Translations under genes and position numbers: made by a program
The notes under the pieces: generated by a model
Database searches by the model: none
What the model was told of the DNA's origin: nothing
Seen by the model: the letters and a program-made list of their open reading frames with translations, nothing else
DNA from: a virus
Direction: 5' to 3' (one strand)
Virus record (IMG/VR): IMGVR_UViG_3300037517_000770
Coordinates: 1-28,121 of that record
DNA length: 28,121 bases
In this document: piece after piece, positions 1 through 28,121 of the stretch
Layout: each line of letters begins with the position of its first letter
How positions within the stretch are numbered: position 1 is the first letter of the stretch

Positions 1-45
1 CTCAGATTTTTAAGTCCTGAGCGTCTGCCATTCCGCCACTCGGCC
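1..45 (-). tRNA. tRNA-Leu(UAA), 5' part, cut by the window edge
   Basis: Read on the minus strand, a 7-nt acceptor strand starts at 45, followed by TG at 38-37 and a class-II D arm (GCGGAATGGCAGACGC) typical of leucine tRNAs. The anticodon loop is CTTAAAA, with anticodon TAA at 12-10 and U33 in place. The anticodon stem has four pairs plus an A-A mismatch next to the loop. The variable arm, T arm and 3' acceptor strand lie beyond base 1, so the gene cannot be checked in full. It is on the same strand as the phage genes. Leu-UAA is read from what is visible; a degenerate or phage-specific tRNA is not excluded. Confidence 0.8.
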
Positions 46-96
46 GAGTGCGTTTTTCACGGTGTTTTTAGCGTTTTCCGGTTTGCCGTACATCTC

Positions 97-228
97 ACCG
101 TGCGGGAAACGTACACGGCGCACCGATGAAACGTGCAGGCATTGTAGCGGCGTCCTTGCATGTCCTCCAAGGTCACTCCCGAACGGGAAGAAACCCCGCA
201 GAATCCCGCCGTTTTACCGTGCGGGAAA
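97..228. repeat. 13-bp direct repeat, two copies
   Basis: ACCGTGCGGGAAA occurs exactly at 97-109 and 216-228, 119 bp apart, in the non-coding stretch upstream of the tRNA. The right copy also pairs with CCCGC at 205-209 to form a short inverted repeat. It could be a protein-binding operator pair; function is unknown. Confidence 0.5.
141..170 (-). promoter_or_regulatory. possible sigma70-type promoter for the left tRNA
   Basis: On the minus strand, TTGGAG (170-165) and TACAAT (146-141) are separated by 18 bp. They would fire towards the tRNA-Leu 5' end at 45. The -10 match is good and the -35 match partial. It lies between the two copies of the 13-bp repeat. Chance occurrence is possible. Confidence 0.25.
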
Positions 229-308
229 ATTAACAGAATGCCACCCTCCCGGCAGCGTAAAATGACCATAGACGGCGAAGTCGGCACCGGTCACGCAAGG
301 AGGCGGCG

Positions 309-503
309 ATGTGGGAAGAAGAAGACGACGACGACATCGAGTGCTGGCTGACTATCCTCTGGGGTTATGCCAGGTCTAGCCGGTTCGCACGACGTAGCTT
401 GAGTTCAGCCGCAGGTTGTCAACTTGGAACTGGCCGTCGCTTGCTACCTCGATTTCGGCGAGCCCATGATTATGCTTGTTCACGCGGCTATACTCAGGAT
501 TGA
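309..503 (+). CDS. possible small acidic protein on the opposite strand
   Basis: This is the only plus-strand ORF in the window with a full-strength SD: AAGGAGG at 298-304 precedes the ATG at 309. The 64-residue product starts MWEEEDDDDIECW, a very acidic head followed by a Trp-rich segment. Its last two thirds (376-503) run antisense to the 3' end of the metallophosphoesterase gene, are Arg-rich, and look like a shadow of that gene. Every other gene here is on the minus strand. It is either a genuine short convergent gene or a chance SD; no family is recognised. Confidence 0.25.
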   Translation: MWEEEDDDDIECWLTILWGYARSSRFARRSLSSAAGCQLGTGRRLLPRFRRAHDYACSRGYTQD

Positions 504-1377
504 GGTCAGCAAGGCAACCAACCGACCAGCATACGACCTCCTCATGCTTCCAGTTGGGCTCGGTGTGCGTGCTGGTGCGGTGATGATGCCCAACCATCAC
601 GCTGGCCGTTGTTCGCAGGAATGCCGACCGGGCTGGCATGGCAGGAACAAACGGCCCGCCGCTTAATTCGTGACCGTGGAAGATGGCCAACTTGCCAGCC
701 ATAACCGGGCGACCATCACCAACAAACTCAATGCCATGTTTCTTTGCGCCGAGAATCGCAGGCAATCGCACCTGCGGGAGGTCGCTGATTTCCGGTGCGT
801 GGTTCCACAGCCAGTGATCCCATCGCTCATCATGGTTGCCCATTTTGTACACGATGCGAGAGGCGGGGAACTGCGACCTCAGCCAAGCAAGCCCCTCTCG
901 CAGCAGCTTGACCTCTCGCTTAAAGTTTCGTTTCTTTGGGTTCTTCGTGTAGCGGCTGATCGTGTAGAAGTCGGCAAAGTCACCGTTGAGCAGTAGAACG
1001 TCAGGTTTGCTTTTCTTCAGGTGTGCCACCGCTGCGGCCAGTGCCTGCTCGTCGTGGTACGGCACATGCACGTCCGACAAGATGCCGACAGTTATATCGC
1101 ACCCCAGTTCAAACGGCTCCCATTTCTTCGCCAAGCTCGGCGGCAGCTGCGGCTTCGTGCCCGCCTTGCCCTTTGGCCGAAACAGCGACTTGTCGGTCGT
1201 CTTCTTGCGGTGGTTGCTGCCGATCGCGCCGCGAATCCGCCTGATGGTGGCCCGTGCCTGCTCAATCGTACACTTGCACTCCTGGGCAATTCGCTTGGCC
1301 AGCGTGCGGTTTGGCGCGTCAGGGAACTTGCGGCAGAGATTCTCAGCTGCCAGCCGCTGCGTTGTCTTCTGAATCAT
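376..1377 (-). CDS. metallophosphoesterase with N-terminal HTH-like segment
   Basis: A 333-residue calcineurin-like phosphoesterase. All metal-site motifs are visible: SDVH (D102, H104), NGD (D133), GNHDE (180-184), FHGHE (H234, H236) and GHHH (263-266). Residues 12-53 look like a helix-turn-helix or charged helical region (TLAKRIAQECKCTIEQARATI), as in phage phosphoesterases with a DNA-associated N-terminus. Start chosen at ATG 1377 because AAGGAGG lies at 1384-1390; an upstream in-frame start at 1413 has no such site. It is the last gene of the tail operon, overlapping the preceding small Cys gene by 35 bases. The substrate is not predictable: nucleic-acid phosphoesters or a host signalling nucleotide are both possible. 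Confidence 0.85.
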   Translation of the reverse strand: MIQKTTQRLAAENLCRKFPDAPNRTLAKRIAQECKCTIEQARATIRRIRGAIGSNHRKKTTDKSLFRPKGKAGTKPQLPPSLAKKWEPFELGCDITVGILSDVHVPYHDEQALAAAVAHLKKSKPDVLLLNGDFADFYTISRYTKNPKKRNFKREVKLLREGLAWLRSQFPASRIVYKMGNHDERWDHWLWNHAPEISDLPQVRLPAILGAKKHGIEFVGDGRPVMAGKLAIFHGHELSGGPFVPAMPARSAFLRTTASVMVGHHHRTSTHTEPNWKHEEVVCWSVGCLADLNPEYSRVNKHNHGLAEIEVASDGQFQVDNLRLNSSYVVRTG

Positions 1378-1573
1378 GCTGGGCCTCCTTGGTTTGGCAT
1401 GTGTAATCGTCACAGGCGAGGCAGCATCGCTCGAGCTGTCCGTGCCGGTATTTCGTTTGAGTGCAAATCGTGTGCAGCGGGCAGCGGTAAATTGGAACCG
1501 ACTGGCCGCGGTAGCCGCACAGCTTGTTGATGGCGTAACGCCAGATTTCGCCGAGGTGGGTGCAGGGTGTCAT
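1343..1573 (-). CDS. small Cys-rich (probable zinc-binding) protein
   Basis: A 76-residue protein starting MTPCTHLGEIWR. Cysteines at 4, 19, 31, 37, 49, 50, 53 and 58 are arranged in pairs (CPLHTIC, CCLACDDYTC), suggesting bound zinc. The C-terminal tail is acidic and Ala-rich. Small C-x-HLGE proteins with this Cys pattern are common in planctomycete genomes and their phages (from memory, no search). The ATG at 1573 overlaps the stop of the preceding structural gene as ATGA, so translation is probably coupled. The 3' end contains the SD of the metallophosphoesterase gene. Function unknown; a structural zinc knuckle or nucleic-acid contact is possible. Confidence 0.7.
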   Translation of the reverse strand: MTPCTHLGEIWRYAINKLCGYRGQSVPIYRCPLHTICTQTKYRHGQLERCCLACDDYTCQTKEAQHDSEDNAAAGS

Positions 1574-2481
1574 GAGTTCGACGGACGCCAGCTAATTGAC
1601 TCCCACTGAACGTATCCGCCGCCAAAGTTAAAGTTGCCCGTAAACTTGCCAGCCGCACTATATGAGGTATCCCATCGGACTCTTGTTTCTGTTCCGACAT
1701 AGCACTGGAATTTTTCGTATCCCGGCCCAGGCACTTTGGCCATTTCAATTGCTGGCTCATTTAAGGCAAGGGGGATCTGCAGGCCGGTAGGATTGTCAGA
1801 GCTGCGAAAGTATCCGTTCATCCCCCACTTAACCTCAACCAGCTTTTCGCATTTCTTTATACGAGGATCAAGCACGACACCAAAGACGCTGTACTTGTAT
1901 TCGCAGATTAAATACGGCAGATAACTTCCGGTCGCCGCCGATAAATAGCCAGATGAAATCGTCCGCTGCACTCTGCGTGTCCCGCCGTTTCGGATTTCAT
2001 ACCCGTACATTTGCAGCAGCATCACTGGCACCATTGCCCCGGCCGAGTTGCGAGTCAGCCTTTTTTCCCAGTAGTGGCCAGCACCGCTGCGATATTCTTG
2101 GCTGCCGAATTTGAAAATCAATTCATTCTCATACCGTAGCGACATGATGCCCGTCGCCGTTCCGCCGGACGCTGGCACCGGCAACTGCCAGCCAATAATG
2201 TCTGTGTATCCTTGGATGTGGATTCCATACAGTCCGCCATAAGGCGTCCCGTTGTAGCTCAGGTACATCGGGGATTCGCTGTCGCAGTTCAGCGTCAGTT
2301 CGCTGGTCTTTTTTGCTGCCCTATTTGAAACGGCTGGAGGGTATGACCTTGCGCTTGGTCCAGTGATGTTAGTTACTGCGTCCCAGACCGGGCCGACGGT
2401 TGGCGTTGTGTCAAACGGCTCGTTCCACGTAGAGGTGCCTTCTGCACAGCACTCGCAGCATCCGCATCCAAGCAGCGCCAT
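1570..2481 (-). CDS. phage tail-associated structural protein, unknown
   Basis: A 303-residue protein with a Cys cluster at its N-terminus (CGCCECC, residues 6-12), then Gly/Ser/Thr/Tyr-rich sequence without hydrophobic segments. That composition fits an extracellular beta-rich virion or fibre protein. The aromatic, Gly-rich C-terminal part (FNFGGGYVQW) resembles a carbohydrate-binding beta-sandwich, but I recognise no family. It begins three bases after the previous stop and ends with an ATGA overlap. Its position after tape measure, distal tail and small structural genes suggests a baseplate or tip protein. The short Leu segment before the Cys cluster (MALLGCG) weakly recalls the N-terminal tags of the two adhesins at 20050-20880 and 18416-20050. 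Confidence 0.7.
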   Translation of the reverse strand: MALLGCGCCECCAEGTSTWNEPFDTTPTVGPVWDAVTNITGPSARSYPPAVSNRAAKKTSELTLNCDSESPMYLSYNGTPYGGLYGIHIQGYTDIIGWQLPVPASGGTATGIMSLRYENELIFKFGSQEYRSGAGHYWEKRLTRNSAGAMVPVMLLQMYGYEIRNGGTRRVQRTISSGYLSAATGSYLPYLICEYKYSVFGVVLDPRIKKCEKLVEVKWGMNGYFRSSDNPTGLQIPLALNEPAIEMAKVPGPGYEKFQCYVGTETRVRWDTSYSAAGKFTGNFNFGGGYVQWESISWRPSNS

Positions 2482-2484
2482 TGT

Positions 2485-2913
2485 TTAGCTCGCGTAGTAC
2501 AGGCCGGAAGTTGCATCGAAGTCCAGCGTGAACGTCTGGCCTGTTGCCACGGTCACAAGGTATGAATAATCCAGCCAGCCAATCAGCAAATCATTAGTTG
2601 AAGTTTCGTTGTATAAAATCGCGTAGCGGAATGAACCGCTGCCGAGGTTGCCGCCGCTGGCCGTCCAAGTCACATCAGTAGCAATGAGCGTGTATAGACC
2701 TGAGCTTTGTGCGGAGCTGGTCACGGTCATCGTCTTGTCGTTCTGCGTGTAACCATTGGCTGTCGATAGCTGGCCGGTAACATCGCTCAGCTGCGTCCAG
2801 CTCAGGCTTGGCGCGTTGCTGGTGAGAATCCACTTCAGCGTGTCGCTGCCGAGGTTGTGCTGCTTCTCGTGGACGGCTTCGACGAACGAATAAAACTTTG
2901 TCAGTGTTGGCAT
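2485..2913 (-). CDS. small phage structural protein
   Basis: A 142-residue protein starting with TKFYSFVEAVHEKQHNLGSD. This recalls a widespread phage family beginning with a KFxxFVExxxxGxHNLGSDT-type segment followed by LTNxAP- and NGYT-like motifs; here they read LTSNAPSLSW and ANGYTQ. Members are usually annotated only as phage proteins encoded among virion genes. The rest is beta-rich, ending in a Phe/Asp/Tyr pattern. No signal peptide or membrane segment. It starts two bases after the preceding stop and has no strong SD of its own, so coupling is likely. Exact location in the particle is unknown. Confidence 0.7.
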   Translation of the reverse strand: MPTLTKFYSFVEAVHEKQHNLGSDTLKWILTSNAPSLSWTQLSDVTGQLSTANGYTQNDKTMTVTSSAQSSGLYTLIATDVTWTASGGNLGSGSFRYAILYNETSTNDLLIGWLDYSYLVTVATGQTFTLDFDATSGLYYAS

Positions 2914-2915
2914 TT

Positions 2916-3437
2916 CTAAGCCGGGCCGCTGCCCGTTCCTGTTCCAGTGAAGTTGACGTTGTTACTCTCGCCGTACATTGATGCAGGCGTGATTGTGCTA
3001 GTGTCGATTGCGTCGGTCACAGTGCCTCCAGTGCCCGTGCCAGTTCCCGGCTGGACGCTAGTTCCCTCGTCGTTGCAGTCCTCGGCGATGATGTACCATG
3101 CACCATTGCACCAGCCCGCAATTCCGTAGCGGTCGCCATTGGCACAAACGGCCGAGGTTGTCCAGTTGTAGACGGTGATGTTCTGGGTGCTGTCTTTGAT
3201 TTGTTCGGTGGTATTGCTTTCGTTCCACACGTCGCACTCGACGCTGCCAAGCAGGGTGCCGACTCGCCCAGGGATTCCGCCGCTGGGTGCTTTGATGAGC
3301 TTGTGCGGAACGCTCTGCTGTATCATCCGCGGCGGCTGTTGCGTGACATACTGCGGGACGGTTGCCCTCTGGCCGTTGGTTCGCAGCCAAGCTTTCCATT
3401 CACGCAGAGTTCTGATGTCCTCGGGAGACAATTGCAT
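2916..3437 (-). CDS. structural protein with Gly-Thr repeat C-terminus
   Basis: A 173-residue protein. Residues 1-20 (MQLSPEDIRTLREWKAWL) form a charged amphipathic helix, followed by a Pro/Gln-rich linker and a domain with four Cys (WNGAWYIIAEDC). The tail has two low-complexity Gly-Thr runs (GTGTGTGG and FTGTGTGSG). The ATG overlaps the stop of the preceding gene as TAATG. Small proteins with a linker and a Trp/Cys domain are common among distal tail genes of planctomycete phages, from memory. The Gly-Thr runs are probably flexible linkers. No named family is assigned. Confidence 0.65.
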   Translation of the reverse strand: MQLSPEDIRTLREWKAWLRTNGQRATVPQYVTQQPPRMIQQSVPHKLIKAPSGGIPGRVGTLLGSVECDVWNESNTTEQIKDSTQNITVYNWTTSAVCANGDRYGIAGWCNGAWYIIAEDCNDEGTSVQPGTGTGTGGTVTDAIDTSTITPASMYGESNNVNFTGTGTGSGPA

Positions 3438-4558
3438 TACTGCATCCCCAATGAAGCAAAGTCAGCCGGGCGGTAAGTTAAATACCAGCCACACTTGGCA
3501 ACGCTGTCGCCGCTCGCGTCCGGCGTGCTGCACCCCAGTTGGCGGCCGTACCCGTTCAGTTGAATAGGCCCAGCTGGAGCAACGTAAATTCCGTCCTGGC
3601 CTTCGTCTTTTAGCTGGATACTTTCTTCGACTATTGGCTGCTTGTACGCGGTCAGCGAACGGTTTGCCGTGTCGTTGGTAGTCAAATCACCAGCAGTAAA
3701 TTTCGTTGCTCCGCTTCCTTTGTACTGCCCGCTAAACAGAGCCTCATTGACGCCTTCATCGTTAATCTTGGTTAGCCAACCTCGAGGGTTGTGCATCATT
3801 GCTATGCCGCGGCGAAAATACAGCTTGCCATTGCGCCAGTGGTCCTCTTTCATTAAGTCGTTGATCACCACTGTCAGCGGCGGAAACGTGTACTGCAGTC
3901 GAATTCCTTCTTGGTCATACTGCGACAGCGTCAGGCTGAACGCATTCACCCTGTCTAGATACTGCTCCCACTGCGGGTTCCAGTCCCGATGCCAGGTCCA
4001 GTAGGTCATCCGCTTGTTGTGCCGACGCTGGTTGATGTTTGGGGCGGGATCGTTAGCGGAGTTTACGACCGGGCCGCCAATGAAATTGCCATAATCAAGG
4101 CTTTGCCTTTCCTGCAAGTAAGGCGGCGGCGTCTTGATTGCTGCCGTGAACGGGTCGGCTTCGCTGGCATCCGTGAACCCTAGCAGATGGGCGTCCGTTG
4201 CCGGTTCGCTGTACTCGTCAAACCCGATGTCCAGCTTGGGGACGATGTCCTCTGGGTTGGATACCGGATTGCCTTCTACGTCTCGCTCGTATTTGGTGCT
4301 TGCATTGCTGAAAGAGCAAGTGACTGTGTAAAGGTTTTTTGCATCCCGGTCGCTGCGGCGATTAGGTGCCTGCGTATGGCACCAAACATAGTCACTCGTT
4401 CCAGACAGAAGAACGGCCTGCCCAATTTGCGGAACGCCGGATGCAATGCATGCACTGGCGATTCCTGCAGCCGTGACTTGGTAGGTCTCTGTGTAGTCGT
4501 ACTGCAAAAAGCCGTCTTGGATTCGCTTCGTCAACGTTTGATTGATTAGGTCTGCCAT
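3437..4558 (-). CDS. distal tail / baseplate structural protein, unknown
   Basis: A 373-residue protein encoded directly after the tape measure, where distal tail and tail-hub proteins normally lie. It has no signal peptide and no membrane segment. Aromatic and charged residues are spread evenly, with a notable Trp/His cluster (MTYWTWHRDWNPQWEQYLDR) near residue 190. The ATG overlaps the tape-measure stop (TAATG). Position suggests a role in the tail tip or baseplate, but I do not recognise the Dit or Tal signature, so this is positional inference. Length is plausible for a tail-hub component. Confidence 0.65.
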   Translation of the reverse strand: MADLINQTLTKRIQDGFLQYDYTETYQVTAAGIASACIASGVPQIGQAVLLSGTSDYVWCHTQAPNRRSDRDAKNLYTVTCSFSNASTKYERDVEGNPVSNPEDIVPKLDIGFDEYSEPATDAHLLGFTDASEADPFTAAIKTPPPYLQERQSLDYGNFIGGPVVNSANDPAPNINQRRHNKRMTYWTWHRDWNPQWEQYLDRVNAFSLTLSQYDQEGIRLQYTFPPLTVVINDLMKEDHWRNGKLYFRRGIAMMHNPRGWLTKINDEGVNEALFSGQYKGSGATKFTAGDLTTNDTANRSLTAYKQPIVEESIQLKDEGQDGIYVAPAGPIQLNGYGRQLGCSTPDASGDSVAKCGWYLTYRPADFASLGMQ

Positions 4559-5874
4559 TATTCGACCTTTGCCTCCTCTGATGCTGTTTGCTCGTTAGCC
4601 TGTTCTTGTGCCTGTCGCATCCGCATAAGCTCAAGAAACATTTGATGGAACAGCTGCCGGGTTTCCGTTTCGTACTCCGTCATGCCAACTCTGCCAGCGG
4701 TGTAACGCTGGCTGAGCGAGTGCATGTTGCTTGATAACTGGTCAAATCTAGGACTGCTGGCAGAAGCAGCGGTCATCGAGAAATTTGGGTCCGCCCTAGT
4801 TCCCATTTCAATGAGGTGTGCAAGTTCTTGATCGTCAACCAGCGTCGGTGATGCTTGAAACTCACGCATCAACCATTCGGAGCCGAGAGCATTCTGAGGC
4901 CCAGCTGTGGGTGCTTTGTTGCGTGCCCTTGGGGCTTGTGCTTCGGGGCCTACAAAATACCAGTCAATGGTTCGTCCGATTTCTTCGATAGCAGGAGCAA
5001 GAGCAATTGCTATGGTTTGCGCAATAGAAGTTAAATTGCGGTCGATTTTTTCCATTGCGTCTTTGGCCTTCGCAACCTTTTCGGCGTCGATTGCATTCAC
5101 CGCCGGAACGCCAGCGCCCATTCTTTCAATTTCATCGGCTCCAAGTTTCATCATGTTTGCAAGGTCGCCCGCGCCCTTACCAAGGATTTCTTGGGTGATG
5201 GCAAGTTGTTTATCGGCTCCCTCAATCATGGCGATGCCGTCGGCAACTTTCAGGAATGCGTCGCCCAAATCCATGTTTTGCAGGTCATCAGCGGTCAACC
5301 CAATTTGAGCAAACATCTCAGTCGCTGATTCTGCACCTTCTCTCAATTGCTTTAAGTTTCGGTTGAGTTTTGAGATGGCCGCGTCGACGCTCTCGGCAGA
5401 AGCATCACCGGCCATGTCTGCAACTTGCCTCAGTCGCATCAAATCATCAATTGCAATGCCAAGCTTTTCAGCGTCTTTTAGCGTCGCGTCAATGTTGTCG
5501 AACTCATGCTTGATGGCGCTAATAGCTTTGCTCACGGTGAAAACACCAACCGCCGCCGAACCCCAGCCACGGATTACCCGGCCAAACTTGTCGCTCCCCT
5601 CGGCCAGCAGTTTGGCCGAATTGCTCATTTGCCCGTAGTCGGTCTTGAGCTTTGCAACGGTGTCTGTATGGGCTCTCTTGTCAATCAGCCCTTTGGCAAG
5701 CATTGAATCCAAGTTTTGCATTGCCTTTTGGTATTTGACAATTTCGGGGACGGACTCCTCCATGATCTTCTTGCTGGCCCGCAGCTCTTGCCGAGTGGCC
5801 ATCATGCCTTTTTCAAACTGCTCCGTATTGGCTGTGACAATGTAGGCCAAGCTATGGATTGTTGTTCCCGCCAT
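4558..5874 (-). CDS. tail tape measure protein (short)
   Basis: A 438-residue, mostly helical protein. The first half is coiled-coil-like (KGMMATRQELRASKKIMEE; long Lys/Glu/Leu helices). A hydrophobic, Gly/Ala-rich stretch at about 105-122 (GWGSAAVGVFTVSKAIS) resembles the membrane-active segment of tape measures. A second Ala-rich hydrophobic helix (SIAQTIAIALAPAIEEI) follows. The C-terminus is helical and Gln/Glu-rich. It sits directly after the frameshifted tail chaperones, the conserved position of tape measure genes. At the usual 0.15 nm per residue the tail would be near 65 nm, short for a siphovirus (inference). The start overlaps the T-frame stop by 23 bases. Confidence 0.85.
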   Translation of the reverse strand: MAGTTIHSLAYIVTANTEQFEKGMMATRQELRASKKIMEESVPEIVKYQKAMQNLDSMLAKGLIDKRAHTDTVAKLKTDYGQMSNSAKLLAEGSDKFGRVIRGWGSAAVGVFTVSKAISAIKHEFDNIDATLKDAEKLGIAIDDLMRLRQVADMAGDASAESVDAAISKLNRNLKQLREGAESATEMFAQIGLTADDLQNMDLGDAFLKVADGIAMIEGADKQLAITQEILGKGAGDLANMMKLGADEIERMGAGVPAVNAIDAEKVAKAKDAMEKIDRNLTSIAQTIAIALAPAIEEIGRTIDWYFVGPEAQAPRARNKAPTAGPQNALGSEWLMREFQASPTLVDDQELAHLIEMGTRADPNFSMTAASASSPRFDQLSSNMHSLSQRYTAGRVGMTEYETETRQLFHQMFLELMRMRQAQEQANEQTASEEAKVE

Positions 5875-6067
5875 TACTCAATCCTCTAAAGTATTCGAAG
5901 GACTTTGCTGCATCCATTTCGTTTTTCTGCAACGACTCTGGATGGACAAACCAACCGTTGAGACACCCATAGGCCCACCATTCAAGCAACTGCTGCGATG
6001 TCAAACCGTCGGCCAGTTCATCTACATCTACACACCCAGCCATGTGAGCAAGGCGAAGATGCAGCAT
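5852..6067 (-). CDS. tail assembly chaperone, T portion of a GT frameshift fusion
   Basis: This frame carries the classic T-type signature SQQLLEWWAYGCLNGW near residues 24-39 (family pattern S-x-x-L-x-E-W-x-A-Y). The frame is open upstream as far as the A8 run at 6099-6106. A -1 slip there joins the first 115 residues of the upstream ORF to 82 residues of this one, giving a 197-residue GT protein. In lambda-like phages gpG and gpGT wrap the tape measure before tail tube polymerisation. The internal ATG at 6067 has no SD, so the product is probably made only as the fusion. It ends inside the tape measure gene. Confidence 0.8.
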   Translation of the reverse strand: MLHLRLAHMAGCVDVDELADGLTSQQLLEWWAYGCLNGWFVHPESLQKNEMDAAKSFEYFRGLSNGGNNNP

Positions 6068-6084
6068 CCGCCTTGGGTTGTGAA

Positions 6085-6444
6085 TTAGTCGCTCGACGTT
6101 TTTTTTAGTTTGTCGCCGATGTCATCATCGCTTAGTCCGGCCATGTTCATGGCGACATCAGCCATCCTGCTAATTACCGCCGATGGCATCTGCCGCATTT
6201 CTGGGAAGTCTTGGTCTCCGAGGTAAGGCTGGCCATCATCGCCAACGACACAGAGCGAAATAATTTTCAGCCTTGCGTCCATCTGCCTTTGCCGGTTGAC
6301 TTTCTCGCCCGGCCTAAGCCATGAATCAAACTCACGCACCCGAACGGATTCCGGCAACTCACGCATTTTGACGACGCCGAAGTCCGGCACGTCAACCTCC
6401 ACAATGCGGGCAACTCGACCTTTTAAGAATTGTTCTCGATTCAT
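6085..6444 (-). CDS. tail assembly chaperone, gpG-like
   Basis: A 119-residue cytoplasmic chaperone. It has the family layout: an N-terminal beta segment ending in a VRVREF motif, then a helical domain, then a short hydrophilic tail LKKTSSD. It lies between the tail tube gene and the tape measure, the invariant position of the G/GT pair. The SD AAGGAA precedes the ATG at 6444. Near its 3' end is the slippery run that sends a fraction of ribosomes into the T frame. The unshifted product stops 12 bases after the shift site. Confidence 0.8.
   Translation of the reverse strand: MNREQFLKGRVARIVEVDVPDFGVVKMRELPESVRVREFDSWLRPGEKVNRQRQMDARLKIISLCVVGDDGQPYLGDQDFPEMRQMPSAVISRMADVAMNMAGLSDDDIGDKLKKTSSD
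6100..6106 (-). promoter_or_regulatory. programmed -1 frameshift slippery heptamer
   Basis: On the minus strand the zero frame reads CTA AAA AAA ACG, so the heptamer A-AAA-AAA is in the canonical X-XXY-YYZ register. After a -1 slip the frame continues AAC GTC GAG CGA CTA ATT and runs without a stop into the T-type ORF. The eight-A run is intact. I did not find a strong downstream pseudoknot by eye. Confidence 0.85.
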
Positions 6445-6458
6445 CTGCTCATTCCTTG

Positions 6459-6821
6459 TTAAGTGTTAATTGCATCGAACTTGACTTTGCACGCTGCCGT
6501 ATCGGCGATGGCGTACAGCGTGACGCTGGCCCCCAGATGGAAGCAGGCTTGCCCGCCGTTAGGCAGCAGCTTGATTGCGTTGGCACCAGCACTGACAAAC
6601 CGCAGGCTGACAAAGTTAGTGGTGTCCAGATTTGTGGCTCTGACGTAGCCGGGAACCACGTCGCCGAAACTGACGGTTTCTTCGCTGGTGCCGATGTCCT
6701 GGCATGTGCTGCCAGCCCTACCAGTCGTTTGCGTAAATTGCCGCGTCTCAGTCGGCGATGTTTGCTTCAGATATCCATTGGTGACCGACATCCCGGTCGT
6801 GATACTGATTTCGTTTGCCAT
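6459..6821 (-). CDS. small phage structural protein (tail region)
   Basis: A 120-residue protein with the pattern MANEISITTGMSVTNGYLKQ ... TSEETVSFGDV ... GYVRATNLDTTNFVSLRF ... LGASVTLYAIADTAACKVKF. Proteins with this NLDxTNxV core and a C-terminal ADTA-x-x-KV motif recur between tail tube and tail chaperone genes of planctomycete-type phages (from memory). The fold looks like an all-beta sandwich. The ATG overlaps the preceding stop as TAATG, with GAGGAGG upstream inside that gene. It probably decorates the tail tube or helps assembly. No enzymatic motif. Confidence 0.7.
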   Translation of the reverse strand: MANEISITTGMSVTNGYLKQTSPTETRQFTQTTGRAGSTCQDIGTSEETVSFGDVVPGYVRATNLDTTNFVSLRFVSAGANAIKLLPNGGQACFHLGASVTLYAIADTAACKVKFDAINT

Positions 6822-7102
6822 TATTCGTCATCCTCCTCTTTCGATTCGACTGGTTCTGAAACGCTGGTAATCACGTCCGGCGACTTGCCAAACTCACTGG
6901 CAACCAGCACCCGCACCGCTGTTACGATCCAAGGCTCCTGCGATGCTTGCCAGTTGATAAACTGCACACGGTGATAGGGCGGGTCGCCGGTATAGCCGAC
7001 CAGCCCGTAGCCGTCGGCGATGATGCTCCGCAGCTGCGGAAACAGCGGGTTGCCGTCTTTGTCTTGCGCTGGATGCGGTGCCAGCCGTACACGTTCTGTC
7101 AT
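6821..7102 (-). CDS. hypothetical small protein in the tail operon
   Basis: A 93-residue protein, MTERVRLAPHP..., ending in a strongly acidic tail (EPVESKEEDDE) that also encodes the SD of the next gene. Start set at ATG 7102 because TTGGAGG lies just upstream; a TTG at 7114 is part of that SD. No recognised domain, signal peptide or membrane segment. It lies between the tail tube gene and a small structural gene, so a virion-assembly role is likely but unproven. Confidence 0.65.
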   Translation of the reverse strand: MTERVRLAPHPAQDKDGNPLFPQLRSIIADGYGLVGYTGDPPYHRVQFINWQASQEPWIVTAVRVLVASEFGKSPDVITSVSEPVESKEEDDE

Positions 7103-7114
7103 TGGTGCCTCCAA

Positions 7115-7540
7115 TTAGTTTCCTGCGGTCCATGCTGGCGGGGTGCCGCCGGACCATTTGACGGTGATCTCTCCAGTTTGCACTTGGCTTGTGGCAAGCG
7201 ACGGAAACTTTACGTTGGTTACCAGTCCTGTGCCTGCGTAGTTGGCGGCAGTGGTTCCGCCAGGTGCAACCGGCCAAGTGATGGTCACGGTTTCGGCCGC
7301 GGTGCTGGTTGCATACCAGCCAGCGGTTCCAGCCGGGTCAAACTGGAATGTCAGCTTGACTTCTCCTGGCTCCTCTAAATCGCCAGCCATGTAAGTTGGA
7401 GTTGTGCTGGCCAAGTGGGTAATGTCAATTGCTGGCCGAGAACGCTCGCCTGGATCAATCGTCAGCCAGTTCAGCGCACGGCTGCTTGTTCCAAAGGTAA
7501 TCGTTCCGCCGTGGCCTGTGTCAATTCTCGTATTTGCCAT
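7115..7540 (-). CDS. major tail tube protein
   Basis: A 141-residue beta-rich protein beginning MANTRIDTGHGGTITFGTSS. It has typical tail-tube signatures: RPAIDITHLASTTP (target-helix region), YMAGDLEEPGEVKLTFQFDP and a C-terminal ITVKWSGG. This matches the phage tail tube family related to lambda gpV. Length is normal. SD TAGGAGG precedes the ATG at 7540. It follows the tail terminator and gp10-like genes, the conserved order. It forms the hexameric rings of the non-contractile tail. Confidence 0.8.
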   Translation of the reverse strand: MANTRIDTGHGGTITFGTSSRALNWLTIDPGERSRPAIDITHLASTTPTYMAGDLEEPGEVKLTFQFDPAGTAGWYATSTAAETVTITWPVAPGGTTAANYAGTGLVTNVKFPSLATSQVQTGEITVKWSGGTPPAWTAGN

Positions 7541-7553
7541 TGGTTAAAACCTC

Positions 7554-7985
7554 CTAATCGGTTGTCTCTTTGTGAGTAAAAAGGTAATCACGCATGACCC
7601 AGTAACGCTTTTGTGCCGAACCGCTTACAGGCGGGTCGTATCCGCATTCAAATCCTTGGTCGTCATCGACAGCGTGTACGTATCCAGAGCCCATCGTTCC
7701 TCGGTATCCAAGCAATGGGCAAAGCCTGATTGTCTTGTCTAGTTCGTAGGCTGCGGCGTGCGTGCTGCCGTAGCTGATGACGCTCACTCGGTTGGATGCA
7801 ATTCCAGCCGCCCCGCCGAGGTGTACGCTGCTGCTGCCAGTTAAGATGGCGATAATTACAAAAGGCAACTGCACGCCCTCTTTGGCGTCGTGTATGTAAA
7901 TTCGGGCTGCATCGCCAGTTCCGACCAGTGCGGTTATGGCAGACTTGGTTTTCAGGTATGTGCGTAGATTGGTTGCGATGTCCAT
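7554..7985 (-). CDS. tail terminator (DUF3168-like)
   Basis: A 143-residue protein beginning MDIATNLRTYLKTKSAITALVGT. The helix followed by a glycine loop and the central segment GVQLPFVIIAILTGSS fit the DUF3168 / gp17-like tail-terminator family. It would cap the tail tube at the neck. The ATG overlaps the stop of the gp10-like gene as TAATG. Position (gp10-like, terminator, tube) matches HK97-like phages exactly. Confidence 0.75.
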   Translation of the reverse strand: MDIATNLRTYLKTKSAITALVGTGDAARIYIHDAKEGVQLPFVIIAILTGSSSVHLGGAAGIASNRVSVISYGSTHAAAYELDKTIRLCPLLGYRGTMGSGYVHAVDDDQGFECGYDPPVSGSAQKRYWVMRDYLFTHKETTD

Positions 7986-8485
7986 TAGCCACCTGCCAAA
8001 ATTATCGCGTTTTCGACGCCTCGCCTGAATGCTTGGTCAGCTTGCGAGCGAACGGCTTCAATGGCAGGGAGCATGAACCGTTTTGCTTGAACCACTTCAC
8101 CAGTTCTTCTTCCCCAGAGAACGGACTTGTGCCCGAACTCAACCAAATGCCCGTGTGCGCCCTGCGGATACCGCACTCTCACTACCATTGCAAGCACCTT
8201 GCCGCCTTTATAGGCCTTATGCTTAGTAATAAATTGAGTGTGCAACGGAGACGAACGATTGTATTTTTTGCGATACCCAGCGCTCCATTTCTTTTTTGTG
8301 CCAGTTATCGAACTACGTGGAACTCGTTTTTGAGCTTCCAGAATTACCATCCGCCCGACGTTTTCAAGCCCCGACTGCTGGATCGAAATTTTTACCTGTC
8401 CGGCAAGCTTGGACAGCACGTCTTCAAAATTGACTGACTCTTGTATCTCAAGTGCGCCAGCGTATGTCTCTTTGTGTTTTGCCAT
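7985..8485 (-). CDS. HK97 gp10-like tail completion / neck protein
   Basis: A 166-residue protein with the diagnostic segment HGHLVEFGHKS near residues 113-123 (family pattern H-x-x-x-E-F-G) followed by a helical C-terminus (AKRFMLPAIEAVRSQADQAFRRG). The central part is Lys-rich and basic. These proteins join head and tail. It overlaps the preceding head-closure gene at the stop/start. Length is typical. Confidence 0.8.
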   Translation of the reverse strand: MAKHKETYAGALEIQESVNFEDVLSKLAGQVKISIQQSGLENVGRMVILEAQKRVPRSSITGTKKKWSAGYRKKYNRSSPLHTQFITKHKAYKGGKVLAMVVRVRYPQGAHGHLVEFGHKSVLWGRRTGEVVQAKRFMLPAIEAVRSQADQAFRRGVENAIILAGG

Positions 8486-8811
8486 TACAGTACGACCTCC
8501 GTCGTCTGAATCATCAGCTGCGTGTTGTTGTCCATCGCCAGCACCCGGCTCACTTCGTAGTAGGTCTGCGTTAGCGGCTGATAGATTCGCATGCTGGGTA
8601 AGATTCCGGCGTAGTAACGCATCTCAATTACGTGCGAAACGGTGGCCTCAATCTGTCTGCCGCGGTACGTCTCGCCGCCGCTGACCGCCGTGATACTGCA
8701 CGGCAGGTCACGCCAGAGCGTTGTTGCAAACGCCGGGTCGTCGCTGCCTGCAGCAGACGTTTCACGGTAGACGTGGACGCGGTCGCGGTACTGGCCAGCC
8801 TTAAGCCTCAC
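8485..8811 (-). CDS. head-tail joining / head closure protein
   Basis: A 108-residue protein beginning MRLKAGQYRDRVHVYRE, the typical opening of the phage head-tail joining family (SPP1 gp16-like: an N-terminal G-x-x-R-x-R-V segment). It also has the central VSGGETYRGRQ and a C-terminal beta hairpin (MDNNTQLMIQTTEV). It closes the connector after DNA packaging. It overlaps both neighbours by a few bases. Confidence 0.8.
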   Translation of the reverse strand: MRLKAGQYRDRVHVYRETSAAGSDDPAFATTLWRDLPCSITAVSGGETYRGRQIEATVSHVIEMRYYAGILPSMRIYQPLTQTYYEVSRVLAMDNNTQLMIQTTEVVL

Positions 8812-9425
8812 GGGTAGTTACTCCGTTTCATGCGGGCCAGCAGGTTCTCATAGGCCTTGAAGCCGCCGGTGACGATCTCATTGCCCATCATCGTGCGTTC
8901 CTCAAAGTAGTAGCCAATCAGCAACAGCATCGCCTGCTTAAACATCTGCGGCACAGCGCCACCATTGACGCCGTAGCCAGCCGTGTACGCTAGGCTGATG
9001 GCATCCCAGCGGTCGTAGGTTGTCGGCCATGCCGCGTTGCTATTAAGCCAGACGCGGCGACGGTCTGTGTCCAAGCTGTAGAGGCTGGCCGAAAATGTCT
9101 GCTGCGTGTTGGTTGAGTCGTAGTAGGTAATCGAAGTGACCGCCGTGACAGGCCGGAAGTAAAGCTGCCAGCATTCCTCGTCACCCGACCAGTTAAACTT
9201 TTCCGTGACCGTGCGAGATATAAGGCAAACCTGACAGTCATGCTCCACCTGCTCCCGTGCCTGCTGGATCAGATTCTGCAAATGCTCGTCGTGTGCCGTG
9301 TCAGCGTCGGCGATTTCGAGATGCTTTTTCGCTTCGCTCAGCTGCAGCGGTTCCACTGTCGTTGCTGACTGGGTGATCGACTTGTCCGCCGTCCGCAGCG
9401 GGCCGCTGATTGAGTATCCGCCCAT
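8808..9425 (-). CDS. gp6-like head-tail connector (adaptor)
   Basis: A 205-residue protein containing the adaptor hallmark LQLSEAKKHLEI-DADTAHDEHLQNLIQQAREQVEHDC, then a beta domain (YFRPVTAVTSITYYDS) and helical C-terminus (MFKQAMLLLIGYYFEER). This matches the phage gp6-like connector family that binds the portal. Start set at ATG 9425 because GAGG lies seven bases upstream; a TTG at 9431 is less likely. Its first 125 bases overlap the upstream 81-codon gene in another frame. Confidence 0.8.
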   Translation of the reverse strand: MGGYSISGPLRTADKSITQSATTVEPLQLSEAKKHLEIADADTAHDEHLQNLIQQAREQVEHDCQVCLISRTVTEKFNWSGDEECWQLYFRPVTAVTSITYYDSTNTQQTFSASLYSLDTDRRRVWLNSNAAWPTTYDRWDAISLAYTAGYGVNGGAVPQMFKQAMLLLIGYYFEERTMMGNEIVTGGFKAYENLLARMKRSNYP

Positions 9426-9546
9426 GTCCAAACCTCACCAAACAATCTGCCACGCCGGGATAAACTTCGATCACGTCTTCGGCCTTGCGGCCGTTCCAGT
9501 CACGGAGCAGCTGAACCTTCAACTGCTGGACTTGTTTCATTTTCAT
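9301..9546 (-). CDS. small head-region protein with long gene overlap
   Basis: An 81-residue protein. Residues 5-45 (VQQLKVQLLRDWNGRKAEDV, then IEVYPGVADCLVRFG) look like a small phage family with a beta-hairpin G-R-K-x-x-D-V motif, usually 50-60 residues and found near portal or connector genes. The last 38 residues are encoded in DNA that also encodes the start of the connector adaptor and have a non-specific Arg/Ala/Asp composition. The SD AAGGAG is well placed before ATG 9546, and the gene begins inside the 3' end of the glycosyltransferase gene. I trust the N-terminal half; the C-terminal half may be simple read-on. Confidence 0.65.
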   Translation of the reverse strand: MKMKQVQQLKVQLLRDWNGRKAEDVIEVYPGVADCLVRFGHGRILNQRPAADGGQVDHPVSNDSGTAAAERSEKASRNRRR

Positions 9547-10216
9547 TTTTCTGCTCCTTCTTTTCCAAATACTGCTGCCGCCACTGCTCTGGGTAGATGT
9601 GCGTCGGTTGCAGGTTCTCGTCGTAAACTGCGATCATCTCCTCCATGTGGCCGATGCGGCAATCCAGATCAACCCAGACTCGCCGCCCAGTCTCACGAAA
9701 CCGATTCCAGAACCAAATGTCATCGTCGATTTTGGCGTCGGTCCATTTGCCTTGGTCATCCGGCCTGCACCAAAACCACGGCTTTGGCACATCCCGCAGC
9801 CGGTCTAGGCGAATCGCCGTCAGCCCGAAATGTGCGGTCGTCACCTCAATCGGCTCGCCTTGGTACTCGACCTGCGTCTGGCCACCGACCGTAAACAGCG
9901 GGATTTGCTTACCCCGCTTGCACTGCATCGCTGCAACGGCGTCATACTTTGGGTCGCTGTACAGGACGCTGAGCAGGCGATGAACATGCTCAACGGTAAA
10001 GCAGCTGTCGAAGTCGACGGTGATCGCAATGTCGATGCCGTGGTCGATGGCGTCTTCCAGCATCCGCTGCATGCACTGGCCGTAGAACACGCCGCCAGAC
10101 ACGACAATCGGGATACCCGCTTTCTTAAATGCGTGGTCGATGACGTTGCGGCTCCAGACACATTCGTATCTGGGAGCCGTCATCAACGCCGCGACTTTCG
10201 CTTCATGTGTATCCAT
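9500..10216 (-). CDS. glycosyltransferase (GT-A fold) in the head operon
   Basis: A 238-residue protein. TVDFDSCF at residues 66-73 supplies the D-x-D metal/nucleotide-sugar site, preceded by GGVFYGQCMQRMLEDAIDHG. Downstream, TTAHFGLTAIRLDRL and DDDIWFWNRFRETGRRVWVDLDCRIGHM fit the acceptor-side loop of family-2-like transferases (E/D-D then W-x-D). The Lys/Glu-rich tail is probably disordered. No signal peptide, so it acts in the cytoplasm. GGAG precedes ATG 10216. It sits between an accessory head protein and the connector genes, an odd place for a glycosyltransferase unless it modifies virion proteins. Sugar and target are unknown. Confidence 0.75.
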   Translation of the reverse strand: MDTHEAKVAALMTAPRYECVWSRNVIDHAFKKAGIPIVVSGGVFYGQCMQRMLEDAIDHGIDIAITVDFDSCFTVEHVHRLLSVLYSDPKYDAVAAMQCKRGKQIPLFTVGGQTQVEYQGEPIEVTTAHFGLTAIRLDRLRDVPKPWFWCRPDDQGKWTDAKIDDDIWFWNRFRETGRRVWVDLDCRIGHMEEMIAVYDENLQPTHIYPEQWRQQYLEKKEQKNENETSPAVEGSAAP

Positions 10217-10251
10217 AGCGTTCTGCTCCGCTTTTGGTGACCGTCTTATAA

Positions 10252-10674
10252 TTAACCAACCTTGACGTAATCGGCATTGCTGGTGTTGGCGGAGGCGGCG
10301 ATTTCCTTTTGCAGGACGCCGACCACCGAGGTTAATACCGGTCCATTGGTCGTGGTGTCCGGTGTGAGTCCGACTTGCAGATACCGCTTGCGGCCATTGA
10401 GATCAACGTGCAGCACGGCCTCGGCCGCTGCGGTGTTGTCGATGGTAAAAGCGTAGGTGCTGTTGAACGTGGCAAAGTTGGAGGCCGTGGTGTCGTCCGA
10501 TTCCTTAAGGGAAACAACAACGTTGGTGCTGTTGGTGTTCAGTTCCGCACCAACAGTAATGCTGATGGTTGCGTAATCGGCACCTTGGCAGTCGAGGTTG
10601 GCAGTCCGTGCTGTAGTCACAGCGGTAATCGGAGCGAGCAGCGTGGAATACACGCAGCTTTGGAGAGTCTTCAT
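10252..10674 (-). CDS. capsid-associated small structural protein (possible decoration protein)
   Basis: A 140-residue, Thr/Ala/Asn-rich protein with the pattern TANLDCQGADYATISITVGAE ... VVVSLKESDDTTASNF ... VLHVDLNGRKRYLQVGLTP. This is a beta-sandwich composition without enzyme motifs or signal peptide. It follows the major capsid gene, separated by tandem hairpins, the usual position of decoration or stabilising proteins. SD AAGGAA precedes ATG 10674. The assignment as decoration protein is from position only. Confidence 0.65.
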   Translation of the reverse strand: MKTLQSCVYSTLLAPITAVTTARTANLDCQGADYATISITVGAELNTNSTNVVVSLKESDDTTASNFATFNSTYAFTIDNTAAAEAVLHVDLNGRKRYLQVGLTPDTTTNGPVLTSVVGVLQKEIAASANTSNADYVKVG

Positions 10675-10710
10675 ATCAAGTTCCTTGTCAGGTTTTGGTT
10701 GATGTCAGGG

Positions 10711-10770
10711 AAAAGGAGGGGACGGAAACCCGCCCCCTCCCGACGGTCCCAAGTGGAGCAGAACACTTGG
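10711..10770 (-). terminator. tandem hairpins after the capsid gene, second one terminator-like
   Basis: On the minus strand, just past the capsid stop, an exact 7-bp inverted repeat (10749-10755 with 10764-10770, 8-nt loop) is followed by a G/C stem (10734-10740 with 10715-10721, GGAGGGG/CCCCTCC) and TTTT at 10714-10711. The second resembles an intrinsic terminator with a short U tract. It may reduce read-through or protect the capsid mRNA 3' end. Confidence 0.55.
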
Positions 10771-10774
10771 ATCA

Positions 10775-12136
10775 CTATGATGCGTTGCACTTCACGCCAA
10801 CAATCGGGCCGCCAGTGGTTGCGGTTCCGCGTTCGTGGCAGTTGATGTCGAATCGTTCGGTGGCACGGAAGTAGACGCTGTCGGTGTTGAAACCGTAGCT
10901 GTTGTCCAGTGCAATGCTGATGCCTCGCTTCTGGCCCATCGTCACGGCTCGGCTCAGGTCGCCAAAGTAGGCGATGAACCTGCCAGACAGGTCAGTCGTC
11001 GGAGCGCCGCTGTCCATCGCCTGGGCGAACACGACTGGGAAGCCCATAAACGTCGGACCAAATCCAGCGTTAAAGTTGGTGGCAGTGTTGCCGGTTGACG
11101 CAAACGCCAGGCGTTGCATGACGTTGTGGTAGATGCTGCTGTGGCAATACCACTTTGGCTGGATGCCTGGCAGCTGCAGCAGCTTGCCCATCGCCTCTTC
11201 AAAGCTGGCAATGGTGATTTCGGCTGGCGTGTCTACGTTGCTTGCAGTCGTAGCCACTGCACCGGCAGCCAGAGCGTTGGCCAAGCCAACGATGCCGCCA
11301 TAGGTGCTGGTTCCGTCACCGCTGAAAAGGCACTGGTCCTCTTTCACGGCAAACGACAAAGCAACTTCGGCAGTCAGCAAGTCGCCAAGGGCAACCACTG
11401 CGTCTTCTGGCAGTTCGCTGGACCAGCTGCTGAACACCATCAGCTTGCGGGCTTCCAGTCGGATCTGGTCAAACGCCAAGTCCGAGGCGGTGACAGCAGA
11501 GTTTTCGCCAGCAAAGTAGCTGGTGAATCCGCTGGCCCGGCGAGGCAGCAGGGTAACGCCAGCACCCATTGGATAAACACGGGCTTCGCGGCGAGCCACA
11601 CCGAACTCTTCGACGTTGCGAATAATGGCCGCTTCCATCACTTCGGGAACCAAATAGCCACCCTTGGTGTTGTCGCTGCCACCCATCGCGGCTTGGATGC
11701 CGTGATTCTTCAGCCATTCGGTAGCGCCTTGGTTGCCCTGCACGCTGCGAATGAACTGGCCAGCGATAAACGCTTCCTTTTCTGCGTTTGGCCCAGCATA
11801 CGAACGGATGCTGCCGATAGCCTTCGCGGACGCTGGAACCTTGACGGCACTAACGTTGATGTCACCGTTGGCGACAACTTCCTCGACTTGCTTGTCGTCG
11901 CTGAACCGCTGGCGGGCAATCGCCTTCTGTGCGGCTTCGACCTTCAGCATCCGGTCGAGCTTGGCTTCCAGTTCGCCGAGCTTGCCGACCAACTCGCCCT
12001 TGCCCTGAACCTCGTCGATTTCCTTTTCTTCGTCAGCGTTCAAGTCACGCTGGTCGCCTTTGGCAACAGCCAAAATCGCAGCAACGCGGTCGTGCTGCTC
12101 CTGAATCGCCTCTCGCAATTCCTTTACAGTCTTCAT
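10775..12136 (-). CDS. HK97-like major capsid protein
   Basis: A 453-residue protein. Residues 1-75 are a coiled-coil delta/scaffold domain (TVKELREAIQEQHDRVAAIL, then Lys/Glu/Leu-rich helices). From about residue 150 it shows the HK97 capsid pattern: GGYLVPEVMEAAIIRNVEEFG, then RRASGFTSYFAGENSAVTASD, then a SGDGTSTYGGIVGL loop and a C-terminal NSYGFNTDSVYFRATERFD. This is the phage capsid family. The N-terminal domain is probably cleaved by the ClpP-like protease encoded upstream. Start set at ATG 12136 because AAAGGA ends six bases upstream; longer in-frame starts lack an SD. The leader has a terminator-like hairpin, and two hairpins follow the gene. Confidence 0.92.
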   Translation of the reverse strand: MKTVKELREAIQEQHDRVAAILAVAKGDQRDLNADEEKEIDEVQGKGELVGKLGELEAKLDRMLKVEAAQKAIARQRFSDDKQVEEVVANGDINVSAVKVPASAKAIGSIRSYAGPNAEKEAFIAGQFIRSVQGNQGATEWLKNHGIQAAMGGSDNTKGGYLVPEVMEAAIIRNVEEFGVARREARVYPMGAGVTLLPRRASGFTSYFAGENSAVTASDLAFDQIRLEARKLMVFSSWSSELPEDAVVALGDLLTAEVALSFAVKEDQCLFSGDGTSTYGGIVGLANALAAGAVATTASNVDTPAEITIASFEEAMGKLLQLPGIQPKWYCHSSIYHNVMQRLAFASTGNTATNFNAGFGPTFMGFPVVFAQAMDSGAPTTDLSGRFIAYFGDLSRAVTMGQKRGISIALDNSYGFNTDSVYFRATERFDINCHERGTATTGGPIVGVKCNAS

Positions 12137-12170
12137 GGTCATTCCTTTTTTGTGCCGACTGTCAGGCAGC

Positions 12171-12198
12171 AAAAAAAGAAATCGACTGCGACAGCCGA
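12171..12198 (-). terminator. intrinsic-terminator-like hairpin in the capsid leader
   Basis: On the minus strand a 7-bp stem (TCGGCTG / CAGTCGA, one G-U pair, 3-nt loop; 12198-12182) is followed by TTTCTTTTTTT (12181-12171). It ends 34 bases before the capsid ATG. That is a near-ideal Rho-independent shape, yet it stands between co-directional head genes. Confidence 0.65.
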
Positions 12199-12317
12199 CG
12201 TTGTTTTCCAAACGTCAGCCCGTCGAGTCGATGACAACCGAACTCTAGCGGGAGGTTTTCAAAATGTGCGGCGGGAACATCCCACCGCTGGGAATCATAC
12301 GCTTTCTAAGTTACGAA
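12199..12317 (-). other. non-coding part of the capsid leader with a strong hairpin
   Basis: With the terminator-like element this makes a 181-bp gap between protease and capsid, the second largest in the virion operon. It contains a near-perfect inverted repeat at 12268-12288 (GCGG-x-GGGA / TCCC-x-CCGC, 3-nt loop). No promoter of good quality was seen. A plus-strand micro-ORF with an SD at 12264 exists but is probably accidental. Confidence 0.5.
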
Positions 12318-12992
12318 TCAAGTGTCACGGCTTTTTAGTCGTATTGCCCGCAGTTTTGCGGCAATCAGTTTTGGAAACCGCTGCTCAACCGGCGTGGCTG
12401 GCTTGGCGGCGTCGAACAGTTCCTGAGGCGGATGGCGGAACATCGACGCCGATGCCATCGCCTTCGGTGCGTCCTTGATGTCGACCACCTCATCGACCAG
12501 CCCAATGGCCAGCGCCTCTTTGGCGGTAAACCAAGTCTCACTGGCCACCATCGCCAGAATCTCTTCCCGGCTGGCGTCCATCTTGGCGGCATAGGCATCG
12601 ACCAGCGTCTCGCTGTACTTGTCCAGAATGTCCGCTGTTTTCCGCATTGCCGCCGCGTCACCAATGGCAATCGTGTGCGGCTGGTGAATCATGACCATCG
12701 CCCGCGGTGCGGCCGTCACTTTGAACCCGCTAACCAGAAACAAGGTCGCCGCCGAGGCTGCCAGTGCGTCAACGCTGACCGTGACCTCGCCGCTGTGCCG
12801 CCGCAGGTTCTCTACCGCTGCAACTGCCTCATCGACGCTGCCGCCAGGCGAATTCACCCGCACGCTGATCGGCCCGTCGCCCAGCATCCCCAGTGCTTCG
12901 ACAATCGAATCGGCCCCGATGAATCCCCAGTCCGCTGGCCCAATCTGGCCGTAAACAAACATCTCCCGCGTCTTGTCGTTAATTCGCAGCAT
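12318..12992 (-). CDS. ClpP-like prohead maturation protease
   Basis: A 224-residue serine protease of the phage ClpP/SppA-like group. Visible: the NSPGG oxyanion segment (47-51), nucleophile Ser80 in DALAASAATLF, and His103 in MVMIHQPH. A substrate-helix region (DILDKYSETLVDAYAAKM) and a GLVDEVVD C-terminal motif follow. It trims the scaffold domain of the capsid protein and other prohead proteins. Start set at ATG 12992, preceded by GGAGG; the longer open frame upstream overlaps the FkbM gene and is not needed. Order portal-protease-capsid is classic apart from the inserted FkbM gene. Confidence 0.88.
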   Translation of the reverse strand: MLRINDKTREMFVYGQIGPADWGFIGADSIVEALGMLGDGPISVRVNSPGGSVDEAVAAVENLRRHSGEVTVSVDALAASAATLFLVSGFKVTAAPRAMVMIHQPHTIAIGDAAAMRKTADILDKYSETLVDAYAAKMDASREEILAMVASETWFTAKEALAIGLVDEVVDIKDAPKAMASASMFRHPPQELFDAAKPATPVEQRFPKLIAAKLRAIRLKSRDT

Positions 12993-13605
12993 CGCACAGC
13001 CTCCATTCCAAGTCGAAGTTAAAGTCGTTCCTGTCCGGCATTCTGCTTGGCCGGTAACATCCAAACTGCTCCATGTACGCAACCGCACCGGACAGCGAAT
13101 TGTCTGGCAGTCCGTCGTAATGCCTGAACCCGTCGGCATCCGTTTCGTGAATTACCCGCTGGACGGCTCGCCGCCGGAAATACGGTTCCATTGTTTTGAG
13201 GATCGCAAGGTCCATGCCCTGAGCATCAGTGACCAGCGTCTGAATCTGCTGGATGCCAGCCCACTGCAGGAACTCGCAAAGGTTGATAACCTGCACCTCA
13301 ATCTCGGCTTGTTCGCTTAAATCCGCTTGCGGGTACATCTGGCGAGCCTGTTCAGTACAAACGCCCAGGCTGCTGCTGACGCCGCCGGTGTTGTAGACCC
13401 GCATCTTTGCTTGGCCTGTCGCCTCGCCGCAGGCCGCTTGAACAACATGGAAGATGTTGCTTAAGTGCGTGTTGTGCTGCCGCAGGTAGGCTGCCGCTTC
13501 CGGCAGCGGCTCAAACATGAAAAAGCGGTCGTGGCCTTGCAGTAGTCGCAAGGTCTCGGCACAGCCTTTATTCGGCCCGACACAGACGAAGACACGTTCA
13601 CTCAT
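12979..13605 (-). CDS. FkbM-family methyltransferase between portal and protease
   Basis: A 208-residue SAM-dependent methyltransferase. SAM-site motif VCVGPNKG (residues 7-14, pattern G-x-N-x-G), FEPLPE (31-36) with the ribose-binding acid, and AACGEATG match the FkbM family, which methylates hydroxyls of sugars or similar small groups. A C-terminal Asp/His-rich region (HETDADGFRHYDGLPD) completes the domain. No signal peptide. Start/stop overlaps with the portal (13602-13605) and protease (12979-12992) genes show it is a stable part of the head operon. Combined with the glycosyltransferase downstream it could finish a glycan on the capsid; this is inference. Confidence 0.78.
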   Translation of the reverse strand: MSERVFVCVGPNKGCAETLRLLQGHDRFFMFEPLPEAAAYLRQHNTHLSNIFHVVQAACGEATGQAKMRVYNTGGVSSSLGVCTEQARQMYPQADLSEQAEIEVQVINLCEFLQWAGIQQIQTLVTDAQGMDLAILKTMEPYFRRRAVQRVIHETDADGFRHYDGLPDNSLSGAVAYMEQFGCYRPSRMPDRNDFNFDLEWRLCDAAN

Positions 13606-15152
13606 AGGCTGGTCAGCTCCTTAACGCCGTCAGCACGCCATGCCGCAAGCAGCGACTGCACCGCCGCCACAAACTCGGCAGGTTGCTTGTCAGCTGCCGC
13701 CAGCAGTGCCTCCTTGTGACGCTGACAGTATCCGGCCGCATCGCAGTCTTCCGCACCAGCCGTCGACTCGAGCCGCTCCTGCCAGCGTGTGTAAAAGCCG
13801 TCGACCCATTCAACGAAGTTCTTAGCCCGAAGTCCTCGCTGCTCGATCCGGTTGCACTCGACGCCGACCATATGCTGCAGCTGGGCCTGTGCGGCTGGCT
13901 CCACCGCCTCGCTTGTCGACCTGTCCGGCAAGCTTGATTCGCCTGTAGCAGGGTCCGTGATCGTCGGGTCAATCATCGGGTTGGCAAACTTGTCGCCGCC
14001 GTCGTATGGGTTCATGTCCAGCTTGGCCCTCGCTTCATTGGGGCTTATGATTCGATTCATAATTCCTTGCGCCAATGAGTTGATCGTCGTTTGCGTGTCC
14101 GTCATGATCAGCGTTTGTCGGTTGAACTTGAAGTAGTACTGGTCGGCCATCTTCTCCCGGTCGGTTAATAGCTTGGACCGGCACTGCATTTCCCACTTGA
14201 TTAACCAGCGGTTCAGGCACGACTGCAGCTCCGAAATCTGTTTTTGCTCGAGACTGCTGTAGCTACTGCGGGACTCATCGCCAGGCATCGACTCCAGCCC
14301 GAACCAGAGCATGATGTCCGTGCGGTTAAACTTCTGCTGTTCGACGAACTGGGCGTCGTGGTTGCTCATCGTCAGCACGTTGGCCGTCACGCCTTCACGC
14401 AGCAGGCCGACCAGTTCGCCGTCTTCGTTGTGGTGCTTGCGGAAAGTTGTCAGGAACTCCGACGCCTGCTTCTCGTCACGGAATGAACCCGGCGGAGCTT
14501 GCAGCATCATCCGGCCAGTGAATCCTTTTTCCGACTGCTTCGTCGCCAGCCGCTGACCGTTCAGGCCCATCGACAGCGACTCCCTTGCAACGCTGGCAAA
14601 CGACTTGCCCTCGACGCCGTCGTAGCCGAAGCCTTGGATGTGCAGGACATCCCGGTCGTGAATCACAACGGTCGTCTCTGGGTTGGCGGTCATCGCCTCC
14701 TCAAAGTTGCCGGAATAGGCAGCGATGCGGTCGTGGTCCATGTTTGGATTGGTCACGTGGTACTTCTCGCCGCCAACCATGTAAGTCTTGGTCCGGTCAG
14801 GCATCAGCGGCAGCAGCTCCGTCGGCCTGCCTGCTTGGCGAATCACTACCGCCCGGCCGTTGCCCCAGCCGATGGCGTGGCCCTGTATCGTTTCCTTCCA
14901 AACGTCGGCGGTCTGATAGTCGTTAGGCTGCCACCGCAGCAGGTTCCAAGCTGCATGGCCGATGCCGTCGTCGCTCCCGCCGCCCGGTAGCTTGCGGCGA
15001 ATCTCCAGCGGCATCTGGCCGACCATGCCGCTAATCTTCGACATCGCGTACCACACGCCAGCCAGTCCCAGCATTGTGTGCGGATTGACTGGCGTCACGC
15101 CGTCATCGGTTCCATTGAACCACTTCAGCAAGCCGTTAATTCCGAATCCCAT
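13602..15152 (-). CDS. HK97-family portal protein
   Basis: A 516-residue portal. Typical opening (GFGINGLLKWF), then GVWYAMSKISGMVGQMPLEIRR, the HAIGWGNGRAVV segment, GLEGKSFASVARESLSMG-like helix (here DGVEGKSFASVARESLSMG), KGFTGRMMLQAPPG and the crown-entry motif NRTDIMLWFGLESMPGDE. It ends with a long helical/charged C-terminus. It forms the dodecameric DNA gate. Start set at ATG 15152, with CGGAG eight bases upstream; a GTG at 15161 is less likely. It lies immediately downstream of TerL. Confidence 0.88.
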   Translation of the reverse strand: MGFGINGLLKWFNGTDDGVTPVNPHTMLGLAGVWYAMSKISGMVGQMPLEIRRKLPGGGSDDGIGHAAWNLLRWQPNDYQTADVWKETIQGHAIGWGNGRAVVIRQAGRPTELLPLMPDRTKTYMVGGEKYHVTNPNMDHDRIAAYSGNFEEAMTANPETTVVIHDRDVLHIQGFGYDGVEGKSFASVARESLSMGLNGQRLATKQSEKGFTGRMMLQAPPGSFRDEKQASEFLTTFRKHHNEDGELVGLLREGVTANVLTMSNHDAQFVEQQKFNRTDIMLWFGLESMPGDESRSSYSSLEQKQISELQSCLNRWLIKWEMQCRSKLLTDREKMADQYYFKFNRQTLIMTDTQTTINSLAQGIMNRIISPNEARAKLDMNPYDGGDKFANPMIDPTITDPATGESSLPDRSTSEAVEPAAQAQLQHMVGVECNRIEQRGLRAKNFVEWVDGFYTRWQERLESTAGAEDCDAAGYCQRHKEALLAAADKQPAEFVAAVQSLLAAWRADGVKELTSL

Positions 15153-15165
15153 CCGTGCCACTCCG

Positions 15166-16860
15166 TTAGCCGATAAACAAGTTGCCTGTGAACTTCGACT
15201 TGCAAACCATCACTGCCCGCATTGCCATCAGCGACGCCACCGCCGCATCAATCTTCTCTTTGCTGTGCTTCTTGTCCGGCATCACCTGATCGCGGCTGTT
15301 GCGGTTGATGCTCATGTTAAGGGCACACCACCGCAGCACCGAGTCGTTGATTGCCGGACGTAGCCGACCTTCCGCCGCCGCATTCTGGAACTCGAGCAGC
15401 ACTTCGTTGAAATGGTGATGGGCCTGCGGCATCTTCACCGCCGTCAGTCCGGCCGCATCCAGTTCGTCGCCAAGCTGGCTGGCGTTGTACGGGTCAAACG
15501 CCACCATCTGGATGCCCAGCTGTTCGCATTCATCCAGCAGCGAATCACGCAGGCTGGCCACGACGTAGCGGCACTTCACCAGCTGGCCGCCATGTATCCA
15601 GTGACTCCACGGCTGCTGGGTCAAGTCCCGCCTCGACTCCTCGCTGATAAACGCCCGGCTTCGCATTTCGTAGCGGTAAACCGGCCGCAGGTTTCCGGCA
15701 GCGTCTTCCGATTCGCCGACCTTGAACCTTGCCACCAGTCCGTATGCCGCCAAGTCATCCTTGCCGCCCAGGTCCACGCCCGCAGCAATGGCGTCGGCTT
15801 CGTCCCAGTTCGATAGCGGTGCGGCGATGCTGTCCCACAGTTCGGCCGTGATGCCGTTCTCGACGCTGCTGACGGTGCGGTTGCAGTGATACCGCATGAA
15901 GTCGTGCCGAGCCTGCGGCTTGTTCTTGGCCTTGGTCGCCTGCTCGGCCAGATAGTCGAGCTTCACCGAGACGCCAAGATTTGGATTGGCCTTGACCCAA
16001 ACGGCCGAGTCGAACGGGTCGTCGGTCTCGTCAATCTCGTAGATGATGCCGAACGTGCTGTCGTCCTGCCAGTCGCCTTTGATGACGCCGCGGGTGTAAG
16101 CCAGTTCCTCGTTGTAAATTCGGCTGCGGTCGTTGCCTGCCGTCGTGATCATTACCTGCATCGGCTGAGTACGTGCGGCACTGCCTGTCGTCATCGTGGC
16201 ATAAAAGTCCCGGTGGTATTCCTGCCACGCATGCAGCTCGTCGAAGAAAACGCCGTGGGGGTTGAGCCCGTCATACGGCCGGTCGCTGCCCAGTGGCCGA
16301 AGGAAAGAATTGGTTGCCTCAAATGCCACGTTGTCTTTGGTCACGCTGGCATGCCGCCCAAGGTACGGCGACTGCCGCAGCATCCGGTTTGCTTCCTTGT
16401 GAATGATGCGAGCCTGATCCAGCTTGGTCGCACCGATATAGACTTCGGCCCCAGCCTCGCGGTCGGCCGCCGTCAGCAGCAGCGCCAGCCCGGCACAGTA
16501 AGACGACTTGCCGTTCTTCCTGGCAACGCTGATAAACGCCCTGCGGAAACGGCGGGTGCCGTCCTCCCGTTCCCAGCCGAACAGGTTCCAGTTAATGAAC
16601 GCCTGCCACGGTGACAAGTGAAACGGATGGCCGACGAACTCGCCGATTGAATGCCGCAGCAGCAGCGGGAAGAACTGGCACGAACGCTCGGCCCGCTGCT
16701 GGTTCAGCCGGTAGGGAAAGTCCGGCGTTTGCTGCCGTGACAAGTCTCGCTGGTATCTGGCCACCGCCGACTTAACCATGTCGCACGCAACCACCGAGCC
16801 ATCCTGCACGTCGTCGCAGTAGCTTGTCAGGGTGTCGCGATACGCATGAGCTTGAATCAA
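15166..16860 (-). CDS. terminase large subunit
   Basis: A 564-residue packaging ATPase-nuclease. The Walker A equivalent SVARKNGKS (111-119) and Walker B GVFFDELH (203-210) belong to the HK97-type terminase_1 family. The coupling motif ITTAGN (238-243) follows. The nuclease half starts GVDLGGKDDL (Asp363), with AFDPYN and KIDAAVASLMA supplying later acidic residues. Length is typical. The ATG overlaps the TerS stop by four bases (ATGA). It cuts and pumps DNA into the prohead. Together with the HNH gene and P27-type TerS this suggests cohesive-end packaging. Confidence 0.92.
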   Translation of the reverse strand: MIQAHAYRDTLTSYCDDVQDGSVVACDMVKSAVARYQRDLSRQQTPDFPYRLNQQRAERSCQFFPLLLRHSIGEFVGHPFHLSPWQAFINWNLFGWEREDGTRRFRRAFISVARKNGKSSYCAGLALLLTAADREAGAEVYIGATKLDQARIIHKEANRMLRQSPYLGRHASVTKDNVAFEATNSFLRPLGSDRPYDGLNPHGVFFDELHAWQEYHRDFYATMTTGSAARTQPMQVMITTAGNDRSRIYNEELAYTRGVIKGDWQDDSTFGIIYEIDETDDPFDSAVWVKANPNLGVSVKLDYLAEQATKAKNKPQARHDFMRYHCNRTVSSVENGITAELWDSIAAPLSNWDEADAIAAGVDLGGKDDLAAYGLVARFKVGESEDAAGNLRPVYRYEMRSRAFISEESRRDLTQQPWSHWIHGGQLVKCRYVVASLRDSLLDECEQLGIQMVAFDPYNASQLGDELDAAGLTAVKMPQAHHHFNEVLLEFQNAAAEGRLRPAINDSVLRWCALNMSINRNSRDQVMPDKKHSKEKIDAAVASLMAMRAVMVCKSKFTGNLFIG

Positions 16861-17321
16861 CCGATGCCTGCTTTCATAAATTCAGCAAACGGGTCTTGTT
16901 CTTTTTTTGGTTCTTCAACTTTCATGGCGGCACGGTCAATCGGAGAAAGTCCGAATTGCCTTGCCAGCCTGTCGTACTGTGCCGATAATTTAAGGTAGGT
17001 CGTAATCAGCTTGACATCGACAGCCGACTGCTCAATTGCTATTTGAACGTCGTTGAGTTGTTGACGAATAAAACTGAGCTGATACAACTTCCCCTCGTCG
17101 CAGTTTTTCAGCACGCAGTCAGGTAGTGTGTCCAGCACAATTTGCCATTGCCGCTTGCCGTCCTGACGCAGTGATTCAGGTGGCGACAACTGCAGCGGTG
17201 CAGATGGAAACGCAGCAGCCTCAAGACGGGTTGCGTGTCTGTCCTGGCGGTACGTTCCATCCAGCTTGTGCTTCGACGCCAACTTCGGCTTACGTCCTTG
17301 TCTTCCTTTGTAACCGGCCAT
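16857..17321 (-). CDS. terminase small subunit (P27-like)
   Basis: A 154-residue protein with a basic N-terminus (GYKGRQGRKPK) and the P27 terminase pattern: a helix with LRQDGKRQWQIVLDTLPDC, then LYQLSFIRQQLNDVQIAI and LKLSAQYDRLARQFGLSPIDRAAM. It recognises viral DNA and regulates the large subunit. GGAG lies ten bases before ATG 17321. The four-base overlap with TerL supports pairing. The C-terminal KEQDPFAEFM is like the TerL-binding tails of the family. Confidence 0.85.
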   Translation of the reverse strand: MAGYKGRQGRKPKLASKHKLDGTYRQDRHATRLEAAAFPSAPLQLSPPESLRQDGKRQWQIVLDTLPDCVLKNCDEGKLYQLSFIRQQLNDVQIAIEQSAVDVKLITTYLKLSAQYDRLARQFGLSPIDRAAMKVEEPKKEQDPFAEFMKAGIG

Positions 17322-17398
17322 CGCAATAAAGCTCCGCAGTTCGTTTCTGTTCGTCGCGTTTCTGATTCGTACAGTGACTCAAATGCAAAAAAATAACC

Positions 17399-17599
17399 TT
17401 ACACAACTGAAGCCAGCGGCCTCCAGCGGGCCACCATCAAATCGCTCAATTTGACTGGGTGGGGGGAAAGGGGGGCGGGTCGTCGTGCTGCCAAATTGTC
17501 ACACATTTTTTGGCCCCGCTGGGTTGCCACAGCCGCCCGCCCGCCGCAGCCGTCGCAGATTCCAAATTTTGTTTGAGTTGTTTGAGTCGTGCATTTCAT
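17399..17599 (-). CDS. possible small Cys-rich ORF between HNH and TerS
   Basis: A 66-residue ORF whose ATG overlaps the HNH stop as ATGA, so it could be translationally coupled. It contains CDGCGG (15-20) and a further Cys at 33 (MCDNLAARRP), a pattern like a small zinc ribbon, although the final Cys of a full site is missing. The RRPAPLSPHP segment is encoded by the C-rich face of a G-quadruplex motif. No strong SD. Downstream of its stop there are 77 bases without a gene before TerS. Either a small zinc protein or a packaging-site region that happens to be open. Confidence 0.45.
   Translation of the reverse strand: MKCTTQTTQTKFGICDGCGGRAAVATQRGQKMCDNLAARRPAPLSPHPVKLSDLMVARWRPLASVV
17457..17479 (+). 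other. G-quadruplex motif near the terminase genes
   Basis: The plus strand reads GGG-T-G6-AAA-G6-C-GGG: four runs of three or more guanines with loops of 1, 3 and 1 bases, an ideal quadruplex consensus. It lies between the HNH and TerS genes, where cohesive-end sites of HK97-like phages are often found. A packaging-site role is only a suggestion; the cut site itself is not visible. Confidence 0.6.
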
Positions 17600-17937
17600 T
17601 TTCCAAACTTGTGTGCTGCGTCGTCTGCGTGGCGATTTTGATGGCAAGATTTGCAAAGTGAAACTAAGTTTTCGATTGCTAGTCGAAGCTCAGGTGCAAC
17701 TGTAATTGGTATGACGTGATGCACCTCGGCCGCCGCCGTCGTCCGCCCCGCACCCAAACAATCTTCGCACAGTGGGTTGCTGGCCCGGTATCGCTCACTA
17801 AGTGTCCGCCAGTCATGACCACGCCCCGCCTGTTTTGTTGTCTTTGTCCTGGGCTTATAGGTTCCACTGTAGTTGCAGCAATTGCAGCGGCCATCAACCA
17901 CGATGCCCCTCCCACATTTACAAAAACGCTTACCCAT
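17596..17937 (-). CDS. HNH endonuclease (packaging type)
   Basis: A 113-residue HNH nuclease. An N-terminal Cys cluster (CKCGR, CNCC) forms a zinc ribbon. The catalytic module is CEDC ... AAEVHHVIPI ... LRLAIENLVSLCKSCHQNRH: two C-x-x-C zinc pairs, the HH pair, the Asn and the final His. Next to TerS/TerL in HK97-like phages, such nucleases assist terminase at the cos cut. SD-like GGACGGGGGG precedes ATG 17937. It lies eleven bases after the Ig-like gene. Confidence 0.85.
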   Translation of the reverse strand: MGKRFCKCGRGIVVDGRCNCCNYSGTYKPRTKTTKQAGRGHDWRTLSERYRASNPLCEDCLGAGRTTAAAEVHHVIPITVAPELRLAIENLVSLCKSCHQNRHADDAAHKFGK

Positions 17938-17948
17938 CCCCCCGTCCT

Positions 17949-18269
17949 TTAGTTATCTGCCGCATACTCAATCACATACGGACCAAACATGATGACGCCG
18001 CCTGTGCTGGCGTTACGCAGCGCCCAGCGGTACTGATGCTCTGCCTTGTTGATGCTGGCCGACACACTGAAAGCTACGGTTGTGGTTGTCTTGGTAATGT
18101 CTGCGTTGGCGACGGTAACGACATCGCTGCGGTCCAGCTGTTCGACGATGACTTCCAGCGTCAATGCCGAGCAGTTGACGGCCGCCCCGTCCGAATCAAC
18201 GGTCGTGACCGTGTGCGTGCGTGTCTCGCCAACGTAAGCTGTCAGCGTTGCCTTACCTGCGTTTGCCAT
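17949..18269 (-). CDS. Ig-like / baseplate-type small structural protein
   Basis: A 106-residue all-beta protein, Thr/Val/Ala-rich, with alternating hydrophobics (LTAYVGETRTHTVTTVDSDG ... LEVIVEQLD ... YRWALRNASTGGVIMFGPYVIEY). The closing W-x-L-R-x-A-S-T-G-x-V pattern resembles Ig-like or BppU-N-terminal-type domains found after phage tail fibres. No signal peptide. GAGGAGG lies seven bases before ATG 18269, inside the preceding micro-ORF, whose stop overlaps this start (TAATG). Probably part of the adhesion apparatus. Confidence 0.65.
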   Translation of the reverse strand: MANAGKATLTAYVGETRTHTVTTVDSDGAAVNCSALTLEVIVEQLDRSDVVTVANADITKTTTTVAFSVSASINKAEHQYRWALRNASTGGVIMFGPYVIEYAADN

Positions 18270-18346
18270 TAAACGACCTCCTCTGCCGTCTTCGTCAGCC
18301 CCATCGCCGAAATCGCAGATAGGGCTTGCTTGTCAGACTTTGCCAT
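18269..18346 (-). CDS. 25-residue micro-ORF
   Basis: Reads MAKSDKQALSAISAMGLTKT followed by AEEVV and ends in TAATG, overlapping the next ATG. GGAG is six bases before ATG 18346. It carries the SD of the next gene. The helical, Ala/Lys/Glu composition is plausible for a small peptide. It may be a real peptide or a translated leader that couples the Ig-like gene to the beta-helix gene. Confidence 0.5.
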   Translation of the reverse strand: MAKSDKQALSAISAMGLTKTAEEVV

Positions 18347-18349
18347 TAT

Positions 18350-18412
18350 TTACTCCAGTTCATTGAACCCGCCGCCGCCATCATCGTCTTCTGGGTCGGA
18401 TGCTACGACCAT
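18350..18412 (-). CDS. 20-residue acidic micro-ORF
   Basis: Starts three bases after the stop of the beta-helix gene and encodes MVVASDPEDDDGGGGFNELE, stopping three bases before the next micro-ORF. The acidic-then-glycine-rich order looks like a linker. No strong SD; coupling to upstream translation is required. Together with the 25-codon ORF it fills this gap almost completely. Existence as a peptide is uncertain. Confidence 0.4.
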   Translation of the reverse strand: MVVASDPEDDDGGGGFNELE

Positions 18413-18415
18413 GCG

Positions 18416-20050
18416 CTAAGCCCTGAGTGCTGTATCAAGTGACGCCAACTGACTACGGCTGAGTTCCGCCGATTGAACACAAAGCGAAACAGCGGAATCG
18501 TATCCAGCCCCGGCAGTAACGTGAGAGCTGGTCAAGTCGTTGTCGCTGTTGGATGCGTCTCCCCAGACGCCAGAACCCGAACCGCTTAGAACCGACTGCT
18601 GCCAGAGGTTGCGAAGCTGCGTCATCGTGGTTGCGGTCAGACCTGCTGCGGTTAGTCTTGCCAGCCCAGCAGCTCCGCTCAGCGTCACGTAATAATTGGC
18701 GTCGATGTCAGCGACAAGCGTGCCCAAGTTTGTCGGGTACGCTCCGTTGAATGCGTAGTCGCTGTAGCAATCATCATCAAATGAAATTAGCACGTTATCG
18801 CGAACCGTGTAGTTGTTGCCGCCACCGCTGGCTGTCGAGCCGCCCTGAGTCCCGCCAAGCAGAATGCAGCGGTCAGCGACGATAGTATTGCCTTCGATGT
18901 TTGGATTCGGCCCAAACGCCAGCACGCTCGCTTGACACAGATTGTTTTCAAACTGTATCCCGTCGCCCCACAGATAAACTTGGTGGACGTTGGTAGTGTC
19001 GCCGAGCTGAGCGACGCGGAAGTAGTTGTCAGTGACAACCGCTCCGTCGGTGTTGGCAAACAACGAAAACACGCCAGCACTCAAAACCGGCTGCGTCATG
19101 TCGTTGTCTGTGATTGCGATTGAAGTAAAGTTGATTCCCTTGGCGTTGTTGACTGCCCGTGTCGAGGCTTCCGTGATTTCCTGCCCGACGCCAATCCAGC
19201 CGGACGTTGTATTTCCGGACATGACCAGGCTGGCAGTGGTCGATGTACCCGGCGACGGAGAGTAGATAAACATCGCGTACCCACTGCTGTTAGTGTAGGT
19301 AATCGTGTTGTTACGAATCTCTATAGGTGAGGTTGAGTTGCTGGCGATGATCCGCAGTTGATTAACGACGGTATTGTTATCAATCGTAATCTGTGAGTTT
19401 TGCAGTTTGACGCTTGCCCCAGACAATACGGTCGTGCCGCCAATTGCGGCCGTGGAGCTGATAACTGCTCCGTCGATGTCGATATTCGTGATTGAACCGA
19501 CCACCAGATTCGCCCACAGATTCCATCCCGTTATCGTGCAGCCTGACTGAATACGAAGCGTGCCAGAAGCCGGAGCGTTGATTCGGATTCCCTCTTCGTT
19601 GAACACCCGTGCGTGGGTGAACGTGCAATTCCCGGCCAGCGTGATGTTATAACTGCCGGTCGAAGTAAACAGAAAAACGACACGGTTACAGGTTACGTCA
19701 CAATTCTCCACCCGCAGCGTTGCTTTGGCATTGTCCAGCCCAGTAATAAAACGGTCACAGGCATCGTTGACTACGAACGGGCTTGAAGTTGCCGAGCGAA
19801 CGAGAATTGACCCGCCATTGTGCTGCGGCACTAGCCGAATATGGTCAGTCGATTGCAGTGCCCCAGACGGCACAACGTTGACGACCAGATTGGTGTTTGC
19901 CGTCCATTTATTAACCAGTGATTGATAGGTAGCGTGATAGATGGTCGCAAACGGTGCCGACTGCGATCCGTTGTTGGAATTGCTTCCACTCACCGGGTCC
20001 ACCCAAAACTGAATCACGCTTTGACCACCAAGCAACATCAATAAACCCAT
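18416..20050 (-). CDS. right-handed beta-helix tail protein (adhesin or tailspike)
   Basis: A 544-residue protein starting MGLLMLLGG, followed by the beta-helix entry motif FWVDPVSGSNSNNGSQSAPF (family pattern: V-x-P-x-x-G-s-d-x-n-x-G-t-x-x-x-P-f). Then come many short strands with Asn/Ile/Thr ladders (INAPASGTLRIQSGCTITGW; NNTVVNQLRI; MSGNTTSGW). Such folds bind or cleave host surface polysaccharide. Catalytic residues cannot be assigned. Start set at ATG 20050, overlapping the stop of the upstream lectin-like gene (TAATG) with GGGGG upstream; the 5-codon extension at 20065 is unlikely. Confidence 0.75.
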   Translation of the reverse strand: MGLLMLLGGQSVIQFWVDPVSGSNSNNGSQSAPFATIYHATYQSLVNKWTANTNLVVNVVPSGALQSTDHIRLVPQHNGGSILVRSATSSPFVVNDACDRFITGLDNAKATLRVENCDVTCNRVVFLFTSTGSYNITLAGNCTFTHARVFNEEGIRINAPASGTLRIQSGCTITGWNLWANLVVGSITNIDIDGAVISSTAAIGGTTVLSGASVKLQNSQITIDNNTVVNQLRIIASNSTSPIEIRNNTITYTNSSGYAMFIYSPSPGTSTTASLVMSGNTTSGWIGVGQEITEASTRAVNNAKGINFTSIAITDNDMTQPVLSAGVFSLFANTDGAVVTDNYFRVAQLGDTTNVHQVYLWGDGIQFENNLCQASVLAFGPNPNIEGNTIVADRCILLGGTQGGSTASGGGNNYTVRDNVLISFDDDCYSDYAFNGAYPTNLGTLVADIDANYYVTLSGAAGLARLTAAGLTATTMTQLRNLWQQSVLSGSGSGVWGDASNSDNDLTSSHVTAGAGYDSAVSLCVQSAELSRSQLASLDTALRA

Positions 20051-20880
20051 TAGGCAATCCCCCAATAGGTCTTCTGGTTGGCGTCAATGGCGGCCCGGTT
20101 GGCAGACTGGTCAGACTTCCACAGAATGAACTCCGAGTAATAGCAGGCTGGCGAGAATGTCGTTCCTAAGTTGTTTGCTAAAAATCGTCGGTTTGTCGTT
20201 GTCCAATCTGCTACGTTGGCAAACGTGCCAACAACTCCCGCCTGAATCAAAGCACCGGTATGCAGTGCCGTGTACAGGTCGCCTCGTGTCGAGTAAGAAA
20301 CGGCCGATTCATTTTTGCGAACACTGGAAAGAGTGAAAGACGTTGCTAATGTGGTGCTTGAGCTAGATTGCTGCGAATAAACCGCCGCAGCCGTCGCACT
20401 TACGCTGCCAATAATTGCAGATGACGTTTCTGATGTCGGGATGCCAAACACCCCAAACCAATCGCACGGCGAGTTTTGCGTCACAATCGGATAGGCCAGC
20501 CCGATGTTGCTGTTGGCGGTTTGGTTACGAATCGTAACCTTGCCGCTGTATGTTTCGAGTGCCCCGCTGGCGACAATTCGTGGCTGTAATGCGTCGGTCG
20601 ATTGTGTCGCGTTGGCACTTCCAACTTGGTCATACCACGTTTTAACAAACCCATCGCCAGCAGCGCAAAACGACAACAGCGACGCTGTGTCGATTAAACC
20701 GCCAGAAAAGCCGATGTCCTGCTCTGTGCTGTCGCTGGAACGCCGCACACGCAAGCAGCTGCCAGCGTAAGCAGTTCGCAATTTCCGCAGACTATAGGCA
20801 CCTGCCGAACCAGTGTAGGTATCCAGCAGTGGCGGAGTTGTCGGCGTTGATGCGCTTCCCAGCAGGAGCAACAGTCCCAT
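20050..20880 (-). CDS. arabinofuranosidase-B-like / lectin-like tail protein
   Basis: A 276-residue protein starting MGLLLLLGSAS, then residues 28-95 with AYSLRKLRTAYAG, VRRSSD (45-50), DIGF (55-58) and GFVKTWYDQVG (78-87). This order matches the start of the alpha-L-arabinofuranosidase B catalytic fold, a concanavalin-A-like beta sandwich. The rest (CDWFGVFGIPTSETSS ... YYSEFILWKSDQSANRAAID) is typical of laminin-G-like phage lectins. Catalytic acids cannot be confirmed, so binding rather than hydrolysis is quite possible. Function would be attachment to host glycans. Confidence 0.75.
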   Translation of the reverse strand: MGLLLLLGSASTPTTPPLLDTYTGSAGAYSLRKLRTAYAGSCLRVRRSSDSTEQDIGFSGGLIDTASLLSFCAAGDGFVKTWYDQVGSANATQSTDALQPRIVASGALETYSGKVTIRNQTANSNIGLAYPIVTQNSPCDWFGVFGIPTSETSSAIIGSVSATAAAVYSQQSSSSTTLATSFTLSSVRKNESAVSYSTRGDLYTALHTGALIQAGVVGTFANVADWTTTNRRFLANNLGTTFSPACYYSEFILWKSDQSANRAAIDANQKTYWGIA

Positions 20881-20907
20881 CTACTTAGCTCCGTATTTGG
20901 CTTGCAT
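20881..20907 (-). other. 8-codon stop-to-start filler ORF
   Basis: The upstream stop reads TAATG; the ATG opens MQAKYGAK and stops with TAG directly abutting the next ATG. The run contains the SD-like CGGAG for the lectin-like gene. This looks like a reinitiation relay rather than a functional peptide, but chance is possible. Confidence 0.3.
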
Positions 20908-21242
20908 TAGCTCACCGGCCGCAGAACGCAAACAACAGTCCGTGCCGAGGCTTCGCTGCTGCCCGGCACCAGCTTGACGTACTGCGCACCGCAAAAGACC
21001 TCGACCTTTAGCGGCACGAAGTCGCTGGTGCTAACAGTCGCCGAGTAAGCCGATGCACCGCCCACTTCCATCACGGTCGTGAACGTGCTGTTGTCCCAGC
21101 TGGCCTGAAACGTGATCGCCGTGCTGGTAATCGTGCCCGGCGTGTAGATGCCGACCAGCTGGTAACGGGTGCAGTCAATCGCCGCACTGGCATCGGTGCC
21201 TGACAGGCTGACGGCTTGGTAAATTCGTCCTGGTGCGTCCAT
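20907..21242 (-). CDS. small structural protein of the adhesion module
   Basis: A 111-residue all-beta protein (IYQAVSLSGTDASAAIDCTR; ITFQASWDNSTFTTVMEVGG; FCGAQYVKLVPGSSEASART). The W-D-x-S-x-F/W core and the YVKLVPGS C-terminal part resemble small phage beta-sandwich proteins seen near tail fibres. No signal peptide. SD TAGGAGG precedes ATG 21242. It lies between the papain-like/membrane pair and the lectin-like gene. Confidence 0.7.
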   Translation of the reverse strand: MDAPGRIYQAVSLSGTDASAAIDCTRYQLVGIYTPGTITSTAITFQASWDNSTFTTVMEVGGASAYSATVSTSDFVPLKVEVFCGAQYVKLVPGSSEASARTVVCVLRPVS

Positions 21243-21253
21243 TCAATGTCCTC

Positions 21254-21463
21254 CTACTTGGTTTCCATTTGTTCAGTGATGTCGGCGATTCGTTCCCACA
21301 GCTTGTCGCGGTCCTTCCAAAGGTTTTCCCGGTCTTGTCGGCAGTTTGTTACCTCGGCTTTCAGCTCGTCAAACTGCTTGACGAACCAGCGGCCCATGTA
21401 AGCCACGACACCGGCCAGCGTTGACACGGCGACACCCAATGCACCAATCAAACTCAAGTCCAC
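21254..21463 (-). CDS. small membrane protein with coiled-coil tail
   Basis: A 69-residue protein. A single hydrophobic segment (LSLIGALGVAVSTLAGVVAYMG) is followed by a highly charged coiled coil (FDELKAEVTNCRQDRENLW, then KDRDKLWERIADI). Start set at GTG 21463, six bases after AGGGGG; the longer frame from 21487 lacks an SD. The layout (one membrane helix plus long charged helix) recalls phage spanin-like or holin-accessory proteins (XhlA-like). It follows the papain-like protease gene, consistent with a lysis role; no firm assignment. Confidence 0.7.
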   Translation of the reverse strand: MDLSLIGALGVAVSTLAGVVAYMGRWFVKQFDELKAEVTNCRQDRENLWKDRDKLWERIADITEQMETK

Positions 21464-21473
21464 GGCAAGCCCC

Positions 21474-22265
21474 CTATGAGATGGCATCCGGCGTTGGATA
21501 CTGCATCCCCGCCGGTGCGTAACCGATAAAGACCGTCCATCTGCCTGCTAGTGCCGTCTCGATGCTTTTCAGTGTCCATTCGTGGCAGCCGTCGCCGCTC
21601 CAGTTTGCCGACCACGAGTTGATGTTGACCACGTTTTGCGATGGTCGCCGCTGCCAGAACACGGTGCTGTGTCCGCCGCCGCTGCGGTTGCTGTAGTTGT
21701 CAACGATCTCTTCGTTGCAGCTGTCGTTCCATGTCAGGCCGGTTTGGATTGGAAGGCCCTGTTCAAGCCAGTCCAGCATTGACTGCAGGTCTTTGAATGG
21801 TTTCGTCGTCTGGAGCTTGAACAGGAATTTGTTGGCAGCCGATGCGGGCTGGGCCGGGTTGTAGCGTGACGGATACGGCCAGTCGGATTCGAGGCACATC
21901 CCGCTTTGCGTCGCGACCCACTGGCCAGCGGAAAGCGTGCTGCCCTGATCGCCGCGGATGCCGTCCTTCTTCTGGCTAAGGTAGTAACCCGCAGCTCGGC
22001 TGAACGCTGCTTTGCGGCCGGTGGCAAGGAAGTAGCAAATCTGAAACACGGTCGCCAGTGCGTGGCCCTGACAAGCGCCCTGCTGCCCTTGGTCCGTAAT
22101 CGACACGATGCCCAGCGGGTCGGCCTGCGTGTTAAACGTCGGGAACGTGTCCCGGTACCACTTCAGCAGCTCGCCCGGTTCCGTTCCGGTTGCTTCCAGT
22201 TGGCCGACGTTCTCGCTGCCGAGTGCCCAGCCCAGTTTGCCTTGCTCTAGCTTGCGTCCGCTCAT
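21474..22265 (-). CDS. papain-like (C1) cysteine protease
   Basis: A 263-residue enzyme. The papain spacing is exact: Gln59 then Cys65 (DQGQQGACQGHA), His199 in GGGHSTVFW, Asn216 in NINSWSANW, and the Trp that packs on it. No signal peptide at its N-terminus. It is encoded between a secreted poly-proline protein and a small membrane protein. C1 peptidases in such phage positions could be endolysins acting on peptide crosslinks or proteases acting on the protein-rich planctomycete envelope; neither is proven. The ATG overlaps the upstream stop by four bases. Confidence 0.8.
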   Translation of the reverse strand: MSGRKLEQGKLGWALGSENVGQLEATGTEPGELLKWYRDTFPTFNTQADPLGIVSITDQGQQGACQGHALATVFQICYFLATGRKAAFSRAAGYYLSQKKDGIRGDQGSTLSAGQWVATQSGMCLESDWPYPSRYNPAQPASAANKFLFKLQTTKPFKDLQSMLDWLEQGLPIQTGLTWNDSCNEEIVDNYSNRSGGGHSTVFWQRRPSQNVVNINSWSANWSGDGCHEWTLKSIETALAGRWTVFIGYAPAGMQYPTPDAIS

Positions 22266-23029
22266 TGCTTGGCCTCCAGTGCAACAGCAACTTCAGTGAG
22301 TGCCTTGAACCAGTCATCCCGGCTGAAACTGCCGCGGCGGCTTTGCTCGGCCTTCATGGCGGCATCCAGTTTGGTCTTCCATTTGCCCCACTGCTCGCAC
22401 TTGGTCAAATCAGCACACTGGCGGCTGGCAACAGTCGCTTGCAGGTCGGCCAGTATCTTGTCAATGCTTCGCAGAGTGCCGCCGGTGCCAAACAGCTGCC
22501 CAGCTGCCGCACGGTAGGCCGCGGCGAACTTGGTAGCGTTGGCCGTGTCGTCCGGCGTCTCAGTAAATGTCAAAAGGCCGACGCCGTAGTCGTTGGGGAC
22601 GACTTCCGGCGGCGGCGGGGGAGGCGGCGGTGGTGGTGGCGGGGGAGTTGGCGTGCCACCGATGATGAACGTGATCTCTTTGTCGTCGATTCCACGCTCT
22701 GGGTCATAGCAGGTGATCTCGATTGCGTACTGGCCAGCACCCGCAAACAGGTAGCTGTTATCGGCAACCAGTTCCGGTTCCACTCGCTGGCCGTTTTGCT
22801 TGGCCTTGATGCGAGTGAACTTGTAGGCTGTGCGGATGTCGACAATCACGACATCGCTGACGGCAACGTTGGAGTCTTCGCCGACGAGGATGCGGTTTCC
22901 TTGCACCTGCGGATTGGTCACGCCCAGCAGTGCCTTCTTGCGGGTGACCTGCGTCTCGACCTGAGCCGAGGCAAGGCCGCAAAGCAGCAGGCAGGCCGTA
23001 ACGAAAAAGGCAGTTGTTTTGTTACGCAT
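22262..23029 (-). CDS. secreted protein with poly-proline hinge
   Basis: A 255-residue protein. Residues 1-23 (MRNKTTAFFVTACLLLCGLA, then SAQ) form a clear signal peptide with an A-Q cleavage site. Residues 24-125 are a beta-rich Ig-like domain (VETQVTRKKALLGVTNPQVQ ... AGQYAIEITCYDPERG). Then come 13 consecutive prolines (DNA 22607-22645, mixed CCC/CCG/CCA/CCT codons, hence kept by selection on protein) and a helical C-terminal domain. Export to the envelope is likely. The stop overlaps the papain-like gene. Role unknown: envelope anchor, inhibitor or lysis helper. Confidence 0.75.
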   Translation of the reverse strand: MRNKTTAFFVTACLLLCGLASAQVETQVTRKKALLGVTNPQVQGNRILVGEDSNVAVSDVVIVDIRTAYKFTRIKAKQNGQRVEPELVADNSYLFAGAGQYAIEITCYDPERGIDDKEITFIIGGTPTPPPPPPPPPPPPPEVVPNDYGVGLLTFTETPDDTANATKFAAAYRAAAGQLFGTGGTLRSIDKILADLQATVASRQCADLTKCEQWGKWKTKLDAAMKAEQSRRGSFSRDDWFKALTEVAVALEAKQ

Positions 23030-23265
23030 TACACCACCGAAAAGGCTTTGAGAATCAGCAGCACGATTTCCAGCACCTTGGCCCAGTCGACCTTCGACCA
23101 GTCGATCTTGCTCTCGTGCGTGGCCAGCTTGTTGGCGACTTCCTCTTCAATGCAGGCCGCGAAATCGGGGTCACGTCGGCATCGCCGCGCCAACCACCGC
23201 AGCCCGATGCGTCGGTGCAGCGGCTCGTTCTTTGCCTTGTCTTCCAGTAGTTCAACGAACGTCAT
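23029..23265 (-). CDS. small basic protein with hydrophobic C-terminal helix
   Basis: A 78-residue protein. Residues 1-55 are charged (LHRRIGLRWLARRCRRDPDF). The end is VDWAKVLEIVLLILKAFSVV, an amphipathic-to-hydrophobic helix that could insert in a membrane. GGAGG precedes the ATG at 23265, inside the previous micro gene. Its stop overlaps the next ATG (TAATG). In the lysis neighbourhood a pore-forming or accessory role is possible. Confidence 0.65.
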   Translation of the reverse strand: MTFVELLEDKAKNEPLHRRIGLRWLARRCRRDPDFAACIEEEVANKLATHESKIDWSKVDWAKVLEIVLLILKAFSVV

Positions 23266-23353
23266 CTTGTCCTCCGTGAATTTCAGCCAGCACGCTGAGC
23301 ATGCCCGTCAGAATCAGCGCCAACAGCATCAGCCCGACCCACTCGCTGGTCAT
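23252..23353 (-). CDS. 33-residue single-pass membrane peptide
   Basis: MTSEWVGLMLLALILTGMLS then VLAEIHGGQDDVR: one hydrophobic helix (about residues 5-23) and a short polar tail. The ATG at 23353 overlaps the stop of the upstream two-helix membrane gene as ATGA. It ends inside the 78-residue gene and contains the SD (GGAGG) used by that gene. Composition and coupling support a real gene rather than a gap; likely a lysis accessory (holin/antiholin-like). Confidence 0.6.
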   Translation of the reverse strand: MTSEWVGLMLLALILTGMLSVLAEIHGGQDDVR

Positions 23354-23601
23354 CGCTTTGATTCCGAATAGTGCGGCGTGACCTTGACGAGCAGCAGTGA
23401 TTCCAGCATCGGCCACCGCTTGGCCAGCAGGCCGATTCCGGCATTGGCCAGCCCGGTCAGGATGATGATCATCGCCGCCTCAACGGCCAGCGACTGGTCA
23501 GGCGTAAACGCCACGCCCAGATACTGCAGCAGGAATGCAGCGAGCCACGCCCAGACGCTGGACGCCGCCACACGCACGAACCTCGTCACCAAGTCATTCA
23601 T
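23350..23601 (-). CDS. holin candidate (two membrane helices)
   Basis: An 83-residue protein with two hydrophobic segments: VWAWLAAFLLQYLGVAF (about 16-32) and LAVEAAMIIILTGLANAGIGLLA (about 38-60). A short acidic turn separates them and the C-terminus is charged (TPHYSESKR). This is the size and layout of a class-II holin. Followed by a 33-residue membrane peptide and secreted/protease genes. No sequence family recognised, so function rests on topology and context. Confidence 0.7.
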   Translation of the reverse strand: MNDLVTRFVRVAASSVWAWLAAFLLQYLGVAFTPDQSLAVEAAMIIILTGLANAGIGLLAKRWPMLESLLLVKVTPHYSESKR

Positions 23602-23807
23602 TCAAACCACCTTCGCCGCTGATGCGGCTTGACATACTGTTCGTCGTAAAAACCTCTCAGCCACGCCAGCCGCCGCATGTTTCCGCCTTGACCTGGCGGA
23701 TGCGGACAGGCCGCTGATGGCTGGCCACTTAAAAACGCTTTTCTGCCCTCTGTCTCGTCCGCCTCATAAGTTAAGAGCGGGCTGCCTTCCGTAGCTTGTT
23801 TGGCCAT
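23598..23807 (-). CDS. RMF/CrpP-like small protein
   Basis: A 69-residue protein whose middle matches the ribosome-modulation-factor pattern G-x3-A-x2-G-x5-C-P-x-x-x-x-x-x-x-R-x-x-W-L-x-G: here EGRKAFLSGQPSAACPHPPG, then MRRLAWLRGF (C34, P35, W49, G52). The basic C-terminus (QRRRWFE) is unlike typical RMF. GGGAGG precedes the ATG at 23807. It might dampen host ribosomes late in infection; related phage proteins (CrpP-like) are known but roles are disputed. Overlaps the holin candidate by four bases. Confidence 0.65.
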   Translation of the reverse strand: MAKQATEGSPLLTYEADETEGRKAFLSGQPSAACPHPPGQGGNMRRLAWLRGFYDEQYVKPHQRRRWFE

Positions 23808-23833
23808 CCGTTAGCCTCCCGCTGTCGCACTGT

Positions 23834-24502
23834 CTACCGGTTGAGAAGTTGCCGGACTCTACCGGCAAGTCCTGCACGAATCGGGGCTGTGACGCTGTGA
23901 ACGGTGCCTGCCACGGTTTTCACCTTCTTCTTGGCCCAGACGCTGCCGCCACTGACCACGCCACAAACTTTGCCAGCGGCGTTGACCACTGGACCACCCG
24001 AATCGCCAGGAATCGCATAGCTAAACAGCACCATCGACTTTTCGCCGACCGCTGCCACCTTGGACTTAAAGCACCGCAGGCCTTGACCGCCGCCAAACCC
24101 GCAGACACGCACATCGTCGCCTTCCGCAGCATCGACGACTTCGAGGACACTACAGCCGCCCGGCATGTTGCAGTTCAGCACAGCCACGTCGGCCTCACGG
24201 TCACTGCCACGCAGGGTGGCCTTGTTGGTGCTGCCGTCGTGAAAGCTGACCGTAAACGACTGATTGCCGTCGGCGATGTGTGCGGCCGTCAGAACGGCAG
24301 GAGACTCGCCAGCGTCGACGATGCACCCGGTGCCGGTGCCGCCGTTGGTATCGCCGCGGACAACGACTAGTGCCGTCACCAGCTGCGGCTCACAGTCAAC
24401 GAACTCCCACAGACCAGAATCCTTTCCGACTTGGCCAGCAGCGTGCTGGACCAGCAAGAGAGATACAACCAGAACTGATAAAGACAGCTTGGCGAGATTC
24501 AC
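23834..24502 (-). CDS. secreted trypsin-like serine protease
   Basis: A 222-residue enzyme with a signal peptide (LSLSVLVVSLLLVQHAAGQ, residues 6-24). Catalytic triad: His75 in TAAH, Asp105 in READVAVL and Ser168 in GDSGGPV, so an active S1/HtrA-like protease domain without a PDZ domain. Two Cys pairs suggest disulphides. GTG start at 24502 with AGGTG upstream. A secreted protease in a phage lysis/early region is unusual; it could process envelope proteins or own adhesins. Confidence 0.8.
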   Translation of the reverse strand: MNLAKLSLSVLVVSLLLVQHAAGQVGKDSGLWEFVDCEPQLVTALVVVRGDTNGGTGTGCIVDAGESPAVLTAAHIADGNQSFTVSFHDGSTNKATLRGSDREADVAVLNCNMPGGCSVLEVVDAAEGDDVRVCGFGGGQGLRCFKSKVAAVGEKSMVLFSYAIPGDSGGPVVNAAGKVCGVVSGGSVWAKKKVKTVAGTVHSVTAPIRAGLAGRVRQLLNR

Positions 24503-24588
24503 GGATCACCTGCCTTTCATTGGCCGAAGGTACGGGACTTCCTGCCAATAAATTTACGCTGTGGGATACGTGATTTTTTTATCCACTT
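24503..24588 (-). other. 86-bp gap before the envelope/lysis genes
   Basis: A/T-rich by local standards. Contains an imperfect inverted repeat (GTGGGATA around 24559 with TATCCAC at 24579-24585). It may separate early from late transcription, but I see no convincing -35/-10 pair. Confidence 0.3.
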
Positions 24589-24774
24589 TTAGTCATTTGG
24601 AGATTTTTCCCGAATGCACTTTGCGGACTCGCAGCACCCGTCAACCGGGCAGTAGACGTAGGCAACCGGCCCCTTGCTGCTTTCCACCCGCATCAGCACC
24701 CCATGCACCGGACAACGGGGCCGGTTCTCCTTGCCAGACTTGTACTTCACCGGCCGCTCATCCTGCTGCGTCAC
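24589..24774 (-). CDS. small zinc-ribbon protein
   Basis: A 61-residue protein with CPVHG ... YCPVDGC ... C: CPVH and CPVDGC pairs form a probable zinc ribbon; the tail is basic (CIREKSPND). Start set at GTG 24774, six bases after GGAGGG; the longer frame from 24897 is Gly-rich shadow sequence without an SD. It overlaps the preceding small gene by 17 bases. Role probably in DNA or RNA contact. Confidence 0.7.
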   Translation of the reverse strand: MTQQDERPVKYKSGKENRPRCPVHGVLMRVESSKGPVAYVYCPVDGCCESAKCIREKSPND

Positions 24775-24967
24775 GTCTCGCCCTCCAGCACTGTTTCGGC
24801 ATCCGCTCAATGCCGTAGGTCCGTTTAATGTCCCAGTACGCCAGCCGCTCCGATTCCCACCGCCGCCACCACGCTGGCTTGTACCGCCAGAAGACATCGC
24901 TGCTGCATCCTTCCTCGATGATGGCCGCCCGCTCGTCCCACAGTTCGATGATGTCAGCCTCGCTCAT
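24758..24967 (-). CDS. small hypothetical protein of the replication module
   Basis: A 69-residue protein starting MSEADIIELWDERAAIIEEG, acidic first half and Trp/Arg-rich second half (WWRRWESERLAYWDIKRTYG). No known motif. Start at ATG 24967 with AGGTG seven bases upstream; overlaps the preceding stop by 14 bases. Trp/Arg-rich helices of this sort often occur in small phage regulators, but nothing specific is claimed. Confidence 0.65.
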   Translation of the reverse strand: MSEADIIELWDERAAIIEEGCSSDVFWRYKPAWWRRWESERLAYWDIKRTYGIERMPKQCWRARRDAAG

Positions 24968-25325
24968 ACTCAATCACCTGCTGCTCGAGCTGCGACACGA
25001 ACTCAGCCACCTCGCCAGCCGTCACGCCAGGGTTGGCCAGCCGGTAGACCCTCACCGCTTCCGCAATCCGCTGGCCGTGTGCGACCTTTGGATTGTGGCT
25101 TCGCCGGTTCCAGCTGCGATACTCAATCACCGCACGCCGTACCACGCTGGCAGGCGGCATGCAGTCACGGGTTCGGCCGACCTTCAGGATGGCGGCCGAC
25201 AACTCGTCACGGTCGAACTCGCCCAGCACCAGATGCCAGGCGTTGACATCGACCTCGGTCAGCTCGCGGCCGAACAGGCTGAACAGTGCCGCCAGCATCA
25301 GGCCCAGTTCACTTCGATTGACCAT
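24954..25325 (-). CDS. helicase-loader-type replication protein (G39P-like), tentative
   Basis: A 123-residue helical protein. An N-terminal helix (ELGLMLAALFSLFGRELTEV) is followed by VDVNAWHLVLGEFDRDELSAAI, KVGRTRDCMPPASVVRRAVI. This pattern (short acidic segment, A-I-x-x-x, then a proline-containing P-x-x-x-x-x-R) resembles phage loader/inhibitor proteins of the G39P type, which partner an initiator and a hexameric helicase. It lies directly downstream of the initiator-like gene with GGAGG before its ATG. Family call is moderate to weak. Confidence 0.5.
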   Translation of the reverse strand: MVNRSELGLMLAALFSLFGRELTEVDVNAWHLVLGEFDRDELSAAILKVGRTRDCMPPASVVRRAVIEYRSWNRRSHNPKVAHGQRIAEAVRVYRLANPGVTAGEVAEFVSQLEQQVIEYERG

Positions 25326-26352
25326 TGGAACCTCCTAGGAATCCTGCCACGCCTGCCTCCTCCTGAGCCTTAATCCGCTGCAGCATCTCGGCCATGTTCT
25401 GCTGCCGCTGCTGGCCGAAGGTGACCGGCTTGGCGCTGGCCTTGCCGCTATTGCCTCGCAGGTCGTTGCGTTCCCATTGGCGAACAGCCGCCTTCCAGTC
25501 CTTCATGGGGTTCTTGCCGACCTTCCAGCCGTTGGCTGTGTAGTGGTCCATCCACTCGTGCGGGTCGACGGTGTTGCCACGTTCCTTGCAGTACGCCACC
25601 ACATCCTCGATTGTCGGTCGCACCATTGAGATACCACTCTTAGTGGTATCTCTTTCTTCTCTTCTCTCCTGTACTGTGGTCACGCTTTTGTCACAAACTT
25701 TTGTGACATTTTTGTGACGCAATTCATCAGGTGTTTTGTTGCTCAATTTTTGATTGCAAACAGTGCAGCAAGTCACCAAATTTTCAGCGTTTGTGGCACC
25801 ACCACGGCTTTCTGGCTGGACGTGATGCACCGACAATTTAGCGCCAATGTACGGACCGACCACCGCTTTTTTGCTAGGGTTCCACTGGCAATAAACGCAC
25901 GTAAACCCGTCACGCTCGTAGACCTCTCGCCGCACCGCAGCCGGAACGTGATCTTTTTGTTTGTTTGCTGTCACAACTTTTTGTGACATTTGTGTGACAC
26001 GTTCTTTTTGCTTCCTTCGAGAGGCTGAAATCCGCTTTTTTGCGGACTCGCCCAGCCATCGGTCCCAGTTCGGAAAGCTGATGTAAGGCTTGCCGTCGGT
26101 GTCCACGCCATGCTCCAGCCATCCAGCGTCGGCCATCAGCTGCGGAAAGTCCGGCAGGGATGTCACCCTGCCCAGCGATGTTAGCGTGACGTGCTTGACG
26201 CAGCCGTCTTGCGACTGGCGTGACGCCCACGCCCAGATTCGATGCAGGTAGCCGACAATGACTTCCTCTCGCTGGCCAATACGCTCGGCCATGTAGGTCA
26301 CCGCCGGGTCTTCGTACAGGTCCAGCCGCATTGGTATCCAATCACCAGCCAT
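25309..26352 (-). CDS. replication initiator with an internal HNH domain
   Basis: A 347-residue protein; coordinates below count from the second Met. Residues 1-115 look like a phage replisome-organiser winged-helix domain (DWIPMRLDLYEDPAVTYMAE ... WAWASRQSQDGCVKH ... ISFPNWDRWLGESAKKR). Residues 135-212 are a complete HNH nuclease: VYERDGFTCVYC, LSVHHVQPESRGG, NAENLVTCCTVCNQKL. Residues 245-295 (RPTIEDVVAYCKERGNTVDP ... GWKVGKNPMKDWKAAVRQWE) match the C-terminal partner-binding domain of replication proteins. GGGAGG lies six bases before ATG 26352. It is followed by a helicase-loader-type gene. The DNA also contains origin-like repeats. Confidence 0.8.
   Translation of the reverse strand: MAGDWIPMRLDLYEDPAVTYMAERIGQREEVIVGYLHRIWAWASRQSQDGCVKHVTLTSLGRVTSLPDFPQLMADAGWLEHGVDTDGKPYISFPNWDRWLGESAKKRISASRRKQKERVTQMSQKVVTANKQKDHVPAAVRREVYERDGFTCVYCQWNPSKKAVVGPYIGAKLSVHHVQPESRGGATNAENLVTCCTVCNQKLSNKTPDELRHKNVTKVCDKSVTTVQERREERDTTKSGISMVRPTIEDVVAYCKERGNTVDPHEWMDHYTANGWKVGKNPMKDWKAAVRQWERNDLRGNSGKASAKPVTFGQQRQQNMAEMLQRIKAQEEAGVAGFLGGSNGQSK
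25628..25720. other. candidate replication origin inside the initiator gene
   Basis: In coding-strand order: three GTCACAA-type units (25720-25690; two direct at 11-bp spacing, then one inverted), then a purine tract AGGAGAGAAGAGAAGAAAGA (25671-25652), then a perfect 11-bp inverted repeat with 3-base loop (25628-25638 / 25642-25652, GAGATACCACT arms). The layout iterons, purine-rich tract, palindrome is that of the lambda origin within gene O. Confidence 0.6.
25690..26000. repeat. two 31-bp iteron clusters flanking the HNH-coding DNA
   Basis: 25690-25720 and 25970-26000 match at 27 of 31 bases. Each has GTCACAA in one orientation and two copies of its reverse (TTGTGAC-type) at 11-bp spacing. 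The two copies are in different reading frames of the same gene, so the similarity is kept at DNA level, not protein level. They lie either side of the HNH-coding segment, 280 bp apart. Confidence 0.8.
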
Positions 26353-27482
26353 CATTCACCTCCCGTCAGCCTGTCCATTGCCATCCTTGCCACCACTTCA
26401 GCCACCTGCGGAACTATGGCGTTGCCGAGGCATCGCAACTTGTTGACTCGGTTTGGGATTCTGGTTGCGACTCGCCCGGCAAATCGCACTAGTCCACCGG
26501 AAACCCCATTAACCAGCTCACCCATTGCGGGTTCAGCTGCCCACCAGCCACCGCTGCCAGTGTCGGCGTGTTCCGTTCGTGTTCCGCCGGGTAGCCGCCC
26601 TCCTTGGCGTTGTGTGCCGTTGGTGTCGGCAGGAACTTGACCGCTGCTTCCAGCGAAATCTGCTTGCCAATTGCCATCCGCCTGGCTGTACTGTTCTGCG
26701 TTGCCCATGGTCGATTGTCTGAGGCGTTTGGTGTCGGCCACCACTTCACCGCATCGTTCAGCGTTATCGACTGCTTGGTCCCGCTCGGCCTCTTGCCTGT
26801 TGGCCTGTTCTTCGATACTCGGCCGCCGGTGCCCATGCTTGCGTCGGGTGTAGGCCACATCGCCATTTCCACGGGTGTCGGTGTTCGTCCTTGCCTGGAC
26901 TTCTCGCTGCGTCCCGTTCCTTTTGCCATCGCTGCCGTTGGTGTTCCGACAGTTATCTGGCAGCTCGGCCATTTCTGCATACTGGGACAGAGCTGATTCG
27001 CCGTTGCTGTAGGCGAGAATAAAAACCCTGTCCCGGATATGCGGGGCACCAACGGCGGCAGCCGGTATGCAATGCCACTCCGCATCAAACCCGACCTCGG
27101 CCAGCGTCCCGAGAACTCGGTCCAGCCCTCTAGTAAGCAACGCTGCCACGTTCTCCAAGACAACTGCTCTCGGTTGCAATTCTCGAACCAAGCGAATGGC
27201 TTCAAAGAACAACCCGCTTCTGGCTCCATCAAGGCCTGCTCCTTTCCCGGCGTAGGAAATATCCACACAGGGAAATCCGCCGATGATGCAATCGACGCGC
27301 TCGAGGTTGTGTTGTCCGCACTGCCGGATGTCTCGCTCCCGATGCACGTCTGGCCAGTGCCGCTTAAGGATTTTCGTCGCATAGTCATCAATCTCCACCT
27401 GCCACTTGCACTGAAACCCAGCCCGTTCAAAACCTAAGTCAAACCCGCCAATGCCTGCGAACAAGCTCCCAAACGTCAGCAT
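26352..27482 (-). CDS. C5 cytosine DNA methyltransferase
   Basis: A 376-residue enzyme. Motif I SLFAGIGGFDLGFERAGF, motif II VEIDDYA, motif IV GGFPCVDIS with catalytic Cys72, motif VI LENV (E110, N111), motif VIII IRDRVFILA and C-terminal motif X RCLGNAIVPQVAE are all present and in order. The region between motif VIII and X (about 160-300) is hydrophilic and Asn/Thr/Arg-rich. Start set at ATG 27482, five bases after GGAGG; earlier starts lack a proper SD. It likely protects phage DNA from host restriction. The same DNA has a long second frame described in the findings. Confidence 0.88.
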   Translation of the reverse strand: MLTFGSLFAGIGGFDLGFERAGFQCKWQVEIDDYATKILKRHWPDVHRERDIRQCGQHNLERVDCIIGGFPCVDISYAGKGAGLDGARSGLFFEAIRLVRELQPRAVVLENVAALLTRGLDRVLGTLAEVGFDAEWHCIPAAAVGAPHIRDRVFILAYSNGESALSQYAEMAELPDNCRNTNGSDGKRNGTQREVQARTNTDTRGNGDVAYTRRKHGHRRPSIEEQANRQEAERDQAVDNAERCGEVVADTKRLRQSTMGNAEQYSQADGNWQADFAGSSGQVPADTNGTQRQGGRLPGGTRTEHADTGSGGWWAAEPAMGELVNGVSGGLVRFAGRVATRIPNRVNKLRCLGNAIVPQVAEVVARMAMDRLTGGE

Positions 27483-27925
27483 CCCTGCCTCCATCCCTGC
27501 GTTCGTGCCCATTCCGCAATCAGCAGGCTGTCCGCATTGGCGTGCGTGATTTTCATAAACGGCCAGCGACGCTGGGCCTCAGCCTTGCTGACGTTCTTGT
27601 CGCCTTTGGTGAGGCAACCCATCTGCTGCTGCCACTTCTGCGGACGGACTAGCAGGTACGGCACCTGGTTGGCATCCAGCAAGCCAAGCACATGGCCGAA
27701 GCTCTGGCCGAAGGTGAACGCCGATTTAACGCCCATCTGCGGCGAGCTGTGAACCTGCTCAAGTGCGGCCTTGGCCCGGTGCAAATCGAACTGGTGGAAC
27801 CAGTCGGCGATGTCCTTGCCGGTGCCGTCCAGCTTGCAGGGGCTGCCGTCCCAAGGCGTCCCGTCGTCCCAGATCGCCGACACGCTGCCGCTCTTGCCGG
27901 GGTCAATTCCGAAGTAAATCGCCAT
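27476..27925 (-). CDS. RuvC-like Holliday-junction resolvase
   Basis: A 149-residue RNase-H-fold nuclease. Catalytic acids: Asp8 in FGIDPGKSG, Glu56 in AALEQVHSSPQMGV, and Asp132 in THANADSLLIAEW. The segment FTFGQSFGHVLGLL is the family's DNA-contact loop. SD CGGAGG precedes ATG 27925. It overlaps the methyltransferase gene by seven bases. It would resolve branched replication intermediates before packaging. Confidence 0.85.
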   Translation of the reverse strand: MAIYFGIDPGKSGSVSAIWDDGTPWDGSPCKLDGTGKDIADWFHQFDLHRAKAALEQVHSSPQMGVKSAFTFGQSFGHVLGLLDANQVPYLLVRPQKWQQQMGCLTKGDKNVSKAEAQRRWPFMKITHANADSLLIAEWARTQGWRQGC

Positions 27926-27975
27926 GTGTTCCTCCGTGTTTCACTGTGCTGTGAAAAGCCGTCTTTGAATGAAAA

Positions 27976-28044
27976 TAGTCCCGGCTGGACTCAAACCAGC
28001 ACCTTTCCCCTTGTCGGGTTGCGTCTACATTCCGCCACGGGACC
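27976..28044 (-). tRNA. tRNA-like element with reduced anticodon arm
   Basis: The acceptor stem GGTCCCG / CGGGACT (one G-U) and T arm GCTGG-TTTGAGT-CCAGC are perfect, and the D arm is of Leu type (GCGGAATGTAGACGC). The anticodon region is three bases too short, has only CCC/GGG pairing around GACAAG, and lacks U33, so no anticodon can be assigned. No CCA is encoded. It is a degenerate tRNA or a tRNA-like RNA; same strand as the genes. Confidence 0.6.
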
Positions 28045-28092
28045 GTCGCACATTCACCGAGTGCGACTTCAAGGCCTGTTCCTATTCAGGCC
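28045..28092 (-). other. two perfect hairpins upstream of the tRNA-like element
   Basis: GTCGCAC/GTGCGAC (28045-28051 with 28061-28067, 9-nt loop) abuts the tRNA-like 5' end. GGCCTG/CAGGCC (28073-28078 with 28087-28092, 8-nt loop) lies just beyond. They may guide processing of a tRNA-cluster transcript, or belong to another degenerate tRNA. Confidence 0.4.
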
Positions 28093-28121
28093 CTGCGGTT
28101 TCTCCAACGTATTCGCCGTCG

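Follow-up and report, generated by a model that had tools for sequence, protein, structure and literature searches.

The replication initiator of the virus contig studied here (the window, 28,121 nt or 28.1 kb) contains a complete HNH nuclease domain, inserted in frame into the linker between its two initiator domains. The DNA that encodes this linker carries phased repeats and is a putative replication origin. Because related phages exist with and without the HNH, its probable role is that of a weapon against rival origins, mobile or competitive, and not that of a normal part of replication. HNH insertions recur within the repeat array of other initiators and keep an intact motif. We give about even chances to a homing or interference nuclease that needs no splicing and that relies on the origin-binding domain of the initiator to cut the origins of rivals without the HNH.

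As a rule, a homing endonuclease has to reside in an intron, an intein or an intergenic gap if it is to spare the gene that it targets. Here the target is a linker that apparently encodes origin DNA and that tolerates an extra domain, and targeting may come from the host protein. If this is true, then a single gene is a weapon of one origin against another. It would help to explain the frequent shuffling of initiator N-domains, C-domains and iterons, and 'origin-directed nucleases' would extend well beyond phage ICP1. Homing endonucleases and origin-directed nucleases are already known; the interest of this case rests on the place of the nuclease inside an origin-bearing initiator and on its recurrence.

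The initiator gene and its domains

The gene is a single unbroken open reading frame of 348 aa (25309-26355, minus strand). Residues 2-135 match phrog_2509 (replication initiation, E 2e-31), which makes it a phrog_2509-type phage initiator. The C-terminal region matches the unnamed profiles phrog_15768 and phrog_28809, and a C-domain of this type is also present in the HNH-less initiators L005, L039 and L162 (L-numbers denote related sequences from our scans). An earlier note on this DNA had described a complete HNH amid an initiator, with replication-type domains on either side, and the profile matches and the uninterrupted frame confirm this. The features of the gene, with their basis, are:

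25309-26355, minus strand: replication initiator gene with internal HNH, 348 aa (open reading frame; phrog_2509 E 2e-31, Pfam HNH E 4e-10)
26050-26355, minus strand: N-terminal winged-helix domain, residues 1-102, presumed origin-binding (AlphaFold2 pLDDT mostly >90; VIA-align)
25969-25999, minus strand: left iterons TGTCACACAAATGTCACAAAAAGTTGTGACA, GTCAC-11-GTCAC-13-GTGAC (sequence)
25711-25968, minus strand: in-frame HNH insert of 258 bp, residues 130-215 (86 aa), absent in L003 and L005 (alignments)
25735-25899, minus strand: HNH core, Pfam PF01844, residues 153-207 (Pfam; model)
25679-25719, minus strand: right iterons GTCAC-11-GTCAC-13-GTGAC-11-GTGAC, with the spacing of the single L036 array (sequence)
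25649-25670, minus strand: purine tract AGGAGAGAAGAGAAGAAAGAGA adjoining the right iterons, the side on which the origin presumably unwinds (sequence)
25450-25608, minus strand: C-terminal helical domain, residues 250-302, common to HNH-less L005 (profiles, alignment, model)

Structure prediction, which the earlier note had proposed as a check, returned all three domains. The alignment of the first AlphaFold2 run was too poor in HNH rows and the HNH was left unmodelled; a second run modelled it. The result is a confident winged helix, a beta-beta-alpha HNH core (E174-177, E194-197, H198-205) and a helical C-domain, joined by linkers of low confidence at residues 128-134 and 213-240. When residues 1-96 of the model were compared using VIA-align, 4pql, 4pt7 and 5kbj, which we take to be RepA_N plasmid initiator structures, were found among other winged helices at Z 5.2-5.7, where values below 8 are suggestive only. 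A PDB sequence search using the initiator profile found no match and Foldseek against the PDB gave nothing below E 0.001. Likewise, a phrog_2509 search of 398 Pseudomonadota genomes found no N-domain match in an open frame of more than 300 aa.

The HNH insert

The HNH is recognised by Pfam as PF01844 (E 4e-10, residues 153-207) and HNH_5 (E 4e-9), and residues 136-217 of the model matched the HNH enzymes Cap5, ZRANB3 and McrA in VIA-align. Its CVYC, HH and CTVC motifs and the following N are all intact. The earlier note had named non-conserved catalytic residues as evidence that would count against its proposal; in the HNH-bearing relatives, conservation covers the cysteines, the catalytic His and the Asn of CxxCN, and no broken HNH motif was found in any HNH-bearing allele. 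When aligned on L003, the insert lies between VVT and NVT with the frame kept, and it begins with Ala and ends with Lys. At 86 aa, it brings no specificity domain of its own.

Inside the insert, the window and its HNH-bearing relative L002 show only 7 differences in all, 5 synonymous and 2 non-synonymous (dN/dS about 0.11, P 0.007). The low dN/dS indicates that the HNH is not a chance motif and points to purifying selection on it. Synonymous divergence between the two is 9% in the insert and 8% in the flanks, so the module appears to have been inherited together with its flanks and kept under constraint. The GC3 of the insert is 0.51, against 0.67-0.69, and it is equally low in 5.7% of windows of the phage's own sequence; this composition suggests a foreign origin, but is not decisive. 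Searches for an HNH PHROG family in Gammaproteobacteria and for the HNH module in 185 genomes returned generic HNH proteins or nothing.

A putative origin in the linker DNA

Read as DNA, the linker region of the initiator gene is a phased array of GTCAC/GTGAC iterons followed by a purine tract. The earlier note had overlooked both this array and the place of the HNH within it. The pentamers occur at helical spacing in the HNH-less relatives L036 (4 pentamers, 11-13-11 bp), L005 (5 pentamers, 11-11-14-11) and L003 (6 pentamers, 11-13-9-13-11). In the window there are 3 to the left of the HNH (11-13) and 4 to the right (11-13-11, the L036 pattern), and the first half-site of the right group falls within the last codons of the insert. 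Random recoding that kept the protein and the codon usage matched the observed pentamer counts with P values of 0.005 for L003, 0.00025 for L005, 0.015 for L036, 0.018 for the right group of the window and 0.06 for its left group. A 31-bp motif derived from the two window copies, and thus chosen post hoc, was found in 0 of 100 shuffles.

It is the DNA and not the protein that is conserved here, since the two copies in the window are translated in different frames. The sole DNA match between L036 and the window is at 25649-25718, the iterons and purine tract, with 90% identity; the L036 N-domain is only 39% identical to that of the window at the protein level. Richness in short repeats is also greater in the linker than in the rest of the gene in 68 of 71 relatives from cellular prophages. 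The two 31-bp copies are 280 bp apart, which is not a multiple of 3. A simple recombination event between them would thus break the reading frame, which the 258-bp difference between alleles preserves.

Phased iterons and an asymmetric tract in the middle of an initiator gene are the layout of lambda O and ori-lambda (PMC7466680), and the window has this layout at the level of its sequence. The lambda iterons differ in sequence from those described here and lambda O contains no nuclease. By this likeness, the array is the putative replication origin of the phage and would be bound by the initiator. Other arrays of these sites were seen as well. There is a second GTCAC/GTGAC array in the N-domain codons of L005 (L005:5130-5195, codons 44-64), which is partly retained in the window, and the HNH-less initiator L178 has a greatly expanded array of 16 GTSAC sites in its linker region (L178:497-683).

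Alleles with and without the HNH

A scan of viral contigs identified four close relatives of the window initiator (L002, L003, L004 and L005). The earlier note had suggested a search for homologues with and without the HNH, and near-identical relatives of both kinds were found. The HNH is present in L002, with 96% identity to the window. L003 and L004 are without it; they are 98% identical over residues 1-129 and have a different C-domain. L005, also without it, has the C-domain of the window, and the two are 95% identical in DNA from the right iterons as far as the following gene. No such HNH was present elsewhere on the 36-38 kb contigs of L003 and L004 or the 25-kb contig of L005.

The HNH of the window is at a mosaic joint between an L003-like N-domain and an L005-like C-domain. 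The window and L002 share a tract of about 0.9 kb around the HNH and have differing flanks, as co-conversion might leave, but mosaicism is general. The point of insertion in L003 falls at the middle of a 42-bp inverted repeat, whose arms of 20 nt are 80% complementary and 2 nt apart. Otherwise similar alleles with and without the module and a clean in-frame insertion are features of homing elements. The L003-type allele is either an empty site or an excision product.

Recurrence in this and other initiator families

Wider scans found an HNH in the linker of L140, L141, L143 (with L144, L145 and L304), L147, L303 and L306. GTSAC arrays are present on both sides of the HNH in 7 of 8 distinct HNH-bearing phrog_2509-type genes, the window and L002 included; the exception is L140, which has no clear flanking GTSAC arrays. 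A second pair with and without the HNH is formed by L143 and L192, respectively, whose N-domains match at 75%. Positions 1-360 of L143 align with 1-360 of L192 and 658-728 with 347-419, an overlap of 14 nt over one half-site. Among 188 distinct MAGDWI proteins, the 7 HNH rows are 6 distinct genes, although the scans were similarity-ranked and biased, and these numbers do not give a frequency. An HNH was absent from all cellular prophage copies of the initiator that were read. A tree built from 97 N-domain rows requires 6 changes of the HNH label for 6 rows, at least 4 of which are forced by well-supported (starred) branches. As judged from this tree, the distribution is one of repeated gain or loss, sporadic at a fixed site. 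Such patchiness is also expected under ordinary mosaic recombination.

The arrangement is not restricted to phrog_2509-type initiators. A cultured Pseudomonas phage, vB_Pae_SG_WM_Sew_P27 (PP740689.1; grown on PA14), encodes an initiator of 360 aa with an HNH at 136-177. The 282-aa initiator of JBD44 is without the HNH; its last 146 aa are identical to those of P27 (436/441 nt) and the N-domains are 68% identical. This family is unrelated to the phrog_2509 type, and the HNH is at a recombination joint there too. The linkers of the P27/JBD44-type family repeat DSLIPDSLIP (GATTCTCTGATTCC; L034:1203-1240 and L379:2143-2180), perhaps a different type of iteron. A mid-protein HNH is also found in L369, which has a phrog_16167/2149-type initiator. 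Short two-domain proteins, consisting of an initiator N-domain and a C-terminal HNH, are represented by L328 and L345 (both DUF1376), L329 (Phage_rep_org_N) and L346. Louie, Krappator27 and JBD44 have free-standing HNH genes that precede an initiator or helicase-loader gene, and P27 has one besides its internal HNH (L032, L033, L034 and L379).

PHROG 5718 ('HNH endonuclease', 394 positions) is similar in that its N-terminal part matches an initiator domain and its middle matches HNH. It differs in that the domain is that of another initiator family, the phrog_16167/2149 type, as in L369. From these profile matches, the initiator-HNH architecture appears to be already among reference phages under another name. 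The open-licence literature yielded Odn and lambda O and no report of an HNH inside a phage initiator.

There may be a class of splicing-free homing elements inside phage origins, in which an HNH lies in frame within the iterons, uses the origin-binding domain of the initiator for targeting, is kept in frame and expressed with replication, and is aimed at HNH-less relatives. That this class exists, and arose in at least two unrelated initiator families, we propose tentatively, at somewhat less than even odds. The P27/JBD44 pair makes the homing or interference reading testable in culture.

A proposed homing or interference nuclease

How might such a nuclease act? The starting point would be a working initiator with an origin, comprised of the linker iterons and purine tract, inside its own coding sequence. 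An HNH would have entered the iteron array in frame, and because the extra domain could be tolerated in a disordered linker, no splicing would be needed. The winged helix would bind GTCAC/GTGAC iterons and bring the HNH to the origin of a co-infecting HNH-less relative, where it would nick or cut at or near the uninterrupted array. Either repair off the HNH-bearing genome would then copy the module in (homing) or the rival would lose its origin (interference). The insert interrupts the phage's own array, which may protect its own genome. Self-protection is the weakest point of this reading, because intact groups of half-sites persist on both sides of the insert and a cutter at any iteron would cut its own genome. 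Dependence on the spacing of the sites would solve this.

The earlier note had offered two roles for the HNH. Of these, the homing element that leaves the initiator functional agrees with the near-identical alleles, the in-frame insert, the lack of splicing machinery, the recurrence and the patchiness, while nicking of the phage's own origin is without support.

The closest known parallel to a targeted cut of this kind is Odn, the origin-directed nuclease of Vibrio phage ICP1. Odn has a RepA_N DNA-binding domain and cuts the iteron origins of a competitor, for which the iterons are required (PMC8263062); dependence on spacing has been reported from its escape mutants. It serves as a proof of principle that a nuclease attached to an initiator domain can cut such origins. 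In both, an initiator DNA-binding domain is joined to a nuclease of homing-endonuclease type and the target, proposed in the case of the window, is an iteron origin. The N-domain of the window also resembles plasmid initiator structures, weakly (Z 5.2-5.7). Unlike the window's HNH, the nuclease of Odn is of the T5orf172 type. Odn is without an initiator C-domain and separate from the phage's own replication system, whereas in the window the HNH forms part of the complete initiator of the phage itself and lies within that phage's putative origin.

Free-standing and intron-encoded HNH homing endonucleases of phages share with the window the HNH itself, alleles with and without it, a recurrent site, an essential target gene and recombination joints (PMC10448857). 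They differ in that the window module is an internal domain of its target protein, with no intron, intein, separate gene or specificity domain of its own. Nuclease genes occur at the boundaries of genetic exchange between phages (PMC10448857), which fits the mosaic joint of the window.

Alternative explanations

The HNH could instead be a domesticated origin-directed weapon without homing, which like Odn destroys the origins of satellites or rival phages, is kept for this benefit and is spread by ordinary recombination. It would share the domain logic of Odn (PMC8263062, PMC10448857), with the short proteins of initiator N-domain and HNH in other phages (L328, L345, L329 and L346) as possible counterparts, and would be consistent with purifying selection on the HNH. 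We consider it unlikely, if the best of the alternatives, because self-damage is an obvious risk for a nuclease inside the phage's own complete initiator and putative origin, and repeated insertion within an iteron array is better explained by homing.

A little less likely again is a tolerated passenger, in which the repeat-rich linker is a recombination hot spot where fragments of neighbouring free-standing HNH genes have been captured without function. Yet the HNH motif is intact in all alleles, with no broken one found, the comparison of the window with L002 points to purifying selection, and related HNH subtypes recur between arrays. These observations have to be set against repeat-rich linkers in 68/71 relatives, HNH genes directly upstream of the initiators in JBD44, Louie and Krappator27, and C-domains that are swapped freely, with the HNH at a mosaic joint.

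Could the HNH nick the phage's own origin, as the earlier note suggested, in place of theta initiation or in support of it? The coding sequence of the module lies at the putative origin, and the DNA-binding domain of the initiator would carry the HNH there. However, the closest relatives, with the same N-domain, iterons and (in L005) C-domain, are without the HNH, as are all the cellular prophage copies that were read. The distribution is sporadic, and Pfam finds no HUH/Rep nuclease domain or other rolling-circle domain in the window initiator. This role is improbable.

We regard it as very improbable that the HNH and the adjacent C5 cytosine methyltransferase (26352-27512) form a restriction-modification pair, with the HNH as the restriction enzyme, although the genes are adjacent and overlapping in the window and there is a weak PADLOC REase_II match. 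The two are not inherited together: L002 has the HNH without the methyltransferase (on a 15-kb fragment, so this is not absolute) and L036 has the methyltransferase without any such HNH.

Least probable of all is removal of the HNH part as an intein or intron, elements in which HNH domains are generally common, for which nothing in the window sequence speaks: Pfam finds no Hint domain, Rfam has no match to a group I or II intron or other intron RNA family up to E 10, the junction residues (Ala and Lys) are not of intein type, and 258 bp, wholly coding for 86 aa, could accommodate neither an intein nor a group I intron that contains an open reading frame. The earlier note had likewise seen no intein or intron boundaries.

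Neighbouring genes in the window

In the window and in L005, the initiator gene is followed by one for a 123-aa protein (24954-25325, minus strand); in L002 this gene is close downstream, and in L003 a diverged homologue follows. On the other side, the C5 cytosine methyltransferase gene (26352-27512, minus strand) has a 4-nt overlap with the initiator start. It is present in the window and L036 and absent from the contigs of L002, L003, L004 and L005. Blocks of about 70 bp at 27974-28121 match DNA that precedes the initiator in L002, L003 and L005 (83-97% identity) and may be promoter or operator sequence common to these phages. Farther away, a trypsin-like protease (23834-24502, minus strand) has a match to the protease portion of RT-Protease type XI proteins (PADLOC E 1e-10), and the genes at 20050-20880 and 21474-22265 (minus strand) have weak matches to an arabinofuranosidase catalytic domain and a papain-type peptidase.

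Follow-up and report, generated by a model that had tools for sequence, protein, structure and literature searches.

A putative initiator gene and its surroundings

The stretch of viral DNA analysed here, hereafter named the window, is 28,121 nucleotides long. A gene on its minus strand (Table 1) matches PHROG 2509, "replication initiation protein", over residues 2-135 of its 348-residue product (E 2e-31), and its relatives carry the annotation "replication initiation protein" or "primosomal protein I". Sequence similarity places this initiator in the PHROG 2509 group. Its N-terminal part is predicted with high confidence (AlphaFold pLDDT 90-97 over approximately residues 11-100) to be a winged helix, according to the order of helices and strands, followed by a long basic helix. 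The PDB folds nearest to this domain are winged-helix proteins (a weak match, E 0.04), and the initiator also resembles a GpO N-terminal protein weakly in structure (E 4e-4). No family or model was matched by the domain in a Pfam search, nor did a PDB profile search give any match. The C-terminal domain was modelled with a pLDDT of 76-94 around residues 241-270, and of 79-83 up to residue 300.

The original prediction had placed an origin of replication between these two domains, a position that the AlphaFold model bears out. It had overlooked an HNH endonuclease domain, situated between the winged-helix part and the right iteron block, as well as a second iteron block. The gene that follows the initiator had been taken for a helicase-loader type, which could not be upheld: the open reading frame in question (24954-25325, 123 aa) could not be matched significantly to any family or phage, and its AlphaFold model is poor (pLDDT 57).

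A C5 DNA methylase gene (26352-27512, Pfam E 1e-50) lies just upstream of the initiator gene, and a Holliday-junction resolvase gene (27476-27925, PHROG E 1e-23) is also found upstream. In epsilon15, a methyltransferase likewise precedes the initiator, but the resolvase comes after it. The window phage also encodes a trypsin-like protease (23834-24502, E 9e-17), a papain-like protease (21474-22265, weak match) and an arabinofuranosidase-like protein (20050-20880, E 2e-8). A search for the host by protein in genome contigs gave no match.

Table 1. Features of the initiator gene and of the putative origin embedded in it
Feature	Positions	Strand	Remarks
Initiator gene with embedded putative origin	25309-26355	minus	348 aa
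Predicted N-terminal winged-helix DNA-binding domain and start of long basic helix	26002-26355	minus	aa 1-118
Extra GTCAC/GTGAC pair within the N-domain coding region	26162-26190	minus	
Left iteron block, far side of HNH	25970-25998	minus	forward 25998, 25987; inverted 25974
In-frame HNH insertion	25712-25968	minus	~258 nt; absent from L003
HNH endonuclease domain	25735-25899	minus	aa 153-207; Pfam HNH E 4e-10, HNH_5 E 4e-9
Right iteron block	25679-25718	minus	GTCAC forward 25718, 25707; GTGAC inverted 25694, 25683
Purine-rich period-5 tract ACAGTACAGGAGAGAAGAGAAGAAAGAGA	25649-25677	minus	variant of the family's AGAGAAGAGAAGAGAAG
Perfect hairpin	25628-25652	minus	11-bp arms, 100% complementary; 3-nt loop
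C-terminal partner domain	25456-25629	minus	~aa 243-300; exchanged as a module in L003

Repeats, tract and hairpin inside the gene

The right iteron block has spacings of 11/13/11, the canonical array of the family. Two GTCACAA copies 11 bp apart had been announced in this region and are indeed present; iterons were correctly located within 25720-25628, but two of the four copies are inverted, which had escaped mention. The left and right blocks are 90% identical over 30 nt and share the 11/13 spacing. Since the iteron step of 11 bp is not a multiple of 3, the repetition belongs to the DNA, not to the protein. The gene contains 14 GTCAC/GTGAC motifs against 8.3 expected (5000 synonymous-codon shuffles, maximum 13, p < 1/5000). 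Over the whole window GTCACA is not above chance (18 versus 16.8); what stands out is how the copies are clustered and spaced.

The tract, earlier described as purine-only in type, is purine-rich instead, with a few pyrimidines, and not strongly AT-rich (58% A+T versus 45% in the gene). It differs by three mismatches from the 19-nt family form, and its distance from the last iteron exceeds that of most relatives by a few bases. This divergence and shifted position count against an origin. The announced 11-bp palindrome proved perfect. The hairpin it forms has a folding energy as DNA of -10.4 kcal/mol (z = -6.6), and is identical in two relatives, L002 and L005. An Rfam search gave no match. 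GC skew, which had been proposed as a check on the origin, was uninformative because the genes are on one strand.

Conservation in relatives acts on the DNA

Relatives were collected in two ways. On the protein side, an N-domain profile yielded 80 loci from viral contigs, and the protein-found sample comprises 83 distinct initiator genes. A tract-anchored DNA pattern, blind to protein, was found in 29 stretches of bacterial genomes (Verrucomicrobia, Planctomycetes, Proteobacteria, Firmicutes) and in at least 120 of viral contigs; by a simple motif test, 79 of 103 distinct sites fell inside a gene whose N-domain could be recognised. The combined set comprises 135 distinct initiator genes whose tract has at most one mismatch over 17 nt. 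As the genes found by DNA pattern were selected by their tract, the 83 protein-found genes constitute the unbiased sample.

In these 83 genes, the 19-nt tract AGAGAAGAGAAGAGAAGAG is identical in 59 and retained with at most 4 mismatches in 78. It is read in all three frames (37/18/23), as it is in the combined set (64/15/56). The layout common to the 135 genes consists of GTNNC iterons, inverted iterons, AGAGAAGAGAAGAGAAG, then often a hairpin, and the usual place of the tract among relatives is one base past the last iteron. Within the 69 nt that precede the last iteron there are 2.36 iteron cores per gene, versus 0.80 expected, and inter-iteron distances peak at 11 (84/135 genes) and 25 (71/135). 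Inside the tract the ratio of AGR to CGN arginine codons is 336:0, versus 491:2138 elsewhere in the same genes, and the tract survives only 265 of 13,500 synonymous shuffles (2%). Codon bias, shuffle losses, excess cores and spacing peaks all indicate that the constraint acts on DNA. The REEKRREE peptide is encoded by the tract in its commonest frame, and one could imagine that selection bore on the protein alone, through this conserved charged linker and through Val-Thr motifs. Such an explanation is contradicted by the three frames, the 336:0 ratio and the few shuffles that retain the tract, and is practically untenable. Failure of the repeats to persist in relatives would have refuted the original prediction. 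The outcome was in its favour: relatives retain the iterons, the tract and frequently the hairpin, against codon preference.

A stem of at least 7 bp follows the tract in 29% of the genes versus 2.6% of control stretches, with a sequence that varies. That the hairpin is kept in only ~30% of relatives counts against an origin. It could instead be a terminator of antisense transcription, as a weak terminator-like match exists on the plus strand at 25628-25652. We consider this unlikely: the conserved neighbour on that strand is CTTCTCTTCTC, with no T run, and the sequence of the hairpin changes while its position after the tract recurs. The loops of these hairpins are often CTAAAG, CTAACG, CTTCGG/CTTCG, CTACGG or CGCAAG in relatives. 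They resemble stable RNA tetraloops, and the hairpin may act in RNA.

A forward/inverted dyad is also found in codons 45-66 of 97 of the 135 genes, versus 7.6% in synonymous shuffles, and is possibly a second initiator site or an operator. Initiators of other replicons often autoregulate. This custom and the dyad early in the gene speak for the repeats being autoregulatory operators, or some other regulatory site, with replication starting elsewhere. The main array, however, is ~350-680 nt from the start of the gene, nothing promoter-like is seen near it, and an operator would not be expected to be followed by an invariant purine tract, set in most relatives one base beyond the last iteron, which makes this explanation improbable.

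Three sites, in L204 (~1100-1190), L256 (~3245-3335) and L177 (minus strand, ~7380-7475), have origin-like iterons and tract with no recognisable initiator N-domain nearby; they may be prophages in decay, or satellites that exploit the origin of a phage. A BLAST search of the tract against phage records gave no match, low-complexity filtering being the probable reason, and neither the tract nor this layout of iterons within an initiator gene was found described in the open-access literature searched.

Iteron type follows the N-terminal domain

Iteron cores are of the form GTNNC, with GTAAC, GTCAC, GTCCC and others. The core is the same in 84-100% of N-domain pairs that are at least 60% identical, and in 15-30% of pairs that are 30-50% identical. 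The tract, unlike the iteron type, does not vary with the N-domain. Among the columns that covary with the core, residue 114 gives the strongest signal; it lies in the basic helix that follows the winged helix, and is Val where the iterons are GTAAC and Gln or Lys where they are GTCAC. As covariation was not corrected for shared descent, a contact by residue 114 remains a hypothesis. Column 51 also covaries, but the gene itself carries an iteron at that point.

Compared with the window, L003 matches at 92% on the N-terminal side and as far as 25650, and continues with a different C-terminal half, while L005 matches at 95% from 25694 onward and differs on the N-terminal side. These breakpoints show that initiator halves are exchanged at the putative origin. 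Swapping of halves is likewise known for lambdoid O genes.

An HNH domain splits the iteron array

The most unusual feature of the locus is the HNH domain that splits the iteron array. Its CxxC/H/N/CxxCN motif, conserved in the alignment, is intact. In L003, the nearest relative devoid of HNH, the counterparts of 25969-26360 and 25650-25711 are contiguous, with one continuous iteron array at that point and ~92% nucleotide identity on either side of the empty site. The insert has 50% GC, versus ~60% in its flanks. It is not an intein: by reading, it runs ANKQK...LRHK, without N-terminal Cys/Ser or C-terminal His-Asn.

Presence of HNH among relatives is patchy: 4 of 152 collected genes, and one fragment, carry it. 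Initiators with HNH in the linker fall into five lineages: A (window, L002), B (L033), C (L051, L056, L098-L101), D (L066) and E (L103). In all five the catalytic motif is intact, and the array after HNH still has the tract and iterons in both orientations. In the HNH tree, which rests on few columns, B-E form one clade (99/92) with A separate, and this clade is found in initiators with differing C-terminal domains. L103 could not be placed on the N-domain tree, its N-terminus being off contig; the four placeable carriers require four changes, forced by well-supported branches. Neighbours without HNH on this tree are L003 and L016 for A, L065 for C, and L077 for D. In lineages A-D, in-frame GTCACA copies flank HNH on both sides, so that recombination between iterons could delete it without a frameshift.

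The simplest reading, which we find rather likely, is that HNH is a mobile in-frame nuclease domain with the iteron array as its target. Both nuclease activity and mobility are inferred, and there are no cleavage data. The main alternative is a working role in the initiator, HNH nicking the origin, for instance, or cutting rival origins. In its favour, HNH is in frame with its catalytic motif intact in all lineages, and four of the five belong to one HNH clade that spans initiators with different C-terminal domains. Its rarity, the close HNH-less relatives of its carriers and the empty array of L003, otherwise nearly identical, argue against such a role, which seems less probable to us without being negligible.

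Phage HNH homing endonuclease genes are known (e.g. PMC10448857), and are similar in that an HNH nuclease of patchy distribution sits close to an essential gene, where genetic exchange takes place. The HNH of the window differs in being in frame within the initiator, inside the putative origin, and in having no intron or intein features. In the Louie-type case, examined and set aside, HNH is a separate gene beside the replication gene and no iterons were seen in it. We found no paper describing HNH inside an initiator's origin in the open-access literature, and none of the PHROG 2509 members examined in the phage collection had an HNH domain inside the initiator.

Relation to known origins

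In phage lambda, the iterons are inside gene O, with an adjacent opening element (PMC7466680). Lambda and Stx-phage origins resemble the window in these respects, and in the position of the iterons between the DNA-binding and partner-binding halves of the initiator. The resemblance of layout that gave rise to the original prediction of a lambda-type origin is thus real, but the elements are of other types. The iterons of lambda, 18-19 bp long, are inverted repeats of an imperfect kind, whereas the window family has GTNNC half-sites in two orientations; the lambda tract is AT-rich, whereas that of the family is a period-5 purine tract, AGAGA. Moreover, the initiator has no Pfam match to the lambda O family. 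By analogy, the origin of the window would work like that of lambda, but outside the lambda O family.

Closer relatives are the initiators of PHROG 2509, including those of epsilon15 and Xanthomonas phage CP2 and other primosomal protein I, which belong to the same N-domain family. The order of iterons and tract in epsilon15 and CP2 is the same as in the window; the epsilon15 initiator differs by its DnaT-type C-terminal domain. In a variant of the Rac prophage (MN652886), related to the PHROG 2509 group, ydaU has GTAAC iterons followed by AGAGGAAGAGGAAGA. An active origin, oriJ, has been reported for Rac (PMC3945230), but no mapping of oriJ to ydaU was found in the open-access literature searched. 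E. coli K-12 YdaU was rejected as a family member, its N-domain being DUF1376 and its repeats different. The K-12 gene (L096, 5120-5977) contains linker repeats of the TGTTCAAACA type in both orientations, and its C-terminal half is the same as in the Rac variant with the GTAAC type. The K-12 repeats would thus be iterons of a further family placed at this joint, and perhaps correspond to oriJ.

A probable origin and its proposed working

The best explanation for these observations, and in our opinion a very probable one, is a phage replication origin inside the gene of its own initiator, interrupted by an HNH cassette. The anatomy, its conservation at the DNA level in 135 genes, the agreement of iteron type with N-domain and the patchiness of HNH are observed, and comparison with relatives strengthens this interpretation strongly, as far as sequences can; no data exist on origin activity, binding or cleavage. 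Binding by the initiator, melting and helicase loading are inferred only. The winged helix and the following basic helix would bind GTCAC half-sites. The central forward/inverted pair would form a dyad, and the flanking copies, one helical turn away, would extend the complex to the purine tract, which may be a strand-opening or strand-capture element. Helicase machinery would be brought in by the C-terminal domain. The block to the right of HNH would be a complete canonical origin on its own, the cassette inside the array being most likely a homing-type mobile nuclease domain.

Tentatively, and with more doubt than conviction for the claim as a whole, we propose a widespread, undescribed class of phage origins, in which the N-domain reads a two-letter iteron code and an invariant AGAGA tract adjacent to it opens the strands, the whole being contained in coding sequence, and which is also a homing site for an HNH targeting the uninterrupted origins of competing phages. 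The locus would also provide an example of a nuclease domain that has entered an essential origin and left the protein unbroken. The signature would predict replication origins directly from sequence in many uncultured phages and prophages, and the natural series, in which iterons vary and the tract is constant, may reveal how initiators recognise and open DNA. The layout of this putative origin is common to phages of very different bacteria.

Follow-up and report, generated by a model that had tools for sequence, protein, structure and literature searches.

In phage lambda, the palindromic iterons of the replication origin are located midway along gene O (PMC7466680). The ICP1 protein Odn combines a T5orf172 nuclease with a RepA_N domain that binds iterons, and it needs iterons to cut the origin of a satellite (PMC8263062). 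Nuclease genes have also been found to occur at boundaries of genetic exchange between phages (PMC10448857). Here we analyze a 28-kb virus record (28,121 nucleotides; "the window" denotes this whole stretch) in which an HNH nuclease domain is encoded, in frame, between two iteron clusters of a putative replication initiator gene. The iterons lie within the gene, between the regions encoding its DNA-binding and C-terminal domains, and each iteron unit is an inverted repeat; by analogy, the arrangement looks like an intragenic origin of the lambda type.

Both clusters are housed in a single open reading frame of 1,047 bp (25309-26355, minus strand; 348 aa), a predicted replication initiator to which function is assigned by homology. 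Residues 2-135 match the phrog_2509 family, annotated 'replication initiation protein' (E 2e-31), and this N-terminal match, together with replication-module neighbors, places the protein in the epsilon15-type initiator family. The N-terminal domain (aa 1-115; 26011-26355, minus) is winged-helix-like and common to epsilon15-type initiators. A fold search with this domain gave weak winged helix-turn-helix matches, none at E <0.03, and in an AlphaFold model of the whole protein confidence was confined to the N-terminal domain, the HNH, for which the alignment contained one relative with an HNH, being modeled at a pLDDT of ~30. The C-terminal domain (aa 241-335; 25351-25635, minus) belongs to the KNPMKDWKAAVRQWERN family, with the motif KNPMKDWKAAVRxWE, and is found behind many unrelated N-termini in other phages (L048-L125); the linker between the two domains seems to be a swap point. 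Another initiator (L066, 2131-3141) is a mosaic: its final 46 codons share 96% identity with those of the window initiator, and its upstream part comes from another lineage. Adjoining the initiator gene is a C5-cytosine DNA methyltransferase gene (26352-27512, minus; PF00145, E 1e-50), annotated as the same neighbor in epsilon15, and beyond it lies a gene for a RuvC-like Holliday junction resolvase (27476-27925, minus; phrog_1770, E 1e-23) of a kind also present within the epsilon15 replication module.

The original prediction was that two 31-bp clusters, 27/31 identical, flank the HNH-coding DNA and, being read in different frames, are conserved as DNA. Both parts hold. At a shift of 280, with PF01844 between its members, the direct pair is the sole pair of 31-mers this good at shifts of up to 12 kb in the window, and 12 dinucleotide shuffles produced none to equal it. 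The clusters are unequal: the left one (about 25969-25999, minus) comprises three half-sites, GTCAC-11-GTCAC-13-GTGAC, at gene nt 358, 369 and 382, while the right one (25679-25718, minus) is a 40-bp dyad quartet, GTCAC-11-GTCAC-13-GTGAC-11-GTGAC, at gene nt 638-11-649-13-662-11-673, so that the 31-bp copy occupies 25689-25718 and the cluster as a whole reaches 25679. The outermost 5′ half-site of the right cluster, at gene nt 638, belongs to the HNH-bearing segment, within its final 9 nt. The density of GTCAC/GTGAC cores is 13.4 per kb for the initiator gene and 2.5 per kb elsewhere. A shift of 280 is not divisible by 3, which puts the two copies in different frames, and synonymous recoding with the window's own codon usage kept the right quartet in 29 of 20000 trials and the left triplet in 191 of 20000; the observed number of cores was reached in 2/20000. 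Since recoding so rarely keeps them, the clusters are conserved as DNA and not through coding alone. Codon bias, which had been named as a possible source of the repeats, and protein repeats are ruled out by the recoding and the difference in frame.

Two further elements lie beside the right quartet. A purine-rich tract, GGAGAGAAGAGAAGAAAGA (25651-25670, minus), adjoins it, has similar counterparts in close relatives and is a possible unwinding region; the tract beside the iterons is purine-rich rather than AT-rich in the window, and AT-rich in an HNH-free relative (L040). Just beyond it is a perfect 11-bp inverted repeat, GAGATACCACT-CTT-AGTGGTATCTC (25628-25652), which is shared with two initiators having the same C-terminal domain (L001 and L004), is missing in L002, and is a possible further origin element. 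In L004, a six-half-site array is present at gene nt 132-190, in winged-helix-coding DNA; the window has just three of these six positions (gene nt 132, 166 and 190), as if a cluster there had decayed.

The quartet is not peculiar to this gene. A scan for its geometry, with any half-site sequence allowed, found a four-half-site dyad of ~40 bp in 45 of 81 non-redundant initiators and in 4 of 1620 dinucleotide shuffles, although many of the 81 are related and the 45 are therefore not a count of independent events. Phage epsilon15 itself (L126) carries a quartet at gene nt 56. That of L040, at gene nt 395, is a near-perfect palindrome with 18-bp arms that are fully complementary, and that of L004, also HNH-free, is spaced 11-14-11. 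The half-site changes with lineage (GTCAC, GTAAC/TAACG, GTCCG/TCCGC, GTCCC, GTTAC) while the spacing stays near constant; a site bound by a protein would be expected to change in this way, with its four half-sites altering together. Because the lambda ori iterons sit in the middle of gene O, we infer that the quartet sites are putative binding sites of the initiator and the origin. A limited literature search aimed at the dyad quartet found no prior description of it.

Second clusters are common in this family. Two or more clusters of the half-site tested are present in 23 of the 47 genes listed, the window included, and a second cluster lies in the first 300 nt of 20 of 28 genes tested, where codon shuffling gave a mean of 0.23. 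The same test with half-sites of other lineages gave 14/112, so the signal reflects conserved protein sequence in part and the lineage's own half-site for the most part. In epsilon15 and L019 the clusters are 279 bp apart, as compared with 280 in the window. A narrow alignment (A2) gave no matches in a scan of genomes for the family, and a broader one (A3) did. An initiator without HNH in a Planctomycetaceae MAG (L272, 1501-2607), whose N-terminal domain shares 34% identity with that of the window, has a three-site cluster (364-11-375-14-389) and a four-site cluster (595-11-606-14-620-11-631) flanking a non-HNH spacer of ~200 nt, as in the layout of the window.

The HNH domain occupies aa 153-207 (25735-25899, minus) and matches PF01844 above the Pfam cutoff (E 4e-10) and HNH_5 (E 4e-9). 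Breakpoint analysis, composition and divergence delimit an HNH-bearing segment of 258 nt, or 86 codons, at 25711-25968 (minus), which has no counterpart in L002. Its zinc and catalytic residues are complete (CVYC..VHH..ENL..CTVCN) and are preserved in a second contig, L001, which carries the same segment between mosaic flanks. With a GC3 of 0.51, as against 0.73 and 0.77 in its flanks, the segment is foreign-looking; planctomycete genomes contain other ORFs whose HNH regions share 41-46% identity with it, a possible donor pool. Five synonymous and two non-synonymous differences separate the window and L001 segments, giving a pN/pS of 0.11 (P 0.007 against neutrality) in a test that rests on these seven substitutions because two HNH alleles are known. 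Judged from these sequences, the nuclease is apparently intact and maintained.

The fusion is rare. An HNH was found in 2 of 165 initiators (the window and L001) and in 0 of 69 distinct ORFs related through the C-terminal domain. When 50,697 phage records were searched, none of the best matches had a place covering both the N-terminal domain and an HNH, and the two were not found together in known phages or plasmids, as judged for phages from those best matches. No HNH fusion was recognized among the matches listed for 392 Planctomycetota genomes, L278, L281, L283, L284 and L285 being left out. An assembly artefact is judged unlikely, as L001 has the same fusion between mosaic flanks and two contigs have the empty array. 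The window also contains a free-standing second HNH gene (17596-17937), located, as is common in phages, directly upstream of the terminase genes; its product is weakly similar to the initiator HNH. In Escherichia phages Louie (L038, 2675-3475) and Dewey (L039), stand-alone HNH genes lie directly upstream of the replication initiator gene, a further case of a nuclease gene adjoining an initiator gene.

Two IMG/VR contigs that lack the HNH (L002 and L003) are 92.3% identical to the window over 392 bp to the left of the junction and 92% identical over 63 bp to its right. Their array is compact and symmetric, with six sites at 358-11-369-13-382-9-391-13-404-11-415, and the best breakpoints in a two-sided alignment fall at gene nt 386/387, at most 2 bp from the center of the six-site array of L002. 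The window is longer by 258 nt, in frame, and the second unit is displaced by exactly that amount, from 391/404/415 in L002 to 649/662/673. The half-arrays are thus spaced by 22 in L002 and by 280 in the window, and since both numbers are 1 mod 3 the frame difference is already present without the HNH. An uninterrupted array in the HNH-free allele, as looked for at the target of a homing endonuclease, is present in L002/L003. The original prediction had left a choice between splitting and duplication of the origin, expecting a single cluster in HNH-free relatives under the latter, and had offered as an alternative that the nuclease may cut or protect its own origin. Splitting accords with the contiguous array of L002; duplication does not, because L002 already has both half-arrays without an HNH, so that the HNH separates an existing array and no cluster was copied. 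Of the half-sites, the sole one without a counterpart in L002 is the additional one at gene nt 638, which is in register; at most, this one might have been duplicated.

We tentatively favor, with rather less than even confidence, a reading in which a lambda-type intragenic origin in an initiator gene acquired an in-frame HNH between two of its units, the nuclease acting on arrays that lack it. The two halves of this reading differ in strength. The quartet element, its geometry across the family, the empty allele, the in-frame segment, the intact HNH motif and the low pN/pS are direct observations, and the origin-plus-HNH anatomy is probably correct; the proposed action of the nuclease, guided by iterons and directed at HNH-free origins, is inferred and doubtful. 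In outline, the unit would be a dyad of ~40 bp with half-sites GTCAC GTCAC GTGAC GTGAC in linker-coding DNA, and an 86-codon HNH would have been acquired in frame between units, separating a compact, L002-like array while leaving the units and the frame undisturbed. The N-terminal domain of the initiator would carry the HNH to the iterons, and where relatives or satellites co-infect, their compact, HNH-free arrays would be cut near the dyad axis. The array of the HNH allele itself, 258 bp apart at the cut point, would no longer be a good target. Competitors would be excluded, as by ICP1 Odn, and the HNH allele could spread by repair, as in homing. In its full form, an initiator armed in place, with an HNH steered by the initiator's DNA-binding domain to cut HNH-free arrays and with its own split array serving both as self-immunity and as a homing route, the proposal is a shade more doubtful still. 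The right cluster, as a complete quartet, plausibly remains a target for self-cleavage.

It is also possible, if tentatively so, that the HNH is a neutral or domesticated insertion in a flexible linker, tolerated since the iteron units are intact, and without action on iterons. Linker length and content vary freely across the initiator family; Stx-phage O proteins tolerate extra linker residues (13 aa from two extra iterons), and two iterons plus the adjacent AT-rich tract are enough for lambda ori replication in vitro (PMC7466680), and the window's right quartet might likewise suffice alone. The junction at the dyad axis may be chance, because the linker is a natural place for any tolerated insertion; by our own rough estimate such a position would be hit about 1 time in 12 within a 60-bp array. 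What would be unexpected for an inert passenger at such divergence is the intact HNH motif in both alleles and the pN/pS of 0.11. On present evidence, nuclease action and a tolerated linker insertion are equally likely. A different question is that of polarity, and here an equally tentative reading, which fits either function of the HNH, is that the ancestral origin had three plus four sites with a spacer, that the HNH entered or replaced the spacer, and that L002 was compacted later. L272 has this 3-plus-4 layout without an HNH, and because of it L002 may be a derived, compacted allele, with the HNH occupying a pre-existing gap. The frequency of two-cluster genes and the 279-bp separation in epsilon15 and L019 point the same way, and the half-site at gene nt 638 would be accounted for without duplication. 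HNH-free relatives carrying both clusters, which the original prediction had regarded as evidence against its own interpretation, thus exist in part, as L272 and among the 23 two-cluster genes. Against this polarity, L272 and the window share just 34% identity across the N-terminal domain, the first cluster elsewhere lies mostly in winged-helix-coding DNA and not in the linker, and the compact L002 is 92% identical.

Three other explanations carry little weight. Insertion with target duplication, by which entry of the HNH copied one 31-bp cluster to both sides, would explain the 27/31 identity and the resemblance of the half-site at gene nt 638 (GYGTCACA) to the first half-site of the left cluster, but it is improbable: in L002, without an HNH, the second unit (391, 404, 415) directly adjoins the first, and recombination between such direct repeats would yield one quartet and not a six-site array. 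A spliced element in place of a fused domain is barely credible. HNH nucleases are common in inteins and group I introns, but the 86 codons are open in frame throughout and too short for an intein, and no Rfam family match at E up to 1 across 24900-26700 of the window supports an intron. Fractionally less probable than target duplication is a part for the HNH in replication initiation, nicking or processing the origin of its own phage. Such a role would suit a protein in which a nuclease and a putative origin-binding domain are joined and encoded beside its putative sites, but nearly all initiators of the family lack a nuclease, and origin melting of the lambda type involves no initiator nick (PMC7466680).

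If the HNH does act on iterons, origin-directed interference, known from ICP1 Odn, would be built into a functional initiator, and an empty-site pair exists. The quartet dyad provides a signature for putative origins in epsilon15-type phages and in prophages of Gammaproteobacteria, Planctomycetota and Verrucomicrobiota; the variation of its half-sites among lineages forms a natural series for initiator-origin co-evolution.

Among described systems, the likeness to a lambda-type intragenic origin lies in imperfect-palindrome iterons in linker-coding DNA followed by a compositionally biased tract; the window's family differs in having four half-sites per ~40-bp dyad with a lineage-specific sequence, and the window differs further in having an HNH domain between units. 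The window protein is not clearly similar to lambda O in sequence: the O-like family phrog_678 matches L040 (8e-11) and L002 (7e-5), and is not among the best 25 matches listed for the window protein. The Salmonella phage epsilon15 (Uetakevirus) shares the N-terminal family, the cytosine methyltransferase and RuvC-like resolvase neighbors, the quartet and the presence of two clusters, and differs in lacking an HNH and in its half-site, GTCCG instead of GTCAC. To the HNH of IscB/Cas9d the segment shows sub-threshold profile similarity (NF040563, E 3e-13, far below cutoff), and it has neither a RuvC domain nor a guide RNA association. As with phage HNH homing endonucleases, the HNH segment interrupts a putative recognition array for which a relative has an empty allele; in contrast to them, it is a domain fused in frame and belongs to no intron, intein or separate ORF. 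As in ICP1 Odn, an initiator-type DNA-binding domain is joined to a nuclease domain that is potentially directed at iterons; Odn, however, pairs T5orf172 with RepA_N as a dedicated weapon, whereas here an HNH is joined to a phrog_2509-type N-terminus in an apparently complete initiator. The window's system fits neither the homing endonuclease nor the Odn class, although its action could resemble either.

Follow-up and report, generated by a model that had tools for sequence, protein, structure and literature searches.

Multispecific C5-cytosine methyltransferases of the phage SPbeta type have several recognition modules in tandem, located after motif VIII and before motif IX, in a single chain that is read in one frame. 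These enzymes were reportedly treated by Trautner et al. in 1996 (cited in PMC12707154). M.EcoHK31I has a small subunit whose coding sequence lies in an alternative, overlapping frame. This YGGCCR enzyme consists of two polypeptides, the large one containing motifs I-VIII together with motif X and the small one motif IX, and its predicted recognition domain has been placed in the large subunit (PMC3404938). M.AquI (CYCGRG) is a split C5 methyltransferase with motifs I-VIII in one chain and motifs IX-X in the other (PMC3404938). A different kind of frame overlap has been reported from ShiLan, where an out-of-frame HNH element, a homing endonuclease insertion, resides in a phage methylase whose host frame is free of stops (PMC11855218).

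We compared these systems to a locus on the minus strand of the window, by which we mean the whole stretch of 28,121 nucleotides that was analysed (IMG/VR virus record IMGVR_UViG_3300037517_000770). Two frames of this locus, A and B, overlap on the same DNA, and their predicted products are here called alpha and beta. As in M.EcoHK31I, motifs I-VIII and X are found in one frame and motif IX in the other, the likeness being one of motif distribution, with the window known as reading frames. Frame B of the window is in +1 and nested in A, which recalls the overlap in M.EcoHK31I; unlike in that enzyme, it is the small-subunit frame in which the module region is constrained. Three relatives, L018, L030 and Streptomyces phage Samy, look like M.AquI, with motifs IX and X in B; M.AquI differs from the window, where motif X belongs to the alpha frame and beta is nested inside alpha. 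The tandem modules, putatively for recognition, recall the SPbeta-type enzymes, but those of the window are in another frame and probably in another chain. Like ShiLan, the window has a gene hidden in the other frame of a phage methylase, but this gene would encode the enzyme's own recognition part and not an HNH element. The PHROG families of alpha (phrog_363) and beta (phrog_1008) are separate, both are labelled DNA methyltransferase, and we found no statement that they are nested. Our literature search returned no description of the nested arrangement; most subscription journals lie outside its coverage, and this absence is no proof of novelty.

Two reading frames in one methyltransferase locus

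Frame A encodes a C5-cytosine methyltransferase, as judged from Pfam, NCBIfam and PHROGs (PF00145, 1.1e-50; TIGR00675, 9.9e-44; phrog_363, 2e-77). Its open frame reaches back to ATG 27512 (26352..27512, minus strand, 386 aa), upstream of the likely start (Table 1). Motifs I, VI, VIII and X are present in this frame, based on PF00145, an alignment with M.HhaI and a motif X that is ordered in the AlphaFold model. Known structures (M.HhaI) align to A over residues 12-171 only. The AlphaFold model, calculated from 51 sequences, has pLDDT values of 94-97 across most of the catalytic part and of 80-96 in the motif X helix; residues 188-345 are mostly below 50, and no folded recognition domain is seen. 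The glutamine in motif IV (PCQ) is >90% conserved in relatives and is replaced by valine in the window copy. A RuvC-like Holliday junction resolvase gene (27476-27925) is located directly upstream of alpha, whose ATG 27482 falls just ahead of the resolvase stop; a similar resolvase ORF lies downstream of the methyltransferase in L060. On the other side of the locus, a replication-initiation-like protein (25309-26355; phrog_2509 for its N-terminal part) contains an HNH domain in mid-protein (PF01844, 4e-10), which its sequence suggests to be an in-frame insertion.

A preliminary description of this DNA had pointed to a second open frame at 26489-27430 and to two recognisable sequences on one DNA segment. 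We could confirm both. The second frame (26489..27430, minus strand) encodes 313 aa from a TTG and is in +1 relative to A, such that B position 1 is A position 2, B position 2 is A position 3 and B position 3 is the next A position 1. It contains the quoted sequences WPTPDAS, WWPTPNASDN, FLPTPTAH and GGQLNPQWVSWLMGFPVD, and it matches phrog_1008, 'DNA methyltransferase' (1.9e-29). No family in Pfam or NCBIfam was matched by B, its matches were methyltransferase PHROGs and unknowns only, with no HNH endonuclease among them, and a PDB search using the beta profile gave no match. B alone was modelled by AlphaFold with a pLDDT of 54, which is not confident and was not used for fold searches; the chain may fold only with its partner, the model being evidence neither way.

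Table 1. Features of the methyltransferase locus in the window (minus strand, -)
Feature	Position	Frame	Remarks
Alpha gene	26352..27482 (-)	A	likely start ATG 27482, 376 aa; a linker without constraint separates motifs I-VIII from motif X
Motif I, FGSLFAGIGGF	27441..27473 (-)	A	M.HhaI alignment; conserved among relatives
Motif IV, GGFPCVDIS	27255..27281 (-)	A	catalytic Cys kept; PCV instead of PCQ
Shine-Dalgarno-like AAAGGAG	27239..27245 (-)		ATG 27229 follows after 9 nt; lies within the A codons for GKGAG
Beta gene	26489..27229 (-)	B	246 aa from putative start ATG 27229, +1 to A; open frame runs upstream to 27430
Motif VI, ENV	27147..27155 (-)	A	same DNA encodes conserved 'SWRTWQRCLL' in B; dual constraint begins about here
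Motif VIII, GAPHIRDR	27027..27050 (-)	A	M.HhaI alignment
Degenerate joint SPTA	27005-27016	B
Degenerate joint GTPT	26936-26947	B
WPTP joint	26846..26857 (-)	B
Beta module DASMGTGGRVSKNRPTGKRPSGTKQSITLNDAVKW	26741..26845 (-)	B	module clustering
WPTP joint	26729..26740 (-)	B
Beta module NASDNRPWATQNSTARRMAIGKQISLEAAVKF	26633..26728 (-)	B	module clustering; occurs in L231 too
LPTP joint	26621..26632 (-)	B
Beta module TAHNAKEGGYPAEHERNTPTLAAVAGGQ	26537..26620 (-)	B	cluster with 15 distinct members
Motif IX-like LNPQWVSWLMGFP	26498..26536 (-)	B	B third base fastest in 73/76 pairs
Motif X, LRCLGNAIVPQ	26406..26438 (-)	A	A third base fastest in 66/73 pairs; ordered in AlphaFold model

The end of B, 'LNPxWVEWLMGFPxGW', matches the pattern of motif IX and has the corresponding place before motif X. 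Motif IX precedes motif X in one frame in L018 and L030 (frame B) and in L028 and L039 (frame A). Between one and about seven units, linked by [WLF]PTP, lie upstream of motif IX in B. Single-linkage clustering merged nearly all of these modules, and a stricter clustering was thus used, which yielded 33 recurring modules with at least four distinct members each. Many of them recur in differing slots or orders and next to differing neighbours, in viruses as well as in bacterial genomes. The modules resemble the target-recognition domains that multispecific phage methyltransferases carry in tandem and by analogy may serve in recognition. In the window, this putative recognition region and motif IX, as assigned by pattern and position, are present only in frame B. 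The N-terminal element of B, 'LARYDPDTSSWRTSQ', overlaps motif VI of A; L030 keeps a similar element where A has an insertion, suggesting that the element is a genuine part of B.

A single start codon for B common to all relatives was not found, only an enrichment of start codons with Shine-Dalgarno sequences at one stretch. The best combined score of start and Shine-Dalgarno sequence beats that of synonymous shuffles (p = 6e-13, 179 loci), and the commonest site is located inside the GKGxG codons of A, as is the case in the window.

The two-frame layout recurs in phages and bacteria

Relatives were gathered by tblastn and profile scans with B, plus a scan with A. The B sequence of the window retrieved 14 phage records and 2 plasmids, a consensus-like B 164 phage records, and a third B query 14 plasmids. 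B was further located at 26 loci in IMG/VR, in at least 600 stretches of viral sequence and at 133 loci in bacterial genomes from many phyla. The scan with A, which is unbiased towards B, contributed 80 further viral loci, and a distant DNA search in E. coli genomes gave no match. A and B share one +1 register in the loci that were examined at the outset. Of the 277 loci with a recognisable catalytic part, 158 combine WPTP modules and motif IX in B with a motif X back in A. There are 159 loci with motif IX in B and motif X in A, and in 158 of these no stop interrupts A between the start of the catalytic part and the end of motif X. In all, hundreds of sequences from phages and bacteria show the two-frame arrangement. 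Two layout variants occur: motifs IX and X are both in B in L018 and L030, as they are in Samy, and the modules are in B with IX and X in A in L028, L029, L031, L039 and L181. As L018, L030 and Samy carry IX and X in B, this frame supplies methyltransferase motifs.

An intact single-frame form containing both parts was not found among the relatives. Three candidates for in-frame fusions (L149, L060 and L073) were rejected, as single-base indels join their A and B pieces; the indels may be due to sequencing error or to decay. The ancestral frameshift considered in the preliminary description thus finds no intact one-frame relative to back it.

Annotation of the two parts is uneven, and most often just one gene is called. 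The depositors of Paenibacillus phage Bloom annotated both nested coding sequences (56 and 57, +1), and in Samy and KBurrousTX both parts are annotated as successive genes. Rhodococcus phage ReT1v-2 has an annotated B plus a fragment of A only, and other records have either A alone or B alone. In the phage records of L029 and L296, beta is called a hypothetical protein, and alpha is missed or called only as a fragment. L119 (2263-3357) contains an insertion between methyltransferase motifs VI and VIII with an endonuclease-like ORF (phrog_5046, 2.7e-27; weak LAGLIDADG_1), which is read in frame B, continuous with beta, with A open too; this may be compared to the ShiLan element.

Selection and stop avoidance distinguish the frames

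We determined substitution rates at A positions 1/2/3 in disjoint pairs of relatives. In motifs I-VI, these rates are.157/.100/.418, and the A third base is the fastest in 65/65 pairs; motifs VI-VIII have.218/.113/.310. The module region shows.391/.155/.128, with the A first base, which is the B third base, being the fastest in all 33 of 33 pairs (p = 1e-67). The pattern continues in motif IX (.268/.120/.119; 73/76 pairs) and is reversed in motif X (.140/.082/.340; 66/73 pairs). A smaller, earlier set of relatives behaved in the same way, A position 1 is the fastest in 8/8 alignments of the window's own modules with distant loci, and the alignment with L231 across NASDNRPWATQNSTARRMAIGKQISLEAAVKF and the next module has changes at 35/66, 13/66 and 6/66 of A positions 1, 2 and 3. 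A slow A third base together with a fast A first base is impossible if A alone is translated and is the pattern expected of a coding B. The codon-level test in both frames, which the preliminary description had called for, hence identifies the second frame as a real coding sequence that is selected over the modules and motif IX, and not as a neutral shadow.

Both frames are constrained in motifs VI-VIII. Here, synonymous codons of A are 3-5x more conserved than expected at many sites (Leu CTT in 52/53, Ala GCC in 61/63, Gly GGG in 66/69; Ile ATA, 49/59, at 1.9x), with values near 1x in motifs I-IV.

The length of the second frame was assessed in shuffles that keep the A protein and its codon usage fixed. 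Of 2000 shuffles, whose mean run was 170 codons, 0.25% attained the 314 codons of the second frame (p = 0.0025), and the third frame has the expected length in the same shuffles. In relatives, the second-frame run is mostly far beyond the shuffles, with p<=0.05 in only 3.8% of 104 control genes. The gene of Paenibacillus phage Bloom, at 47% GC, has 236 open second-frame codons, which 0/2000 shuffles reach.

Synonymous shuffles of B in 69 loci would generate 195 stops in A, where 29 are observed. L018 and L030, in which A ends after motif VIII, account for 24 of these 29, with 24 expected; outside of these two loci, 5 stops are observed versus 171 expected. The third frame shows no avoidance (407 stops versus 382 expected). 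A therefore has to be read all the way to motif X. Its residues across the modules are otherwise free, the rate at the A first base (.391) approaching that of the A third base in motifs I-VI.

These results bear on the other readings offered in the preliminary description. A frameshift that switches the recognition region is disfavored because A is stop-free across the whole region. The notion that the two family resemblances are frame shadows of each other holds in one direction: TGGCCNACNCC reads W-P-T-P in B and V-A-[DNHY]-[TSAP] in A, which explains the double resemblance to WPTP and VADT, and the VADT text of A shadows B, with no shadowing in the opposite direction. Over the recognition region, it is B that is constrained, and A is its shadow. 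Two proteins, a catalytic and a recognition subunit made from overlapping frames, fit best and better than the ancestral frameshift, the frameshift switch or mutual shadows.

A probable split enzyme and its alternatives

We conclude that the locus very probably represents a naturally split C5-cytosine methyltransferase, with its two subunits located in overlapping frames of one DNA. Alpha would comprise motifs I-VIII, as the domain for SAM binding and catalysis, and motif X, as the closing helix, connected by a linker of ~150 residues that would be unconstrained, is probably disordered and need only stay stop-free. Beta, in +1, would begin inside alpha, probably at ATG 27229 and with its own ribosome-binding site, and would form the target-recognition part, in which exchangeable modules joined by WPTP motifs end in motif IX. 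Together, the two subunits would form a single active enzyme, in which the module set would determine the sequence or sequences to be methylated. Speaking against this model are the lack of a B start shared by all relatives, the pLDDT of 54 for B alone and the oddities of the window copy (PCV, TAG).

Selection goes from A to B and back to A in just the order expected for a single polypeptide made by two programmed frameshifts, one from A to B after motif VIII and one from B to A before motif X. We consider such a product very unlikely, since it would not need A to be stop-free across the modules, yet stops are avoided there, and the avoidance is gone exactly where A ends early. In addition, B is constrained from motif VI already, over motifs VI-VIII of A, which a switch after motif VIII does not need, and by eye no conserved slippery site is seen at the junction. 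It is highly improbable that B is a separate protein of different function, such as a regulator or a counter-defence protein, that happens to be nested in a complete monomeric methyltransferase A: its failure to match Pfam or NCBIfam would be in line with this idea, but motif X follows motif IX in B of L018, L030 and Samy, and A is without a folded or conserved recognition region. That the second frame is a chance opening or a compositional shadow of A, as might be argued from the frequency of long second frames at high GC and from the p-value of only 0.0025 for the window alone, we regard as practically untenable: it is refuted by the codon-position test, and the control genes, the homologous modules in distant hosts and the relatives of low GC content such as Bloom argue against it as well.

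A further scenario is compatible with the split enzyme as the explanation for the family: the family system could be real and the window copy decaying. Motif IV reads PCV, the near relative L060 has indels, and B ends at a TAG (26489-26491) just after GFPVD and motif IX, where L060 has TGG (Trp), a change that is silent in A (CTA/CTG). The copy may thus be in a weakened or decaying state, however sound the family. Against decay, both frames are still open over ~250-380 codons, and the core of motif IX and motif X are intact; we rate this scenario as unlikely.

For the family, the split methyltransferase would have consequences beyond this virus. Gene callers usually report one product, and many entries named 'DNA cytosine methyltransferase' would hence represent the catalytic half only. 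If so, the annotated recognition region in such entries is a meaningless frame shadow, which would explain why activity could not be cloned, or specificity not be predicted, from the annotated protein. On balance, we favor the view that C5 methyltransferases with a catalytic and a combinatorial, module-swapping specificity subunit in two frames of one DNA form a large class in phages and bacteria that is for the most part unannotated. Modules could be exchanged in this class without touching catalytic function, and it may be among the most widespread long nested overlaps in prokaryotes. The locus set would then serve as a natural testing ground for long gene overlaps on the same strand in prokaryotes, and exchangeable specificities for cytosine methylation could be drawn from it.
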